Under the pieces are notes generated by a model. It saw nothing but the letters and a program-made list of their open reading frames with translations. It had not been told where the DNA came from and searched no databases. The position numbers and the translations under genes were made by a program. Shown piece after piece: positions 1-64,000 of a DNA stretch of 64,000 bases; position 1 is the stretch's first letter, and each line of letters starts with the position of its first letter. Location: contig MPNJ01000020.1 of the NCBI GenBank assembly GCA_002238965.1, positions 1 to 64,000 of the forward strand, written 5' to 3'. This DNA is from Nitrospinae bacterium bin107. Its GTDB lineage: Bacteria; UBA8248.

Positions 1-418
1 CCCTGCCCAGGGCGGGCAGGACGTGGCGGTCGATCACCGAGCGGTAGAGCGCGGCGGTGGCCGGCTTGCACCGCACCGCGACGTATTGGGCGAGGTAGCG
101 CGCGCACACCTCATTCACCGTGGGGCCTGCCTTGCGTATAAGCGGCTCTGGAACCGCCTCCTCGCCCGCCTTGATCCTCGCGATGATGTGGGCGGCGCGC
201 TTCCTCGCCTCATCGGCGTTGATCACCCCGTGGCGGCCCACCGCCACGCGTTTGGGACCCTCAGGACCCCGCGCCTGCGCGATGTAGACTTTTGAGCCGG
301 TGGGATAGACCCTGACGCCGAAGCCGGTGAGCTCCTTATCCCAGAATACCGTGTCTTTCTCCACTTCGAGCTTCGCGACCGCGCGGTTGGAAAGCGTCCC
401 GTATTTCGTCTTCGCCAT
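1..418 (-). CDS. Tyrosine-type site-specific integrase, partial (3' end beyond window)
   Basis: The frame is open from an ATG at 418 down to base 1, so only the first ~139 residues are visible. They show the N-terminal DUF4102-like domain of P4-type phage and island integrases (FWDKELTGFGVRVYPTG, then GPKRVAVGRHG) followed by the start of the SAM-like core-binding domain (KPATAALYRSVIDRHVLPALG). The catalytic domain lies outside the window. The start follows the stop of the next integrase by only 2 bases, so the two genes are cotranscribed. The two proteins align over the whole visible length and are paralogues. Such enzymes cut and rejoin DNA at attachment sites, which marks this end of the window as a genomic island or prophage edge. 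Confidence 0.85.
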   Translation of the reverse strand, partial: MAKTKYGTLSNRAVAKLEVEKDTVFWDKELTGFGVRVYPTGSKVYIAQARGPEGPKRVAVGRHGVINADEARKRAAHIIARIKAGEEAVPEPLIRKAGPTVNEVCARYLAQYVAVRCKPATAALYRSVIDRHVLPALGR

Positions 419-420
419 CT

Positions 421-1599
421 TCACCCGGCCCTCCCGTTCGTGATGTGAATCCCGATACTCCCGCCCACCCTTACCGCCGCCTCCCTCTCGGCCTCTCGCA
501 TCAGGTGCGCGTAGCGCGCGCTCGTCGCCACGCTCGTGTGGCCGAGCAGCTTGCCTATCGTGTATAAACTCTCGCCCAGCGCCAGCGCCCTCGACGCGTA
601 GGAATGCCTGAGGTCGTGAAGCCTTACGTCTGCGAGTCCCGCCCGCTCCCTTATGGGCCGCCAGTAGTGGTGCAGGCCCGTCAGGCGCCTCCCGGCCCTC
701 TAGCCCGCTATCACCCAGGGATTGTCCTCAGAGCGGGGGATGGCGTCCAGTATCCTGAGCACCGGCTTCGTCAGGGGGACCATCCGGGGCCCCGCCTTGG
801 CGTCCCTTAGCCTCAGATCCCCCGCCGTGCGGTCCACGTCGTCCCAGCGCAACGAGAGGATCTCGCCCCTGCGGCATCCGGTCAGGACGAGCAGCCGGAT
901 GGCCGCAATGGCGGCCGGCCATGTCCCGTCCTCGTCCTCGGCTTGCCTGAGCGCACGGCCCAGGCGGCGGTATTCCTCAGGCGTCAAAAACCGCTCGCGC
1001 GCCCGCGTCCGGTAGCGGCGCACGGAGAGGCAGGGGTTCCGCCCGGGCGGGACCAGCTCCCACGCCTCGGCAAGGGTGTACATCCGCGAGAGCAGATGCA
1101 CGGCCGCGTTGGCCCGGGCGGGCGTGGCCCTGAGCCTGTGATGGAGCGCCGTGACTTCCGCCCCGCCGACTTCTTCCAGCGCCATCCTGCCCAGGGCCGG
1201 CAGGATGTATTTGTCGAGCACAGTGCGGTATGCCGAGTATGTGGCCGGCTTGAGATGCCGCTCCACGTGGGTGCGCATGAAGCGCTCGGCGAGTCCCGAC
1301 ACGGTGGACTCCGCTTCTGGCGGTTGAGTTACCGGCTCCTCGCCCCGCTTGATGCGGTCGATGAGGAGGGCGGCCTGTTTCCTCGCCTCGTCGACGGTCA
1401 ACTCCCCGTGGCGGCCGAGCGTCACGCGTTTGGGACCCCCGGGCCCCCTCGATTGCACCACCCAGGTCTTCCGGCCCGTGGTGTGGACGCGCACACCCAG
1501 GCCCGCCAGCTCCCGATCCCAGAAGATCGCGTCCTTCCCGTCGGCCTCGAGCGCGTCGACGGTGCGCTTGGTGAGCTTCAGTTCGCTTCGCTTCGGCAT
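421..1599 (-). pseudogene. Tyrosine integrase interrupted by an in-frame TAG codon
   Basis: Residues 1-299 form an integrase N-terminus: DUF4102-like arm domain (~1-90), core-binding domain (~100-190) and the first half of the catalytic domain, with active-site Arg243 (TGCRRGEI) and the probable beta-strand Lys268. A TAG at 700-702 then stops translation. The same frame continues for 92 more sensible residues holding the rest of the active site: His328 and Arg331 (HDLRHSYAS), His354 (LLGH) and nucleophile Tyr363 (ARYAH), ending in TGA at 421. The full frame of 392 codons is the normal length of this family. With no frameshift and no decay of the downstream half, the lesion is a recent nonsense mutation, a sequence error, or readthrough. 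The start ATG has a clear GGAGG upstream. Confidence 0.85.
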
Positions 1600-1627
1600 C
1601 CCGCCTCCAATAATATGTAATCAAAAC

Positions 1628-1670
1628 GCATACGTGCGGCATGATACAGGAGGATATCAGAGCATACGTG
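1628..1670. repeat. Direct repeat GCATACGTG, two copies upstream of the integrase
   Basis: GCATACGTG occurs at 1628-1636 and again at 1662-1670, with starts 34 bases apart (about three helical turns), just upstream of the integrase start at 1599. Paired sites in this position could be integrase arm sites or an operator. The function is inference from position only. Confidence 0.4.
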
Positions 1671-2218
1671 TGACGAAAGCGCAAGGGGGGTCGGGACGGG
1701 GAATAACAGAAATATGGTATTATAAACAATCAGTTACCGTAGACAAACGAAGCCAATCGTACCATTGCGTGGTCACCGGGTTCATGGTAATAATTAATCG
1801 AATTTTACGGAAAATTGTATTATTTTTATTTCCGCGCCGTCCTTCCCTTCTTGGGCGCGGCCCATTTCCTTTGGACGGCGGAACCCGGCCGGCGGGCGGG
1901 AGTCGACTCCGACCGGGGCGGTAGAACCCGCGAGGGAGGCGTGCGCGATTCCCGAATGATGCGCGCCCCTCCGCCGCATCCGCGAGATAGGCGAGTGCGC
2001 CCCCTGGGCGAAGCGATTACAGAAGTGTTCGTTCGGTTCCATGCAAACCCCTCGCATCCTTTCGTTTCGCTTCTATCCAAAGTGGGACCGGACTCGACCG
2101 AAGACGGAGAGTTCGACTTCCCCGCGCAGCGCGCACGATAGCGCAGCCCCGGTTTTCCCGGAATACGGCAAATGCGGGCAATTGCGTGTTTGATTTCGGG
2201 AAGGTGTGATTGCTTCCG

Positions 2219-2320
2219 TAGCGGACAGGCCACCGCGCCTGTCCGGGGCCCCCGTGCCTGTCCGAGGTCGTGACCTGTTCGATACCCCCGTACATGTCCG
2301 GTTCCCCCCGCCTGTCCCGC
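2219..2320. repeat. Cluster of degenerate GGACAGGC...GCCTGTCC palindromes
   Basis: Several partly decayed units built from GGACAGG and CCTGTCC half-sites lie head to tail here, such as GCGGACAGGC, CCGTGCCTGTCC and GACCTGTTCG. They belong to the same dispersed family as the intact palindromes at 3774, 46461 and 51064. No coding frame explains them. Confidence 0.7.
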
Positions 2321-2417
2321 TTCGCGCATCCGATCATGGAATCGATTGCGGGTTCGTTATGGTATACGGGAGATGCGTAAGAACAGATCGCGCCTGTTCA
2401 CTCCCCCCCTGCGCCTT

Positions 2418-2439
2418 ATACGCAAATTCGATTGCGTAT
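2418..2439. repeat. Perfect inverted repeat ATACGCAA-N6-TTGCGTAT
   Basis: Two perfect 8-base arms at 2418-2425 and 2432-2439 surround a 6-base spacer (ATTCGA). The length and symmetry fit a dimeric regulator operator. It lies about 80 bases upstream of the aldo/keto reductase promoter and may control that gene or mark an old island end. Confidence 0.45.
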
Positions 2440-2520
2440 CCCGCGGCAAGAAAGCTATGATGCCGCCGCCTTCGCGCGTATCTGAACAATCACTGTTTCC
2501 CGGACGGTCTCCAGAGTCGC

Positions 2521-2548
2521 TTGGAATCCGGCTCCGGGAATATAAAAT
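2521..2548 (+). promoter_or_regulatory. Probable sigma-70 promoter of the aldo/keto reductase gene
   Basis: TTGGAA at 2521-2526 and TAAAAT at 2543-2548 are separated by 16 bases. This gives a short leader with GGAG shortly before the ATG at 2576. The call is from consensus match and position only. Confidence 0.45.
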
Positions 2549-2575
2549 TTTCCTCGTTTTTTATGGAGATACATC

Positions 2576-3484
2576 ATGGAAAAAAGAACACTCGGACGTA
2601 CGGGTCTGGAGGTAACCGTTATCGGCTTCGGCGCCATGACCATCGGCGGCGTGTTCGGCCCCGTGGACGACGGGGAGAGCAACCGCGCTCTGCATGCCGC
2701 GGTCGATTCGGGCATGAACTTCATCGACACCTCGGACGCCTACGGCGCCGGCCACAGCGAGACGGTCATCGGCAAGTTCCTGAACGAGCGCACGGACCGC
2801 GGCGACATCCTCATTTTCACCAAGGGCGGGAACGACATGTCGACGGGCTCGCGCAATTTCACGCCCGAGTATATCGGGGGCTGTCTGGAGGGGAGCTTGA
2901 AGCGTCTCGGGATGGACGTCATCGACTACTACCAGCTCCACAACCCCACCGTCGACAACATGGCGGCCGAGGACAGCTACGCGCTGCTGGAGAAGGCCAG
3001 GGACGACGGCAAGATCAGGCACTGGGGCGTTTCGATAAACACGGTGGAGGAATGCAACCTGGCCGCGGATCAGGACAAGCCCTCCACCATGCAGATGGAA
3101 TACAACGTCATCAGCCAGGAGGCGGCGCCCGCCTTCGCCCGCGCGAAAGAGGCGGACGTGGGCGTGATATCCCGCGTTCCCCTGAAGCGGGGCTTTCTCT
3201 CGGGCCGCATCGACGAGGCGTTCGAGTTCGCCGAAGGCGACCGGCGAAAGGGCATCCTCTCCCCCGAGAACATCCGCAAGTTCCAGACCCAGCTCAGCCG
3301 CACGCGTGAGGTGGCGGCGAACCTGGGCATTTCGGCGGCCCAGGCGGCCATCCGCTTCTGCGTCTCGAACGAGAACGTAAGCTGCGTGATTCCGGGCATC
3401 AGGACGCCCGAACAATCCGAGCAGAACGCCGCATGCGGCGAATCCCTGCCCGCCGAAGCCGTCAGGAGGCTCCAGGAGGTCTAG
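2576..3484 (+). CDS. Aldo/keto reductase family oxidoreductase
   Basis: A 302-residue protein of normal length for an (alpha/beta)8-barrel aldo/keto reductase, which reduces carbonyl compounds with NAD(P)H in the cytoplasm. The catalytic tetrad is present: Asp51 and Tyr56 (FIDTSDAYG), Lys83 (FTKGG) and His122 (QLHNP). The C-terminal cofactor-binding part (VIPGIRTPEQSEQNAA) is also intact. The start is supported by GGAG upstream of ATG 2576. The gene stands alone between repeat-filled gaps, so its substrate cannot be read from context. The family is closest in pattern to general predicted oxidoreductases rather than to sugar reductases. Confidence 0.93.
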   Translation: MEKRTLGRTGLEVTVIGFGAMTIGGVFGPVDDGESNRALHAAVDSGMNFIDTSDAYGAGHSETVIGKFLNERTDRGDILIFTKGGNDMSTGSRNFTPEYIGGCLEGSLKRLGMDVIDYYQLHNPTVDNMAAEDSYALLEKARDDGKIRHWGVSINTVEECNLAADQDKPSTMQMEYNVISQEAAPAFARAKEADVGVISRVPLKRGFLSGRIDEAFEFAEGDRRKGILSPENIRKFQTQLSRTREVAANLGISAAQAAIRFCVSNENVSCVIPGIRTPEQSEQNAACGESLPAEAVRRLQEV

Positions 3485-3690
3485 GCGGCGGGGTTGGGGG
3501 CTGTTGAGGAAGGCCGTATGAGGGTCCTGTAGTACTTGGTTTGTAGGGACAGGCCCCCGTGCCTGTCCGAGGCCCCCGTGCCTGTCCGAGACCACCGCGC
3601 CTGTCCCTGCGAAGCGCAACCACGGGGATGGACATATCCGATACGGGCGGCCACTGGGGGCCGCCCCTACGGGTTGCTGCGGTTTTGATC

Positions 3691-3716
3691 GTCATTCCGG
3701 CGAAAGCCGGAATCCA
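3691..3716. repeat. CATTCCGG-CGAAAG-CCGGAATC palindrome, copy 1
   Basis: Short hairpin with arms ATTCCGGC and GCCGGAAT around a GAAA-like loop. It recurs at 4500-4525 with a similar T-rich tail. This type of palindrome is common in environmental and proteobacterial genomes, where its chance translation reads PAFAGMT. Confidence 0.8.
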
Positions 3717-3773
3717 TTTATTTTGCTTTTGTTTTTTAATTTCTGATTGATCCCCGCTAATGACGGGGAGCCC

Positions 3774-3801
3774 GTAGGGACAGGTCGCGACCTGTCCCTG
3801 C
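3774..3801. repeat. Palindrome GTAGGGACAGG...CCTGTCCCTGC
   Basis: A 28-base palindrome centred on TCGCGA that differs by one base from the perfect copy at 51064-51091. Other copies lie at 24361 and 46461. It is a REP-like element, probably mobilised by a RAYT transposase such as the one at 51088-51690 (inference). Confidence 0.85.
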
Positions 3802-3914
3802 AACTGACACCGGAATGACGGCGGTGGTCAATTTCGGGGGAGAGGGATTTTTAACAATCGCGTGTCGATTGAGACGCCGTAATTTCTTTGTTCGCGACAA
3901 TAAAGGAGACGAAA

Positions 3915-4316
3915 ATGCCTGTTACGAATTGGGACGAACTGCCTGTCAAGGTGCCGTTCCCGGGGGTGGAAGTGGGCCTCGTGAGCGGGAAGCACTGCAT
4001 GATCAGCTACATCCACGCGAAAGGCGGGAATTCCACCCGCAGGCACCACCACGAGGCGGAACAGATTTTCTGCCTCATCAGCGGCTCCGCCCGCGTGCAG
4101 TGTGGAGACGACCCGGTGGCGGTGCTGAAGCCGGGCGACGTCTGGTACGTGCCGCCGCACACCGAGCACCAGGCGGACTACTTGGAAGACACGGTGGCCT
4201 TCGAGGCCGCAGGCCCCATACGGCTGGACAACTTCGCGGGCTACCTCCACCCGGACACGCATTTCGTCGAGCAAAGCGACCTCGCGGCGGACATGGAGCG
4301 GGAACAGGCCGGGTAA
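3915..4316 (+). CDS. Small cupin-domain protein
   Basis: A 133-residue single-domain cupin. Motif 1 is in RRHHHEAEQIFCLISG (His44, His46, Glu49 as likely metal ligands) and motif 2 is in PGDVWYVPPHTEH (His82 and His85 region). Such proteins bind a divalent metal in a small beta-barrel and act as isomerases, dioxygenases or ligand sensors; nothing here tells which. ATG 3915 is chosen over an upstream in-frame TTG because AAAGGAG lies at the right distance. It has no operon partner and is flanked by repeats on both sides. Confidence 0.88.
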   Translation: MPVTNWDELPVKVPFPGVEVGLVSGKHCMISYIHAKGGNSTRRHHHEAEQIFCLISGSARVQCGDDPVAVLKPGDVWYVPPHTEHQADYLEDTVAFEAAGPIRLDNFAGYLHPDTHFVEQSDLAADMEREQAG

Positions 4317-4390
4317 GGGCTGTGTTTCCTGTTTTCGCATTGCCCGCATGCCCGACTGCAAAAAGAATAACCCCTACCCCCTTATTGGGG

Positions 4391-4479
4391 GGGCTGTGAT
4401 TTTACCCCCCTGTCAAGGGGGGATACAGGGGGGTTGGTTTTCTCGTGGGGGCGGACCTTTGTGTCCGCCCGGTTGGCTC
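4391..4479. repeat. Composite repeat cassette, left copy (flanks the Rieske gene)
   Basis: About 89 bases made of a hairpin unit (TTTACCCCCCTGTCAAGGGG, then a second G-rich arm ending GGGGGGTTGG) followed by a GGGGGCGGACC...GTCCGCCC palindrome at 4445-4470. The same 89-base cassette, with only a few differences and the same orientation, is at 7040-7128. The two copies bracket the Rieske-fusion gene. Confidence 0.85.
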
Positions 4480-4499
4480 TTCGCCCGAGATAAACCACC

Positions 4500-4525
4500 G
4501 TCATTCCGGCGAAAGCCGGAATCCA
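4500..4525. repeat. CATTCCGG-CGAAAG-CCGGAATC palindrome, copy 2
   Basis: Same 26-base unit as at 3691-3716, again followed by a TTTTGC tail. It sits just downstream of the left composite cassette. Confidence 0.8.
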
Positions 4526-4642
4526 TGTGTTTTGCCTTTGGTGTTTCGATGTAGCCGGCCGGAAATAATTGCGAATTGTGACAAAAATAATTACGAATGG
4601 CCTTGGAAAAACGCCGGTTTTCGGGCCATGGGTTACTTGTAA

Positions 4643-4810
4643 ATCGAGGCGGATTCCTCAGCAGCCCTCTCCGGGGTCATCGCTCCAATCGCCCTCGCAC
4701 TTGTAGAGAAAACGCTATTTCACAACGGAGTCGGGTTCGCCTCTGCCATGCTCGCCTTCCGCGCCGCCTCCTCAGTCCGCACCCAAACCATCCCTGAGCG
4801 GATAGTCTGA
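4643..4810 (+). pseudogene. Possible 3' remnant of a membrane transporter gene
   Basis: An open stretch of 55 codons without its own start runs from a stop at 4640-4642 to TGA at 4808. It reads as a hydrophobic tail (SGVIAPIALALVEKTLF, then GFASAMLAF) with a basic end, which resembles the last membrane helix or two of a major-facilitator transporter. It precedes the Rieske gene on the same strand and may be the leftover of a neighbour carried in with it. The resemblance is weak. The rest of 4317-4886 holds only the repeats listed separately. Confidence 0.25.
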
Positions 4811-4886
4811 AGGACTTGCTCTTGTTGAGGAACTGTTCCACCGGTAGAGTGATGCGGACGTTCGGGGCCCCGCGCGGAAAGGAGGG

Positions 4887-6755
4887 ATGATGATGGAACG
4901 CAAGCCAAAATCCCGCCACGAGTCGATAAAGGCGGGCGATTTCATTCGTGTCGGCATGCTGGATGAGCTGAAACGCAAGCGCATGAAAGTGGTGAGCGGC
5001 CGGCGCCATCCCATCCTTGTGGTGTATGAGCAGGGCTGCCTTCACGCGCTCGACAACCGCTGTCCCCATCTCGGCTTCCCGCTCCAACGGGGATCGGTGG
5101 AGAACGGCATCCTCACCTGCCACTGGCATCACGCCCGCTTCGATCTCGAGAGCGGTTGTACCTTCGATCTGTGGGCCGACGATGTGCCGAGGGCCAAGGT
5201 CGAGGTGCGAGGCGATGCGGTCTGGGTCGCGGCCGATTGCAGTTATCCTGACGAGGGCGACTATTGGCGCACGCGCCTCGGCGACGCCATGGCGCACGAC
5301 CTGGATCTGGTGACCGGGAAGGCGGTGCTCGGCCTGCTCGATCAATCCGTTGCGAGCGCCGATATCCTCGCCGATGCCTTCCTGTTCGGCGCGCGGAATC
5401 GCGACGACTGGAGTGCCGGTTCTACGATTCTGGCCGCGTTGGCAAACGTGTTGCCGAGCCTCGATGAGGACGACCGCTATCTCGCGCTGTTCAAGGGCAT
5501 CTCCGAGGTGGCCGGCGACTGTGCCGGCGAGATGCCGCGCCGCGACCGCAAGCCCTTGGCCGATGCCGCGCCGTCGCGGGACACCATGCGGGACTGGCTC
5601 CGGCACTGGTCCCTGGTGCGTCACCGTGACGGCGCGGAGCGCACCGTGCTGACCGCGATCGCCGCCGGTGCGACGCACGCGGAGCTCGCCGATCTCCTGA
5701 TCACCGCACAGACCGATCGCTACTATGCCGATCGCGGCCACAGCCTCGATTTCATCAACAAGGCGATGGAGTGCCTCGATACCATCGGCTGGCAACACGC
5801 CGAGGCTATCCTGCCCACGGTGGTCAAGACCATGGTGGCAGCGCGCGGCGAGGAGGAGGCGAACGCCTGGCGCCACCCGCTCGATCTGGTGCCCCTCCTG
5901 GAGGCGGCCTTCGCCGAGCTTCCCGAGCTGTTCAGGAAGGGGGGCAAGACGAAGGGCGTCTGGCGGGATCACCGCGCGCTGGCCGGGGCAATCCTCGGCG
6001 AGGAGGCCGGGCCCATCATCGCCGCCATCAACGCCGCCATCGCCGCTGGCGCCCGGCCGACGGACCTGTCCCGCGCGCTCGCTTATGCGGCGGCGATCCG
6101 CGTGGCGCGCTTCGGCACCTCGAACGAGTTTTCCGACTGGAACGCGGCGCTTCACGCCTTCACCTACGCAAACGCATTGCATCAGGTTCTAAAGCGTATC
6201 ACCGCGGAGGGCATGGCGCCGCCCGAGGCCCATGGCAACGTTGTACGCGGCGTGTTCCACGGCGCCATGGCGGTCTATACGAATCGTTTTCTCAATGTGC
6301 CCCCGGCTCGACTGCCGGAGGAGGAGCCTGCGGCGTTGGCCCAACTCCCCGGGGACGCGACGGCGCTCCGTCGGGGCCTGCTCGATATGATGGACCGCCA
6401 GCAGCAGGTCCAGCCGGCGGCGCGGCTGGTCGCTCGGTATTTGAACCAGGGCCACGATCCCGCAGATATCATCGCGACGCTCGGCCATGCGCTCCTGCGC
6501 GAGGACGCGAGCTTTCACATGTTCCAGATGTACGAGGCGGGCGTGCAGCAGTACCGCGAGTGGGCGGGTGAGCCCGAAGGCGGTCACATTCTGATAGCCG
6601 TGACCCGCTTTCTCGCCGCGCATTCCCCGACCCAGCGTGCCAGGCACCAGACCGCGACCATCGCCCGCCGGCTGCATCGCGGGGACAGCGTGCATGAGAG
6701 CGAGGGCGGGGACGCGGCCGATCCGGATGCCCTGTCCGATTCGGCTGCGAAATAG
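4887..6755 (+). CDS. Rieske [2Fe-2S] domain fused to a large helical domain of unknown function
   Basis: A 622-residue protein. Residues ~15-115 are a Rieske domain with complete ligands: Cys59 and His61 (CPHLG), Cys78 and His81 (CHWHH). The remaining ~500 residues are helical and histidine-rich, for example ADRGHSLDFINKAMECL and HGNVVRGVFHGAMAVYTNR, and I cannot assign them to a family. There is no Rieske-oxygenase-type mononuclear iron motif that I recognise, so it is not an ordinary ring hydroxylase. Three ATG codons lie in a row at 4887, 4890 and 4893; GGAGG at 4881-4885 favours the second or third. Near-identical 89-base direct repeats on both sides suggest it arrived as a unit. Confidence 0.85.
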   Translation: MMMERKPKSRHESIKAGDFIRVGMLDELKRKRMKVVSGRRHPILVVYEQGCLHALDNRCPHLGFPLQRGSVENGILTCHWHHARFDLESGCTFDLWADDVPRAKVEVRGDAVWVAADCSYPDEGDYWRTRLGDAMAHDLDLVTGKAVLGLLDQSVASADILADAFLFGARNRDDWSAGSTILAALANVLPSLDEDDRYLALFKGISEVAGDCAGEMPRRDRKPLADAAPSRDTMRDWLRHWSLVRHRDGAERTVLTAIAAGATHAELADLLITAQTDRYYADRGHSLDFINKAMECLDTIGWQHAEAILPTVVKTMVAARGEEEANAWRHPLDLVPLLEAAFAELPELFRKGGKTKGVWRDHRALAGAILGEEAGPIIAAINAAIAAGARPTDLSRALAYAAAIRVARFGTSNEFSDWNAALHAFTYANALHQVLKRITAEGMAPPEAHGNVVRGVFHGAMAVYTNRFLNVPPARLPEEEPAALAQLPGDATALRRGLLDMMDRQQQVQPAARLVARYLNQGHDPADIIATLGHALLREDASFHMFQMYEAGVQQYREWAGEPEGGHILIAVTRFLAAHSPTQRARHQTATIARRLHRGDSVHESEGGDAADPDALSDSAAK

Positions 6756-6780
6756 GCTTCGACGAACGCCTTTGAAGTTC

Positions 6781-6963
6781 ACTCCCCCCTTGAGGGTCGG
6801 TCTATCCTCCTCGGGTAGACCGACAGTGAACTGAGGGCGCAAGCCCGAAAGTGCACTGGTGGGGGGTATGATTCGGAATGGCAATAAAACGCATTTTACC
6901 CCCCACCGATTCAGCCTTCGCAAATATCGCTCGGCTTCATCGACTCCCCCTCAAGGGGGGAGT
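6781..6963. mobile_element. MITE-like element, copy 1 (183 bp)
   Basis: The element starts with ACTCCCCCCTTGAGGG and ends with the inverted sequence (CCCTCAAGGGGGGAGT), so it has 16-base terminal inverted repeats. An inner hairpin pairs GGTGGGGGG with CCCCCCACC. A second copy with the same ends and a shared core (CTGAGGGC, AAGCCCGAAAGTG, TTCGGAATGGC) is at 58911-59087 in the same orientation. It has no coding capacity. These features fit a non-autonomous miniature transposable element. It lies just after the Rieske-fusion gene and could end its transcript. Confidence 0.8.
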
Positions 6964-7014
6964 GAATCTCTTCCCTCGCCTGTCGGTAACATAGGACGAA
7001 TCGCGAAATCGGGA

Positions 7015-7030
7015 CTTTTTCAACAACCCC
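7015..7030. repeat. CTTTTTCAACAACCCC motif, copy 1
   Basis: This 16-base motif recurs at 18854-18869, and with one change in inverted form at 17883-17898. All copies lie next to the palindromic repeats upstream or downstream of the coiled-coil protein genes. Confidence 0.6.
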
Positions 7031-7039
7031 TATCAAGAG

Positions 7040-7128
7040 GGCTGTGATTTTACCCCCCTGTCAAGGGGGGATACAGGGGGGTTGGCTTTCTCGTAGGGGC
7101 GGACCTATGTGTCCGCCCGATTGGCTTG
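7040..7128. repeat. Composite repeat cassette, right copy
   Basis: Near-identical to 4391-4479 and in the same orientation. It contains the CCCCCCTGTCAAGGGGGG hairpin and a GTAGGGGCGGACC...GTCCGCCC palindrome at 7093-7118. Its right end runs into the promoter of the coiled-coil gene at 7204. Confidence 0.85.
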
Positions 7129-7155
7129 ACGAAGCGCGCGGCGTCTCGTTAGAGT
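7126..7155 (+). promoter_or_regulatory. Promoter of the coiled-coil membrane protein gene, conserved in its paralogue
   Basis: TTGACG (7126-7131) and TAGAGT (7150-7155) are 18 bases apart. The same boxes at the same spacing precede the paralogue at 18108-18137, with CGGCTTGACGAA or TGGCTTGACGAA around the -35 box. Conservation between two loci makes this promoter call stronger than consensus alone. Confidence 0.65.
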
Positions 7156-7174
7156 CAGGGAACACGCTTGAGGA

Positions 7175-7193
7175 CCCACTTCACTTTGGTGGG
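7175..7193 (+). promoter_or_regulatory. Leader hairpin next to the ribosome-binding site
   Basis: CCCAC (7175-7179) pairs with GTGGG (7189-7193), and the GGGAG ribosome-binding site starts inside the right arm. The paralogue at 18150-18163 has the same stem and the same GAGGACCCACTT context with a shorter loop. Folding would hide the ribosome-binding site, so translational control is plausible. Confidence 0.55.
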
Positions 7194-7203
7194 AGAAAAA
7201 CGA

Positions 7204-7713
7204 ATGACGGAATTCGAAACCGCAACCCTCGCAATCCAGCAAGCCGCCCTCAAGCTACAGGAAGCTTCTCTCGCGGCGCAGCAGGCCTCCGAGTGGGTCG
7301 CCGCCATCGTCGGGGCCGCGCAATGCTCCCTGATCGCGTACGGCCTCTATTTCATGCGCCAGGCAGCGCGTCACCGAGACGCCCAGCACCGCGAAACCAT
7401 GGAGGCGTTGGAAAACCGGCACCGAGAGTCCATGGAGGCGATGGATCGCAGGCATCGTGAAACCATGGCGGAGATCGACAGCCGACACCGCGAGAACATG
7501 GCGGTGCTGGCCGAAGAGCGCGAGGTGGAAAAAGATCGACACCGCGAATCCATGGCGGCGCTGGCCGAACAGCGTGAAACGGAAAAAGACCGGCACCACG
7601 AAACCATGGAGGAGTTGACCGCTCAGCGCGAGGCGCAAAGCGGACAGCATCGAGAATCCATGGAGGCGCTCAGGGAACTCATCCGGCGCACCTCGGCGCC
7701 CCCCGCCCAATAG
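7204..7713 (+). CDS. Single-helix membrane protein with 11-residue coiled-coil repeats (paralogue A)
   Basis: A 169-residue protein I do not recognise. Residues 1-29 are an amphipathic alanine/glutamine-rich helix, ~30-52 a membrane helix (WVAAIVGAAQCSLIAYGLYF), and 56-158 a highly charged coiled coil built from at least seven units of the form [RQ]H[RH]E[TSN]M followed by five residues. The spacing between units is 11, or 18 (11+7). It ends with RELIRRTSAP, a tail shared with paralogue B at 18174. The ATG at 7204 follows GGGAGAAAA. It stands alone in its transcript. The architecture suggests a membrane-anchored rod or scaffold; no enzymatic motif is present. Confidence 0.85.
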   Translation: MTEFETATLAIQQAALKLQEASLAAQQASEWVAAIVGAAQCSLIAYGLYFMRQAARHRDAQHRETMEALENRHRESMEAMDRRHRETMAEIDSRHRENMAVLAEEREVEKDRHRESMAALAEQRETEKDRHHETMEELTAQREAQSGQHRESMEALRELIRRTSAPPAQ

Positions 7714-8024
7714 TATTCGCACGAGAATCGGACGCTTCACGAAGCGCTCAGCAGGTTCGTCGCGAAACGCAAGAGATGCGTAGCCGGACAGGGCAGAAGC
7801 CTGTCCGGAGACCCTGGTGGTTGTCCGAGGTCGCGATCTGTCTTTGCCGATCCCGTAACCTCAGATTGCCGTCATTGTGATACACTTGAACGCAGGCGCG
7901 AATCGGCGGTTCTTGAGTGAGCGTCGTGGAGAACCGGAGCATCAGTTCGGACGAACGCATGCGGGTCGGGCCTTAAAGGTAGAAATTTGTATTTGCCCGA
8001 CGTCGAGCGATGGGAGGGGAAATC
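7714..8024. repeat. Intergenic gap with decayed palindromes (7780-7842)
   Basis: Between the coiled-coil gene and hicB the only recognisable content is a decayed chain of CCGGACAGGGC, GCCTGTCCGG and GGTTGTCCGAGG units at about 7780-7842. The sequence just before 8025 should contain the hicBA promoter, but I cannot pick boxes with confidence. Confidence 0.55.
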
Positions 8025-8228
8025 GTGAAACTAAAGGTAGTCGTTCACGAGGCGGAAGAAGGTGGATTTTGGGCCGAGGTCCCGGCCGTCCCCGGGTGTG
8101 CGACGCAGGGAGATACGTTCGAGGAGTTGTTGAGTAATCTCTACGAGGCGGTAGAGGGATGCCTGTCCGTGGATGTCCGGGAAGTGGACGTTTCGGGCGA
8201 GGGCAGGGTCGTCGAGATCGCCGTGTGA
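8025..8228 (+). CDS. hicB: HicB-type antitoxin
   Basis: A 67-residue HicB-fold protein ([19 protein letters not shown] then [24 protein letters not shown]), the degraded RNase-H-like fold typical of short HicB antitoxins. It would bind and block the RNase toxin encoded next. GTG 8025 is preferred over ATG 8010 because GGGAGGGGA lies between the two at the right distance. The coding order is antitoxin then toxin. This short version has no obvious C-terminal DNA-binding domain, so autoregulation is uncertain. Confidence 0.88.
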
Positions 8229-8431
8229 AAATCGTCAGTGGAAAGCGCTTTTGCCGCATATTGGAAGCGAAAGGCTGGAAACTGGCGCGCACCCGCGGCA
8301 GCCACCACATTTACGCGAAACAGGGTTCGGATTTCCGCATCTCGGTGCCGGTCCATGGTGACGTATCGCTCAAACGCGGCTTGCAGAGACATCTCATGAA
8401 GCTGGCGGACATCAAGGATTCCGAACTGTAG
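8225..8431 (+). CDS. hicA: HicA-type mRNA interferase toxin
   Basis: A 68-residue protein of the HicA (YcfA) double-stranded-RNA-binding-like fold that cleaves mRNA in the ribosome context. The family pattern is clear: [26 protein letters not shown], with the catalytic His in GSHH, then [22 protein letters not shown]. The GTG start at 8225 overlaps the hicB stop by 4 bases (GTGA), which explains translational coupling. The pair lies in repeat-rich accessory DNA near the integrase end, as is usual for this system. Confidence 0.9.
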
Positions 8432-8587
8432 GCCGGGAGCACGGACGCCGCAATTTATCCACCCTCATCGGTTCCGGCCAACCTGCCGGTCGCCGACAAC
8501 ATTCGCCGGAATATCGATCAAACGCCGCCTTCACTTTAGCGAGCAGGCCTCCGCGCCTGTCCGATGCCCCCGCACCCACCCGATCCC

Positions 8588-9841
8588 CTACGCATTCGGC
8601 AGAATCGCCGTCTCCTCTTCGGCGGAATGAATTTCGCCGAAAGAGAAATTCCTGGTACGGCCCCCGGCGTCGAAATCGATGATCTCGGTTTCGTGGATCA
8701 CCTTGTCGATCATCTCCTGCACGGGCAAGCGGGATTCCAGCCCCCGCAGGTGCCCCGCGTGCGAGCGGATGGCGGGGTGTTTCGGCACGAACAGCGAGCA
8801 GCAGTCCTGGTCGGGCTCGATGGAAATCTCGAACGTGCCGAGTTTTTTCGCCCCCTCGATTATCTCGTCCTTGTCCATGCCGATCAGGGGCCTCAGGATC
8901 GGCATCCGCACCGCTTCTTCTATCGCGGCCAGGTTCTGGAGCGTCTGGCTCGCCACCTGTCCCAGGCTCTCTCCGGTGACAAGGGCGCGTGCGTTCTCCA
9001 GCCCGGCGATATGCTCCCCGATGCGCATCATGAACCGGCGGTAGAGCACGACGCGGTATTCGGGCTGCGTGGCGAGTACGATCTCTTTTTGCAGGTTCCC
9101 GAACGGGACCATATAGAGCCTGCTGCCCGACTGGTAGCCGTTCAGCACGTGGGCCAGATCCTCCGCTTTATCGGCGGACGCGCGGCTCAAGTAGGGCGCG
9201 CCGTGAAAGTGGATGAACACCACCTCGCAGCCCCGCTTCATGATGCGCCAGGCGGCCAGCGGCGAGTCGATGCCGCCGGACAGCAGCGCCGCTACCCTCC
9301 CGACCGAGCCGACGGGCAGGCCGCCCGGACCCCGAATTTTCTCGGCGTACACCCAGGCTTCCCTGGGGATGACTTCGACGTGCACCGTAAGCCCCGGACG
9401 CTCCAGGTCGACCGGCAGGTGCCTTCTGGCCTGAATCCTGGCGCCGATGGCCCTGTCCCACTCCCTCGTGCTGACCGGCGTGGTCGGGAACGATTTCCGG
9501 GTTCGAACCCGGAAACTTTGGGTTTTGAGGGGAGCGATCATTTCGAGCGCCGTATTCGCCGCCGCCTCGAGGTCGAGCGGAACGCATTGCGCCCGGGCGA
9601 AATATGCGACCCCGAATACTTTGCGAAGCGCTTCAATCAGGTCGGCGGGCGCTTTCAGTCCGCTCGTATCCAGAACCAGCCTCCCCGTTCTTTTTTTGAC
9701 TTTCGCCTCGCAATACAGAGACGCCGCGCGCTCTATCCTCCGGGAGAGGCGCTCGATGAAAAGCGGGCGGTTTTTTCCCTTGAGTCCAATCTCATCGTAA
9801 TGGATGAGGATGGAGAGGTCTTTCGGCTCCCTGGAATTCAC
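8588..9841 (-). CDS. thiI: tRNA 4-thiouridine synthase ThiI
   Basis: A 417-residue cytoplasmic enzyme that adenylates and sulfurates U8 of tRNA. It shows an N-terminal ferredoxin-like/THUMP region (~1-165, LSILIHYDEIGLKGKNRPLF) and a PP-loop ATPase domain with the motif SGGIDSP at residues 188-194. It lacks the C-terminal rhodanese domain of the enterobacterial enzyme and is of the short type. The GTG start at 9841 overlaps the stop of the upstream cyclophilin-like gene (GTGA), so the two are translationally coupled. Sulfur would come from a cysteine desulfurase such as the IscS at 25252. Confidence 0.94.
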   Translation of the reverse strand: MNSREPKDLSILIHYDEIGLKGKNRPLFIERLSRRIERAASLYCEAKVKKRTGRLVLDTSGLKAPADLIEALRKVFGVAYFARAQCVPLDLEAAANTALEMIAPLKTQSFRVRTRKSFPTTPVSTREWDRAIGARIQARRHLPVDLERPGLTVHVEVIPREAWVYAEKIRGPGGLPVGSVGRVAALLSGGIDSPLAAWRIMKRGCEVVFIHFHGAPYLSRASADKAEDLAHVLNGYQSGSRLYMVPFGNLQKEIVLATQPEYRVVLYRRFMMRIGEHIAGLENARALVTGESLGQVASQTLQNLAAIEEAVRMPILRPLIGMDKDEIIEGAKKLGTFEISIEPDQDCCSLFVPKHPAIRSHAGHLRGLESRLPVQEMIDKVIHETEIIDFDAGGRTRNFSFGEIHSAEEETAILPNA

Positions 9842-10215
9842 GGCGCTCTCTCCAGTAGAACCTCCTCTCCCGAGCGGACGTTCAGGAAATCTTTCGGGTC
9901 CCCCGCCACTTTGCCCAGTGGATTCACGGGGCTGGCCGCGCGGGGCGCTTCGTCCACGCTCGCAGGCGTTCGGCCGAAAAAGATGCAGAATGCGCTGCCG
10001 GGAGGCCAGTAGGCGATCTCTCCTACTTCCATCTCCTCGCGCGCGGAATCCTCCAAAGGCGCATCGACCGGGACCTGAAAATAGATCTCCTCGCCCCATA
10101 CGTTCGCCGCGCCCCGAATCGGCAAAGCCTCCCAAAAGGCGTTTGCGGATTCAGACTCTTTCAGTTCCGCCTCCATGCTTAGGTTGCCGACGGTGATTTG
10201 AATTTTTCTGCTCAA
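9838..10215 (-). CDS. Cyclophilin-like fold protein (TM1367 family)
   Basis: A 125-residue protein of the small cyclophilin-like family (MSRKIQITVGNLSMEAELKE, then NVWGEEIYFQVPV and AYWPPGSAFCIFFGRTP). The family is widespread and poorly characterised; members keep the barrel but not always prolyl isomerase residues. The TTG start at 10215 has GGGGAG upstream, and no ATG fits. The stop overlaps the thiI start, so it forms an operon with a tRNA-thiolation gene. A direct role in that pathway is only a guess from coupling. Confidence 0.8.
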   Translation of the reverse strand: MSRKIQITVGNLSMEAELKESESANAFWEALPIRGAANVWGEEIYFQVPVDAPLEDSAREEMEVGEIAYWPPGSAFCIFFGRTPASVDEAPRAASPVNPLGKVAGDPKDFLNVRSGEEVLLERAP

Positions 10216-10305
10216 AACCCTGAACTCCCCCCATGGTTGGACATTCGCCTGGTTTCTGGCAACATAGCCGAGCTTCGTCTTGAGGAAAAGGGGCGTTTCA
10301 TTGCC

Positions 10306-10334
10306 TTGACACCCATGGGCCTCCTCAATAGATT
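10306..10334 (+). promoter_or_regulatory. Sigma-70 promoter upstream of ispB
   Basis: TTGACA (10306-10311) and TAGATT (10329-10334) are separated by exactly 17 bases. This is the best consensus promoter in the window. It would drive the long operon ispB-maf-aminotransferase-dehydrogenase-hyuA-hyuB. Confidence 0.65.
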
Positions 10335-10422
10335 GAGTTGCTCTTGAGTCCTGTTGTCGGGGAAAATGGTCGGGAGACGGAAATCCCCGTTTCAGGAGAT
10401 GGTATCGCAGGTCGGAGGTGGG

Positions 10423-11400
10423 ATGAAATTTTCTGAGATTGCGGATTCAATCGCTTCCGAGATGAAGGAAGTAGAGGAAGCGATACACGCGAATTTTCAT
10501 TCGGACGTCGTCTTGATACCCGATGTGAGTGATTATCTCATCGGTTCCGGCGGCAAGAGAATCCGCCCGATTCTCCTGGTGCTCGTCGCCAAGGCGTGCG
10601 GCTACGAGGGCCCTCGCGCCACGACGATGGGTTGCGTGGTGGAGTACATCCACACGGCCACGCTTCTGCACGACGACGTGGTGGATGACGCGCAGATGAG
10701 GCGCGGCAACCCGTCCGCCAATGCGAAATGGAACAATGAGACGAGCGTCCTGGTGGGCGATTTCCTGTTCGCCAAGAGTTTCTCGCTCATGGCCGCGGAC
10801 GCCGATTTGCGAATCATCAAGACGATGAGCGAGGCCTGCACCCTGCTCTCCGAGGGGGAAGTGCTCCAGCTGGTGAACATGTACAACTTGAAGCTCACCG
10901 AAGAGGAATATCTCGACGTCATCTACCGCAAGACGGCGGCCCTCATCGCCGCGAGTTGCCGCGTCGGCGCCCTGATCCCCGACAGCCCCCCCACGTTTAC
11001 GAACGCGCTGCATCAGTTCGGCGTCCAGATCGGATACGCCTTTCAACTGGTCGATGACGCCCTCGATTACATGGGTGATGCCGAGAGAACGGGAAAATCC
11101 GTGGGCGAGGACCTGCGCGAGGGGAACGTGACGCTGCCTCTGCTCCGGGTTTGCGCCCGGGCCACGGATGCCGAGTTCGAGAGGTTGAATCATCTGGTGG
11201 TTCACGCGGATGAGATCCGCGCGCAGGATCTGGATGACGTTCTCGAATTGATGAACAAATACGGCGCGGTGGACTACACCCTCGACAGGGCGCGGGGATA
11301 CGTGGAGGCGGGTAAGGCGGCTCTCTCCATTCTGCCGGATTCCGACCATGTCGACGTGTTGCGCGACGTCGCCGACTACATTGTCGATCGAGACAATTAG
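10423..11400 (+). CDS. ispB: Long-chain polyprenyl diphosphate synthase
   Basis: A 325-residue trans-prenyltransferase that condenses isopentenyl units onto an allylic diphosphate to make the quinone side chain. Both aspartate-rich motifs are present: first motif at Asp84 (LLHDDVVDDAQMRRG) and second at Asp211 (QLVDDALDY). Small residues just before the first motif (THTATLL type) favour a long product. ATG 10423 is chosen because GGAGGTGGG precedes it; an upstream TTG lacks this. The quinone would serve respiratory enzymes such as the Mo/Fe-S complex at 20504-24254. It is the first gene of a six-gene operon. Confidence 0.93.
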   Translation: MKFSEIADSIASEMKEVEEAIHANFHSDVVLIPDVSDYLIGSGGKRIRPILLVLVAKACGYEGPRATTMGCVVEYIHTATLLHDDVVDDAQMRRGNPSANAKWNNETSVLVGDFLFAKSFSLMAADADLRIIKTMSEACTLLSEGEVLQLVNMYNLKLTEEEYLDVIYRKTAALIAASCRVGALIPDSPPTFTNALHQFGVQIGYAFQLVDDALDYMGDAERTGKSVGEDLREGNVTLPLLRVCARATDAEFERLNHLVVHADEIRAQDLDDVLELMNKYGAVDYTLDRARGYVEAGKAALSILPDSDHVDVLRDVADYIVDRDN

Positions 11401-11419
11401 CCTTCCGCAGGTCCGGTTC

Positions 11420-12025
11420 TTGCGACAGCTTCAGCATTTCATTCTGGCTTCGGGCTCTCCGCGCAGAAAACGGCTTCTGGAAGAAATTGGACTTGTTTTT
11501 GACGTCGTCCAGGCGCCCCCGGACGTGGAGGAGGAGATCGCGCCGGGGCTGGAAGCCTGCGCCGAGGCCATGCGCCGCGCCCTGGCGAAGGCGGGTTGCG
11601 TGGCGAAGATGAACCCGGGCGCATACGTGCTCGGAGCCGATACGGTGGTCGTCCTGGAGGGCGAAATCCTGGGGAAGCCGTCGAGTGCGGACGACGCCTC
11701 GCGTATGCTGGGGCTGCTTTCGGGTCGAACGCACGAGGTGATCACCGCGTTCGTTCTTCTGGGGGCGGACTCCCGCCAGGAGGAGGCGGTCGCCACGAAG
11801 GTGTCCTTCCGGCTGATTGACGGGGAAGCCATCGCGCGTTACGTCGAAAGCGGCGAACCGATGGACAAGGCGGGCGCGTACGCCATACAGGGGTTGGGCG
11901 GAAGCCTCGTGGACAGGGTGGAGGGAAGCTACACCAACGTGGTGGGGCTGCCCGTTGCGGAAGTGTTGAAGGTGCTCATGAGGTGCGGCGTCGTGACGGA
12001 CGCGCCTCTTCACTCGGCGATATGA
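11420..12025 (+). CDS. maf: Maf-family nucleoside triphosphate pyrophosphatase
   Basis: A ~201-residue Maf protein, which hydrolyses non-canonical or pyrimidine nucleoside triphosphates to monophosphates. Signature motifs are ASGSPRRKRLL at the N-terminus, GADTVV around residue 72 with the catalytic Asp, and the C-terminal VEGSYTNVVGLP. The start is uncertain: TTG 11420 gives the usual family length, while ATG 11348 would overlap ispB by about 50 bases. The gene follows ispB directly and is followed 15 bases later by the aminotransferase. Confidence 0.9.
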   Translation: MRQLQHFILASGSPRRKRLLEEIGLVFDVVQAPPDVEEEIAPGLEACAEAMRRALAKAGCVAKMNPGAYVLGADTVVVLEGEILGKPSSADDASRMLGLLSGRTHEVITAFVLLGADSRQEEAVATKVSFRLIDGEAIARYVESGEPMDKAGAYAIQGLGGSLVDRVEGSYTNVVGLPVAEVLKVLMRCGVVTDAPLHSAI

Positions 12026-12040
12026 GAAACGGGGATAAAT

Positions 12041-13204
12041 ATGCGTCTGGCTGATCGGATGAATCTGCTCAAAACGGAAAGCGCGTTCGTGGTTCTCGCC
12101 AAGGCGAGTGAAATGGAGCGCCAGGGCCGGGACATCATCCACCTCGAAATTGGCGATACCGATTTCGACACGCCCTCGAGCATCGTCGAGGAAGCGTATG
12201 CGCAACTGAAGGCGGGCAAGACGCACTATTGCCCCTCCGCCGGCGTGCTGGAGCTTCGCGAAGCGGCGTGTGAGTGGCTCAGGCGCGATGGGCGGGGGGA
12301 GTATTCGCCGAACGAGATCGTGGTCGGCCCGGGAGGAAAGCCGTTTCTGTACTACACCATCATGGCCACGGCGGGGCCGGGCGATGAGGTGATCTACCCG
12401 GACCCGGGTTTTCCGGTCTATGAGTCCGTGGCGCTCTACGCGGGCGCTACGCCCGTGCCGCTGCCGATACTGGAGGAGAACAATTTCCGCTTCACGCCGG
12501 ACGACCTGCGCGCGCGCGTCACCGACAAGACCCGCCTCCTCATCCTGAACTACCCGCACAATCCCACCGGCGGGACGCTGACGAGGACCGAACTCGAAGC
12601 GATAGCGGAAATCGCCGTGGAGAACGACATCATCGTCTTGTCCGACGAGGTGTACGCCCACATGCTCTTCGAGGGAGAACACGTCTCCCTTGGCACGCTG
12701 CCGGGGATGCGCGAGCGCACCATCATGCTCGAGACGTTCTCGAAAACTTACGCCATGACCGGCTGGCGCCTGGGCTTCATCGCCGCGCCTGAGACGCTTG
12801 CCGATCCGCTCGCCCAGCTCATCACGAACTCGGTGAGCTGCGTGCCCCCCTTCATTCAACTGGCGGGCGCGAAGGGGCTTCTGGAGGATCAGTCCGAGAG
12901 CCGCGCCATGATGGATGATTTCAAGCGCAGGCGCGATATCTTCATCGGGGGTCTCAACGAGGTGGAAGGCATATCCTGCCAATACCCCGACGGCGCTTTC
13001 TATGCGTTCCCCAACGTGAGCCGCATCCCCATGAGCGCGGATGATTTCGCCGATTATCTTCTCGACGATGCGGGCGTGGCGACTCTGCCCGGCTCGGCTT
13101 TCGGCGTTCATGCGGACAATCACCTGAGAATGTGCTTCGCCAACAGCGTGGAGAATCTGGAGCGGGCCGTGGACCGGATCGCGGATGCCGTGAAGCGGTT
13201 GTGA
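12041..13204 (+). CDS. PLP-dependent class I/II aminotransferase
   Basis: A 387-residue fold-type I aminotransferase of the aspartate aminotransferase superfamily. The cofactor site is complete: Asn174 (NYPHNPTGG), Asp202 and Tyr205 (SDEVYAHM), Lys235 forming the internal aldimine (ETFSKTYAMTGWRLG), and the substrate-binding Arg near the C-terminus (HLRMCF). It would interconvert an amino acid and its 2-oxo acid. The next gene is a hydroxyacid dehydrogenase whose start overlaps this stop, so the pair may channel an amino acid to a hydroxyacid. Substrate is not readable from sequence. Confidence 0.92.
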   Translation: MRLADRMNLLKTESAFVVLAKASEMERQGRDIIHLEIGDTDFDTPSSIVEEAYAQLKAGKTHYCPSAGVLELREAACEWLRRDGRGEYSPNEIVVGPGGKPFLYYTIMATAGPGDEVIYPDPGFPVYESVALYAGATPVPLPILEENNFRFTPDDLRARVTDKTRLLILNYPHNPTGGTLTRTELEAIAEIAVENDIIVLSDEVYAHMLFEGEHVSLGTLPGMRERTIMLETFSKTYAMTGWRLGFIAAPETLADPLAQLITNSVSCVPPFIQLAGAKGLLEDQSESRAMMDDFKRRRDIFIGGLNEVEGISCQYPDGAFYAFPNVSRIPMSADDFADYLLDDAGVATLPGSAFGVHADNHLRMCFANSVENLERAVDRIADAVKRL

Positions 13205-14217
13205 AAATGAACGAGAAGGCGTCCCCTGCGGAACTTCCGCGCGTGTTTCTCTCCCGGAAATTTCCTGTCCGTCATTTCGAAGAGCTGAAACGAATCTCCG
13301 AGTTCGTCATGCACGCAAGAGACGTGAAGCCGAGTCCCGCCGGCTACAGGCGCGCCGTGCGCCGTGCGGACGTTCTCATCGCGATGGTGGGAGACGAGAT
13401 AGACGCCGGTTTCCTGGACGCCGCGCCGCGCCTCAAACTGATCGCCAACTGTGGGGTTGGCTTCAACAACCTCGACCTGGGCGAGATCACCGGGAGGGGA
13501 ATCCTGGCCACCAACACGCCCGGCGTTGTCACCGAGCCCACGGCGGAGTGCGCCATGTCGCTCCTGCTCGCGGTGAGCAGGCGGGTGGCGGAGGCGGACA
13601 CGTATATCAGAACGGGGCGATGGAAGGGCTGGACGCCCACCTTGCTCGAGGGCCGGGGGCTGAACGGCCGGGTGCTCGGGGTCATCGGTCTGGGGCGCAT
13701 CGGCTGCGCCGTGGCGTGCATGGCGAATGCGTTCGGCATGAAGGTCCGCTACTGGAGCCGGAACAGGAAATCTCCCGATATGGAAAAGGAGACGGGCGTC
13801 TCGTACCGCGCATTCGGCAGGCTCCTGCGCGAATCCGATTTTCTGAGCGTGCACCTGGCCCTGAACGATGAGACGCGCCATCTCATCGGAGCGGCGGAGT
13901 TCGCCCGGATGAAAGAGGGGGCCGTGATCATCAACACCGCCCGCGGACCGATTCTGGACGAGAAAGCCCTGGTCGAAGCGTTGCGCTCGGGCCGCCTCGG
14001 CGGAGCGGGGCTGGACGTGTTCGAGCATGAACCCGACCCGCACCCGAGGCTTATGCGGATGAAGAACGTCGTCATGATGCCGCATCTGGGGACGAACACC
14101 GATCTGGGCCGGGACGCGGTTTCAGAGCGCGTGGAGAGGAACGTGAAGGCCTATCTGCTCGGCAGGCGTCCTCCTGATTTGCTGAACCCCGAAGCCTGGC
14201 CGAACAGGAGGCGCTGA
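13201..14217 (+). CDS. D-isomer-specific 2-hydroxyacid dehydrogenase
   Basis: A 338-residue NAD(P)-dependent dehydrogenase of the glyoxylate/hydroxypyruvate reductase and phosphoglycerate dehydrogenase family. The Rossmann motif is GLGRIG at residues 163-168. The catalytic residues are Arg248 (NTARGP), Glu277 (DVFEHEP) and His295 (MMPHLGT). GTG 13201 overlaps the aminotransferase stop by 4 bases; ATG 13207 is an alternative. Its own stop overlaps the hyuA start. The context of transaminase plus hydantoinase-type genes suggests breakdown of an amino-acid-derived or cyclic amide compound. Confidence 0.93.
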   Translation: MKMNEKASPAELPRVFLSRKFPVRHFEELKRISEFVMHARDVKPSPAGYRRAVRRADVLIAMVGDEIDAGFLDAAPRLKLIANCGVGFNNLDLGEITGRGILATNTPGVVTEPTAECAMSLLLAVSRRVAEADTYIRTGRWKGWTPTLLEGRGLNGRVLGVIGLGRIGCAVACMANAFGMKVRYWSRNRKSPDMEKETGVSYRAFGRLLRESDFLSVHLALNDETRHLIGAAEFARMKEGAVIINTARGPILDEKALVEALRSGRLGGAGLDVFEHEPDPHPRLMRMKNVVMMPHLGTNTDLGRDAVSERVERNVKAYLLGRRPPDLLNPEAWPNRRR

Positions 14218-16232
14218 TGCCCGCTCGCAAGATGAAGACGCTTCGGATCGGCGTCGACACGGGCGGAACCTTTACGGATTTCATCTCGTTCGACGGCTCC
14301 CGGGTGCGGGTCCACAAGGTGCCCTCCACGCCCGATGCGCCCGAGCGCGCCATTCTTCAGGGATTGGATGAAATCCTGGAGGGCCGCGGCGTCGCCCTGG
14401 ACATCACACACGGCTCCACCGTGGCGACGAATGCTCTGCTCACCCGCCGGGGCGCGAAAACAGCCCTCGTGACGACGGCCGGCTTCGAGGACCTGGTGGA
14501 GATCGGCCGCCAGAACCGGAAAGAACTCTACAATCTCGCGTATCGCAGACCTCCCGCCCTGGTGCCCAGAGATCTCAGAATGGGCGTGGCGGAGCGCCTC
14601 GATGAAAAGGGCGGCGAACTCCTGCGGGTCAAGGCGTCGGACTTGAGGGCGCTGAGCCGAAAACTCCGCGAAGCGGGCGTCGAGTCCGTCGCCATCTGCC
14701 TGCTGCACTCCTATGCGAATCCTGCGCATGAAGAGAAAGTGGCGGACGCGGTTCGCCGGAGCGGCATTCACGTATCGATGTCCAGCCAGGTGTTGCCTGA
14801 GTTCCGGGAATACGAGCGCATGAGCACCACGTGTGTGAACGCCTATGTATCTCCCATGATGAACAGGTACCTGAAGGATCTGGAATCGCGCCTGGGCTCC
14901 GGCCGCTTGCGGGTCATGCAGAGCAACGGCGGCGTCATATCGAGCACGATGGCGGGCGAGGAGGCCATCCGGACCATCCTGTCCGGCCCCGCCGGCGGCG
15001 TCGTCGGAGCATACGAGGTGGCGAAACGAGCGGGGTTCGAACATGCGATCGCCTTCGACATGGGCGGCACGAGTACGGACGTCTCCCTGCTGCACGGCGG
15101 CATCGGCTTCACGGCGGAAACGGAAGTGGCCGGCTGTCCGATTCGGGTTCCCCTCATCGACATTCACACGGTGGGCGCAGGCGGCGGCTCCATCGCCCGG
15201 GTCGATCCGGGCGGCGCTCTCGCCGTCGGGCCTGAGAGCGCTGGGGCCGATCCGGGTCCGATATGCTACGGCAAGGGCGATCAGGTCACCGTCACGGACG
15301 CGAACCTGTTTCTCGGTCGTCTCGATCCCGAACAATTCTTGGGCGGCAGGATGGCGCTCGACATGGAGCCGGTGAGAGTCGGTATCGCGCGTCTGGCGAA
15401 GTCCTTGCGCCTTGACGATCGGCAGGCGGCCGAGGGCGTGGTCCGCGTCGCCAACCAGCACATGGCGCGCGCGATTCGCCTGATCAGCGTGGAGCGGGGC
15501 CACGACCCGCGCACATTCGCCCTCATCTCCTTCGGCGGCGCCGGGGCGATGCACGCCTGTTCCCTGGCGGAGATTTTAAGGATTCCGCATGTCGTCGTTC
15601 CGAATGATCCGGGGATTCTCTCCGCGCGGGGGATGCTGACGGCCGACGTGGTGAAGGACTACGCCCGGACGGTGTTGCTGCCGCTCGAGGGGTTGAGCAA
15701 GAAATCTCTCGCAGGCTATTTTTCTCCCTTGCTGCAGAAGGGGCGGGCGGATCTGAAGTTCGAAGGATTCGCCAGGCCCGCCTTCACGTTTTTCATCGAT
15801 ATGCGCTATCTCGGGCAGTCGTATGAACTGACGCTTCCCTACCGGCCCGAGACGGGCGTGGACCTCCGCAAGAGTCTCCGGACCGCGTTCGATGCGTTGC
15901 ACGATGAGCGCTTCGGCACGTCCAGTCCCGAGAGCCCTGTCGAGATCGTGACGTTGAGAGTCCGGGGCGTAGGCGTGGTGGAGCGTCCGCCAGCCAGGCG
16001 GCTTCCGAAAGCCCGAAAAAATGTTTCCCAGGCACGCATGGGGAGCCGGGAAATGGTTTTTGAAGGAAAGCAGGTCGAGGGTTCCGCCTATGCGCGGGAC
16101 AGATTCTCTCGCGGGAATCGTTTTAAGGGCCCGGCGCTGGTGTGCGAGTTCAGCGCCACGACGGTCGTCCCCCCTGGCTGGGAATGCCGGGTGGACGATT
16201 GGGGCAATCTCGTTTTGAAGAACGCAGGCTGA
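14217..16232 (+). CDS. hyuA: Hydantoinase/oxoprolinase subunit A (HyuA family)
   Basis: A 671-residue ATP-binding subunit of the N-methylhydantoinase / 5-oxoprolinase / acetone carboxylase superfamily. It has the actin-like phosphate loops GVDTGGTFTD (residues 12-21) and FDMGGTSTDVS (from 280), plus the C-terminal region typical of family A. The enzyme activates a cyclic amide or ketone with ATP. ATG 14217 shares a base with the previous stop (TGATG). Subunit B follows 9 bases after the stop, so an AB complex is expected. Confidence 0.93.
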   Translation: MPARKMKTLRIGVDTGGTFTDFISFDGSRVRVHKVPSTPDAPERAILQGLDEILEGRGVALDITHGSTVATNALLTRRGAKTALVTTAGFEDLVEIGRQNRKELYNLAYRRPPALVPRDLRMGVAERLDEKGGELLRVKASDLRALSRKLREAGVESVAICLLHSYANPAHEEKVADAVRRSGIHVSMSSQVLPEFREYERMSTTCVNAYVSPMMNRYLKDLESRLGSGRLRVMQSNGGVISSTMAGEEAIRTILSGPAGGVVGAYEVAKRAGFEHAIAFDMGGTSTDVSLLHGGIGFTAETEVAGCPIRVPLIDIHTVGAGGGSIARVDPGGALAVGPESAGADPGPICYGKGDQVTVTDANLFLGRLDPEQFLGGRMALDMEPVRVGIARLAKSLRLDDRQAAEGVVRVANQHMARAIRLISVERGHDPRTFALISFGGAGAMHACSLAEILRIPHVVVPNDPGILSARGMLTADVVKDYARTVLLPLEGLSKKSLAGYFSPLLQKGRADLKFEGFARPAFTFFIDMRYLGQSYELTLPYRPETGVDLRKSLRTAFDALHDERFGTSSPESPVEIVTLRVRGVGVVERPPARRLPKARKNVSQARMGSREMVFEGKQVEGSAYARDRFSRGNRFKGPALVCEFSATTVVPPGWECRVDDWGNLVLKNAG

Positions 16233-16241
16233 GAGGGCGCG

Positions 16242-17834
16242 ATGGCGAACAGGTACGATCCGATACTCCTGGAAGTTTTCCGCAACCTCTTGTTTGCGGC
16301 CTCCGAAGAGATGGGCGTGGCGCTGTGCCGCTCCTCGTTTTCTCCCAACATCAAGGAGCGGAAGGATTATTCGTGCGCCATCTTCGATACGAAGGCCCAA
16401 ATGGCGGCGCAGGCGGCGCATCTGCCCGCGCATCTGGGCTCCATGCCGATGTCGGTGGAATACGTCATCGAGCGGATGGTGCTCGACCCCGGCGACGTGG
16501 TCGTGTTGAACGACCCTTTCCACGGGGGAAACCACCTGCCGGACATCACGATGATCTCGCCCGTATACGGGGAGGTGAGGGGCAGGAAAAAACTCATCTA
16601 TTACGTGGCCAACCGGGCGCACCATGCCGACGTGGGCGGCATCGCGCCCGGCTCGATGAGCATCACGACCGAGATATTCCAGGACGGCGTTGTCATTCCG
16701 CCGGTGAAGCTCGTGCGCGCGGGGGAGATGCAGGAGGACGTTTTCTCCCTCATCCTCGCGAACGTGCGCACGGCCGAGGAGCGCCGGGGAGACATCGCAG
16801 CCCAAATTGCGGCGAACCGCGTGGGAGAGCGGAGAATCCTGGAGATTATCGAGCGCCACGGCCTGGCCGAGACGCTGCGCTACACGGTGGAACTGCAAAG
16901 ATATTCCGAGCGCCTGACCAAGGCGGTGATTCGCGACATACCCGATGGGCGGTATGGCTTTGAGGACTTCATGGATGACGACGGATTCGGCAGCGGACCT
17001 GTGCCGATACGGGTGGAGATCACGGTACGCGGCTCGAAGATGCGCGTGGACTACACCGGCTCCGCTCCGCAGACGCAGGGCAGCGTGAACGCCGTGGAAT
17101 CCATCGCCCGCACGGCGGCCTACTATGCCCTGCGCTGTCTGGTGCCCTACGACATCCCGAACAATTCAGGCTGCATGGACCCCATCGAGGTCATCGCGCC
17201 CTCGGGAACGGTGGTGAACGCGGAGTTTCCCGCCGCCGTCGCCGGCGGAAACGTGGAGACGAGCCAGCGAATGGTCGACGTGATACTCGGCGCACTCGCC
17301 AAGGCCTGTCCCGGCAAGATACCCGCCGCCTCATGCGGCACGATGAACAACCTCACCGTCGGGGGCATGGACCACCGCGCAGGCCCCCGGCAGGGCCGCC
17401 CATACGCCTACTACGAGACTACGGGCGGCGGCATGGGCGGAGGCCCCTGGGGCGACGGGGAAGACGCCATCCACACCCATCTCACCAATACCTTGAACAC
17501 CCCGATTGAAGCGCTCGAACACGCCTATCCGTTCCGGGTGAGCCGCTACACCGTACGGCGGGGCAGCGGGGGCGGGGGAAAGCATCGCGGCGGCGACGGT
17601 ATCATCCGGGAGATAGAACTCCTGGGCGACGCCACCGTTTCCTTCATGACGGAGAGGCGCGACAAGGCGCCCTGGCCGCTGAACGGCGGGGAGCCGGGCA
17701 CGAAGGGCAGGAATTCGCTCACAAGCGGGGGTGAGGAGAGGCAGTTCTCCGGCAAGGCCCGTCTCTCGGCGAAGCGCGGGGACAGGATACGCTTGGAAAC
17801 ACCCGGCGGCGGCGGCTGGGGCAGCAAGGATTGA
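16242..17834 (+). CDS. hyuB: Hydantoinase/oxoprolinase subunit B (HyuB family)
   Basis: A 530-residue subunit B partner. Characteristic motifs are DPILLEVFRNLLFAASEEMG at the N-terminus, ERKDYSCAIFD, NDPFHGGNHLPDITMISPV and, near the end, RRGSGGGGKHRGGDGIIRE. Family B subunits complete the active site of the ATP-dependent amidohydrolase or carboxylase. It is the last gene of the operon beginning at ispB. No subunit C of the acetone-carboxylase type follows, so a hydantoinase- or oxoprolinase-like role is more likely. Confidence 0.94.
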   Translation: MANRYDPILLEVFRNLLFAASEEMGVALCRSSFSPNIKERKDYSCAIFDTKAQMAAQAAHLPAHLGSMPMSVEYVIERMVLDPGDVVVLNDPFHGGNHLPDITMISPVYGEVRGRKKLIYYVANRAHHADVGGIAPGSMSITTEIFQDGVVIPPVKLVRAGEMQEDVFSLILANVRTAEERRGDIAAQIAANRVGERRILEIIERHGLAETLRYTVELQRYSERLTKAVIRDIPDGRYGFEDFMDDDGFGSGPVPIRVEITVRGSKMRVDYTGSAPQTQGSVNAVESIARTAAYYALRCLVPYDIPNNSGCMDPIEVIAPSGTVVNAEFPAAVAGGNVETSQRMVDVILGALAKACPGKIPAASCGTMNNLTVGGMDHRAGPRQGRPYAYYETTGGGMGGGPWGDGEDAIHTHLTNTLNTPIEALEHAYPFRVSRYTVRRGSGGGGKHRGGDGIIREIELLGDATVSFMTERRDKAPWPLNGGEPGTKGRNSLTSGGEERQFSGKARLSAKRGDRIRLETPGGGGWGSKD

Positions 17835-18107
17835 GCAGGTTCTTCCTGTTCGGCAAGATGTAACTCTGAACCCGATCCATACGGGGCTGTTGAAAAAGCC
17901 CGTTTCGGAAGCGGGCGGCATGGAGGTTCACGTGGCGTGGGCGCGCGCGATGGTTTTGTAGGGACAACCCTCCGTGGTTGTCCTGCCCTCCGTGGTCGTC
18001 CTTCGTCAGGGCAGGTACGGAGGCCTGTCCCTGCGGTGAACAATACAATGATCGGGATTTCCCGATGAAAAACCCCGCCTCGCTCGGAATAGACCCCTGC
18101 CTCCGGC
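17835..18107. repeat. Intergenic repeat cluster before coiled-coil paralogue B
   Basis: After hyuB this gap holds an inverted GGGGCTGTTGAAAAAG motif (17883-17898), then a chain of GTAGGGACAACC...GGTTGTCC and AGGTACGGAGGCCTGTCCC palindromic units (17956-18033). No gene is visible. The same repeat types occur around the other coiled-coil gene at 7204. Confidence 0.7.
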
Positions 18108-18137
18108 TTGACGAAACCCGCAGCATCCCATTAGAGT
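18108..18137 (+). promoter_or_regulatory. Promoter of paralogue B, matching that of paralogue A
   Basis: TTGACG (18108-18113) and TAGAGT (18132-18137) with an 18-base spacer, identical boxes and spacing to 7126-7155. Confidence 0.65.
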
Positions 18138-18149
18138 CTTCACCGAGGA

Positions 18150-18163
18150 CCCACTTTCGTGGG
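18150..18163 (+). promoter_or_regulatory. Leader hairpin of paralogue B
   Basis: CCCAC-TTTC-GTGGG within GAGGACCCACTTTCGTGGGA, directly before the GGGAG ribosome-binding site. Stem and flanks match the leader at 7175-7193 although the loops differ in length, which suggests the pairing is kept. Confidence 0.55.
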
Positions 18164-18173
18164 AGAAAACCGG

Positions 18174-18635
18174 ATGACGGAATACGAAGCCGCAAGCCTC
18201 GCGCTGCAAAAAGCCTCCCTCACCCTGCAGGAAGCCTCCATCGCCCTACAGGAAGCCTCCCTCGCGACGCAGCAAGCCGCCGTGTGGGTCGCCGCCGTCG
18301 TCGGGGCCACGCAATGCGCTCTCATCGCCTATGGCCTCTACATCATGCGCCAGGCCGCGCGCCACCGCGACGCCCAGCACAGGGAAAACATGGCGCAGCA
18401 CCGGGAGACCATGAAGGCGCTCGATATCCGGCATCAGGAAGCCATGGCGGCGCTGAAGGCTGAGCGCGAGACGCAAAGCGAACAGCACCGCGAAACCATG
18501 GCGGGGATCGAACGCCGACACCGGGAAGCCATGGCGGCGCTGGAAGGCCAGCGCGAGGAGCAGAACGCCCAGCGCGAGACGCTCAGGGAACTCATCCGCC
18601 GCACGTCCGCGCCGCACGCCGCGAAGGACTCTTAG
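18174..18635 (+). CDS. Single-helix membrane protein with coiled-coil repeats (paralogue B)
   Basis: A 153-residue relative of the protein at 7204. The N-terminus carries seven-residue repeats (LQKASLT, LQEASIA, LQEASLA), then a membrane helix at ~38-58 (WVAAVVGATQCALIAYGLYI) and the shared MRQAARHRDAQHRE junction. A coiled coil of QHRE[TN]M / RHREAM units and the tail RELIRRTSAP follow. Copies A and B differ mainly in the number of repeat units, as expected if slippage or recombination changes rod length. The start is ATG 18174 because the hairpin and GGGAG leader match copy A. No enzyme motif is present. Confidence 0.85.
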   Translation: MTEYEAASLALQKASLTLQEASIALQEASLATQQAAVWVAAVVGATQCALIAYGLYIMRQAARHRDAQHRENMAQHRETMKALDIRHQEAMAALKAERETQSEQHRETMAGIERRHREAMAALEGQREEQNAQRETLRELIRRTSAPHAAKDS

Positions 18636-18936
18636 CCGACCCACGAACCTCCTTCATCGGTCGCGTCAAACACTCATTGTCAGGAGGGCTTTTTGCACAC
18701 CCCGCCGGGGGCGTCGCCTTTATCCCCCTGTCAAGGGGGGCAGGGGGGTTGATTTTCAGGCCTGGGTGGCGCCGCCTACCGTAGTAGCGGACAGGCACGG
18801 AGGCCTGTCCCTACAATAACAATTCGATGTTCGGGAGCCTTCCCCATGAGAGGCTTTTTCAACAACCCCCATATGCATGAATGGTAAAACCCTGTTCCGG
18901 TCATGCCTCGGACTGGCGGAATTTCCCGGAGCGAGT
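18636..18936. repeat. Intergenic repeat cluster after paralogue B
   Basis: The gap contains a CCCCCTGTCAAGGGGGG hairpin unit (about 18724-18751, related to the composite cassettes), a GCGGACAGGCACGG...GCCTGTCCCTAC palindrome (18786-18814) and a CTTTTTCAACAACCCC motif (18854-18869). No gene is visible. Confidence 0.7.
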
Positions 18937-18964
18937 TTGCCCTTCGGCCTTTTCTTTGTAAGAT
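18937..18964 (+). promoter_or_regulatory. Probable promoter of the class IV aminotransferase operon
   Basis: TTGCCC (18937-18942) and TAAGAT (18959-18964), spacing 16. It precedes the gene start at 19059 by about 90 bases. Confidence 0.35.
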
Positions 18965-19058
18965 GTGTGCAAGTAGGATGATATTTCATTTTACACGTGG
19001 CTGTGCCCCTCGAATCGGGCCGGCCTTTCTTTGTTGATGCGCATGGGAGGAGCGTCCG

Positions 19059-19976
19059 ATGCCCGGTGAGCGATTCGTCTATCTCAACGGAGAGATCATA
19101 GAAGAGAAGAGCGCCAGGATATCGCCCTTCGATCGCGGCTTCCTCTGGGGCGACGGGGTATACGAAGTCACCCCCTGTTTTGATGGGAAGCTCTATCGGC
19201 TCGAAGACCATATCGACCGCCTCTACCGCTCGCTCAAGTACGTCCGCATCGAGGTAGGTCTCAGTCAAGAGGATATGAAGCAGGCGACGCTGGCCACCCT
19301 GGAGTCGAATCTGTGCCGCTTGGAAGAGGGCGCCATGTACCGCGTCGGCCATTGGGTCACCCGCGGATATGATGATCCCTCCATGGCGGCGGGCGCGGCG
19401 GGGCCCGCTTCGGTGTTCATCTTCTGGCGGTCCGTGAACGTCGCGTCTTTCGCGGAGCGGTATCTGAACGGCGTCCGTCTCGCGATTACGCCCACGAGGC
19501 GCAACCCGCCCGAATGCATCGAGACGAGAGCCAAGGTGACGAGCAAGATGAACCAGATACTGGCGGAACTCGATGCCGCCGCATCGGGTTCTTTATCGTT
19601 AATGCTCGACGTTCACGGGAACGTGGCGGAAAACTCGTCCGCCAATTTCTTCATGGTGAAAGACGGCGCGCTCTGGACGCCGCACGAGAGGAACATCTTG
19701 CAGGGAGTAACGCGCATCGCGGTGTTCGAACTGGCCGCGCGCCTGGGGATCGCCGTCGAGGAAAGGGACATCACGACGTACGATCTGGCGCAGGCGGAGG
19801 AGTATTTCATCACCTCGAGCGCGATATGCGCCATGCCCGTGTATGAAATCGACAGCTTCAAGCCGGGCGCGCCGGTTCCGGGGCCGGTCACGAAACGCCT
19901 GATCGAAGCGTTCGTGGAGGATACGGGGTACGATTTTCGGGAGCAGGTGAAGGAAAAAACAGCTAAGGGCGCTTAA
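19059..19976 (+). CDS. Class IV aminotransferase (branched-chain/D-amino acid type)
   Basis: A 305-residue fold-type IV PLP enzyme. The N-terminal YLNGEIIEEKSARISPFDRGFLWGDGVYE pattern and the Lys159 region (ETRAKVTSKMNQ) mark the family, and Glu191 (GNVAENSSANFF) contacts the cofactor. Members are branched-chain aminotransferases, D-amino acid aminotransferases or aminodeoxychorismate lyases. The TRAKVTSKMNQ motif fits the aminotransferases best. GGAGGAG lies upstream of ATG 19059. It is 42 bases before greA and probably cotranscribed. Confidence 0.9.
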   Translation: MPGERFVYLNGEIIEEKSARISPFDRGFLWGDGVYEVTPCFDGKLYRLEDHIDRLYRSLKYVRIEVGLSQEDMKQATLATLESNLCRLEEGAMYRVGHWVTRGYDDPSMAAGAAGPASVFIFWRSVNVASFAERYLNGVRLAITPTRRNPPECIETRAKVTSKMNQILAELDAAASGSLSLMLDVHGNVAENSSANFFMVKDGALWTPHERNILQGVTRIAVFELAARLGIAVEERDITTYDLAQAEEYFITSSAICAMPVYEIDSFKPGAPVPGPVTKRLIEAFVEDTGYDFREQVKEKTAKGA

Positions 19977-20018
19977 GGCGCATTTGCAGATTATTTCAAA
20001 CCGCTGAATGAGGAAGAG

Positions 20019-20498
20019 ATGCCGTATTACATTACGAAAGCAAGACTCGAGGGGTTGAGGCAAAAGGTTGGAGAAATTCAACACCGTCTGAAGCACGAGG
20101 TGGCGAAAGAAATCGGCAAGGCGGCGAGCCTGGGCGATTTGAGCGAGAACGCCGAGTGGGAGGCGGCCATCGAGCTGCAGGGCAACCTCAAGAACGAAAT
20201 CAGCCGCATCATGGACAAGATACGCGAGGCGAGCGTGATCGAGGATCTCCCCATCGCCGGCGACAGGGTCACCATCGGCACGAAAGTCACGCTTTTAGAC
20301 CTGGATAAGGATGAAGAGATTACCTACAAGATATTGGGCGAGGAGGAAAGCGACCTCCCCAACGGGATCATCTCCTTCAGCGCGCCGCTCTCGCGCGGGC
20401 TCATGCAGAAAGAACCGGGCGATGAGGTGGCGGTTCAGTTGCCCGGCGGCGTGAGAAATTTTGAAATCGTAGACGTCGAGAAAATCGAATTTCCCTGA
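20019..20498 (+). CDS. greA: Transcription elongation factor GreA
   Basis: A 159-residue GreA. The N-terminal coiled coil carries the acidic tip Asp40 and Glu43 (LGDLSENAEWEAA) that enters the RNA polymerase secondary channel to stimulate cleavage of backtracked RNA. The C-terminal FKBP-like domain ends with the usual GRP-like loop (PLSRGLMQKEPGDEV). It is followed after 5 bases by the membrane subunit of a redox complex, so this housekeeping gene sits inside an otherwise metabolic transcript. Confidence 0.96.
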   Translation: MPYYITKARLEGLRQKVGEIQHRLKHEVAKEIGKAASLGDLSENAEWEAAIELQGNLKNEISRIMDKIREASVIEDLPIAGDRVTIGTKVTLLDLDKDEEITYKILGEEESDLPNGIISFSAPLSRGLMQKEPGDEVAVQLPGGVRNFEIVDVEKIEFP

Positions 20499-20503
20499 TT
20501 TTC

Positions 20504-21277
20504 ATGAGAAGACTCGATATCGGCGACAGACTGCTTGCGTATCTCGTATTCGCTGCTGCGGTCGTTCTGGTCACCTTCTTTGCGTTTCAGCACGAATTAC
20601 CGCGTGATTGGCATCTGCCGGGTTCCCCGACGCTATATCTGTTCGGCGTGGCGGGGACGATTCTTCTCTGCGTCTCCGTAGTCTTCGTGATCACGAAGCG
20701 AACGGGCATAGGCGGCTCTCCTCTTGGCTGGTTTTCCGCCCATGTCGTGACGGCCACCCTGGGCGCCGTGCTGGTGACGGTCCACTCGGGCGGGTTTCTT
20801 CGCTATGCGCCGGCGCTGTTGCTCGTCGCCCTGTTGTTTTTGGTGATTCTGGGCGTGTGGGCGCGCGTTTGCCTCTCCAAAGATATGTCGGCCACGTTCG
20901 CTTCGAGGGAGCAATCCTTCTCTCCGCTCAGTTCCGAAAAACGCGAGCAAATGGCCCGCCTCATCGAAGAGAAAGAATCCCTGCTTTCGAGGCTCGAGCC
21001 GGGAGCGAATGAGGGCGTCTTCTCTCCGAGAATCAAACACTGGCTCACAAGACCAGGTCTTACGCTCGCATACGCCCGGCTGGTCGGCCGGGAAAACAAA
21101 TTACTGGGCATGCGCGCGAGCGTATCTACTGCGCAGGCGTACTGGCGGCTGGTTCACATCGTTTTGGCGTTTGCCTTCATTCTCGGTATGCTGGGGCATA
21201 TCATCACCGTCACATTTTTTGCCGGTTATGTTTCGGGCGGGGGAGAGATTTACTGGTGGCATCTGACGAAGTGGTAG
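20504..21277 (+). CDS. Membrane di-heme cytochrome b-like subunit of a Mo/Fe-S complex
   Basis: A 257-residue membrane protein with about five helices (~12-28, 42-63, 79-97, 101-123, 214-240). Two helices each carry a histidine pair spaced by 14: His80 and His94, then His218 and His232. This is the pattern of two bis-histidine b-type hemes stacked across the membrane. A long cytoplasmic loop (~125-205) lies between helices 4 and 5. It precedes the ferredoxin/molybdopterin fusion by 25 bases, so it probably exchanges electrons between the quinone pool and that enzyme. It is not an NrfD/PsrC type anchor, which has 8-10 helices and no heme. The exact family is not recognised. Confidence 0.75.
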   Translation: MRRLDIGDRLLAYLVFAAAVVLVTFFAFQHELPRDWHLPGSPTLYLFGVAGTILLCVSVVFVITKRTGIGGSPLGWFSAHVVTATLGAVLVTVHSGGFLRYAPALLLVALLFLVILGVWARVCLSKDMSATFASREQSFSPLSSEKREQMARLIEEKESLLSRLEPGANEGVFSPRIKHWLTRPGLTLAYARLVGRENKLLGMRASVSTAQAYWRLVHIVLAFAFILGMLGHIITVTFFAGYVSGGGEIYWWHLTKW

Positions 21278-21302
21278 CCTGTATGTCTTCTAGGAGTGAG
21301 TC

Positions 21303-24254
21303 TTGAGCCAACTGGCATTGATGATCGATCTGGAGCGATGCTTCGGCTGCAAGAGTTGTGAGGCGGCCTGCAAGCAGGAGCACAGGCTGGGTCCCGGCCA
21401 ATACCGCAACAAAGTGGTCTGGCTGGGGAACGCTTCCACGGGAGCACCCGATTTCCTCACGCTCACCTGTCAGCATTGCGAACGGCCCGCCTGCCTGCGG
21501 GCCTGTCCCGTTCATCCCAAGGCGATCACGAAAGACCCCGATACCGGCGTGGTTGAAGTACATGAGTCGCTCTGCACGGGTTGCGGGGAATGCGTCATGG
21601 CGTGTCCCTACAGCGCGATGGGCTATGACGCCCAGGGGCATCATTCGGTGAAGTGCGACCTGTGCCCCGAGCGGCGGGAGAAGGAGCTGGAGCCCGCCTG
21701 CGCCGAGATATGTCCGGGCTACGCCATCTCGTTCGGGGAGAGGGATAACCTGCTCGAAAAGGCGGAGGCAGAGGGTCGGCATCTTCGGGATCACGACCAT
21801 TTTCTCCTGAAGCCGCAGACGATATATCTCGAGAAAATCGAGAGGGAAAACGGCCGCGTGAACGGAGCGGAAAATTCAAGTTTGTACGAGGAACCGAGAC
21901 GGCCTCGTTTCGTGGATTCACCCGCAGCGAATGGCGTTTTCGAGGAGAAAGGCCCCGACTTCCCCTACCTGCACGACAAAAAGACGCTCCAGGCGGACCG
22001 CGTCGTGCCGGGTGGATGTAATTTCTGTTTCAACTGCTGCACCGCCAAGTTCCATTTCCAGGGCGATAAGCTCATCAACGTGACGGGAAACGACGAGGAC
22101 CCCGTCCTGAACGGGAAAATATGTCCCAAGGCGCAGTTCACGCTCCAGATGCACCACAACGAGCATCGTCTGCAATATCCCCTCAAGCGCGTGGGCCGTC
22201 GGGGCGACAACGAGTTCGAGCGCATCACCTGGGAGCAGGCGCTCGATGAGATCGCCGCGAAACTGGAAGTCTTGAGAGAAAAATGGGGCACGGAGGCGCT
22301 GGCGATGTTCGTGGGCACCCGCACGGGTCTCATTACGCAAAAAGGCTATGCGCGCCTGTTCAGCCAGATGTGGGGCACGCCGAACATTCAGGGTACGGAC
22401 CCGTTTTGCGCGGCGGGCAAAGTGGTCGCCTACGAGGTGACGCACGGGACCAACGGAAACGGTAACAGCTATACGCCCGAGGATATCGGCAGCGCCGGTA
22501 TGTATCTCTACATCGGGGACAACCAGGCGGAGACGCGTCCGGTCTATTTCGGCAAGGTGAACGACTGGCGCATCAGGAACAAGACCAGGATGGTGGTTGT
22601 GGACCCGAGGTACACCGCCACGGCGAGCAAGGCGGATAAATGGCTCGCCATCCGACCGGGTACCGATATGGCCCTGGGCCTCGCCATGGCGCACCATATC
22701 CTCTCTGAAAATCTGCACGACTTACATTTCTGCGATGAATGGGTGCTGGGCTGGGAGCGCTGGCGCGATTTCATAATCGCAAAGGGTTATTCCCCCGATT
22801 GGGCGGAAGCCATAACGGGCATTCCTGCGGATGAGATTCGCGCGCTTTCTGAGGACGTGGCCCGAGCGGACGGCTGCGTCATCTTCGGTAGCCGGGGACT
22901 CAACCAGCATACCAACTCGGTGCAGACCAACCGGGCGATGATGTTCGTCGCCGCGATAACGGGAAACTGGGGCCGCAAGGGCGGCGCCTACGTGAACATG
23001 ACGGCGGGGCCGCCCATCGCCGCCAACGCGCCGGAAAACAGAAGGGCGAAAATTGAAAAGCCGATGGCCCGCAGGAGCCCGGCGGGCTGGTTGAGCGCCA
23101 TGCGGGAGGGTAAGCCGTATCCCATCAAGGGGCTCATCACGTGCAACAACCCGCTGGCGCAATGGCCGGGCCAGGATGACGCGCGCGAGGCTTTCAAGGC
23201 GCTCGACCTCGTCGTCCATATCGAATTGTTTGCGAATGAGACCTCAGCCTATGCGGATTACGTGCTGCCTGCGGCGGGCGGGATCGAAAAAGGGGAGCTG
23301 GGCCGCACGAACGACGACAGAAGGGTCGTGTGGATCGACAAGATGATCGACCCGCCGGGAGAGGCGAAGCCCGATGGATGGATATGGATAGAGCTCGGGC
23401 GGCGCCTGGGGTTCGGCGACGTCATGAAAGAGGAATACAAGGACCCGGGCAAGTTCTGGGACGAGATGTGCATCGACAACGATTTCCTGCGGGGCGTGAC
23501 GCAGAAGCGGCTCCACTCGGTTCCCTATCGATGGGTGCGTTTTCCCGTCGCGAGCGAGGATGCCCCGGAGCAGGAGACATTGTATCTCGAAGGAACGACC
23601 GCCACCGGACAGCTCGAGGGCAAGCGCTTCCCTACGCCGAGCGGGCGGCTCGAGTTCTGGACGGAAGCGCTGGAGGAAAAATTCTCTAAAGTAGGACTCT
23701 CCGCACTCCCTGAGTTTTACAGCGAGAAGGAAAATCTCCTGCAATTGCCCTATCTCGAATATGAACACGGAGACGACGATCTGGAAGTCATCTCCCCGTT
23801 CAGCAAGGTGCCGACTGGTTCTCGCGCCGCCAGAATCGTTCAGCCGGACGAGAAAAACCTGGGCGATGCGCTTCGCCGCCAAGGCTTTGAGACGACGCTG
23901 ATAACGGGCCGGCCGCCCGCGCCGCATTTTCATAGCTGGACGCATTATTTCTGGCAGGCGCAGGAGATGTGGCCCGACCTCTATTGCCAGATACATCCCG
24001 AAAAAGCGGGTGAATTGGGAATCGAAGACGGAGAGAAAGTCCGGGTGGAGACGGCCCATGGCGCCATCGAGGCGATGGCCTGGGTGAACGCGGGCATCCG
24101 GGAGGACTCCGTGTTCGTTCCCATCGGCTGGGGGGAACGACAGCCCTACCACCCCTGGCGCTCGGTGAATTTCCTGACGGACATCACGCAGCGCGACCCG
24201 GCCTCGGACCAGACGAATCTCAAGAGTCTGCTGTGCCGTATCTCCAGGGCGTGA
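21303..24254 (+). CDS. Fusion of four-cluster ferredoxin and molybdopterin oxidoreductase
   Basis: A 983-residue protein joining two normally separate subunits. Residues 1-175 are a DmsB/PsrB-like ferredoxin with four [4Fe-4S] sites: Cys13/16/19/23, 56/59/64/68, 91/94/97/101 and 118/121/133/137. Residues ~230-983 are a DMSO-reductase family catalytic subunit with its own cluster (Cys239, 242, 246, 274, spacing x2, x3, x27) and Cys369 (GTDPFCAAGK) as the likely Mo ligand. No twin-arginine signal is seen, so it should act in the cytoplasm. The TTG start at 21303 has AGGAG at 21292. Likely substrates are sulfur oxyanions, polysulfide or similar, but this is not decided by sequence. Confidence 0.9.
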   Translation: MSQLALMIDLERCFGCKSCEAACKQEHRLGPGQYRNKVVWLGNASTGAPDFLTLTCQHCERPACLRACPVHPKAITKDPDTGVVEVHESLCTGCGECVMACPYSAMGYDAQGHHSVKCDLCPERREKELEPACAEICPGYAISFGERDNLLEKAEAEGRHLRDHDHFLLKPQTIYLEKIERENGRVNGAENSSLYEEPRRPRFVDSPAANGVFEEKGPDFPYLHDKKTLQADRVVPGGCNFCFNCCTAKFHFQGDKLINVTGNDEDPVLNGKICPKAQFTLQMHHNEHRLQYPLKRVGRRGDNEFERITWEQALDEIAAKLEVLREKWGTEALAMFVGTRTGLITQKGYARLFSQMWGTPNIQGTDPFCAAGKVVAYEVTHGTNGNGNSYTPEDIGSAGMYLYIGDNQAETRPVYFGKVNDWRIRNKTRMVVVDPRYTATASKADKWLAIRPGTDMALGLAMAHHILSENLHDLHFCDEWVLGWERWRDFIIAKGYSPDWAEAITGIPADEIRALSEDVARADGCVIFGSRGLNQHTNSVQTNRAMMFVAAITGNWGRKGGAYVNMTAGPPIAANAPENRRAKIEKPMARRSPAGWLSAMREGKPYPIKGLITCNNPLAQWPGQDDAREAFKALDLVVHIELFANETSAYADYVLPAAGGIEKGELGRTNDDRRVVWIDKMIDPPGEAKPDGWIWIELGRRLGFGDVMKEEYKDPGKFWDEMCIDNDFLRGVTQKRLHSVPYRWVRFPVASEDAPEQETLYLEGTTATGQLEGKRFPTPSGRLEFWTEALEEKFSKVGLSALPEFYSEKENLLQLPYLEYEHGDDDLEVISPFSKVPTGSRAARIVQPDEKNLGDALRRQGFETTLITGRPPAPHFHSWTHYFWQAQEMWPDLYCQIHPEKAGELGIEDGEKVRVETAHGAIEAMAWVNAGIREDSVFVPIGWGERQPYHPWRSVNFLTDITQRDPASDQTNLKSLLCRISRA

Positions 24255-24360
24255 AGTGTCGATAAAATTGGGAATTATACCAGGTACGTGAACAACCCCT
24301 GTCGGAGGAGAGGGCGTTTCACGAAGCACCCTACGGGTCGTTTCGATACGCTCTGTTTTT

Positions 24361-24384
24361 GTAGGGACAGGTCGTGACCTGTCC
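24361..24384. repeat. GTAGGGACAGG palindrome, partial copy
   Basis: GTAGGGACAGG-TCGTGA-CCTGTCC, a copy of the family with an imperfect right end. It lies in the 135-base gap between two convergent genes. Confidence 0.75.
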
Positions 24385-24389
24385 GACTC

Positions 24390-24851
24390 TCACTCAATCG
24401 AGTCGGGCTGAACGGGCACGCAGATTTCCGTTCGGGTGTCGGCTTCCGCCGTTTCGCGGGGGTCGGTGATGTAGCGGTACATCACCGGGCCTTCTCTCCT
24501 CTTGAATCCGCTGTGCGGCAGCCATTTATCGAGCATCTCTCCCAATGTAAGCCTAAGCGTGTCATATTCCCCGGTGTGCGTTCCCACCGCATGCCATCCG
24601 CCCATAAAATTCGTCTCATGGAGTTCCTCAGGTCTCGGCAGGTCGGTGAGCGCTCTCCAGCAGGCCTCGTATCCGCACTCCCCATAGTCGAGTCCGTAAG
24701 CAGGGCCGATTGCGGGAAGGTTCCCGCATATCCTGAGCAGGCGGGCCTGCGTGAGGCCGATAATCTCAGGGCTGGCAGCGGCCTCGGAGCGAAGCGACCA
24801 ACCTTGAATGGCGTCTAGTTCCAGAATTTTTACGGGCTGTGTAGCGCTCAT
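24390..24851 (-). CDS. GyrI-like / AraC effector-binding domain protein
   Basis: A 153-residue stand-alone effector-binding domain of the SbmC/GyrI superfamily (MSATQPVKILELDAIQGWSL, then GPAYGLDYGECGYEACWRAL and FMGGWHAVGTHTGEYDTLRLT). The family binds small hydrophobic ligands or partner proteins. There is no DNA-binding domain. ATG 24851 starts 7 bases after the stop of the iscU-like gene, so it is the last gene of the cysE-iscS-iscU operon. That is an unusual partner for cluster assembly. A longer in-frame extension upstream overlaps iscU and is not likely. Confidence 0.75.
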   Translation of the reverse strand: MSATQPVKILELDAIQGWSLRSEAAASPEIIGLTQARLLRICGNLPAIGPAYGLDYGECGYEACWRALTDLPRPEELHETNFMGGWHAVGTHTGEYDTLRLTLGEMLDKWLPHSGFKRREGPVMYRYITDPRETAEADTRTEICVPVQPDSIE

Positions 24852-24858
24852 GGAGGGG

Positions 24859-25242
24859 TCAGCTGGCGCTTCTCGATTTGAGCGCGTTCTGGAGTACGCG
24901 CCGGGCGAGCGTGGCGCAGTGGCGTTTATGGGAGGGGAGGCCGCCGACGCTTTCCGCGATTTCCTCGGCGGTAATTTCTCCAAGCTCGTCGACTGTTTTT
25001 CCGCGCACCATATCCGTCAGGGAACTCATGGCGGCCGTAATCGCCCCGCAGCCGAGGATTCTCATCCTGGCGTCCGAGACCGTCTCGCCCTCGAATTTGA
25101 GAAAAAGCGTTACTTCATCGCCGCAGGCGGGGTTCGTTCCGCTCCCCTCTGCGTCCGCGTCTTCGATGACGCCGATGTTGCGCGGGTCCGCAATATGGGC
25201 GAGCACCGTCTCGTTATAGTGGTAGTCGTCTCTTGGAGCCAA
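24859..25242 (-). CDS. iscU: IscU/NifU-type iron-sulfur cluster scaffold
   Basis: A 127-residue scaffold on which [2Fe-2S] clusters are built from sulfur delivered by the cysteine desulfurase encoded just upstream. The three conserved cysteines are Cys40 (NPACGDE, with Asp42), Cys65 (LGCGAITAA) and Cys109 (HKRHCATLA, with His108). The N-terminus YHYNETVLAHIADPRNIG matches the family. The C-terminal Nfu domain of full NifU is absent. It follows iscS by 9 bases. Confidence 0.92.
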   Translation of the reverse strand: MAPRDDYHYNETVLAHIADPRNIGVIEDADAEGSGTNPACGDEVTLFLKFEGETVSDARMRILGCGAITAAMSSLTDMVRGKTVDELGEITAEEIAESVGGLPSHKRHCATLARRVLQNALKSRSAS

Positions 25243-25251
25243 AGGTTCTTC

Positions 25252-26421
25252 TCATGTTTTCGATGATTTCAGGCGAGGCGCCATTTCGCGAACCTTGCTG
25301 ACGGCTTCGGGCAGCACTTCGAGCAGCCTGTCGATATCCGCATCCGAGTTCCCGTAGCCCAGGCTGAACCTGAGCGAGCCCTGCACGGTTTCTTTCGGCA
25401 AATCCATCGCCAGAAGGACGTGGCTGGGCTCGGGGGAACCCGAGCTGCAGGCGGCCCCGGTGCTCACGGCGATGCCCTCCAGATCGAGGCGGATCAGGAG
25501 CGTTTCCCCTTCCGCGCCGATGAAGCCCAGGTTTGACGTGCCGGGAAGCCTGTGATCCGTGTCGCCATTGACCAAGACGTCGGGAACGTGCTCGCAGATT
25601 TCGTTTTCGAGCCGATCCCTCAGGGCGGCGATGTTCTTTGCGGATTGCGGGCCTTCCTCTTTCGCAAGGCGGCAGGCTTCTCCCAACGCCACGATGCCGG
25701 CCACGTTTTCCGTACCCGAGCGCAGGTTTTGCTCCTGCCCGCCGCCGGTCATGAAGGGGTCGAGCTCGGTTCCTTTCTTCACATACAAAAAACCCGTTCC
25801 CTTGGAGGCGTTGATTTTATGTCCGGTGGCGGAAAGCAGGGACACGCCGGCGCGCTCCACGTCGATGGGTTGCTTGCCCAGCGCCTGTACGGCATCCGTA
25901 TGAAACAGGATTCCGCGCTCCCGGCAAAGCGCGCCGATCTCATGGATGGGCTGAACCGTGCCGACCTCGTTGTTGCCCCATATGACGGACACGATTTTCG
26001 TATCCGGCCGAATCGCCGACGCCACCTCTTCCGCTGAAACGCGTCCTTTGCGGTTCGGCTTCACGTAGGTGACCTCAACCCCCTGCGCTTCCAGCATATG
26101 GCACGTCGCGAGTACCGCCTCGTGCTCGATTGCCGTGGTGACGACGTGGCTCCTTCCCGAAGCGGCGGAGATGACGCCTCTGAGCGCCCAGTTGTCGCTC
26201 TCCGTTCCGCCGGCGGTGAAGAAGATTTCGTCGCTCTCCGCAGCGCCGATGAGCGCCGCCGCATGGTCGCGGGCGTTTTCGATCGCGATTCTGGTTTCCC
26301 GGCCATAACGGTGAATGCTGTTCGGGTTTCCGAATTTTTCGGCGAGATACGGCTGCATCGCGGCCAGAACCTCGGGACGCATCGGGGTCGTTGCGTTGTG
26401 GTCCATGTATATGGTTTTCAT
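25252..26421 (-). CDS. iscS: Cysteine desulfurase (IscS/NifS)
   Basis: A 389-residue PLP enzyme that removes sulfur from cysteine for Fe-S clusters and thionucleosides. It begins MKTIYMDHNATTPM. His100 and Lys202 (SATGHKINASKGTG) hold the cofactor, and Cys325 (STGAACSSGS) is the persulfide-forming residue in its mobile loop. ATG 26421 is chosen; a longer open frame upstream only overlaps cysE. With cysE, iscU and the GyrI-like gene it forms one operon linking cysteine supply to sulfur transfer. The product could also feed ThiI. Confidence 0.95.
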   Translation of the reverse strand: MKTIYMDHNATTPMRPEVLAAMQPYLAEKFGNPNSIHRYGRETRIAIENARDHAAALIGAAESDEIFFTAGGTESDNWALRGVISAASGRSHVVTTAIEHEAVLATCHMLEAQGVEVTYVKPNRKGRVSAEEVASAIRPDTKIVSVIWGNNEVGTVQPIHEIGALCRERGILFHTDAVQALGKQPIDVERAGVSLLSATGHKINASKGTGFLYVKKGTELDPFMTGGGQEQNLRSGTENVAGIVALGEACRLAKEEGPQSAKNIAALRDRLENEICEHVPDVLVNGDTDHRLPGTSNLGFIGAEGETLLIRLDLEGIAVSTGAACSSGSPEPSHVLLAMDLPKETVQGSLRFSLGYGNSDADIDRLLEVLPEAVSKVREMAPRLKSSKT

Positions 26422-26429
26422 GATGTCTC

Positions 26430-27125
26430 TTATTTTTCCCGTGCCGGCTCTCGCAACTGGGACAGCTCTTTCTCGAGGGCCGCGATGCGCTGGTTCAGGG
26501 CTTGAATGGCCGCCTCCACCGGGTCCGGCAACTCGTGGTGCTCGAAAGAAACGGGGAGCAGAACGTCCGTTTTGCCTTCTCCCTCCCGGTAGACGATGCG
26601 CGCGGGCACGCCGACGACCGTGCAGCCGGGCGGAACGTCCGAGATGACGACCGAACTGGCGCCGATGCGGCTGCCGGCGCCGATGACGTGCGGACCCAGC
26701 ACCCGGGCTCCGACGCCGACGACGACGTTGTCCTCCAAAGAGGGATGTCTTTTTTCCTTCTTGAGGCTCACGCCGCCGAGCGTCACCCCCTGGTAGATGG
26801 TGCAGTTTTTCCCGATCTGCGTCGTCTCTCCGATGACGACGCCCATCCCGTGGTCGATGAAAAGGCCCTCGCCGATCCGCGCGCCGGGGTGAATTTCGAT
26901 GCCCGTTATGAACCGGTTCCAGTGGCTCAGCCACCGCGCAACGAGCAGAAATCCCCGTTTCCAGAAATAGTGGGCCATCCGGTGCAGGCAGACGGCGTGA
27001 AACCCCGGATAGCAGAGAATCACCTCCGTTTTCGATCTGCAGGCGGGGTCGCGCTCCATGACGGCGGCGATGTCCTTTCGTATCGATTCGATTCCGCGCC
27101 CGAAACTTCCGAGGAGTCCGTCCAT
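26430..27125 (-). CDS. cysE: Serine O-acetyltransferase
   Basis: A 231-residue CysE that makes O-acetylserine from serine and acetyl-CoA, the first committed step of cysteine synthesis. The left-handed beta-helix hexapeptide region is plain ([20 protein letters not shown], then [15 protein letters not shown] and [15 protein letters not shown]). The C-terminus carries an extra coiled coil ([20 protein letters not shown]), which is seen in some members. It is the first gene of the operon and lies 8 bases before iscS. Confidence 0.94.
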
Positions 27126-27238
27126 GTCACGTAAACCTTAAGTCAAAGAAAAATCGGGGAAACAGGCGTGTCCCCCCGCGTTACCCGTCCATGATAGCAC
27201 AGTGTGTTTCGGTACGCCTTTCGCAGTTACGATTCATG

Positions 27239-27667
27239 CTAATACTTCTTTGAAAAATAATCGCTTAGAATGTCCGCGTGATCAAATGCGATTTCGGCGG
27301 GCAGGGCATTTTCGCAGAAAACGCCTGCGCGCTTCGCGTCGTCTCGCGCTTTCAGGACACCGCCCAAGGGCCTTGCGATGAACACGACCGTGACGTTGTG
27401 CTGCCTCTCATCGCGCCCGGGGTCGCTGAAAGCATGGAACTGGCGAATCAGTTCCACGTCGAGCGAGGTTTCCTCCCTGGCTTCCCGGATCGCCGCGGTC
27501 TCGAGCGATTCCCTGTAGTCGACAAATCCACCCGGCAGCGCCCAGCCGTGCGGTGGATTTTTCCGCTCGATCATCACGATGCCCGTTTCGCCCGTCTCGC
27601 TCCCGCACTCGATGATGACGTCCACCGTAAGGTAAGGGTTTCTCGGGGTATTCACCTGTGTGCTCAC
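27239..27667 (-). CDS. Nudix hydrolase
   Basis: A 142-residue Nudix protein that hydrolyses a nucleoside diphosphate linked to another group. The Nudix box runs from Gly47: G-x5-Glu53-x7-Arg61-Glu62-x2-Glu65-Glu66, in [20 protein letters not shown]. The usual glycine after the second glutamate pair is Ser68. The surrounding [13 protein letters not shown] and the late IAFDHADIL are typical of the ADP-ribose or mutator subgroups. The gene is divergent from the peptidase at 27847 and separate from cysE. Confidence 0.9.
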
Positions 27668-27846
27668 TTATATTGTTGAAATACAGTCCATGACGATTTG
27701 CGATTTTCTCACATCAGGCCGCGCTCTTGCGACTATGTTTCCCAGGCCCATATAATGCGGCGGCTCCAAAGAAAGTTTCGCTGATACCGACTGATTTCAA
27801 ATCGAAGCATCGTCAATTTTAGCTTCCAATATGCAGAGGTGATGAA

Positions 27847-28818
27847 ATGGTAAAATTCAATATGGCGCCTACCGCCAGACGAATCGTAGAGCAGGTCCTT
27901 GACGTGAAAGAGGGCGAGCTGGTGCTTCTCGTAACGGATTCGGATCGCCCCGCTTCGGTCACCGAAGCGCTTGCGCATGCTTTGAGCGCCACGGGCGCCA
28001 GGCTGTCCGTCATGCACATGCCCCCGCATATGAACGGGGGAATCGACCCGCTGCCTCACGTGGGGGCGGCGATGGCGGCTTCCGACGTGGTGATACTCCA
28101 GACCAGCTTCGCCACCATCCATACCGAGACGGCGAGGAACGCGCTCAAACAAGGCGCGCGCGTTCTGGATATGTGGGGATGGCGAGAAGACATGATGGTC
28201 GCAGGCGGCGCCCTGGCCGATTACGACGAGGTCGCCCGGGTCACCCGGTTGATTTCCGACATATACACCGATGCGAAAACGGGCCGGTTTACGACGCCCG
28301 ATGGTTGCGACATGGAATTCTCGCTGGAGGGAAGGACTTGCTTCCCCCTCATCGGCGTGGCGAGGAAAACCGGTGAATTCGCGGCTTGTCCGGATGGAGA
28401 AGCGGCCATGAGCCCTCTGGAGGGCACGTCCAACGGCGTGATGGTGAACCCATTCTCCATCGAGCGAAAAGACTTGGGCTTCGTCACCGAGCCCATGCGC
28501 ATCGAGATCAAGGACGGAAAGGTTGCCTCCATCACGGGAAGCGCCGCCGCGGACAGGTTCTGGAAACTGCTGGATGAAAACGGGGACTTGGCGAAGAACG
28601 TGGCGGAATTCGCCATTGGCACGAATCCGGCATGCCGCCCCCGGGAGACGATGCGGGAGGCGAAAAAGACGTGGGGCACGTGCCACATGGCGGTGGGCGA
28701 CAGCGGCAGCATCGGGGGCGTGGTCGAAGCCCCGCTCCACATCGACATGATTTTCGACAACCCCACCGTATGGGCGGATGAGCAGATGATCATCCAGGAC
28801 GGAAAAATTCTGGTGTAG
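27847..28818 (+). CDS. M29-type aminopeptidase-like protein
   Basis: A 323-residue protein resembling the thermophilic M29 aminopeptidase family and its relative 2,5-dihydroxypyridine dioxygenase NicX. The N-terminal half (VLDVKEGELVLLVTDSDRP) is the typical Rossmann-like part. The C-terminal half (GEFAIGTNPACRP-like segment around residue 258, then HMAVGDSGSIGGVVEAPLH and HIDMIFDNPTVWAD) carries the metal ligands in this family. Either peptidase or ring-cleavage activity is possible. It is 53 bases before folD and may share its transcript. Confidence 0.8.
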   Translation: MVKFNMAPTARRIVEQVLDVKEGELVLLVTDSDRPASVTEALAHALSATGARLSVMHMPPHMNGGIDPLPHVGAAMAASDVVILQTSFATIHTETARNALKQGARVLDMWGWREDMMVAGGALADYDEVARVTRLISDIYTDAKTGRFTTPDGCDMEFSLEGRTCFPLIGVARKTGEFAACPDGEAAMSPLEGTSNGVMVNPFSIERKDLGFVTEPMRIEIKDGKVASITGSAAADRFWKLLDENGDLAKNVAEFAIGTNPACRPRETMREAKKTWGTCHMAVGDSGSIGGVVEAPLHIDMIFDNPTVWADEQMIIQDGKILV

Positions 28819-28871
28819 CGCTCAGTCGAGATGATATTGTGTAACCGCCGCGCCCGATATAAGGGATAAAG

Positions 28872-29738
28872 ATGTCAAAAGCCCTGCTGCTCAAAGGCAA
28901 ACCCGTGGCGGACAAGGTGATGGAGGAGTTGAAAGCCTCCATTGATGCGCTGCTTCCCGAGGTGGGCAGGCCTCCGGGGCTCGCCGTCGTTCTCGTGGGT
29001 GAGGATCCGGCCTCCCAGGTATATGTCCGAATCAAGGGGCGTTCCGCCAAGAAACTCGGAATCCGGACTTTCGATCACCGATTGGACGAGAATACCAGCC
29101 AGGATGATATCGTCTCGCTCATTGAGCAGTTGAACCACGACGACAAAGTGGACGGGATGCTGGTGCAGTTGCCGCTTCCCGGAGCTTTGAACGAAGAAGA
29201 AGTGTTGCGCAAGGTATCCCCGCAAAAAGACGCCGATGTCTTTCACCCGGAAAATTTTGGAAAACTGGCGCTCAAGCAGGGTACGCTCAAGCCCTGTACG
29301 CCCGCCGGCGTGCTCGAGATTCTGAAGTTCTACGATATCCCCCTGGAAGGGAAAAAAGCCGTTCTCATCGGGCGCAGCAAGATTGTGGGACTCCCCTTGG
29401 CCATTCTGATGATGCACGAGAACGCGACGATAACGGTGTGCCACTCCCGGACGCGCGACATTCCCGCAATCACCAGAGAGGCCGATGTCGTCGTGGCCGC
29501 CATGGGGAGGCCGAAATTCCTGACCGCCGACATGGTTCGGGAAGGAGCGGTCGTGGTCGACGTCGGCATCAACCGGGTGGATGGGGAGTTGGTCGGCGAT
29601 TGTGATTTCGAACCTTTGCTCGAAAAGGTTTCCGCCATCACGCCGGTGCCGGGCGGGGTGGGGCCCATGACGGTCGCCATGCTGATGGCGAATACGGTTC
29701 GCGCTTACTCTCTCCAGTCGCAGGAATCGAGGGGATAG
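28872..29738 (+). CDS. folD: Bifunctional methylenetetrahydrofolate dehydrogenase/cyclohydrolase
   Basis: A 288-residue FolD that interconverts methylene-, methenyl- and formyl-tetrahydrofolate. The active-site Tyr51 and Lys55 (SQVYVRIKGR), the cofactor loop VLIGRSKIVGLPLA and the C-terminal TPVPGGVGPMTVAML are present. It heads a compact set of genes (xseA, xseB, ispA, dxs, tlyA), an order found in many bacteria. Confidence 0.97.
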   Translation: MSKALLLKGKPVADKVMEELKASIDALLPEVGRPPGLAVVLVGEDPASQVYVRIKGRSAKKLGIRTFDHRLDENTSQDDIVSLIEQLNHDDKVDGMLVQLPLPGALNEEEVLRKVSPQKDADVFHPENFGKLALKQGTLKPCTPAGVLEILKFYDIPLEGKKAVLIGRSKIVGLPLAILMMHENATITVCHSRTRDIPAITREADVVVAAMGRPKFLTADMVREGAVVVDVGINRVDGELVGDCDFEPLLEKVSAITPVPGGVGPMTVAMLMANTVRAYSLQSQESRG

Positions 29739-29757
29739 GGCATATAAAGGTTCTCGA

Positions 29758-31158
29758 ATGAATGTAGACCTTCTGGGTGACGATACGCCTCGCGCAACGC
29801 CTGCGGTGCTCACCGTCTCACAACTCAACGCGCGCGTGAAAGAATTGCTCGAAGATGAATTCGGCGAGGTATTGGTCGAGGGGGAAATCTCCTCCTGGCG
29901 CACCTATCCATCGGGACACTCCTATTTTGACTTAAAAGACGCCGCATCCAAGGTGAGCGCCGTGATGTTTTCGGGCCGCAGACGGTTTTTGCGCTTCGAG
30001 CCGGAAGTCGGCATGCGCGTGATGATCCGTTGCCGGGTGACGCTTTATGAGAAAGACGGGCGCTTCCAGGTCTCTGCGCTGTCCATGGAGCCGTTGGGAG
30101 AAGGCGCGCTGGAGGTCGCTTTTCGCCAGTTGCACGAACGATTGGAAAAGGAAGGTTTGTTCGATTCTGGGCGAAAAAAGGAGATTCCCGAGCGCCCCCG
30201 TCGCGTGGCGTTGGTGACCAGCCGCGAAGGCGCCGCCTTGCAGGATATGTTGCGGGTGTTCAGGGAGCGCGCCCCGGTTGTCGGGCTCGTCGTAGTCCAC
30301 ACTTTGGTGCAGGGAGAAAGCGCCGCATCTTCCATCGCATCGGCGATCCGAAGGGTGGACGAGGGCCTTGCAAACATCGAGCGCCCCGTGGATCTCATCA
30401 TCACGGGCCGCGGCGGCGGAAGCCGGGAGGATTTATGGGCGTTTAACGAAGAGGAAGTAGTGCGGGCAATCGCCGGATGCGCGACGCCTCTCATATCGGC
30501 GGTGGGGCATGAGGTCGATACCTCGCTCAGTGATCTGGCCGCCGACGAATCGGCGCATACGCCTACGGCGGCGGCCGAACGTGTGGCCAGGGGCTGGCAG
30601 AGTGTCGCCCGGGACATTGCCAACCTGATCCATGATGCGCGCCGGGCAGTAGCGACTCACATCGCCTCTCTCGATGAGAGGTTGTCTCGTTTGCTCCGGG
30701 AAGCCGCATTCAGAAGGCCGGAAGCCCCGCTCGAATCGTTGGCGCAGCGCCTGGATGCGCTCTATGAGCGAATGAGCAGAGAGGCCAGTCATCAACAGGA
30801 AATGAGACGGGCGAATTTGGCCGGAATGGCTCCGAGGCTGCGAGCGCTCGCGCCCAAAGAGAGAATCGGTGTTTCCTTGTCAATACTTGAAGGCCATTTG
30901 AAGCGCCTGCGCGCAGCGCATGGATTGTTTTTGAAGAACAGGGCGGATGTCCTCAAGAGCGCCGCCGGGCGTCTCGAGTTGGTCTCGCCGCTGGCCGTTT
31001 TGGCGAGGGGGTACAGCCTAGTGTACAAGGAGCCGGATGGCGCCTTGGTGAAAAAGGCTGAAGATGTGCGTGTAGATGAATCCGTGCGGATTCGTTTACC
31101 GGAAGGCGGTTTGATGTGCCGCGTAGAAGAAGTCTTTCCCGAGGGAGAGGGCCCATGA
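29758..31158 (+). CDS. xseA: Exodeoxyribonuclease VII large subunit
   Basis: A 466-residue XseA with the N-terminal OB-fold (LTVSQLNARVKELLEDEFGE, then VEGEISSWRTYPSGHSYFDL), the catalytic domain (VALVTSREGAALQDML, TGRGGGSREDLWAFNEE, SAVGHEVDTSLSDLAADE) and a C-terminal coiled coil. With XseB it degrades single-stranded DNA from both ends. Its stop overlaps the xseB start (ATGA). Confidence 0.96.
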   Translation: MNVDLLGDDTPRATPAVLTVSQLNARVKELLEDEFGEVLVEGEISSWRTYPSGHSYFDLKDAASKVSAVMFSGRRRFLRFEPEVGMRVMIRCRVTLYEKDGRFQVSALSMEPLGEGALEVAFRQLHERLEKEGLFDSGRKKEIPERPRRVALVTSREGAALQDMLRVFRERAPVVGLVVVHTLVQGESAASSIASAIRRVDEGLANIERPVDLIITGRGGGSREDLWAFNEEEVVRAIAGCATPLISAVGHEVDTSLSDLAADESAHTPTAAAERVARGWQSVARDIANLIHDARRAVATHIASLDERLSRLLREAAFRRPEAPLESLAQRLDALYERMSREASHQQEMRRANLAGMAPRLRALAPKERIGVSLSILEGHLKRLRAAHGLFLKNRADVLKSAAGRLELVSPLAVLARGYSLVYKEPDGALVKKAEDVRVDESVRIRLPEGGLMCRVEEVFPEGEGP

Positions 31159-31424
31159 GTACTGCAAATGAATCCGCGAACCCTGACGCGGAACCAAAAA
31201 GTTTCGAAGAAGCGCTGAAGCGCCTGGAAGCCATTGTGGAAGAGCTCGAAGAGGGCGAGCCTTCCCTGGAGAAGGCCGTTTTGCTGTATGAAGAGGGCGT
31301 AAAGCTCTTCCGCTATAGCCGGGAGCAGTTGAACGCGGCGCAAAAGAAGGTGGAAGAACTCGTGGGGGAATCGGAGGAGACATTTTCGCTGCAATCATTC
31401 GAAGACGGTGAAGATGATGAGTGA
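31155..31424 (+). CDS. xseB: Exodeoxyribonuclease VII small subunit
   Basis: An 89-residue XseB (SFEEALKRLEAIVEELEEGE, then SLEKAVLLYEEGVKLF), a helical hairpin that coats the XseA coiled coil. It starts inside the xseA stop (ATGA overlap at 31155), so the pair is translationally coupled. A disordered acidic tail follows the domain, and the end overlaps the ispA start. Confidence 0.95.
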   Translation: MSTANESANPDAEPKSFEEALKRLEAIVEELEEGEPSLEKAVLLYEEGVKLFRYSREQLNAAQKKVEELVGESEETFSLQSFEDGEDDE

Positions 31425-32331
31425 AGCCGAACTCCCTGTACGTATCGACGCAGCGGCTTACCTGGACCGATGGGCGAAATGTGTGGAAGAAGAACTCGAT
31501 CGCCTGGTGCCGGAATCCTCCGAGCCGCCCGAGATTTTCGAGATCATGCGCTACAGCCTTTTCGCTGGCGGAAAGCGCCTGCGCCCCGTGCTTTGCGTGG
31601 CCGGTTGTGAAGCAGTAGGTGGAAACCCTGATTTTATCCTCCCTGCCGCATGCGCCCTCGAGTGCATTCATTCCTATTCTTTGATCCATGATGATCTGCC
31701 CGCCATGGACGATGATGACTTAAGACGCGGGATGCCTACGAGTCATAAGGTATATGGGGAGGCGGCGGCGATTCTCGCGGGGGATGGGTTGCAGGCCCTG
31801 GCCTTCGAGTTGATGGCGAATGAAAAAATGAGCGAGAAAATATCGCCCGGGCGTCATGTGAAAGCGATTCGAATGGTCGCCGATGCGGCGGGCGCAACGG
31901 GCATGGTGGGGGGACAGCTTTTGGACATCCGGGCCGATGGCCTTGTGAGTGATGTGGCGCATTTGGAGGAAATCCACAGGAGAAAGACGGGCGCGTTGTT
32001 GAGGGTTTCTGTTTGTCTGGGGGGGCTCCTCGGTGGTGGTGATGAAGCGCAGATGGCAGCGCTGCACCTGTATGGCGAGAAGATTGGCCTGGCGTTTCAG
32101 ATCGTGGACGATATTCTGGATGTGGAAGGCGATGAAGCCCTCATGGGAAAACCTACGGGCTCGGATGAGGGATTGAACAAGGCAACCTATCCCGCCTTGT
32201 ACGGCATGGAGACGTCGAAAAAACTGGCACGCTCCACTTGCGAGGAAGCTTTGCAAGCGCTCGAAATTTTCCCGAAAAATGCGCCGGAACTCGAATCTTT
32301 GGCGCAATTTATTATCTTGCGTCGGTTCTGA
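31414..32331 (+). CDS. ispA: Farnesyl/geranyl diphosphate synthase
   Basis: A ~305-residue short-chain trans-prenyltransferase. The first motif has the four-residue insertion of the bacterial type (HDDLPAMDDDDLRRGMP from Asp93), and the second motif is QIVDDILDVEG. It makes the C15 or C20 allylic diphosphate that IspB (10423) elongates. The start overlaps the xseB stop; ATG 31414, ATG 31417 and GTG 31408 are all possible. It is followed by dxs, the entry enzyme of the same isoprenoid route. Confidence 0.94.
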   Translation: MMSEAELPVRIDAAAYLDRWAKCVEEELDRLVPESSEPPEIFEIMRYSLFAGGKRLRPVLCVAGCEAVGGNPDFILPAACALECIHSYSLIHDDLPAMDDDDLRRGMPTSHKVYGEAAAILAGDGLQALAFELMANEKMSEKISPGRHVKAIRMVADAAGATGMVGGQLLDIRADGLVSDVAHLEEIHRRKTGALLRVSVCLGGLLGGGDEAQMAALHLYGEKIGLAFQIVDDILDVEGDEALMGKPTGSDEGLNKATYPALYGMETSKKLARSTCEEALQALEIFPKNAPELESLAQFIILRRF

Positions 32332-32448
32332 TGATTGCTTATTATTCATTGGTAAATCATTGAACGGTCGAGGAATGACGGAGTCGGAGACATTCCTTGG
32401 ATGAAAGAAAATTCTGGATAAACTGAGTTCCCGTGGGGGGAAAATGAT

Positions 32449-34386
32449 ATGGGCGAGTTGCTTGAACGTATTGATAGCCCGGCGGATTTGAGACAGTTAT
32501 CGGAAGAGGAACTGTCTCAAGTCGTGGATGAACTCCGTGACAAGGTCATTCAGGTAACGTCCAATACGGGTGGGCACCTGGGCGCTTCTCTGGGAGCGGC
32601 GGAACTCATTGTAGCGCTTCACTATCTCTACGATACGCCGAAGGACAAGCTGATTTGGGATGTCGGCCATCAGGCCTATACGCACAAGATCCTGACAGGT
32701 CGCCGGGACCGGTTCGATACGTTAAGGCAGTGGGAGGGAATAGCCGGATTCCCGGATAGGCGCGAGAGTGAATATGATCATCTGAATGTGGCGCATGGAG
32801 GCACGTCCATATCGGCGGCGCTGGGCATGGCCACGGCGAGAGACCTCTCGGGCGAGGACTTCCAGGTCGTCGCCATCATCGGAGACGGCAGCTTGACCGC
32901 GGGCATGGCGATGGAAGGTCTCAACAACGCCGGCGATTCGAAGAGAAACCTCACCGTCATCCTCAATGACAACAAAATGGGGATTTCGCATAACGTGGGC
33001 GCGATGTGCTCATACCTGGCGCGAATCATGACGGGTGAATGGTCGAACCGGGTCCGCAAGGTGCGCGGAGAAGTCCAGAAAATACTCAGCCATCTTCCCC
33101 TGGTGGGCAGTCATGCCGTCACCCTCATGGACAGGGTGGAAGAGTCTCTGAAAAATATCATCGTGCCGGGTATTCTGTTTGAGGAACTGGGTTTTCGCTA
33201 CATCGGCCCGGTGGACGGACACAGGCTGGATTTGCTGATCCCCACTCTAAGGAACGTGAAAAATCTGGATGGCCCCAACCTGGTTCATGTCGTTACCCGT
33301 AAGGGTTATGGGTACCCCTATAGCGAGGCGGAACCCATCACCTATCACGGCGTGACGAAATTCGATCCTGAATCCGGTGAATTCCACAAGAAAGCGCCTG
33401 GGCCTCCCGGGTATTCGAAAGTTTTCACCGATACGATGATCAAGCTCAGCCAGAAGGATGAAAAGATAGTCGCCATCTCGGCGGCCATGCTCGAGGGCAC
33501 GGCTCTGGTGAACTATCAGAAAGTCTTGCCCGATCGCTGCTTCGACGTAGGGATGTGTGAGCAGCATGCGGTAACTTTCGCCGCAGGACTGGCGCTTGAG
33601 GGCATGAAGCCGGTCGCCGCCATTTACAGCACATTTTTACAGCGCGCCTACGATCAAATCATCCACGATGTCTGCCTCACGAACGTGCCCGTTACCTTTG
33701 CTCTGGACCGGGCCGGTCTCGTGGGTGACGACGGACCCACCCACCAGGGGGCCTATGACCTGGCCTACCTTCGGTGTCTGCCGAACATGGTCATCATGTC
33801 GCCCAAAGACGAAAATGAACTCCGGAAAATGGTCTTGACCGCGATTGAATATCCAGGTCCTGCAGCGGTCCGCTTCGCACGTGGCTCCGGTGAAGGGGTG
33901 CCGATGGATGAGAAGATCGAGACGATTCCCGTCGGGGAGGCGGAACTGCTTCGCGATGGCGATGACGTCGCTCTCATCGCCTTGGGCCCCATGGTGGGTC
34001 TCGCGATGGAGTCTGCCGGACAACTTGCGGAACTTGGAATCGAGGCGTCTGTCTTGAACCTCCGCTTTGTGAAGCCGATGGATGAAGAGAAGATTCTGGA
34101 ACTTGTGGGGCGGTGCAAGCACGTCGTGACGATTGAGGAGGGAACGCGCATCGGGGGAATGGGCGCCGGCGTTTTGGAGTTTTTGGCGGAGCACGGCATC
34201 CGAGACGTTTCCGCCACAATTTTGGGCATTCCCGATCGGTTCATTGAACACGGGGCGCCTCAACTCCAGCGCGAGGATTGTGGGCTTACACCAGGGGATA
34301 TTACCCAGGCGGCTCGTGATCTGCTGAATAATGACGCTGATTCTGCCGATCTGGCGGCGCATGGCAAAAAAACAGAGGCTCGATAA
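32449..34386 (+). CDS. dxs: 1-deoxy-D-xylulose-5-phosphate synthase
   Basis: A 645-residue thiamine-diphosphate enzyme that condenses pyruvate and glyceraldehyde 3-phosphate, the first step of the MEP isoprenoid pathway. It shows GHQAYTHKILTGR, the TPP/Mg motif GDGSLTAGMAMEGLN (from residue 145), ILNDNKMGIS, and the transketolase middle domain with MCEQHAVTFAAGLAL and DRAGLVGDDGPTHQG. No thiamine riboswitch is visible in the 117-base gap before it. Its 3' end overlaps tlyA by 26 bases. Confidence 0.97.
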   Translation: MGELLERIDSPADLRQLSEEELSQVVDELRDKVIQVTSNTGGHLGASLGAAELIVALHYLYDTPKDKLIWDVGHQAYTHKILTGRRDRFDTLRQWEGIAGFPDRRESEYDHLNVAHGGTSISAALGMATARDLSGEDFQVVAIIGDGSLTAGMAMEGLNNAGDSKRNLTVILNDNKMGISHNVGAMCSYLARIMTGEWSNRVRKVRGEVQKILSHLPLVGSHAVTLMDRVEESLKNIIVPGILFEELGFRYIGPVDGHRLDLLIPTLRNVKNLDGPNLVHVVTRKGYGYPYSEAEPITYHGVTKFDPESGEFHKKAPGPPGYSKVFTDTMIKLSQKDEKIVAISAAMLEGTALVNYQKVLPDRCFDVGMCEQHAVTFAAGLALEGMKPVAAIYSTFLQRAYDQIIHDVCLTNVPVTFALDRAGLVGDDGPTHQGAYDLAYLRCLPNMVIMSPKDENELRKMVLTAIEYPGPAAVRFARGSGEGVPMDEKIETIPVGEAELLRDGDDVALIALGPMVGLAMESAGQLAELGIEASVLNLRFVKPMDEEKILELVGRCKHVVTIEEGTRIGGMGAGVLEFLAEHGIRDVSATILGIPDRFIEHGAPQLQREDCGLTPGDITQAARDLLNNDADSADLAAHGKKTEAR

Positions 34387-35173
34387 GTTAGTCGTTGAAC
34401 GTGCGCTGGCTCCGAGCCGGGAGCGTGCGCGCAGCCTGATTTTAGCCGGTCTTGTGAGTGTTGACGGCCAACCCGCTACCAAAGCGGGTTCTGCATTTCC
34501 GGAAAATTCATCCATTACCCTAAAAGAAAATCCTTGTCCCTATGTGAGCCGTGGAGGCCTGAAGCTCGCAGGTGCGCTGGATGTCTTTGGTGTTGATCCT
34601 TTCGAGAAATATTGTATGGATGTCGGCGCATCGACAGGCGGATTCACCGATGTGCTGCTCACCCGTGGAGCGCGCCGCGTTGCATCGGTGGATGTGGGCA
34701 AGGGTTTGATTGACTGGAAATTGAGGAATGACCCGAGGGTCACTCTTCTGGAAGGGGTGAACGCCAGGCATCTGACGCGGGAAATATTTCAAGCGTTGGC
34801 GGGCGAAGAACGTCCCGGTTTATGCGTGGTGGATGTTTCGTTCATCTCAGTCATGAAGGTGGTGGGGCCGATTCATGACTTGCTCGAAGATGGCGGGGAG
34901 ATGCTCGTTCTCATCAAACCACAGTTCGAAGTGGGGAAAGGGCGTGTCGGCAAGGGAGGAATTATTCGCGACCCCGAGCTTCACCGTGAAGTGCTCCTCC
35001 GCATCTGGGATGAAACGCTTCGGATGAAATTGGCTCCCCAGGGTATTTCCTTGAGCGCGATTACGGGCGCGAAAGGAAACCGGGAATTCTTTTTATACTT
35101 GAAACCCGGAGCGAATTCTCCGGGGTCGCAAAATGTGGTTGAAAACGTCTTGGCGAAGGACCTTGAAACTTAA
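34361..35173 (+). CDS. tlyA: TlyA-family rRNA methyltransferase (S4 + FtsJ domains)
   Basis: A 270-residue protein: S4 RNA-binding domain (1-60, QRLDKLVVERALAPSRERAR) and an FtsJ-like SAM domain with the loop DVGASTGGF at 87-95 and KPQFE near residue 190. TlyA enzymes 2'-O-methylate 16S and/or 23S rRNA and some affect hemolysis. ATG 34361 lies within the end of dxs. The stop overlaps the stop of the convergent comB by 4 bases. Confidence 0.94.
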   Translation: MAKKQRLDKLVVERALAPSRERARSLILAGLVSVDGQPATKAGSAFPENSSITLKENPCPYVSRGGLKLAGALDVFGVDPFEKYCMDVGASTGGFTDVLLTRGARRVASVDVGKGLIDWKLRNDPRVTLLEGVNARHLTREIFQALAGEERPGLCVVDVSFISVMKVVGPIHDLLEDGGEMLVLIKPQFEVGKGRVGKGGIIRDPELHREVLLRIWDETLRMKLAPQGISLSAITGAKGNREFFLYLKPGANSPGSQNVVENVLAKDLET

Positions 35174-35973
35174 GAAATCCTGATTATCCCGCCATCCAGT
35201 TTGGGAACAATGTCCATAATGTCCTTCTGCGCGCAAAAAGATATGTCCTCATCGAGTCCCAGAGACGACAAGTGTTTCCCCCACCAGCTGTGAAATAGCA
35301 TCTTTTCCAGGTTTTTTTCTGCTCCATGGGCGACGTGGATAGCTGCACGGGCGGTGTCGGAGAGTTCGAGCTCCTCAAATTGTTCGGACAGGATATCCAG
35401 AAGCATCCCTGCCCCTACGGCATCTTCTTCACAATAAGCTCCTTCCCGGCCCGAACAGGCGATCAAGAGGGATTGATTCGGGATTTCATGAAGAATAGAC
35501 GCTATCCGTTCGGCAGTCGCTGTGATGTTCACGATAGCGGCGGTGAAAATTTCTCCGCAATCTTTTGCGGCGGAAAGTGTCTTGGTGCCGTTGCTTGTTG
35601 AGAGTATCAGGGTTTTCCCGCCGATTCTGCTGCGCGTGTATTCGAGAGGGGAATTCCCCCCGTCAAAGCCTTCAATGGGCTCGCCGTCCTGCTCTCCGCC
35701 AAGGATGATATTTTCGGGACCATGGCGAAGCCGCAGCTTTTCCGCCAGTTCAAGCGCCGTTTCTGGAGAGGCGCACGGATATATCGCGGAACATCCATTC
35801 TCCAGGATGGCGGCGATGTTCGTCGTGGCTCTTAATATATCTATTACGACGCACACGATGTTTCGTGTATTTTCTCCGTGCGCCCGGTGCGCATCTATGA
35901 GTCTGATGGGGATTTCCGGATGGGAAAACGCGACGTCGCACCAGGTGTTCTTGCTCACAAGAGCGATTCCCAA
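35170..35973 (-). CDS. comB: ComB-like 2-phosphosulfolactate phosphatase
   Basis: A 267-residue member of the ComB family, whose archetype dephosphorylates 2-phosphosulfolactate in coenzyme M synthesis. Motifs include VVIDILRATTNIAAILENG, the GGEQDGEPIEGFDGGNSPLE loop and STSNGTKTLSAA. In bacteria without methanogenesis the enzyme probably acts in sulfolactate metabolism or on another phosphate ester, and no comA or comC is seen here. The start overlaps the sbcD stop by 19 bases, so the two share a transcript. Confidence 0.85.
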   Translation of the reverse strand: MGIALVSKNTWCDVAFSHPEIPIRLIDAHRAHGENTRNIVCVVIDILRATTNIAAILENGCSAIYPCASPETALELAEKLRLRHGPENIILGGEQDGEPIEGFDGGNSPLEYTRSRIGGKTLILSTSNGTKTLSAAKDCGEIFTAAIVNITATAERIASILHEIPNQSLLIACSGREGAYCEEDAVGAGMLLDILSEQFEELELSDTARAAIHVAHGAEKNLEKMLFHSWWGKHLSSLGLDEDISFCAQKDIMDIVPKLDGGIIRIS

Positions 35974-36944
35974 ACGATGTCCAAATAGAAAAAATCATGA
36001 CTTAGCGCGGATAAGAGAACTTCCGCCCGTCTTTGTTGATCGCCTGATAGTTTTGGGACGTGTACTCTCAAAAGGGTATCCGGATCTCTCATGTCATCGA
36101 TTGCCCGAAACCAGTCGTCCGCCGTAGTCCCGTCGCCGGCGGAGTATGAAAGCGTTTTCATGGTGCGCGCATTGATGGGTTTTCGATTGAGTTGAATCAG
36201 GGAGCCTCTCTCGTCCATTTCTCCCAAAACGATAGAGCGCTCCCCCAGGTTGTGATCGCTGAAGCGCAATCCTTCAGGTGATCCGCTGTAGCAGGCGCCG
36301 CCGCCGCTCCACCGGGCGACGTCCATCGGCTTGTGGTAATGGCCTATGGCCACATACCCGAAGGGCAAACGCTTCAAATCATCGGCATTGAATGGATGCT
36401 CTTTGAATGCCGGATGTTCTGAGGCAAGAGCCGCTTCCGAGCCGTGGAGCAGCAGGATGGAGCGGTCGCTCAAATGTAGTTTCCGCGTGAGGATTTCCTG
36501 CAAAGGCGGTTTGAAGGCGTCTTTGGTATTCCAGGGGATTCCTGCGATCGTAAGATTGAGTTCGGCGATGTTTGTTTGCGCCAATTCGGTAGCGGCGTCA
36601 CCACGGAAAAGGTGGATGTTGCTCAGAATTTCGGGCCGGTTCCACACGGATTCCGGGTGCATCGGGTCATGATTGCCGGGTATGGCGAAACAGTGCACCC
36701 CTTTTTTGGATAAGTGGGCCAGATTCTTCGAGACGATTTCGACGTCACGATCACTTGGATGTGGGGTGTCGAACAGGTCCCCCGAAATGAGGAAGGCTTG
36801 TGCGCCCCATTTGAGCGTTTCGCGAACAGTGCGGAAAAACGCTACCCGAAGATCGGCTTGCCGCGCCGCTGCTTTGCGAGGTGGAAGATAGCCGAAGTCA
36901 TAGCCGAGATGAAAATCACCGCAATGGGCAAATCGAAAGGTCAC
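35955..36944 (-). CDS. sbcD: SbcD/Mre11-type DNA exonuclease
   Basis: A 329-residue calcineurin-like phosphoesterase of the DNA-repair exonuclease branch: Asp10 and His12 (CGDFHLGYDFG), LISGDLFDTPHPS, PGNHDPMHP and YVAIGHYHKP supply the two-metal site. The GTG start at 36944 has GGGAGA upstream; the longer in-frame extension is not coding-like and runs into the divergent gene. The usual SbcC (Rad50) ATPase is not adjacent in this window. The divergent gene at 37105 may be a functional partner (inference). Confidence 0.88.
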   Translation of the reverse strand: MTFRFAHCGDFHLGYDFGYLPPRKAAARQADLRVAFFRTVRETLKWGAQAFLISGDLFDTPHPSDRDVEIVSKNLAHLSKKGVHCFAIPGNHDPMHPESVWNRPEILSNIHLFRGDAATELAQTNIAELNLTIAGIPWNTKDAFKPPLQEILTRKLHLSDRSILLLHGSEAALASEHPAFKEHPFNADDLKRLPFGYVAIGHYHKPMDVARWSGGGACYSGSPEGLRFSDHNLGERSIVLGEMDERGSLIQLNRKPINARTMKTLSYSAGDGTTADDWFRAIDDMRDPDTLLRVHVPKLSGDQQRRAEVLLSALSHDFFYLDIVWESLL

Positions 36945-37104
36945 TTTATCTCCCAGGGCCGAAATTTCGGCGATTGTGGCATGTGTGCGTTGCGGTTGGC
37001 AAAAGCGGCAAGAGAAAAAGGCGCTTTTCCACATCGTCTTGACAGTAGGCATTGCGCCCGCCGATGATTCGTCTTTTGGGACATATTTTTCAGGAGAAAC
37101 CGTT

Positions 37105-38814
37105 TTGGCGAAGAAAGCGAGGGTGAAAGCCTCGAAAAAAACTTTTTCCAAAGAAGATTTAAGCAGGGCCGCCGCCGTAGCGGCTGGACTTGAAGCGTCG
37201 TTTACCGTGCCGGCTCCGCCGGGCGCCATGGCGCCTGCGCCACTTCTGGACGAAATCAGGGAAATGGGGGAGGTTGGTATCGCCGGAGTATTGAACCACC
37301 TCTCCTCCACTACTCCGGAGGGTCGGATTCCAACGCTTCTCGCGCTGCGCGAATTGGACGATCCTTCCGTCGTGCAAAAGCTTGTCTCTCTAATCCGGAC
37401 GATGCGGTGGTCGATACCAGGATTCACCGCGCTCCTCGAAACTCTCCGTACGTTGGACCCGGATGTGGAATTGCCGAATGGTTTGAATCCGGAAAGTTTA
37501 CGTCATGCCCAGGAGGTTTCGGATCGATTAAGTCAAAATGAGTCCCTCACGGTTGATTCCGCGAAGTCCATCGTATCGGCATTAAATAACCTGCCTTCTT
37601 TTTTGCAGGAAGTAGTATTGCGTGACGGCCTGGATAATACGGGTGAGGTCTCGGAAAAAATCTCGCTCGTGCTGGCTGAAGCGATGGTCCGGGAAGGATC
37701 ATCGCCGCCGGCATATTTCATACATATTCTTGCGGAGATGGCTACGCAGGATGCTGCGATTGCGCTTCAGAAGCTCTCGGAATCCACCAAAGACAAAGAT
37801 ACGTTGTCGCGTATTCGCAAAGCGTTGTTTCGTTTGAAAAACAAGGGCGTGGAAATTGAAAAATTGCCTGATGCGGGTATTCGCACTGCGCAGAGGTCCA
37901 CATATCCTGATTATGTTCATGCCGTAGTCAGCGCCGTAGACGGGCGCGGGCAGATGCTGTTGTGGCTTGCCCGTTCGAGGGTCCCGCGCGGGAGATATCT
38001 TGTGCAGGCGCGGTTGCATCGGGGGCAAGGCATTGTCGAGTTCACGGATGCGGAAATGAGTGCGAAAGAGTTGCGCAATGTTTTTCGCCAAATTTCAGAT
38101 ATGCCCACTTTGGCGTCACAGGAAGTGCCGGTCGGATATGCCATTTGGCTCCTGGAGCGCGGTCAACGCGAAAACGAAGCGGGAGAAGTGCCGCTGCCCC
38201 GTGGCTATACACACGCAAAGCTCATGCTCGATCCCCTGGCGGAGGCCGATGTGTTTCCCCTGGAGGGGGCGCACCCTGTCCGAGCGATCGTGAATTCGAT
38301 TGCGGAGGACGAAAAGCGGATGGAAGCACGCACGTTATTCGCCCATCGGCCTTTCTGGAGTTGGGTGATGGATGAAGATCGTGTGGCGCCGTATTTTCAG
38401 GAGTTTATAGAGTCGATGGAAAGTCAGGTGGCGCTGGATGACAATCAGAAAAAAGAGCGTCTTCAGCAGATAGTGGAAAATGGGGCGAAAGAAATTTTTC
38501 AGGACAAGACATTGCGGGAACGAATCGCGGGACAGTTGGAAGACAATGGATACATTTTCCATCAAGCGGGTGATGAAGCGATGGCCCGTGAATGTGTGAC
38601 GCTCTCTGATGAAGTACAGATGGCTGCGGATGAACCCACGCCGTTATTCGTCGAAATGGTTCAGTATTCCATCAATGTGATGCTTGAACGGGTTATCCGC
38701 CAGGTTCGCGAATCCCAGGGTGCGGGAGGAGAAATACAAGAAGAGAATCTTGAGGAAAAAGGTGTTTCAGAAAGTACGGGCCCGGAAGATTCACCGATCA
38801 TCATTACGCCGTAA
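37105..38814 (+). CDS. Large helical protein of unknown function
   Basis: A 569-residue protein I do not recognise. After a basic N-terminus (AKKARVKASKKTFSKEDLSRAA cut at the first 20 or so residues) the first ~290 residues look like HEAT-type helical pairs (LLALRELDDPSVVQKLVSLI, then IALQKLSESTKDKDTLSRI). The middle (~300-400) is more beta-like, with YVHAVVSAVDGRGQMLLWLA and RYLVQARLHRGQGIVEF. The end is helical and acidic. The TTG start at 37105 has AGGAG at 37092-37096. It is divergent from sbcD across a 160-base gap and followed after 20 bases by a VOC gene. No signal peptide is visible. Confidence 0.8.
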   Translation: MAKKARVKASKKTFSKEDLSRAAAVAAGLEASFTVPAPPGAMAPAPLLDEIREMGEVGIAGVLNHLSSTTPEGRIPTLLALRELDDPSVVQKLVSLIRTMRWSIPGFTALLETLRTLDPDVELPNGLNPESLRHAQEVSDRLSQNESLTVDSAKSIVSALNNLPSFLQEVVLRDGLDNTGEVSEKISLVLAEAMVREGSSPPAYFIHILAEMATQDAAIALQKLSESTKDKDTLSRIRKALFRLKNKGVEIEKLPDAGIRTAQRSTYPDYVHAVVSAVDGRGQMLLWLARSRVPRGRYLVQARLHRGQGIVEFTDAEMSAKELRNVFRQISDMPTLASQEVPVGYAIWLLERGQRENEAGEVPLPRGYTHAKLMLDPLAEADVFPLEGAHPVRAIVNSIAEDEKRMEARTLFAHRPFWSWVMDEDRVAPYFQEFIESMESQVALDDNQKKERLQQIVENGAKEIFQDKTLRERIAGQLEDNGYIFHQAGDEAMARECVTLSDEVQMAADEPTPLFVEMVQYSINVMLERVIRQVRESQGAGGEIQEENLEEKGVSESTGPEDSPIIITP

Positions 38815-38834
38815 TCTCAATCCAGGAGAATTCG

Positions 38835-39233
38835 ATGGAATTCGGTTTTGATCATATTCACTACGTTTGTGGGGATGTGAAGGCGTTTGCCGAGTATTTT
38901 CAAAACGTGTTCGACGCGGAAATCGTCCGCTACGACGAGGACTTCAAGGGCTCGCCCAATGCGGCGATCCAGGTCGGTCGCCTGATGATATTCGCGCGCG
39001 GCATCAGGCCTGAAGAGACGCCTGATTCCGTAGGGCCGGAACTGGTTCAGGGTCTGGATCATTTCGGGTTCGGCGTATCCGATGTGGAAGCCGCCGTGGA
39101 GTGGCTGAGAGGAAAAGGGGCGGAGATTATGGTGGAGCCCGTGCGCCGAGGGATTGGCGGACGCATGATCGCTTATGTCAGGGGACCAGGAAATATCCGC
39201 ATCGAGTTGTGCGAGAACCCGTCGGCTCATTAA
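38835..39233 (+). CDS. VOC-family (glyoxalase/dioxygenase-fold) protein
   Basis: A 132-residue paired beta-alpha-beta-beta-beta protein. It begins FGFDHIHYVCGDVKAFAEYF and has the second half GLDHFGFGVSDVEAAVEWL. The first His (DHIHY), His in LDHFGFG and the Glu in RIELCE are the likely metal ligands. Similar proteins are methylmalonyl-CoA epimerases, glyoxalases or lyases. The closest in length and pattern is the epimerase or lactoylglutathione-lyase-like group, which would fit the acyl-CoA genes nearby. Confidence 0.85.
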   Translation: MEFGFDHIHYVCGDVKAFAEYFQNVFDAEIVRYDEDFKGSPNAAIQVGRLMIFARGIRPEETPDSVGPELVQGLDHFGFGVSDVEAAVEWLRGKGAEIMVEPVRRGIGGRMIAYVRGPGNIRIELCENPSAH

Positions 39234-39361
39234 ACTGCGTTCACATTTTGAGAACTGAGATAAGCGGAGGCGCATAAGCGGGTTTTCTTGGAAAGATGAT
39301 TCGCAACTATTGCATCGCGCCTGAATTAGCATGACGATTTTTCACTTGGAGGATTCAACCG

Positions 39362-40609
39362 ATGGTCGATTTCCAGCTCACCGCCCGGCAGATGGAACTC
39401 AGAGATATCGCGAAAAGATTCGCCACCGAAGTGATGATCCCCGCCGCGGAGGTCGCGGACCGCATCGAAGATCCCGAAGCATCCTTTAACTGGGAAGTCA
39501 TCAGAGAAGGTTCGAAGCGGGGCCTCAGGACGCTGACCGTCCCGAAAGAATTTGGAGGTGAAGGCGCCGACGTTCTTTCCTGCGCCATTGTGGGGGAAAC
39601 GCTGGCGTATGGGGATCTGGGACTGGCCGTCGCCTTTGATCAGACGTGGAAGATCATGACGTCGATTGCCAACATGGCGAACGAAGAGCAGCAAAAACGC
39701 TGGCTCCCCAAAATCATGGATGATGACGAGTGCATTCTGGCGACTGCCTGGACGGAGCCCATGGCGGGTAGCGACAACGTCTGGCCCAATCAGAATCCAG
39801 GCGCCGGAATACAGACGTATGCGGAAAAAAAAGGAGACCGCTGGGTATTGAACGGCGCGAAGCGTTATATCTCGAACGGGGGCCTCGCCAAAGTTTATCA
39901 AATCGCCGCTCGGACAGATAAGAGCAATCCCATGATGAACAGTCTCACGGCCTTTTTGGTGCCCTCTGACGCCAAGGGATTTGAGGTTACGGAAGTATGG
40001 GACAAACTAGGCCAGCGATGTGTTCAGAACGGAACGCTGGAGTTTCACGACGTAGAAGTCCCGGCGGAAGACCAGATCGGAGAAGTGGGGCAAGCTTTGC
40101 CGGCGCTGGCGAATTTGTTCATAAGACACGGGAGCAACATCCAGGCGGGCGCCACCGTCCTGGGGGTGGCGCAACGTGCGTATGATCTCTCTTTGCAGTA
40201 TGCGCATGCCCGAATCCAGGGAAGCGTGCCTTTGCTCGATCACCAGCTTCAGCAAATCAGGCTTGCGCGGATGGCTATGAAAATAGAAGCCTCTCGCTCG
40301 TATTTGTGGCGCACGGCGTGGTCCACCCAGCTTGAGGAGATGGACCGGAAAAATGCGATGCTGAGCAAGGTATTCGCATCCGAGTCCGCCGTACAGGTGT
40401 GTCAGGAGGCGATGGAGCTTTGGGGCGCGGCGGGGTACATGCGGAAAAACCCGATTGAGAAACTCATGCGCGATGCCCTGAGCTTCCTGCATTCAGACGG
40501 CACGAACGATGTCTTGACGCTCAAAGCGGCCGGTTTTCTCGAAGACCCGCCCCAGGTGGATGATCTCATTTATTCCCCTCGTGTTGCAGAGGCGGCGGCG
40601 GGCAGGTAG
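39362..40609 (+). CDS. Acyl-CoA dehydrogenase family protein
   Basis: A 415-residue FAD-dependent acyl-CoA dehydrogenase with the three classical domains: helical N-domain (DFQLTARQMELRDIAKRFA), beta domain (ATAWTEPMAGSDN, then YISNG) and helical C-domain (VCQEAMELWGAAGYMRKNPI). At the position of the usual catalytic Glu in YEGT it reads SDGT, so Asp379 would have to act as base. The normal base may also sit elsewhere, as in isovaleryl-type enzymes. It is preceded by a VOC gene and has its own ribosome-binding site (GGAGG at about 39348). Confidence 0.9.
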   Translation: MVDFQLTARQMELRDIAKRFATEVMIPAAEVADRIEDPEASFNWEVIREGSKRGLRTLTVPKEFGGEGADVLSCAIVGETLAYGDLGLAVAFDQTWKIMTSIANMANEEQQKRWLPKIMDDDECILATAWTEPMAGSDNVWPNQNPGAGIQTYAEKKGDRWVLNGAKRYISNGGLAKVYQIAARTDKSNPMMNSLTAFLVPSDAKGFEVTEVWDKLGQRCVQNGTLEFHDVEVPAEDQIGEVGQALPALANLFIRHGSNIQAGATVLGVAQRAYDLSLQYAHARIQGSVPLLDHQLQQIRLARMAMKIEASRSYLWRTAWSTQLEEMDRKNAMLSKVFASESAVQVCQEAMELWGAAGYMRKNPIEKLMRDALSFLHSDGTNDVLTLKAAGFLEDPPQVDDLIYSPRVAEAAAGR

Positions 40610-40669
40610 GGCTTCGGTGGCGGGAAAAATCCGGTCAGGGAATTCGGTGCTTTACGCGCTGTTTGAGGG

Positions 40670-41566
40670 TTAGTTTCTGAAGGCGGTGATCATCACTCCG
40701 CCCGCGACGACGCAAATCGTGGCCAGAACTGTTTTGCGGTTGATTGTTTCGAGTTTTCCCAGGAAAAAGTAGCTCAGGATCAACACCCAGATTGGCGCGA
40801 TTCTGCTCAGGGGCAGAGCGGTGGACACGCTCGCCATCGTAAAGGCCGTCCAGAGCATAAACGAGCTGAAAATACCAATGAGCCCCGCGCCTCCCACCCA
40901 GATGAGACCTCTTTTTTTGCCGCGAATATCATTTTGGCCGGGCAGGATTGGCTTTGTGAGTAGAAGAATACAATTGGCTGTTGCGAAAGAAATGAACATG
41001 CCGACGCTTGGTGTCATTTGATGGGTGTAAGCGAGCTTGGCGAAGATAGGCGCTATTGCGTACGCCAGTGAAGCGACGAGCGGAAATATGAGCGCTCCTT
41101 GAAACCAGCTTTTGAAAGATTGCGATTTATCGTCTTGTATCCCGAGAATGGATACCCCGATGACGATACCCAGGGTTCCGAGTATGACCATGGCCGTCGG
41201 GTCCTCGCCCAAGACTAGCATTGCGAAAAAAGTTCCCCAAATAGGGGCTGCTGAAGATATGGGCACGCTGCGGCTGAGTCCAATACGGGAGACTCCCACC
41301 AGGTAGCTATACCTACCGATGGTGGGACCCGCGACGCCCACGGCGGTGTACCAGAAGATGGCTTCTGCCTTGGAAGTAAAAAGCGTGCCGTTTACAAGAG
41401 ATATGATGAGGCCGCCCAGGCTTACGATTCCATTGACTATCAAAGCGGCGGCCAATGGAGATACGCTTCTCATTCCTTGTCTGAGAAAAGTCTGCGCTAC
41501 GGAGAATGTGATGGAGGATCCGATTGCCAGTAGTTCACCAAGACCAACGAGTTGAATCCAGTTCAT
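40670..41566 (-). CDS. EamA/DMT-family transporter
   Basis: A 298-residue inner-membrane protein with about ten hydrophobic helices in two repeats. Typical segments are LGELLAIGSSITFSVAQTFL at the N-terminus and the second repeat after ~150 (LIFPLVASLAYAIAPIFAKL). Drug/metabolite superfamily members export metabolites or import nucleotide sugars; the substrate is unknown. It starts 4 bases inside the stop of the nth gene, so the two are cotranscribed. Confidence 0.88.
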   Translation of the reverse strand: MNWIQLVGLGELLAIGSSITFSVAQTFLRQGMRSVSPLAAALIVNGIVSLGGLIISLVNGTLFTSKAEAIFWYTAVGVAGPTIGRYSYLVGVSRIGLSRSVPISSAAPIWGTFFAMLVLGEDPTAMVILGTLGIVIGVSILGIQDDKSQSFKSWFQGALIFPLVASLAYAIAPIFAKLAYTHQMTPSVGMFISFATANCILLLTKPILPGQNDIRGKKRGLIWVGGAGLIGIFSSFMLWTAFTMASVSTALPLSRIAPIWVLILSYFFLGKLETINRKTVLATICVVAGGVMITAFRN

Positions 41567-42303
41567 GGGCTGGTTTGCTTTTGCGTAAGATGAATTTCTC
41601 CGCCTTTGGATTTTCCCGGGTTCCGGTCTTTATAGTAGGAGCACATGCGCCGCATATCACAGTCAGCGCATTTGGGGTTGCGGGCGGTGCAAATGGTTCG
41701 GCCAAAGCTCAGCATGTTCATGTGTAATTCATGGGCGCGGCCTTTGGGAATGAGTGGGGCAAGGACCGGGTGAGATTTTTCAGGCGTCGTTTTCTCAGGA
41801 ATGATGCCCAGTCGAATCATGATCCGGTGAATGTGAACATCGATGGGGAATAAATCCCGGTTTGAAGCCAGCATCAAGGTGACATACGCGGTTTTGACGC
41901 CGATGCCTTTGTGCCGGGTAAGATATTGTACGGCGAAATCATCTGGTTCATGGTGCAGGAATTCCAGGCAGAGTTGTTCTCGATCCTTACGAAGCCATCT
42001 CAGAAAATCCCGGATTCTCCCGGCTTTCTGATTCCCCAACCCGGCCGAACGGATTGCTCTGGCAAGAGCCGCTTGAGGGGCATCGGCGATTTCATCCCAG
42101 TTGCTGAAAGTTTTTTTCAGGGAATTAAACGCCAAATCGCGATTATGGTCGGTTGTACTCTGTGAAAGAAGTGTTTCAACGAGAGCATCCAGAAGACTGC
42201 TTTGCTTTATGCGCTTTGGCTTCCCGAAGCGGTGCAACAATCTGTCCGTAATTTTCAGAATTTTTCGTTTTCGGGTGGTTGGTGAGGAAACGCTGATAGG
42301 CAT
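41563..42303 (-). CDS. nth: Endonuclease III-type DNA glycosylase
   Basis: A 246-residue helix-hairpin-helix glycosylase/AP lyase for oxidised bases. Lys137 (HKGIGVKTAYV) and Asp155 (FPIDVHIHR) are the catalytic pair. The [4Fe-4S] ligands Cys205, 212, 215 and 221 match the x6, x2, x5 spacing exactly. Two deviations are seen: TAYV replaces the usual TANV, and IDVHIHR replaces VDTHVFR, as in the more divergent endonuclease III branch. A basic tail follows the cluster loop. Confidence 0.9.
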   Translation of the reverse strand: MPISVSSPTTRKRKILKITDRLLHRFGKPKRIKQSSLLDALVETLLSQSTTDHNRDLAFNSLKKTFSNWDEIADAPQAALARAIRSAGLGNQKAGRIRDFLRWLRKDREQLCLEFLHHEPDDFAVQYLTRHKGIGVKTAYVTLMLASNRDLFPIDVHIHRIMIRLGIIPEKTTPEKSHPVLAPLIPKGRAHELHMNMLSFGRTICTARNPKCADCDMRRMCSYYKDRNPGKSKGGEIHLTQKQTSP

Positions 42304-42482
42304 GCTATGTCCTGGTGCGATTTATGAATATTGATTCAGGGGCGAATAATTCCTTTACATTGCAAATTATAGATCTGAGGCATGGTCTGGCAATGTGATT
42401 TCCGAATGACGCATCATTGCCATCTTTTGATGCGAATTACCTGCACTTTCCCGAATGGAAACAAATCCTTTTGCGTTTCAGC

Positions 42483-43259
42483 TCACTGTGGCGTTATTTG
42501 CCGCTGAAGAGTTTCATCCGTTTTTACTTCCGTGTTGAGTGACGGACGGAGCAAAGCTGAAAGTCGGGAGGTGTCGTTGAATACTTTATTCGTTCTTTTG
42601 AGGCGTTCGTATACTTCTATGACCTTTGCGATGTACCGGCGCGTTTCTTTAAAGGGAGGAATCCCATTATAGCGCCGGATGTTGGCGGGCCCTGCATTAT
42701 ATGAGGCCAGCGCCATGTGTAAATTCCAGCCATATGACTCAAGTAAATATCGCAGATAACGCACGCCGCCCTCGATGTTTTCACCGATGTCGAAAACATC
42801 GTTGAGGCCCAGATGTTTTGCAGTAATCGGGTTGATTTGCATTAGTCCTTTGGCTCCATCATGAGAAACGGCCTGTGGATTAAAGTTGCTTTCCACCTCG
42901 ATGACGGCGCGCACCAACAGGGGATCGATCTCGTAGAGCCTGGAGTAATGATGTATGTGCCAGAAGATTCCGGGTTTTTCGATCGGGAAATTTCCGTTTG
43001 CCGGTGTCTTCATATGTTCATCGGGATGAGTTTTTTGGGCGAGAAACGGGATTTTCTTTAACTGCATCAATTTCGTTATGGACGGGATAGGATGCTGAAA
43101 GGGCATCCATACAGCGGCAAGGGCAATTCCGGCGAGCAGGAGTCTCGTAAGCGCCCACATGTATTTACTGCGCCCGAGTCGGAAGTCTGTTAGTTCGAGG
43201 ATGAGAAATAAAATGTAAATCGTGATCAGGGCGCTGAAGATTATGCTCATGAGATTCAT
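42483..43259 (-). CDS. Membrane-anchored lytic transglycosylase (SLT domain)
   Basis: A 258-residue protein with two N-terminal membrane helices (~5-22 and 36-52), a linker, and a Slt70-like domain at ~98-215. Catalytic Glu123 is in AVIEVESNFNP, followed by GLMQINP and SYNAGPANI, the three family motifs. It would cleave peptidoglycan glycan strands with formation of anhydromuramic acid. The gene is monocistronic; the 180-base gap before nth has no other gene. Confidence 0.9.
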   Translation of the reverse strand: MNLMSIIFSALITIYILFLILELTDFRLGRSKYMWALTRLLLAGIALAAVWMPFQHPIPSITKLMQLKKIPFLAQKTHPDEHMKTPANGNFPIEKPGIFWHIHHYSRLYEIDPLLVRAVIEVESNFNPQAVSHDGAKGLMQINPITAKHLGLNDVFDIGENIEGGVRYLRYLLESYGWNLHMALASYNAGPANIRRYNGIPPFKETRRYIAKVIEVYERLKRTNKVFNDTSRLSALLRPSLNTEVKTDETLQRQITPQ

Positions 43260-43447
43260 TCCGAGGAAAGTATTTGAATTGGTTTGGGCTGAGTACCTTC
43301 CCGTTTCGACTCAAATAGAGCTGCGAGATGAAAGGGCAAAAAAAGTCTCTTGCGCGAACTTGGGTTGGTGCAATTGCACTCTGCTGTTTCCTTCACGAAA
43401 TCAAAGATAGAGAACCGACATTGAGTGCGCAAGCGGCAGTTGGTGAA

Positions 43448-44083
43448 TTATATCAAATCCAGAATGTCCTCTAATTTTTCCAAATATCTATCCGGGTTTA
43501 ATTTCATTATATTATCATGCTGAGAGTATTTCCCCTTGATGATCCATGCAGGGATCGATGCGTTTCTGGCGGCCAGCAAATCCGTTGTTGTATCCCCGAC
43601 CATGACGACTTCTTCTGGTTTCGCTTCAAGCGATTTGATAGCGGCGAACAGCATCTCAGGGGCCGGTTTCGGCGCATATCCCTGGCGGTGACCGAATACC
43701 GCTCGAATGTAGGGCAAGAGCCCGACGTGCCCTAACTGCTCCTTGCAGAAGAACCATGCCTTGTTCGAAACGCAAGCCATCTGAATGCCCCGTTGGGCGA
43801 GGGTTTCGAGCGTTTTTTTCACCCCGGGAATGATATGGGTGCCCGCGACATTATGAACCTTGTAATGGGAGCGGTAGATGCGCACTGCCTCGTTGGCCAT
43901 GTCTTCTCCCCACAGTTGGGTGAATCTTTCCTCGAGCGTGGGGCCGATGGATGCGAGAATCTCCGCATCGCTCATTTCGGGCACGCCCAGGTCACGGCAC
44001 ATGAGGCGCATGCACTTTGCGATGCCATCGTAGCTGTCGACAAGCGTGCCGTCATGGTCTAAAAGAATCGCGCGTATGGCCAT
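43448..44083 (-). CDS. HAD-family phosphatase (phosphoglycolate phosphatase-like)
   Basis: A 211-residue HAD hydrolase with motif I Asp9 and Asp11 (LLDHDGTLVDSYDG), motif II in VSNKAW, motif III Lys (APKPAPE) and motif IV in VGDTTTDLLAARNA. The alpha-helical cap after motif I is of the phosphoglycolate phosphatase / beta-phosphoglucomutase type. Motif I is slightly unusual in having His between the two aspartates. It is divergent from rlmN. Confidence 0.9.
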   Translation of the reverse strand: MAIRAILLDHDGTLVDSYDGIAKCMRLMCRDLGVPEMSDAEILASIGPTLEERFTQLWGEDMANEAVRIYRSHYKVHNVAGTHIIPGVKKTLETLAQRGIQMACVSNKAWFFCKEQLGHVGLLPYIRAVFGHRQGYAPKPAPEMLFAAIKSLEAKPEEVVMVGDTTTDLLAARNASIPAWIIKGKYSQHDNIMKLNPDRYLEKLEDILDLI

Positions 44084-44126
44084 CTAATAGCTTTCCAATT
44101 CCTTAGGTACAATCATGATATGATTC

Positions 44127-45314
44127 ATGTCGGAAGCAAAACGAGCAAACCATAACACCATAGGCCAGTCTATGAAAATTGACTCGACATCGAAATTCAA
44201 GGCAGATCGGGTAAAACAAGCGCTCTCCCCTGGGCTAGTCGATCTTGTCGGCATGGATGAGGAGGAACTCGTTTCCTTATGCGAGGAGATGGGGGAACCC
44301 CCCTACAGAGGCCGGCAGTTATTCTCGTGGCTTTACGCCCACGGCGTAAGCGAATTCTCGCAGATGACCAACATTCCCAAGGGTTTTGGAGCAAAGCTCG
44401 GAGAAGCGGCACGTCTGCAGACTCTCGAACTCGACCGGGAGAATAAAAGTGCGGACGGCACGGAAAAATATGTGTGGCGACTGCGTGACGGCGCGCGGGT
44501 CGAGAGCGTCCGAATACCCATGAGAAACGTAAACGGCGTCATGCGGTGGTCTCTTTGCGTCTCCACGCAGGTCGGATGCGCGATGGGATGCGCGTTTTGC
44601 CTGACGGCGAAGATGGGTTTCGTCAGGCAGTTGAGCGCCGGTGAAATTGTCGGTCAATTCCTCGCCGCGAGAAGCCTCCTTGCCCCCGGGGAACGTTTTC
44701 ACAACGTCGTGTTCATGGGAATGGGGGAGCCGCTCGATAATTTCGACGCCACTGTAAAGGCCGTGCGGATTCTCACACACCCGCAGGCGAACGGAGTCAG
44801 CGCGAGGAGGCTTACCGTATCGACTGTGGGGGTTGTCTCGAGATTGAAGGATTTCGTCTCCTCCGTGCCGGGGGTGGGTCTGGCCGTTTCGCTGCATGCG
44901 GCGGATGATGAAACCAGAGAAAATCTGGTGCCGTTGAACCGCAAGTGGAACTTGAGTGCGCTTCTCGCTGAATGCCGGGAGTTGCCGATTAGCGAACGCC
45001 GCCGCATCACCTTTGAATACGTTATGCTGCGGGGTGTGAACGACTCCAGAGGGGACGCGAAGGCTCTCTCTCGGCTCCTGGAGGGGCTGAAATGCAAGGT
45101 GAACCTCATCCCCTGGAATCCCTTTCCCGGAGTCGCGTTCGAGCGGCCAGATGATGAGCGTGTCGAGGAATTCCGCCGCATACTCCTTGCCGCGGGCCTG
45201 GTGGCCACCACGCGAACTGCCAAGGGAGTCGATATCCTGGCGGCGTGCGGGCAGTTGGCCGATGCCCGCCGCCTGCAGTCCCGGGATGCCCTGAAACTAC
45301 TCAACTCTATATAA
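44127..45314 (+). CDS. rlmN: 23S rRNA/tRNA adenine-C2 methyltransferase RlmN
   Basis: A radical-SAM enzyme that methylates A2503 of 23S rRNA and A37 of some tRNAs. The cluster motif CAMGCAFC is in STQVGCAMGCAFCLTAKMGF. Other RlmN marks are GVMRWSLCVSTQVGC, MGMGEPLDNFDA and the C-terminal AACGQL with the second methyl-carrying Cys. The protein is 395 residues from ATG 44127; ATG 44172 (MKIDSTSKFK) would give the more usual length and is a likely alternative. No strong ribosome-binding site decides between them. Confidence 0.94.
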   Translation: MSEAKRANHNTIGQSMKIDSTSKFKADRVKQALSPGLVDLVGMDEEELVSLCEEMGEPPYRGRQLFSWLYAHGVSEFSQMTNIPKGFGAKLGEAARLQTLELDRENKSADGTEKYVWRLRDGARVESVRIPMRNVNGVMRWSLCVSTQVGCAMGCAFCLTAKMGFVRQLSAGEIVGQFLAARSLLAPGERFHNVVFMGMGEPLDNFDATVKAVRILTHPQANGVSARRLTVSTVGVVSRLKDFVSSVPGVGLAVSLHAADDETRENLVPLNRKWNLSALLAECRELPISERRRITFEYVMLRGVNDSRGDAKALSRLLEGLKCKVNLIPWNPFPGVAFERPDDERVEEFRRILLAAGLVATTRTAKGVDILAACGQLADARRLQSRDALKLLNSI

Positions 45315-45528
45315 TACAATATATTATAATTTCCTTGATTTATCGAAAAACCTCGTGAATTTATCGAAATTTATCTTATTTTTCAGATTTGCCTGATGGA
45401 AAAACGGGCTGCCCGAGACGCTCCTTGCCCGTGCGCCCGGTATGTTGGTATACCTCTTGCCAGGGAGACACGGGCGCGGCAATTGCGGGAAAATGCGCGA
45501 CACGATGCAGCATGGTGGATGCACCCAA
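45315..45528. other. AT-rich leader with TTTATCGAAA direct repeats
   Basis: After rlmN there is an AT-rich stretch with an imperfect palindrome (ATAATACAATATATTATAA, about 45311-45330). TTTATCGAAA occurs twice, at about 45340 and 45360, 20 bases apart. Together they look like a promoter/operator region for the gene at 45529. A specific promoter cannot be chosen. Confidence 0.4.
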
Positions 45529-46293
45529 ATGGCGGATGAAACTCCGGAAACGGCAGACCTCATCAAAGAACTCTCCAGCGGCATTTCTTCGATTCGAAAG
45601 CGACAGGAAGAATCCGCCGGGAAACTCGATGCGCTCGAAGCGCGCGTCCGCCATATGGAGGAAGCCCTCGCCGCCGGCGCTCACCAGCGGGAGGATGGCG
45701 CGTATGAGGAGTACGACTACCGCGTACTGCTCCACACCCGCACCTACACGATAGAAGACGTCGATGGGCGCGTCGCGCGCATGGAGAGCGTGCGGCGCTG
45801 CCTGGCCCGGCGGGAGCTGCCCCGGGTGAAGACGCGCTACCACACGGGCAGCGGCGACAGGGAGGTGGCCTATTCCTACCGGCTCCTGGAAGGCGAAGAA
45901 GCCGAGGTCCCCTGGGAGTCCCTGGAATACCGGATCGAGAAGGGCGCGGGTGCGGATTATTCCGCGCACCTGCCCCTGCCCGAGCCTATCCCCGCGGGCG
46001 CGCTCTTCGAAATTCGCCACGAACTCGTTCTGCGCGATGCGTTCACGACGCGGAACGAATGGGTCACGCTCGTGGTCGAATACCCCACCGACGAGTTTCA
46101 CCTCGAAGTGCTCATCCCCTCCGGACGCCAACTGGTGGGCGCGCGGCGCGAGGAGTCCCAGGGGGCTTCGAACAGCTTCAACAAGCGCCGCGTCTATCCC
46201 CGCCATTTGAACGAAACCGGCCAGACCCGCCTGGAGTGGCGCGAAGCCGGGCCCGTCACGGGAAGGGCGTATACGCTGTTCTGGGATTGGTAG
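45529..46293 (+). CDS. Coiled-coil plus C-terminal beta-domain protein, unknown function
   Basis: A ~254-residue orphan. Residues ~8-50 are a coiled coil (IRKRQEESAGKLDALEARVR). The rest looks like a beta-sandwich with paired strands and conserved aromatic ends (YEEYDYRVLLHTRTYTIED, then EIRHELVLRDAFTTRNEWVT and the last residues RAYTLFWDW). The C-terminus ending in an aromatic WDW motif recalls ligand-binding or prealbumin-like domains found behind signalling modules, but I cannot name the family. ATG 45493 is an alternative start. It is preceded by an AT-rich leader and has no clear operon partner. Confidence 0.75.
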   Translation: MADETPETADLIKELSSGISSIRKRQEESAGKLDALEARVRHMEEALAAGAHQREDGAYEEYDYRVLLHTRTYTIEDVDGRVARMESVRRCLARRELPRVKTRYHTGSGDREVAYSYRLLEGEEAEVPWESLEYRIEKGAGADYSAHLPLPEPIPAGALFEIRHELVLRDAFTTRNEWVTLVVEYPTDEFHLEVLIPSGRQLVGARREESQGASNSFNKRRVYPRHLNETGQTRLEWREAGPVTGRAYTLFWDW

Positions 46294-46690
46294 GGGGTTT
46301 GGGGCGATTTTTCGATGAGATACATTTCATCTGAGATTTTGCCGGTTGCAAGAATTCAGATATTACATGCAATCTCATATATGATGTTTTACTTGTCCTC
46401 GGCCCATTGCGGACGGAGTGCGGCCCATCTACGCATGCAAGACGGCAGTTTGAGCTTTTGGTAGGGACAGGTCGCGACCTGTCCTTGCGGAAACGGAGAA
46501 ACCAGGTGGTTGCGGGTGAAACGACCCGAACACTCCATTCCCGGATAGCGATATAACGTGTTTTCCATCGGGCGAACCGCCGCCCCCTTTCTCACCTCAC
46601 CACCTTTCTGCTAGACTCCGCGCTTTCAAGCGCCCCGGACGGGGCGTCTCATCTTTTCGTTCATCACGTTTCAAGGGAGAATGCGCCATC
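46294..46690. repeat. Intergenic gap holding a GTAGGGACAGG palindrome at 46461-46488
   Basis: The palindrome GTAGGGACAGG-TCGCGA-CCTGTCCTTGC lies in the middle of this 397-base gap. It differs by a few bases from the perfect copy at 51064. The rest has no recognisable gene. The last ~100 bases should contain the promoter of the small gene at 46691. Confidence 0.7.
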
Positions 46691-47005
46691 ATGCTGGAGC
46701 CTGAAATTTTTGTGGTCGACCTCACAGAGAACTTCGGCGGGGAAATCATCGCGGACGGCCGGGTGAAGACGACGAGGGAACAACTCGAGAGCTGCGCCGC
46801 CAAGTTCGGGGCGAGCGTTTCGGTGAGCCACGCCAAGAACTTCGAACTCGGCACCCACGTGCCGACCATCACCGTGCGGCGTCTCGAGAAAAAGGGCAGG
46901 AAGACCGAGACCGAACTCCTCTTCTTCTCCTACGAGGGCGAGGGCGGCGACATCGTCACCGACCCCGCCGAATGGGGGCGCGTGCCGACGCAGATATTCG
47001 GCTGA
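46691..47005 (+). CDS. Small protein of unknown function
   Basis: A 104-residue orphan (begins MLEPEIFVVDLTENFGGEII). It has an alternating strand pattern and a charged middle (TVRRLEKKGRKTETELLFF) and no cysteine motif, signal peptide or membrane helix. A GGGAGA lies about 12 bases before ATG 46691, slightly far for a ribosome-binding site. Composition matches neighbouring genes and the frame is clean, so I accept it as coding without a function. Confidence 0.6.
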   Translation: MLEPEIFVVDLTENFGGEIIADGRVKTTREQLESCAAKFGASVSVSHAKNFELGTHVPTITVRRLEKKGRKTETELLFFSYEGEGGDIVTDPAEWGRVPTQIFG

Positions 47006-47138
47006 TCGGTATTTCGAGGACATCGTTCCCGCCTGTATCGTGGAGATGGCCGCCGGGCATACGATGGCGGGGACAGGGCCGTAACCCTGTTTGAGTGTTC
47101 ATCTGTTTGTGTGGTTTCATAATGAGGGAGCCGGGCAA

Positions 47139-47169
47139 TTGCGCTCATCCCGCGTTTTGGTTCTATAAT
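47139..47169 (+). promoter_or_regulatory. Promoter upstream of the small membrane protein gene at 47232
   Basis: A perfect TATAAT at 47164-47169 has TTGCGC 19 bases upstream. The spacing is longer than ideal, which often means an activator or weak basal use. Confidence 0.45.
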
Positions 47170-47175
47170 GTTCAC

Positions 47176-47196
47176 GAGATAACCTTGAGATAACCT
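47176..47196. repeat. Tandem GAGATAACCT pair just downstream of the -10 box
   Basis: GAGATAACCT occurs at 47176-47185 and 47187-47196, a period of 11 bases (one helical turn). The position right after TATAAT fits a repressor operator. Confidence 0.5.
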
Positions 47197-47231
47197 GACT
47201 GAGGACCCGGAAAGAGAAAGGGTGTGGGAAG

Positions 47232-47444
47232 GTGATCGATTTACAGCCGATCACTACGGGAGACCTCATAGCCATTGCGAATTGCGCCGTGATCTGGCAT
47301 GGCCTCTACACCATGCGCGCCGATATCAGGGAAAGGGACAAAGCGCTCGATGCAATCATCGCCCAGGGCAAAGAGGGCAGGGAAGCGTTGCGGAAAACCA
47401 TGCAGAATTTAGATATAACAATGGCGAGTTTGGATAAACGCTAA
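47232..47444 (+). CDS. Short single-helix membrane protein related to the coiled-coil family (paralogue C)
   Basis: A 70-residue protein with a GTG start after GGGAAGG. Its middle segment (LIAIANCAVIWHGLYTMRAD) aligns with the membrane helix of paralogues A and B, where QC-x-LIAYGLY-x-MR is the conserved core: here NC-x-VIWHGLY-x-MR. A short charged helix follows (REALRKTMQNLDITMASL) in place of the long repeat rod. The upstream sequence again contains GAGGACCC shortly before the start. It is probably a minimal or degenerated member of the same family, and no function is known to me. Confidence 0.65.
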   Translation: MIDLQPITTGDLIAIANCAVIWHGLYTMRADIRERDKALDAIIAQGKEGREALRKTMQNLDITMASLDKR

Positions 47445-47632
47445 ATGCCTCGGGAAATCAACCGAAGCCCTGGCGGTCCTGCTCAAAAGATCAGCGTAAG
47501 TTGCGGCGTTTCGTGAAGGCTTTACAGCCTTTCTGAAATGGTTCCGTTTCCTCGTCGGTTTTCCGGTGAATTTTCAGGCGTATGTCACGCGTATCCCCCA
47601 CGCGGGGCGGCACGCTGATTGAAAGGGTGAAG

Positions 47633-48058
47633 ATGGCGCGTTCATGGACGAGGGAGGAAGTCGAGCGGGTGTTCCAGGCCCGCTGGCAGGGGAATTTCAA
47701 CGACCTCCTCGGTTTCGAGGTGCTGGAAGCGGAAGAGGGTTTCGCCCGCGTCGCGATGCCCGTGGAGCCGAAGCTCCACCAGCCTTTCGGGATCATCCAC
47801 GGCGGCGCGCTGGCCTCGCTGGCTGACACCGTGGGCGGCGTGGGCAGCTACGTGAGCTATCCGGTCGGAACGGAAGTGGTGACGGTGGAGATGAAGATCA
47901 ACTTCGTGCGTCCGGTGAAGGAGGGAACTCTCATCGGCGAGGCGAAGGCGCTGCATCTGGGCCGAAAGACCTCGGTGTGGGAGATGCGCATCGTGGATGA
48001 TGCGGAAAAACTCGTCTGCTTCGCCTCGGCCACCTACATGGTCATAAAAGAGGCGTAG
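47633..48058 (+). CDS. PaaI-family hotdog thioesterase
   Basis: A ~141-residue hotdog-fold acyl-CoA thioesterase. The signature is KLHQPFGIIHGGALASLADTVGG, in which the HGG loop and the following Asp/Glu region form the active site. Then come EMKINFVRPVKEGTLIGEA and ATYMVI. ATG 47633 has AAGGGTGA just upstream; an extension to ATG 47582 is possible. Its likely role is hydrolysis of aromatic or short acyl-CoA, in line with the acyl-CoA genes at both sides of the window. Confidence 0.9.
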   Translation: MARSWTREEVERVFQARWQGNFNDLLGFEVLEAEEGFARVAMPVEPKLHQPFGIIHGGALASLADTVGGVGSYVSYPVGTEVVTVEMKINFVRPVKEGTLIGEAKALHLGRKTSVWEMRIVDDAEKLVCFASATYMVIKEA

Positions 48059-48228
48059 TAATAGCATTCAGGGCGCGGACTCTGAATCCCTCTCGTCCTT
48101 TTAGTTCGTCTGTGGTATCATCTCCACAAGTTGGAAGTCGATAATTCCATAACCCAATATGATTCAATTGATTATAGCTTTTGCGCGAAATCGCCTGCGA
48201 CGGGCGGTTTCGGACGCAACGAGCGCTT

Positions 48229-48282
48229 GACGGGGTGGGGGACGTTTTCCCGATGGCTTCATGGGGAGGCGGAAACCCCGTC
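48229..48282 (+). promoter_or_regulatory. Possible structured leader of acnA
   Basis: GACGGGG (48229-48235) can pair with CCCCGTC (48276-48282), closing a loop that ends just before the GAGAGGTG ribosome-binding site of acnA. Aconitase genes are often post-transcriptionally controlled, but this leader matches no known element I recognise. Confidence 0.3.
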
Positions 48283-48297
48283 CGAGAGAGGTGAAAG

Positions 48298-51006
<2,709 letters not shown>

Positions 51007-51063
51007 GGGAGGGGATGACCCTTTTTGGGTTGTCCGCTTTTTTGAAATTGTTTCGTCGGTTTT

Positions 51064-51091
51064 GTAGGGACAGGTCGCGACCTGTCCCTAC
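51064..51091. repeat. Perfect palindrome GTAGGGACAGG...CCTGTCCCTAC
   Basis: A 28-base perfect palindrome centred on TCGCGA, the best preserved copy of the family in the window. It supplies the stop codon of the adjacent transposase (bases 51088-51090 read TAG on the minus strand), so gene and repeat are physically joined. Confidence 0.9.
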
Positions 51092-51690
51092 AGATGAGCC
51101 TGATTTGCCGGGTTTTCCTCATCCAGCGCCCATTGAAGCGGGTTGTTCCGAATATATTCGCGGATACTGTTTAGATCGTCTTCGTTTCGGATGACATGGT
51201 CGTAGAATGACCGTTGCCAGATGCGTTTCTCGAATGGCGGGAAACGTCCGGATTTCACCTCGTTGATGTATTCATTCGTGGTCATCGTCTTAAACCATTG
51301 AATGATTTCCTGTAGGGGCGGACCTGTGTGTCCGCCCTGGTGATTTTTTTCTTGTCGTTGTAGTTCCCCCTGTGGATATTCGTCCGATAACCGTTCTTCG
51401 CGTTGCGGGCGGACACACAGGTCCGCCCCTACGATTGCAACGATGCTGTGAATGTGATTCGGCATGAGGACAAATTCATCCAATACGAGATGCGGAAATT
51501 TGTTCTCAGTCTCGTTCCACCAACGGGCGGCCATCTTCCCCGCTTCGCTCAAAACCATCTCACCCTGGATGATTTCACCGAACAGACATTGCCTGGCCTG
51601 CGCGCAAATCGTGACGAAATAACATCCCTCTTGGGAATAATCATAATCCTCCAACCGATATGAATTTCGTCTCATTTGGTTCACGTTCAT
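51088..51690 (-). CDS. REP-associated tyrosine transposase (RAYT, Y1/HUH family)
   Basis: A 200-residue single-domain relative of IS200/IS605 TnpA. His79 and His81 (VLMPNHIHSIV) are the metal-binding HUH pair and Tyr163 (WQRSFYDHVIR) the DNA-linking tyrosine; RNNPLQW is a usual C-terminal mark. RAYTs cut and move short palindromic repeats in their genome. Residues ~86-97 (GADLCVRPQ) and ~118-127 (GGHTGPPLQ) are encoded by two inverted 26-base repeat copies inserted in frame in the loop after the HUH motif. The stop codon lies in another palindrome. All catalytic residues are intact. Confidence 0.9.
   Translation of the reverse strand: MNVNQMRRNSYRLEDYDYSQEGCYFVTICAQARQCLFGEIIQGEMVLSEAGKMAARWWNETENKFPHLVLDEFVLMPNHIHSIVAIVGADLCVRPQREERLSDEYPQGELQRQEKNHQGGHTGPPLQEIIQWFKTMTTNEYINEVKSGRFPPFEKRIWQRSFYDHVIRNEDDLNSIREYIRNNPLQWALDEENPANQAHL
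51312..51337. repeat. GTAGGGGCGGACC...GTCCGCCC repeat inside the RAYT gene, left copy
   Basis: A 26-base copy of the family also found at 4445-4470 and 7093-7118, located in the coding sequence of the transposase. It is the exact inverse of the copy at 51407-51432. Confidence 0.9.
51407..51432. repeat. GGGCGGAC...GTCCGCCCCTAC repeat inside the RAYT gene, right copy
   Basis: Perfect reverse complement of 51312-51337, separated from it by 69 bases. Both are in frame in the transposase, so the mRNA could fold a 26-base-pair stem. Confidence 0.9.
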
Positions 51691-51751
51691 AATTCATGCT
51701 CTAGGGGATACATAGGTATGCTCTACAGGTTTACCAAGCGCAATCACTTCC

Positions 51752-52885
51752 TCACGAAACAACTTCCACGAACCTCCCCCAGAGGTATTCCGCGTCTTCA
51801 TCAGTGAGCGGGTCGGGCGAGAGGAAGATTCCCGTATCGCCGGTTACGCCGATCTGCACACGCACCTCACATTCCCACAACGCATCGACAATCTCATCGC
51901 GTGATTTTCCGGTTGCTTCCTCGTCGATTTCGATCACGACTTCCGGCAAATCCTGCCCCAGCGAGTTGGGGCGCCTGATGCGGGGCGAGAGTCCCTTCAT
52001 CCCGGCTGTGCGCTCCATGAAGAATTCACACCATTTCTCGTTGTGGGCGCATTGCTCCGCCTCGCCGCCGTCCAGGTAATGTTCGAGCGCCGCGAGCAGG
52101 CCCACGATGTCGTCGCGCCCCGCCTTCATGGGCTGGCCGATCGAATATTTGGGGCTTCCCATCATGGCGCAGGCTTCGATGATTTCCTCTTTACCGAGAA
52201 TGATGCCCGTATTCTGAGGCCCGCCGATGCTCTTCCCCCCGCTGAAGATGGCGGCGTCGGCCCCCATCTCCTTCGTGTAGCGCCAAAGGTTGGAGGAGGG
52301 GGGAAGCTGCGCCGCGGCGTCCACGATTACGGGCACGTTCCTTTCGTGCGCGATCTCGATGATGGTTTCGAGCGTCAGGATGTTTTTGCCCGCATAGCGG
52401 CCCGGGAAATAGAAGACGCCCGCCGTTTTCTCCCCGATGGCCTCTTCGAGCTCCCAGGGATGGGTCTGGCGGTGTGAGCCGATCTCCACGAGCCGCGCTC
52501 CCGCCTGACGGATGTTGATGTCGTAGTGGTTTCTCTGGAAGCGGTGGATCACGATTTCGTTCTTGAGACCGTCTGTGAACGGCAGCTTGTCCATCAAGGC
52601 CGGGCTTCCGCCCGTGATGCAGGCGGCCGCGCACAGCACGAGGCCTGCGGCGGAACCGCTCGTGACGTAGGCAGCTTCGTTTTGCGTCATCCCGGCGACC
52701 CGTGCGCCCGCTTTCGCGTGGAGTTCGTTCATGTCCACCTGGGCGGCGTTCGCCTCCTGCATGGCGGCCCATACCTCGGGCCTCAGTCCCGAGCCGCCGA
52801 AGACGGTCTGGCGGGTGCGCGCGCTGATGACGCGGCGGATTCCGAGGTCAGTCAGGAATTTTGGGTTTTGCGCGGATTCGTTAAT
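51752..52885 (-). CDS. SelA-like PLP-dependent enzyme, probably with an ATT start
   Basis: A ~377-residue fold-type I PLP enzyme of the selenocysteine synthase (SelA)-like group. Family marks are LGIRRVISARTRQTVFGGSG then RPEVWAAMQEANAAQVDMNE at the N-terminus, SGSAAGLVLCAAACITG, VIVDAAAQLPP and the cofactor lysine in FSGGKSIGGPQNTG. The conserved N-terminus lies upstream of the first ATG (52762), and no ATG, GTG or TTG occurs there in frame. AAGGAG followed seven bases later by ATT at 52885 is the best start; CTG 52855 is an alternative. Real SelA is larger, so this is more likely an ammonia-lyase or aldolase-like relative. Confidence 0.85.
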   Translation of the reverse strand: MNESAQNPKFLTDLGIRRVISARTRQTVFGGSGLRPEVWAAMQEANAAQVDMNELHAKAGARVAGMTQNEAAYVTSGSAAGLVLCAAACITGGSPALMDKLPFTDGLKNEIVIHRFQRNHYDINIRQAGARLVEIGSHRQTHPWELEEAIGEKTAGVFYFPGRYAGKNILTLETIIEIAHERNVPVIVDAAAQLPPSSNLWRYTKEMGADAAIFSGGKSIGGPQNTGIILGKEEIIEACAMMGSPKYSIGQPMKAGRDDIVGLLAALEHYLDGGEAEQCAHNEKWCEFFMERTAGMKGLSPRIRRPNSLGQDLPEVVIEIDEEATGKSRDEIVDALWECEVRVQIGVTGDTGIFLSPDPLTDEDAEYLWGRFVEVVS

Positions 52886-52896
52886 CGTCTTGCTCC

Positions 52897-53646
52897 TTAG
52901 CCAAGGGTGGAATACTGCAGCGTTGCGCCTCCGAGGACGTTCCAGGAGGCGTCGTCATCCGTCATTCCGTACAGGGAAAGGGTATGAAAGCCCTCTTCAT
53001 CGCGGGAGAAGCGCCTCTCGACATCGAGCCTGAAGACCTGCGACGCCTCGCTCGGCGTGAGTTCCAATTCGGCCGATTCCGGCGGTGTGCCGTCCAAGCC
53101 TATTCCCAAAAGAAGCGGCGAGGCGGCCCCCTCGCTCCTCACACGGCCCTCGATTTCGAGATGCGCCTCCTCCCCGCCCCATACGAGGAAAGAGACGCTC
53201 ATATCGGACGACACTTCTCGCCACCCGCCTGCGGTGATTGCCGCATCCGCGCGCAGCCTCTGCCGCCATTCGACCCGCTTTCTGTTGTGATGGCTCAGGA
53301 CGAGCGTCCTGTGCTCCGGCCTGTCCGCCCAGTGGTAGTGCCTGGGCCTGCTCTCGTAGGGCCTTCCCATGCCGACGAGAAGAGCGGAGGGGTCGCCGCG
53401 CATCACCTCTTCATCGCCTGCGGTTTCATGCCCCGTCGTCGAGGCGACCAGCTTCACGCGCTCTCTGCGCTCATCCCACCTCGCATAGACGTACTGCACC
53501 GTATCGACGGGAGGCCGCGAGGCCACGTTGGGCGGAGTTTCTTGCAGGGTTCGCCGCCGCCCGCCGATACGTATTTCCCCGCCGCCGTGGCGCACGAGTT
53601 CGAGCTGGTGAAAGCCCCGGTATTCGAGACGGCACGGCTGGGACAT
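52897..53646 (-). CDS. Protein of unknown function upstream of the SelA-like gene
   Basis: A 249-residue orphan from ATG 53646, which has GGAGAAG upstream. It looks all-beta, with many short strands and charged turns (CRLEYRGFHQLELVRHGGGE, then RTLVLSHHNRKRVEWRQRLR and SFLVWGGEEAHLEIEGRV). It has no signal peptide, membrane helix or recognised motif. The stop is 11 bases before the SelA-like start, and the ribosome-binding site of that gene overlaps the stop, so the two are coupled. A longer frame upstream is not coding-like. Confidence 0.65.
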   Translation of the reverse strand: MSQPCRLEYRGFHQLELVRHGGGEIRIGGRRRTLQETPPNVASRPPVDTVQYVYARWDERRERVKLVASTTGHETAGDEEVMRGDPSALLVGMGRPYESRPRHYHWADRPEHRTLVLSHHNRKRVEWRQRLRADAAITAGGWREVSSDMSVSFLVWGGEEAHLEIEGRVRSEGAASPLLLGIGLDGTPPESAELELTPSEASQVFRLDVERRFSRDEEGFHTLSLYGMTDDDASWNVLGGATLQYSTLG

Positions 53647-53786
53647 GGAGTCTTCTCCATTCGATGCGCGTTTGGCATTGTTCGATGCGCCCATCATATC
53701 ACGATGTGTCGGGACTCGTGATCGTGTATCATGGCGCCGCTCCGCCGCCCGGCGGCGTCTTCTATTTCTGTGACAGGAGTTTCGAA

Positions 53787-54830
53787 ATGCGTATCGTGAC
53801 CACACTACCGATGGACGATCTGAAAAAAGCGGGCGCAGCCGCACGGGCACTGGAAGCGGCCGGCTATGACGGCGTGATGAGCATGGAAAACGCGCACCAC
53901 CCGTTCCTGCCCCTGGCGGTGGCGGCGGTGGAAACTGAGCGCGTGGAGCTTTTGACCGCCGTGGCCATCGCCTTCCCGAGAAGTCCGATGGTGTGCGCGA
54001 ACGCAAGCTGGGATTTACAAGTCGCCTCGAACGGGCGCTTCGTCCTGGGACTCGGGCCCCAGATCCGTGCGCACAACGTGCGGCGTTTCAGCGTGCCCTG
54101 GACGAAACCCGCAGCGAGGATGCGCGAATACGTGGAATCGCTTCGCGCGATATGGCGCGCCTGGCGGAGCGGGGAAAAACTCGATTACCAGGGCGAGCAC
54201 TACCAGTTCAGCCTCATGACGCCCGCCTTCACGCCGCCCTCTGGAGGCCAGCCCATGGCGCCCGTCACCATCGCGGCGGTAGGGCCGGGTATGCTGAAAG
54301 TGGCGGGAAGCCGCTGTGACGGCGTGCGTCTGCATCCTTTCTGCTCGAGCAGGTATTTCGAGGAATTCTGCCTGCCGAAGCTCACGGAAGGGTTCGGGGA
54401 GAACGGGATTACGCGCGAGAATTTCGAGATCACGGGCGGGGGCTACATCGTCACCGGAGCGGATGAGGAAGCCTTGAGGCGCGGGATGGATGAGGTCAAG
54501 GTGCGCCTCGGCTTTTACGGATCGACGCCCGATTACTGGCCCGTGCTCGAGATGCACGGCTACGGCGATCTGGGCCGGAAATTGAGACAGATGACGCGCG
54601 AGGGAAAATGGGGCGAGCTGGCGGGCGAGATTCCGGACGACCTTGTCCACCTTTTCGCCGCCGTGGGCGTACATGCGGAGGTCAAAGATGCGATTGAGGC
54701 GCGCTTTGCGAACGGCGTCGATACCCTCTACGCGGGAATGCTCCCCACGGCGGACAGGGACCTGCCGCCCGATCTGATACAGGACATCCAGACGATACCG
54801 GTGGCGTTTACGGGCTACGCGGAGAGGTAG
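53787..54830 (+). CDS. Luciferase-like (LLM class) flavin oxidoreductase
   Basis: A 347-residue TIM-barrel oxidoreductase of the bacterial luciferase superfamily, of the type often using coenzyme F420 or FMN. Typical parts are MRIVTTLPMDDLKKAGAAAR, DGVMSMENAHHPFLPLAVAA, GRFVLGLGPQIRAHNVRRF and RMREYVESLRAIWRAW. The pattern is closest to F420-dependent, TIGR03617-like members, but the cofactor cannot be settled from sequence alone. AGGAG precedes ATG 53787. It is divergent from the orphan gene at 52897. Confidence 0.9.
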   Translation: MRIVTTLPMDDLKKAGAAARALEAAGYDGVMSMENAHHPFLPLAVAAVETERVELLTAVAIAFPRSPMVCANASWDLQVASNGRFVLGLGPQIRAHNVRRFSVPWTKPAARMREYVESLRAIWRAWRSGEKLDYQGEHYQFSLMTPAFTPPSGGQPMAPVTIAAVGPGMLKVAGSRCDGVRLHPFCSSRYFEEFCLPKLTEGFGENGITRENFEITGGGYIVTGADEEALRRGMDEVKVRLGFYGSTPDYWPVLEMHGYGDLGRKLRQMTREGKWGELAGEIPDDLVHLFAAVGVHAEVKDAIEARFANGVDTLYAGMLPTADRDLPPDLIQDIQTIPVAFTGYAER

Positions 54831-54981
54831 GGGGTAGAAGAAGTTCGTCCACTGTGCATGAATTGCAGCATGGGATGACAGAATAATGAAGACGGGTTAT
54901 TTTTGTGGGCAGCTATCGAAAAATCTTTAGGATGAGATGCAACGGATATGATGGTCAGGCAGATCCGGATGGGAGTTTCAC

Positions 54982-55464
54982 TTGACGAAAACGTATTCTG
55001 ATAGTGAGATTGAGGCACTTATCGCCGAACGGAAACCCCTTCCATCTAAGTGGCGTGACCGAACACTGCTTCGTCAAAAACGGGGTCACGAGGAGCAGGA
55101 ACTTGATCTCATCGGCGATGAGGGCAACGAGTTTCGTATCATTCTCCGGCGGAGTAGAGTGAACGTTCTCGATTTCTCGGTTATTCTGGCGGTGCGTGTA
55201 GAACAATCGAATCGTTTCTTTCGATTGCGAAGATACAACGGCAAGAGTCATGGACACAGGAATCAGATTGAAAACAATAGCTTTTACGGATTCCACATTC
55301 ATGTGGCCACGGAACGATATCAGGAAATTGGAACTCGGGAGGACACATACGCGGAATTGACTGACAGGTATGGAGATTATGAAGGCGCGCTTCGTTGCTT
55401 CATGGAAGACTTGAACTTCGAAGCTCCAGCGGAAGATCAACTCGGTCTCCCATTTGAGGTGTAG
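54982..55464 (+). CDS. Low-GC cassette protein, partner of the DUF1828 gene
   Basis: A 160-residue protein from TTG 54982 with GGGAG at 54971-54975. It is rich in charged residues and looks alpha/beta (DSEIEALIAERKPLPSKWRD, then DLIGDEGNEFRIILRRS and NNSFYGFHIHVATERYQEIG). It resembles the DUF6978 group in pattern. The stop is 2 bases before the next start. Both genes are clearly more AT-rich than the flanking chromosome, which marks a transferred two-gene unit. This could be a toxin-antitoxin or defence module, but there is no direct evidence for activity. Confidence 0.7.
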   Translation: MTKTYSDSEIEALIAERKPLPSKWRDRTLLRQKRGHEEQELDLIGDEGNEFRIILRRSRVNVLDFSVILAVRVEQSNRFFRLRRYNGKSHGHRNQIENNSFYGFHIHVATERYQEIGTREDTYAELTDRYGDYEGALRCFMEDLNFEAPAEDQLGLPFEV

Positions 55465-55466
55465 AC

Positions 55467-56240
55467 ATGTCTGTCACCAATATTGAACGGGACTTCCACG
55501 AAAAAGTGTCTCAAGAGGTGCGGCTCTCCTCGGAAGGTATTGAGCGATTTCGCGTAGTTACGCCATTTTTATTCGAGGACGGGGATCATCTTGCGGTTGT
55601 TTTGAAACGGGAAGATTCAACATGGTTGTTGTCGGACGAGGCGCACACCTTCATGCGTCTCACCTACGATCTTGATGAAACCGACCTACAGAGAGGCACA
55701 CGTCAGAAAATCATAGCAAACACTCTCTCAGCATTTAGGATCGAAGATCGCGACGGAGAACTTGTTCTTCCCGTACCCGATGAACAATATGGGAACGCGC
55801 TTTTCTCTTTTGTTCAAGGGATTCTCAAAATCGCCGATGTGTCTTACTTGTCACGCGAGAGAGTTCGTTCCACGTTTAACGACGACTTCCAACTTTTTCT
55901 CTTCGAATCAATACCTGAGGTGCGGAGAAGTTTTAATTGGTTTGATTCAGTACGCGATCCGGAAGGTAGATATAGCGTAGATTGTCGCGTCAATGGTATG
56001 GATCGCCCTCTTTTTATTCACGCGTTATCTAGTGATGGTAAAGTCCGCGACGCTACGATCACTTTGCTCCAATTCGAGAAATGGGGACTATCCTTCCGTT
56101 CTCTTGCGATTTTCGAAGATCAGGAATCGATCAATCGCAAGGTGTTGGCGCGCTTCAGCGATGTTTGTGAGAATCAATTTTCGAGTCTCACCGCTAATCG
56201 AGATAGGATATCGCGCTTTCTAGAGGACTGTCTCTCCTAA
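55467..56240 (+). CDS. DUF1828/DUF1829 domain protein
   Basis: A 257-residue protein. Residues ~25-115 match the DUF1828 pattern (RFRVVTPFLFEDGDHLAVVL, then WLLSDEAHTFMRLTYDLDE) and the C-terminal half is DUF1829-like (YSVDCRVNGMDRPLFIHALS). Such proteins are found in mobile regions and small operons; function unknown. Translation is coupled to the gene before it. It meets fumC tail to tail with only 13 bases between stops. Confidence 0.78.
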   Translation: MSVTNIERDFHEKVSQEVRLSSEGIERFRVVTPFLFEDGDHLAVVLKREDSTWLLSDEAHTFMRLTYDLDETDLQRGTRQKIIANTLSAFRIEDRDGELVLPVPDEQYGNALFSFVQGILKIADVSYLSRERVRSTFNDDFQLFLFESIPEVRRSFNWFDSVRDPEGRYSVDCRVNGMDRPLFIHALSSDGKVRDATITLLQFEKWGLSFRSLAIFEDQESINRKVLARFSDVCENQFSSLTANRDRISRFLEDCLS

Positions 56241-56253
56241 ATTAAGTTCCCCC

Positions 56254-57645
56254 TCACGCTCTCGGCCCGATCATGTTCTCGGGTTTTACGGCCGCATCGA
56301 ATTCCTCGCCGGTGAGGAGGTCCAGCGCAATCGCCGCGTCGCGCAGCGTGCCGCCGTCCGAGAACGCCTTTTTCGCCACCTTGGCCGCGTTGTCGTATCC
56401 GATTACGGGGTTCAGCGCCGTCACCAGCATGAGCGAGTTCTGGAGATAAGACTCTATCGCGGGCCGGTTGGGCTCGATTCCCACAGCGCAATGCTCGTTG
56501 AACGATACGCTCGCATCGGCCAGCAGCCTAACCGAGTTCAGGAGGTTGAAGATCATCACGGGCTTGAACACGTTGAGCTCGAAATGCCCCGTCGCGCCGC
56601 CCACGTTCACCGCCACGTCGTTGCCCATCACCTGGGCGCACACCATCGTCATCGCCTCGCTCTGGGTGGGGTTCACCTTGCCGGGCATGATGGAGCTTCC
56701 GGGTTCATTCTCGGGGATGAAAAGCTCGCCCACGCCGCACCGGGGGCCGGACGCCAGCATACGGATGTCGTTCGCGATTTTCATCAGCGACGCCGCCAGG
56801 GTCTTCACCGCCCCGCTCGCGAATACGACCGCATCGTGCGCGGCGAGGGCCTCGAACTTGTTCGGCGCGCTTCTGAAGGGAAGCCCCGTCATATCGGCGA
56901 TTCTGGCGGCGGCCTTGTCCGCGAAGTCGGGATGCGTGTTCAGGCCCGTTCCCACCGCCGTGCCGCCGAGCGCCAGTTCATAAATCCCGTCCAGCGACAT
57001 CTCTACGCGCGCGAGGCCGTTTTCGAGTTGCTGCGCGTAGCCAGAGAATTCCTGGCCCAACGTCAGGGGAACGGCGTCCATCAGGTGCGTGCGGCCGATT
57101 TTGATGATCGAATCGAACGCTTCGGCTTTCGCCGCGAGCGTAGTCTTAAGCGCTTCCACGGCGGGGATGAGCTTCTTCGTCATCTGCTCGCCCGCTGCGA
57201 TGTGCATCGCCGTCGGAAAGGTGTCGTTAGAGGACTGCGCCTTGTTCACGTCGTCGTTGGGGTGGATCGGGTCCTTGGAACCCATCTCGCCGCCCGTGAT
57301 TTCGATGGCGCGGTTGGCGATTACCTCATTCGCGTTCATGTTCGTCTGCGTCCCACTGCCGGTCTGCCAGACGACGAGGGGGAAATGCTCGTCCAGATCG
57401 CCCGCGATCACCTCATCCGCCGCCTGGGTGATGAGCGCGGTCTTCTCCGGCTCCAGGATTCCCAGTTCCTCGTTCGTCACCGCGGCGGCTTTTTTCAGAA
57501 TCCCTAAAGCGCGGATGATCTCCCTCGGGAAGCGGTCGCCGCCGATTTTGAAGTGAACGAGCGAACGCGCTGTCTGCGCGCCGTAGTATTTGTCCTCGGG
57601 CACCTCAATCTCGCCCATGCTGTCGGTTTCGATTCGGTACGACAT
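56254..57645 (-). CDS. fumC: Class II fumarate hydratase
   Basis: A 463-residue FumC converting fumarate and malate, of the iron-independent class. It starts with [20 protein letters not shown]. Its active-site segments are [37 protein letters not shown] and the signature loop [19 protein letters not shown] 57645 has GGAGGCAGC upstream. With acnA it indicates a TCA cycle. A small gap separates it from the dehydrogenase gene on the same strand. Confidence 0.97.
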
Positions 57646-57739
57646 GCTGCCTCCTGCGGATGCGTTGTAAATGTATTGGGGTTCTATGGTCTCATCGGCG
57701 TTTTCGCCGTTTCGTGTTAGGTGATTTCCGGGACGCGCC

Positions 57740-58768
57740 TCACCACGTAAGCACGATGCGGCCCACCGGGTCGCCCGCGCGCAGGGCGGCCAGCGCGTCG
57801 TTGGCGTCCGGCATCGGGGCTTCCTCCGTGATGACGGCGCGCACGCGGCCATCGTTCACCAGGCTCGCGGCGTCGCTCACGTCGCGCACCGTGTGGTTGT
57901 GCGACGCGATGATCTGGATCCACTTGGTGATGAGCTGCGCGGGTTCGATCTCCATTTTCTGGCCGAAGACGTAGCCCAGGACGATGAGGCGTCCGCCGGG
58001 CCGGAGCAGGTCGAGACACTGCTGGAGAACGGGCGGCACGGCGGCTCCGCCGACGATCTCAAGCGCGATATCCGCACCGAAACCGTCCGTGATGTCCATC
58101 ACGGCCTTGACCGGGTCGGTCTCCATCGCGTTCACCGTCTCGAACGCGCCGAGTTCGCGCGCCTTGGCGAGTTTCTCCTCCTTCACGTCCACGGCGATGA
58201 TGTTCACCCCCAGGTGGCGGAGGAGTTGCAGGGCGTGCAGCCCCAGGCCCCCGACCCCGAAGATGACGGCGCACTCGCCGAGTTCGGGCCGGGCCATGCG
58301 GATGGCGTGCAGCGGGGAGCCGAGTGTCCCGCCGATGAGGGAGGCCGCCGCCAGAGATACGTTTTCGCCGATTTTGACGAGGTTCCGCTCCGACGCCGCG
58401 ACGAGTTGGCCGAAGCCGCCGTCTATCTCGATCCCTAAGCGTCCGGGCGAGTTCAGGCACATCTCCTCATGGCCCAGGCGGCACATGCGGCAGCGCCCGC
58501 AGGTCTGCTTGCTCACGACGACCACGCGATCGCCCGGGGCGACGGAATCGACTTCTGCGCCCACTTCGAGCACGACGCCTGAATTCTCATGGCCGAGCAT
58601 CAGGGGCGTGGGGGCCGATTTGACGTTTCCGTCCACTATCTTCAAGTCTGTCGCGCACAGGCCGTTCGCCTTTGATTCCACGAGCACCTGGCGGGGGCCG
58701 ATCTTGGGTTCGGGCGCTTCCTCATAAGCGAGGGGCTGGCCGAATTGCTTGAGGATCATGGCCTTCAT
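57740..58768 (-). CDS. Zinc-dependent medium-chain alcohol dehydrogenase
   Basis: A 342-residue MDR enzyme. Catalytic zinc ligands are Cys38 and His60-Glu61 ([10 protein letters not shown]), and structural zinc ligands Cys90, 93, 96 and 104 are complete. The NAD(P) loop is [14 protein letters not shown]. It resembles threonine or sorbitol dehydrogenase and 6-hydroxycyclohexene-carbonyl-CoA dehydrogenase types. In this acyl-CoA context the last is an attractive but unproven option. Confidence 0.92.
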
Positions 58769-58910
58769 GGGCGGTTCCTCCGTTTCTCTTGATGAGGGAC
58801 AAAACCTGCGGCGATTCTAGCAGGCCCGCCAAGGGGATGCCAGATGGGGGTGGGGAATTCAGGGGGGGGGCTAGCGTAGGCAGGGGTCGAGCGATTTCGC
58901 ATTTATAATC
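58769..58910. other. Intergenic sequence before the second MITE copy
   Basis: I see no gene or clear motif here apart from the ribosome-binding site and promoter region expected for the minus-strand dehydrogenase, which starts at 58768. Confidence 0.4.
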
Positions 58911-59087
58911 ACTCCCCCCTTGAGGGGGAGTCAGTGAGCTGAGGGCTAAGCCCGAAAGTGAACTGGTGGGGGGTATAATTCGGAATGGCGCTAAAACGCG
59001 ATTTGCCCCCCACCGAATCAACCTTCGCCAGAGGCTCGGCTTCTTCGTCGGCTTTCCCCTCGGGAAGCCGACCCTCAAGGGGGGAGT
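58911..59087. mobile_element. MITE-like element, copy 2 (177 bp)
   Basis: It begins ACTCCCCCCTTGAGGG and ends with the inverted CCCTCAAGGGGGGAGT. The inner segment matches copy 1 at 6781-6963: CTGAGGGC, AAGCCCGAAAGTG, CTGGTGGGGGGTAT, TTCGGAATGGC and CCCCCCACCGA in the same order. Indels near both ends account for the six-base length difference. Confidence 0.8.
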
Positions 59088-59117
59088 AATTATTTTCGAG
59101 CGGAAGATTTGCATTCC

Positions 59118-59176
59118 GTAGGGACAACCCCCTGTGGTTGTCCTTCGTGAGGACAGGCACGGCGGCCTGTCCCTAC
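59118..59176. repeat. Pair of GTAGGGACA.../...TGTCCCTAC palindromic units
   Basis: GTAGGGACAACC...GGTTGTCC (59118-59143) and GGACAGGCACGG...CCTGTCCCTAC (59151-59176) follow each other with outer ends inverted. The same arrangement is seen at 17956-18033. Confidence 0.75.
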
Positions 59177-59186
59177 ACACACCCCC

Positions 59187-59930
59187 CTACATCCCCAGCC
59201 CGCCGTCGATTCGGAGCACGATGCCGGTCACGTAGCTCGCCTCGTCCGACGCCAGGAAGACGAACCCCGCCGCCATCTCCTCGGGTTCTCCCCACCTGCC
59301 CAGGCAGATGCGCTCCAGGTATTTCGACTCGAATCGCTCATCCGTGCGGATCGTCTCCGTCATCGGGGTGATGGCCGCGGGCGAGACGCAGTTCACGGTG
59401 ATATTGTGTCGTCCCAGTTCGCGGGCCGCGCTCTGCGTCGCGCCGACGATGCCCATCTTGGCCGAGGAGTAGTTGATCTGGCCGATGGTGCCGCGGAGCC
59501 CCGCGCCGGAGGTCACGTTGATGATGCGGCCTTCCTTCCGGGGGATCATGCGCTTGGCCGCCGCGTGGATGCCTGTCCAGGTGCCCTTCAAGTGGACTGC
59601 GATCACGGAGTCCCACTGCTCTTCACTCATTTTGTGGAGCATGGCCGCGCGCACGATGCCTGCGTTGTTCACCATGACGTTGATGGGTCCATGCGCCGCC
59701 TCAGACGCGTCGAGAGCGCCCTCGACCTCATCAAGCTTGCTCACGTCGGCCTTGTGGAATAGCGCCTCGCCGCCTGCCTCTCTTATCAGGCGCGCCGTCT
59801 CCTCGCCCCCCTCCTCGTTCATGTCGACGACGAGCACCTTCGCACCCTCCTCGGCGAAGCGCCGGCACACCGAGCGTCCGATGCCCTGCGCAGCACCCGT
59901 GACGAGGGCGTTCTTGTCTTTCAGTCTCAT
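59187..59930 (-). CDS. Short-chain dehydrogenase/reductase (FabG-like)
   Basis: A 247-residue classical SDR. Cofactor loop TGAAQGIG (11-18), NNAG (88-91) and catalytic Ser141, Tyr154 and Lys158 (INYSSAKMG) are intact. The C-terminal DEASYVTGIVLRIDGGLGM is typical of beta-ketoacyl or 3-hydroxyacyl-CoA reductases. It lies downstream of the MaoC genes on the same strand, so oxidation or reduction of a 3-hydroxyacyl-CoA is the likely step. Confidence 0.93.
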   Translation of the reverse strand: MRLKDKNALVTGAAQGIGRSVCRRFAEEGAKVLVVDMNEEGGEETARLIREAGGEALFHKADVSKLDEVEGALDASEAAHGPINVMVNNAGIVRAAMLHKMSEEQWDSVIAVHLKGTWTGIHAAAKRMIPRKEGRIINVTSGAGLRGTIGQINYSSAKMGIVGATQSAARELGRHNITVNCVSPAAITPMTETIRTDERFESKYLERICLGRWGEPEEMAAGFVFLASDEASYVTGIVLRIDGGLGM

Positions 59931-59954
59931 GGAATTCCTCTCTTTCTTGTGGAT

Positions 59955-60356
59955 TCAGTCCAGCCAGGCCTGCGCCTCACCCGTGGTGACGACACGGCCG
60001 CTGGAGTCGACCGCTTCGATCTCGCAGGTGGCGTAAGATCGGCTCTGCTCTTCCGTGATATCGGTAATCACGCCCCGGCAGGTGATGACCTCGCCGAGCT
60101 TCACCATGCCCTGAAAGCGAACTTCCAGCCGCTTGTAGCTGCCCGCGCCGAATGTGTTCTCGACGAATTGCCCGAGAAAGCCCATCGAGAGCATCCCGTG
60201 GGCGATAACGCCGTCCAGGCCGCCCGCGCGCGCCGCCTCGTCGTCATAGTGGATCGAATTGTAATCCCCGCTTGCGCCCGCGTATTTCACGAGTTGTGTC
60301 CGCGAGACGGGATCTTTCACGAGTTCGGGGAGCGCGTCACCCTTTTGGTAGCTCAT
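59955..60356 (-). CDS. MaoC-like enoyl-CoA hydratase, catalytic subunit
   Basis: A 133-residue hotdog protein with the hydratase-2 dyad in GDYNSIHYDDEAARAGG: Asp31 and His36 in the D-x-N-x-x-H arrangement. It then has GVIAHGMLSMGFLGQFV. It lies 10 bases after the next gene, which has the same fold but lacks the dyad, so the two probably form a heterodimer that hydrates a trans-2-enoyl-CoA. Confidence 0.9.
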   Translation of the reverse strand: MSYQKGDALPELVKDPVSRTQLVKYAGASGDYNSIHYDDEAARAGGLDGVIAHGMLSMGFLGQFVENTFGAGSYKRLEVRFQGMVKLGEVITCRGVITDITEEQSRSYATCEIEAVDSSGRVVTTGEAQAWLD

Positions 60357-60366
60357 CGTCTCTCCT

Positions 60367-60801
60367 TCAGTTCCTGAATCGCCGGAGCGACACCCACTTG
60401 CCCCCGCCCACGCGGGAGCCGTCGCGCGCGTCGGTAAACTCGTATTCACGCTCGACGAACACGAGGTCGCCCGTGCGGCCCGATTTTTCGGTGATGTCCA
60501 CGATGGTGAAGGAAACGTCCAGCTCATCGCCCGCGCGGATGGGCCGCTCCACCTCATAGACCTGTGAGGCGTGAAGCCCCACGTCGCCGAAACCAGGCGG
60601 CAGATCGGGATAGGCGTCCTTTGCCCTGAAGGTGGTGGGGAAAGTGGGCGGCGCAACCGCGTCGACTCCCCGGTAGGCGGGGTTCTCGTCGCCGATAGCG
60701 TCCGCGAATTTCTCAATCGCCCCTTGCTCTACCCTCAAGCGATAGGGGCCGTGCTTTCGTCCCACCAGGGCGCGTATTTCGGGCGTGATTCTCTTGCTCA
60801 T
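60367..60801 (-). CDS. FAS1-like MaoC N-terminal-type dehydratase subunit, catalytically degenerate
   Basis: A 144-residue hotdog protein of the MaoC_dehydrat_N type (GPYRLRVEQGAIEKFADAIG, then PPTFPTTFRAKDAYPDLPPG). At the place of the catalytic D-x-N-P-x-H it reads DENPAY, so the histidine is replaced by tyrosine. Such half-subunits bind the acyl chain and need an active partner, here the gene at 59955. This is the two-gene arrangement known for mycobacterial HadAB/BC-type and steroid-chain hydratases. Confidence 0.88.
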   Translation of the reverse strand: MSKRITPEIRALVGRKHGPYRLRVEQGAIEKFADAIGDENPAYRGVDAVAPPTFPTTFRAKDAYPDLPPGFGDVGLHASQVYEVERPIRAGDELDVSFTIVDITEKSGRTGDLVFVEREYEFTDARDGSRVGGGKWVSLRRFRN

Positions 60802-60814
60802 GCGGGTCCTCTCG

Positions 60815-62920
60815 TCAGGTTGTCTTGATCCGAACGTCCACGGCGATGCAGCCCTCCGCCGTGGCGATGAGCGGGTTGATATCCATCTCGGCGATATCGT
60901 GTCTCAACTCCAGCGCCAGTCTCGAAATTTTAGCCATTATATCGGATATGTGCGGAATTTGAACTTTGGGCCCGCTCCGGAAACCATCGAAGATGGCGCG
61001 CGAGCGAAGGCCTGAGAGCGTGCTTTCGGCTTCTTTTGCGTGGAAAGGAGGCAGAAGCCGGGCCACGTCGTTGAGTACTTCCACGTACACGCCGCCCAGC
61101 CCCGCCGTCACGCACGGGCCGAACGTCTCATCCCGCGAGATGCCGACCAGTAGCTCCAGACCGCCTTCAATCATCTCCTGCACCAGAAGGCGCGCATCGT
61201 CCGCGAGTGCGAGCAGCCGCTCGGCACCGGTCAGCACTTCCTCGGCTGTATCGAGTCCCAGGATGACGCCGCCCGCCTCGGTCTTGTGTGCGAGGCTCTC
61301 CGATACGACCTTGAGCGCGACGGGGGTTTGATACGCCTCCCACGCCTTGCGTGCTTCTTCCGCCGTATCGACCAGAATTTCCCTTGGTCTCGGAATACCG
61401 TAGAGGTCCATGATTTCGGCGCAGATTTCAGGCGGCAGAAAACCATCGGCGGATGGGGGAGAACGCCTGATGCTTCGCCTGGCCGCCTCCTTCCGTGTAC
61501 GGGTTTTGAGTAGGGGCTGGGAAGAAGCGGCCTCGCGCGCGTTTTTAAGCGACAATAGGGATTCCAGGCCGCGAATCGCCCGCGAGTAATCGCCGAATAC
61601 GGGTACGGAGGCTTTTCTGAGTGCTTCTATCTGATCGCGCGGTCCCGTGAGCCAGGCGAAGGCGACGGGCACGGGTGAGGTTTCAAACAGCGCCTTCACC
61701 TCCGCCACTATCTGTTCCCCCACGTGGTGGTAGACGCCCATGAGGAATAGCAGCGCGTCCACGTTCTCATCGGATGCCACCGCTACTCCCGCCGTCTTGA
61801 GCGGTTGGCTCTCCGGTTGGCTGACCATCAGGGATACGAGGTCCACCGGATTGTCCTTGGGCGCGTAGTCGGGCAGGACGCCTGCGAGTTTTTCCTGTGT
61901 TTCTCCTGCGAGGATGGGGAGCTTAAGGTCCGCTTCGGTGCTTAAGTCCGCCGCGAGCGAGCCCAGCCCGCCCGAGAAGCTTAAGATCCCCACGCCGTTT
62001 CCCTGGATCGGCCTGCTGCGCGCGAGGAAGTCCGCAATCTCGATGAACTCGTCCATGGAGTCCAGCACCTGAATCCCGAATTGCGCGGCGAAGGCGTCGA
62101 AGACATCGCTCGAAGTCGTGATGGCGGCGGTATGGCTGCGCGCGGCGCGCGCGCCCTCTTCGGTCTTGCCGCCCTTGAGCAGGACGATGGGCTTTCCAAT
62201 CTCGAGCGCGCGCCGGGCGACTTTCTTGAGCCGCTTGCCGTTGCGCACCGATTCCAGATACCCGCAAATGACGCGCGTGTGCGGGTCGTCGAGGAAGTAA
62301 TCCACGCACTCCGCGAAATCCACGTCCACCTCGTTGCCGAGGCTGACGAGGCTGCTGATGCCCGAGCCGCTCTCCTGAAAGCCCGTGAGCATGCACGCCC
62401 CCATCGCCCCGCTCTGGGTGACGATGGCCACCGCCCCCGGAATGAGCGGGTCCTCATCGCGGATGGATATCGTGAACGTGGCCATGAGCTTCGAGCGCAC
62501 GTGCACTACGCCCATGCAGTTGGGTCCTAAGACGCGCATTCCCGATTCGTCGCGCAACTCCAGGATTTTCTCCTGTAGCGCCACGCCTTCAGTGCCAGCT
62601 TCGGCGAAGCCGGACGTAATGACGGCGGCGGCCTTGACGCCTCGTCCCGCGCATTGTGTGAGGGCGGGGAGCACGTCCTCTCTCGGGGTGCAGATGAGAG
62701 CGAACTCGGGCGCTTCGGGCAGGGAGGCGACATCGGGGTAGCACTTAAGCCCCGCGATCACGTCCCGCCTCGGGTTGATGGGGTAGATGGGGCCGGGAAA
62801 GCCATATTGCATGGTCAACCGCAAGGGAATGCCGCCCAGGCGGTTCAAGTCGGAAGCCGCGCCCACCACCGCAAAGGATTTCGGGTGGAACAGGCTCGTA
62901 AGGGATTCGCGCGTGCTCAT
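60815..62920 (-). CDS. Acyl-CoA synthetase (NDP-forming), fused alpha-beta
   Basis: A 701-residue ADP-forming acyl-CoA synthetase: CoA-binding domain (~8-105, FHPKSFAVVGAASDLNRLGG), succinyl-CoA-ligase-like part with the phosphorylated His in RAARSHTAAITTS, and a C-terminal ATP-grasp domain (~490-700, ALKVVSESLAHKTEAGGVIL). It interconverts acid + CoA + ATP with acyl-CoA + ADP. ATG 62920 is preferred over an upstream in-frame ATG because it gives the family N-terminus. It lies between two MaoC pairs and would activate or release the pathway acid. Confidence 0.93.
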   Translation of the reverse strand: MSTRESLTSLFHPKSFAVVGAASDLNRLGGIPLRLTMQYGFPGPIYPINPRRDVIAGLKCYPDVASLPEAPEFALICTPREDVLPALTQCAGRGVKAAAVITSGFAEAGTEGVALQEKILELRDESGMRVLGPNCMGVVHVRSKLMATFTISIRDEDPLIPGAVAIVTQSGAMGACMLTGFQESGSGISSLVSLGNEVDVDFAECVDYFLDDPHTRVICGYLESVRNGKRLKKVARRALEIGKPIVLLKGGKTEEGARAARSHTAAITTSSDVFDAFAAQFGIQVLDSMDEFIEIADFLARSRPIQGNGVGILSFSGGLGSLAADLSTEADLKLPILAGETQEKLAGVLPDYAPKDNPVDLVSLMVSQPESQPLKTAGVAVASDENVDALLFLMGVYHHVGEQIVAEVKALFETSPVPVAFAWLTGPRDQIEALRKASVPVFGDYSRAIRGLESLLSLKNAREAASSQPLLKTRTRKEAARRSIRRSPPSADGFLPPEICAEIMDLYGIPRPREILVDTAEEARKAWEAYQTPVALKVVSESLAHKTEAGGVILGLDTAEEVLTGAERLLALADDARLLVQEMIEGGLELLVGISRDETFGPCVTAGLGGVYVEVLNDVARLLPPFHAKEAESTLSGLRSRAIFDGFRSGPKVQIPHISDIMAKISRLALELRHDIAEMDINPLIATAEGCIAVDVRIKTT

Positions 62921-62930
62921 CTGGTGATGA

Positions 62931-63368
62931 TCAGGCCAGGCGGCCGCCTGCAATCCCGATCGTAACGGCTGCGCCGTCCTGGTTTACAAGCGAAACGTCG
63001 AAGAGATAGCGCATCGCGCCCTCATCAGGCGATTTCTCCCTGAGCACAGCCATAAGCGTCAGAACGTCGCCCGGGAAGATGGGTTTCACGAAGGAAACAT
63101 CGATCTCTCCACTCGTGATGAAGCCCATCCCCAGGTAATCGACCATGAGTTCGGTGATGAACGACACCGGGTGGCGGCCCGTCGCCAACGCGCGGGGGAG
63201 ACCCGCCTTTCTGGCCACCTCATCGTCCGTGTGGATGTTCTTCGTATCCACGCCGCCGGTGACGTAGCGGTTGAATTTGAGGATGTCCTCCCAATCCACC
63301 TTGTGCGTCCGCTCGGGCAGAGTGTCGCCGATATTCATATTTTCGATTTCTGCGCGTGTATTAGCCAT
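62931..63368 (-). CDS. MaoC-like hydratase, second catalytic subunit
   Basis: A 145-residue hotdog protein with GGVDTKNIHTDDEVARKAGL, in which Asp41 and His46 form a hydratase-like dyad, followed by ALATGRHPVSFITELMVDY. It overlaps the stop of the next gene upstream by 8 bases. That neighbour has the same fold without the dyad, repeating the active/inactive pairing at 59955-60801. Confidence 0.87.
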   Translation of the reverse strand: MANTRAEIENMNIGDTLPERTHKVDWEDILKFNRYVTGGVDTKNIHTDDEVARKAGLPRALATGRHPVSFITELMVDYLGMGFITSGEIDVSFVKPIFPGDVLTLMAVLREKSPDEGAMRYLFDVSLVNQDGAAVTIGIAGGRLA

Positions 63369-63804
63369 CTTTCCCGTGCTTTCTCGTGAGGCTCAATACG
63401 GATGTGTGCGAGGAAGTGAGCAGCAACTCTCCCGTCTCGTTCGTGACGGAGAGCTCGCTCACGATCCAGCCCTTCTCTCGCTTTACGTACAGGTCCTTCA
63501 CCGTGACCTTCTGGTTCACCGTCTCGCCGACCCGCACGGGCCTGTGGAAGCGGTAGCCGAGCTTGGCGTGGATGGTGCCAAATCGCTTGTAGTTCTCATC
63601 ATAAATGGCGAGCAGGTCGTTGATGAAGATCATCGGCGGCGCGATGGGACCGCCCGCGGGGGAATCGCCCTGGTACCATTCCCGCTTAGCGCCCACGGCG
63701 TCGCAGTGCGCGTCCACCTTCTCCTGCGTCACCAAGACGCTGCGCTCGCCGATAGTCATGCCGACTTCCAAATTCTCCCAGACGAAATCGGGTTTTTCGC
63801 TCAT
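63361..63804 (-). CDS. MaoC-like protein lacking the catalytic dyad
   Basis: A 147-residue hotdog protein (FVWENLEVGMTIGERSVLVT, then FHRPVRVGETVNQKVTVKDL). The hydratase segment reads HCDAVGAKREWYQGDSPAGG, with no D-x-x-x-x-H arrangement. It is likely the non-catalytic partner of the gene at 62931. ATG 63804 shares a base with the stop of the partial gene before it (TGATG); GGGGAG lies a few bases upstream. Confidence 0.85.
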   Translation of the reverse strand: MSEKPDFVWENLEVGMTIGERSVLVTQEKVDAHCDAVGAKREWYQGDSPAGGPIAPPMIFINDLLAIYDENYKRFGTIHAKLGYRFHRPVRVGETVNQKVTVKDLYVKREKGWIVSELSVTNETGELLLTSSHTSVLSLTRKHGKDG

Positions 63805-64000
63805 CAAACATGCTCCCCTTTCTCGCCCTTCTCTGGCCCCGGGAAACTCTCGGGCCACCCCGCCACGACATCGGCGAGGTAGTTCTTGAGATTCTCGGGG
63901 TCCTGCCTGCGTCCGATGGTGATGCCCGAAATCGTTTTCGGCTCATCGAGCGGAATGCGCAGGGCGTCCTGGAAGCGGTTTCTCATGTTGAAATAGGTGA
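63804..64000 (-). CDS. C-terminal fragment of an unidentified protein (runs off window end)
   Basis: The frame is open from the window edge to TGA at 63804. The last ~65 residues read MRNRFQDALRIPLDEPKTIS then IGRRQDPENLKNYLADVVAG and end KGEKGEHV. The ATG at 63988 or so is probably internal because the frame continues past it. It is translationally coupled to the MaoC gene after it, so it belongs to the acyl-CoA cluster. I cannot name the family from this piece. Confidence 0.65.
   Translation of the reverse strand, partial: TYFNMRNRFQDALRIPLDEPKTISGITIGRRQDPENLKNYLADVVAGWPESFPGPEKGEKGEHV

Follow-up and report, generated by a model that had tools for sequence, protein, structure and literature searches.

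To our knowledge, it is an open question why a REP-associated tyrosine transposase (RAYT) and its REP remain together over such long times, and what keeps a RAYT matched to a single REP. The window analyzed here, a stretch of 64,000 nucleotides from Nitrospinae bacterium bin107, gives this question a concrete form: it holds a RAYT gene whose reading frame contains palindromic repeats, and a gene physically containing its presumed substrate makes the question of RAYT–REP matching testable. Can the repeats be substrate and coding material at once, and what becomes of genes that carry them? We consider it probable that a RAYT of subclass 2.4 embeds its own presumed REP substrate (a REPIN) in frame, that the insert is tolerated in a disordered loop, and that it acts as a rearrangement point. 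The position and frame of the repeats, their presence in relatives, their DNA-level behavior, their tracking with the transposase, and the breakage point of related genes are matters of observation.

The RAYT Gene and Its Subclass

The gene (51088–51690, minus strand) is an open reading frame of 200 codons, running from 51690 to 51088, with an aconitase gene (48298–51006, plus strand) and an aminotransferase-like gene (51752–52762, minus strand) as neighbors. Its ORF, profile matches, alignment, and AlphaFold2 (AF2) model mark the 200-aa product as a RAYT, or TnpAREP, an HUH-Y1 transposase of the subclass 2.4 type with the motifs NHIH, WQ (within WQRSF), and YIRNNP. The match to Pfam Y1_Tnp (E 3.9e-6) identifies a Y1 (IS200-like) transposase, and the NCBIfam model REP_Tyr_transpos (NF047646) is matched in two stretches with 66.1 bits (E 3e-18). 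This does not reach the NF047646 cut-off of 80 bits, which none of the 18 genomes of the phylum passes; the cut-off is a naming rule and concerns no defining residue or fold.

The HUH motif, His79-Ile80-His81, is encoded at 51448–51456 and the catalytic Tyr179 of EYIRNNP at 51154–51156 (both on the minus strand, located by ORF and alignment), with N183 and P184 downstream of the tyrosine. As the first-pass annotation had stated, the catalytic residues all survive: an alignment of 55 sequences shows H79, H81, Y179, and N183 without any variation. The AF2 model, computed with 55 aligned sequences, has a mean pLDDT of 83.7, with 92–98 in the core blocks (residues 21–80 and 131–190), and its top Foldseek match in the PDB is 4er8, a RAYT bound to a REP hairpin (E 2.6e-6, TM 0.50/0.60). 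The HUH motif, the tyrosine with its NP, the fold, and the flanking GT[AG]G-footed REPs together make the gene a RAYT/TnpAREP (class 2 TnpAY1).

TnpAREP subclass 2.4, which equals RAYT group 4 of Bertels et al. 2017 according to PMC6006769 (2018), is described in the available text of that survey by the motifs NH[IFV]H, WQ, and YIxNNP, a length of about 194 aa, and no tail (Table 1), and in-frame internal REPs are known for it. In its motifs, length, lack of a tail, and in-frame REP between HuH and Y, the window gene appears by sequence to match this description. The likeness extends to a variable β3–αC insertion and to double-foot REPs, and no anatomical difference is seen against the available text; a minor mismatch is Asp164, which stands at the E100 position, a change stated there for subclasses 2.5 and 2.7. 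Some members of subclasses 2.7 and 2.8 also have a REP insertion, and long GT[AG]G REPs flank these subclasses; the window RAYT does not share the motifs of 2.8 (NHYH, W[YH], YIHYNP), and those of 2.7 ([ND]HVH, WQ, YI[LR][NQ]NP) fit it more poorly than those of 2.4 (PMC6006769, available text). The E. coli TnpAREP of 4er8 (subclass 2.2) shares the HUH-Y1 fold as the best PDB match of the model, and W, Q, H, and R of its GTAG-contact region align by eye with the window RAYT at a constant offset; its motifs (DHLH/WE/YIHYNP) are unlike, and an internal REP is not among its features in Table 1 of the available text.

REP Elements within and around the Gene

Inside the transposase gene lie two inverted 26-nt copies of one repeat, REP A, 69 nt apart and with 100% complementary arms. 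The GTAG-footed REP A1 (51407–51432, minus strand) encodes VGADLCVRP (residues 87–95) and starts one residue after the predicted HUH β strand, which ends at residue 86. Its exact inverted copy, REP A2 (51312–51337, plus strand), starts, in coding order, with the last base of codon 118 and stops at the first of codon 127, encodes GGHTGPPLQ (residues 119–127), and ends where the next predicted helix, starting at residue 125, begins. A second family, REP B, forms a perfect double-foot palindrome of 30 nt (51063–51092) whose GTAG foot provides the TAG stop codon of the gene (51088–51090); the feature start given earlier, 51064, falls inside this palindrome. The exact inverted pair, the peptides directly after the HUH strand, and the stop codon supplied by a palindrome of another family had all been reported in the first-pass annotation, and each of these observations holds.

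The 3′ flank carries this intact REP B, and the 5′ flank a presumably decayed REP (51701–51726, minus strand), with an intact REP A standing in the same alignment columns of L096 and L097, syntenic loci from the same genus. At this one locus, then, less decay is seen in the internal copies than in the flanking one. REP A has no match within 2 kb outside the window gene (own-flank score 0.64), so that cognacy at the window locus rests on the syntenic relatives and on genome-wide copies. In the whole 4.37-Mb genome, the REP A 26-mer has 32 sites at three mismatches or fewer, and the reversed-pattern control has none; seven inverted pairs, read off the genome-wide site list, account for 14 of the 32. 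The pair in the window, two inverted REPs of one family that recurs in the genome, is thus a REPIN. The REP B core has 136 matches (70 forward, 66 reverse; control 0), many of them two readings of one palindrome. The repeats in the window are far beyond chance. The idea that REP A lies inside many other genes of the genome found little support: besides the RAYTs, most covering ORFs looked by eye spurious, or the REP stood upstream of the likely start.

REPs have been described to occur inside genes and, with their GTAG ends, often to furnish adjacent ORFs with TAG stops (PMC3733652). The foot-derived stops and in-frame REPs are features shared with the window gene; the host genes differ, being of several categories, many of them in DNA synthesis and repair, and RAYTs are not named as hosts in the available text. 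Since these stops, as well as the internal REPs of subclass 2.4 (PMC6006769), are already in print in the available texts, the arrangement is not new, and the window gene adds one member to a known kind. What is added here is a comparison of the REPs of four paralogues and many relatives, together with breakage at the REP.

Rickettsia palindromic elements (RPE) are also in-frame palindromic inserts in protein genes, like the window REPs, with different repeats; we know of no cognate transposase gene that carries them. RPE are mentioned in the available text of PMC3733652.

Internal REPs in Paralogues and Relatives

A search of the same genome with the window protein gave five matches: the window gene, three other full-length RAYTs, and one C-terminal piece. 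All three full-length paralogues contain palindromes of other families at the same site after the HUH strand. L002 has REP B twice in its linker, defined as the segment from HUH to WQ, and the linkers of L003 and L004 have REP C, GTAGGGGACGCATATATGCGTCCC, of which an inverted copy lies in the 5′ flank at a distance of 367 nt. Since the repeats of the window gene, L002, and L003/L004 differ, three RAYT types carry three REP types within one genome.

Relatives from many phyla were collected in one scan of genome contigs as the best 80 of 565; eight of the 80 loci gave no ORF and were left out, and the 72 parsable genes with the four of the same genome made a set of 76, in which the N and C parts of each gene served as controls for the linker. 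A GT[AG]G-footed REP hairpin is found in the linker of 65/76 genes against 0.5 expected from simple shuffles (20 per segment), a proportion biased upward because the loci were chosen as best by similarity to an insert-bearing alignment. The N part has such hairpins in 10/76 (expected 1.1) and the C part in 8/76 (expected 0.4). Perfect arms of at least 10 nt occur in 29/76 linkers and in two N parts and two C parts, while the best hairpin has p ≤ 0.01 (100 dinucleotide shuffles) in 36, 3, and 3 of 76 linkers, N parts, and C parts, respectively. Together, the shuffles and the N- and C-part controls rule out chance palindromes. The flanks of the RAYTs are dense in REPs. Perfect hairpins with arms of 12–14 nt also stand outside the linker, in the C-terminal part of L145 and L153 and in the N part of L168 and L174.

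A less biased sample comes from the window's own small phylum (18 genomes, NF047646 search, nine with a match), where a linker hairpin with an arm of at least 7 is present in 17/17 distinct ORFs spanning HUH to WQ, L177, L185, L195, and L200 among them not being full length. Genome G018, from another phylum, gave five hits, of which four were parsed, all four with a linker hairpin; no match came from the phylum to which G023 belongs. In a second phylum (291 genomes), 30 loci were taken and 27 parsed, with a linker REP in 15/27, as compared to two in the N part and one in the C part. The internal REP as a general property of all RAYTs was a candidate that had to be dropped: the top NF047646 hits of the second phylum, mostly with other HUH motifs, had a parsed linker at 19/30 loci, and a hairpin arm of at least 8 is found in one of these 19 linkers (L235; seven of the 19, L235 included, pass a stricter parse score). 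The linker REP is absent from 11/76 genes by the strict rule and from 12/27 genes of the second phylum, and hence it is not essential. A comparison of homologues with and without the insert, which the first-pass annotation had proposed, agrees with its view of the repeats as coding material: they are in frame within the transposase and missing from short-linker homologues such as L119, L122, and L159.

One REP site is present in 41 of the 65 REP-bearing linkers and two in the other 24. REPs on the plus strand are read as GTA-GGG 42 times, as nGT-AGG five times, and never in the TAG frame, since the reading frame must stay open. The stop codon supplied by a palindrome recurs as well: in 13/76 genes it lies within a REP, mostly as the TAG of GTAG, and it is probably a by-product of REPs abutting the gene. 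Several genes differ from the rest in size. L104, L105, and L106 are RAYT ORFs of about 320 aa, longer than the other parsed genes, with a long extension after the Tyr region, and the linkers of L311, L312, L291, L293, and L154 have grown by tandem peptide units (e.g., GGTGDAASGAPTVAR, SGAHADAL), L293 reaching 107 residues from HUH to WQ.

Behavior of the Internal REP as DNA

Several comparisons suggest that the internal repeat behaves as DNA more than as protein. An identical 28-nt REP B is located at the same place in L117 and L169, whose proteins have about 55% core identity, and is read in different frames, as RRDRSRPVPT in the former and VGTGRDLSLR in the latter. Among eight close relatives of the window gene, the single-REP hairpins are paired in 99.2% of cells, slid controls giving 31–53%, and each hairpin has one G–C pair compensated to A–T at the cost of C and R changes in the protein. 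The covariation score exceeds all 500 shuffles in these eight relatives; the pair-count and pair-type measures do not, with 343/500 and 500/500 shuffles reaching the observed values. As there is one event per helix among eight related sequences, with pair counts within the shuffles and one cell (L101) unpaired, compensation is modest evidence.

The REP also follows the transposase. It is shared (distance ≤0.2) by 14/18 gene pairs at 70–80% core identity, 15/102 at 60–70%, and 18/1949 below 60%, and REP sequence tracks transposase ancestry (Mantel r 0.244, 0/2000 permutations as high, n = 65). The internal hairpin matches a sequence in its own 2-kb flanks at 0.9 or more in 32/66 genes, versus 81/4290 for the flanks of other loci, the window gene being among those with no flank match. 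In REP-sharing pairs with core identity below 80%, 4-fold sites are identical in 147/147 cases in REP A codons versus 37% in the core, and in other REP families the identity is 0.93 of 68, 0.90 of 30, and 0.89 of 19 sites; for family B, the contrast is weak (0.75 of 20 vs. 0.37). Because this comparison uses families picked for alike REPs, the contrast is conditional on that choice. Behavior as a DNA element and tracking of the transposase would fit the original suggestion that the repeats are both substrate and coding material. For many subclass 2.4 RAYTs, the internal REP points directly from sequence to the probable cognate REP, which makes binding tests possible across dozens of pairs.

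The alternative that survives best is that the linker is a passive landing site: REPs would jump often near RAYTs, only in-frame insertions in the loop would survive, and the inserts, having no role, would often be replaced. Such a course of events comes close to an even chance, falling slightly short of it. It agrees with the predicted disorder of the loop, with the short REP-free linkers of some homologues, with flanks so rich in REPs, and with other genes having in-frame REPs (PMC3733652, available text). Recurrence at one site in 65/76 genes, sharing of the REP in most gene pairs at 70–80% core identity, and stems kept by compensation speak against it, yet all three are compatible with frequent replacement.

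The Predicted Disordered Loop and mRNA Stem

In the AF2 model, the blocks covering residues 91–120 have a pLDDT of 49–55 and are predicted to be disordered. With REP A1 starting at residue 87 and REP A2 finishing at 127, the two repeats bracket this predicted loop. At the RNA level, the mRNA of the window gene has a predicted fold of −71.2 kcal/mol (z −8.1) that includes a 26-bp stem between the two REPs, and the long stem is also the predicted fold in 8/8 closest genes. It might be supposed that the coding hairpins or this stem limit expression, either by slowing translation or by capturing the protein on the mRNA that encodes it; limited expression is what the first-pass annotation had considered for the stem. 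The strength of the predicted fold, its recurrence in all eight genes, and the single hairpins kept there are consistent with autoregulation; two REPs of one family, on the other hand, pair in any case, and the long stem is paired in 95.2% of cells compared to 99.2% for the single hairpins, with mismatches in three of the eight genes, in which the single-REP hairpins are compensated or nearly intact. Moreover, the stem cannot be general, since 41/65 REP-bearing linkers have one REP site only. The mismatches and the one-REP linkers weaken the 26-bp stem as a kept feature, and autoregulation is on the whole doubtful.

That the segment is an ancestral protein sequence under protein-level selection, the palindromic DNA being incidental, can be dismissed almost entirely. 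Similar peptides do occur again in distant relatives, but L117 and L169 translate one and the same REP B in two frames, which contradicts this very condition that the first-pass annotation had named as refuting. In addition, changes at R and C residues preserve the pairing of the stem, the loop is predicted to be disordered, and the stretch that separates the REPs is variable and gapped, while the 32 aa before WQ are 91–100% identical in the five A-type genes of the genus.

Breakage of Genes at the Internal REP

The window's phylum was searched with the family profile A3, which gave 25 matches, two of them, at G009:C305, counted as one gene. Both halves are present in 18, among which one has an internal stop, one is apparently shifted near its start, one is cut at a contig end, and one is split in the linker. 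Six others are half-genes, two with the N half only (G008:C182 and G003:C6) and four with the C half only (G000:C41, G007:C31, G001:C200, and G003:C30), and the missing half was not found within the locus analyzed. All six breaks fall at model positions 87–103 of 180. Five of the six have a REP where they break: an intact or almost intact one in G007, G001, G008, and G003:C6, and a half REP in G000. At G003:C30, the REP is unclear. The flanks of G000:C41 and G007:C31 are 89.7% identical over 1003 nt; these two represent one locus, and thus the six half-genes count as five events. L194 breaks in the linker with no clear REP, and only about 500 nt of contig are present past the break in L184.

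In the second phylum, where matches were listed to E 1e-14 and at most 11 candidates were scored in many genomes, 17 partial or split places were taken, leaving out matches ending near position 166 and two long fused ORFs. Among the matches listed, these places comprise four in-contig half-genes, 11 contig-edge pieces (L319, L321, L322, and L325–L332), which were set aside, and two genes split by a frameshift or insert (L333 and L334), set aside as was L188. Of the half-genes, L320, L323, and L324 each have a REP at their start; the break of L335 is elsewhere, at model position 65. Over both phyla, among the matches listed, 8/9 independent in-contig half-genes have their break in the linker and 7/9 at a REP; the binomial value is 1e-6 to 3e-5, assuming uniform and independent breaks. 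These counts suggest that RAYT genes of this kind tend to break at the internal REP, which would then also be where they fall apart. No discussion of breakage at the REP was met in the available text of PMC6006769, from whose survey partial sequences were discarded, or in the other papers listed, as judged by title or the opening of the abstract.

Two further observations concern incomplete genes. At G009:C305 (L188), the linker has gathered several REPs and the C part is out of frame; the gene was apparently broken by REP growth. Since 11 of the 17 partial RAYT places are at draft contig ends (L319, L327, L329, etc.), and several of these places lie in REP clusters, counts of RAYTs in draft genomes may be too low.

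A Possible Course of Events

Taken as a mechanism, the embedding of the REP could proceed as follows. The internal REP would be a putative substrate of the enzyme encoded around it, tolerated because the loop is probably non-essential. Its palindrome may stay good through renewed supply from the pool of cognate REPs or by being held identical to that pool, in which case the internal copy would be kept as DNA by re-supply or by use, being useful or merely tolerated. Along with the REPs that flank the gene on its 5′ and 3′ sides, the internal copy would divide the gene into two REP-bounded cassettes, the N-terminal HUH and the C-terminal Tyr cassette. Deletion or exchange between REPs would then yield half-genes and perhaps mosaic genes, the breaks being made either by the enzyme or by ordinary recombination.

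A stronger version of this scheme would make the internal REP a working joint, with the RAYT cutting or joining single-stranded REPs, internal as well as flanking, of its own gene, so that the HUH half or the Tyr half is deleted or swapped. We regard it as quite improbable. If it were true, self-cutting would inactivate the enzyme and leave half-genes behind, or mosaic transposases would arise in which the matching REP is carried along with the acquired module.

The Locus in Related Genomes

Between L096 and L097, which are syntenic genes, identity is 99% in the N part, 100% over the 32 aa before WQ, and 83% in the C part, a pattern which suggests, at the level of sequence, an exchange of the C-terminal part; the mosaic reading rests on few genes. 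In G004, the corresponding position is occupied by a B-type RAYT whose N part contains a stop, and the alignment to the window extends from the C-terminal third through the aconitase gene. As an alternative to a mosaic, this B-type RAYT may be an independent insertion at the locus.

G008 has no RAYT at the place of the window gene. There, at G008:C10 (L224, 2600–3110), stands a 104-aa ORF, presumably GIY-YIG-like, between palindromes whose arms are CATTCCGGC and GCCGGAATCC. Both the C-terminus and the TGA stop of this ORF are within the flanking repeat, making it another nuclease-like gene that ends in a neighboring palindrome.
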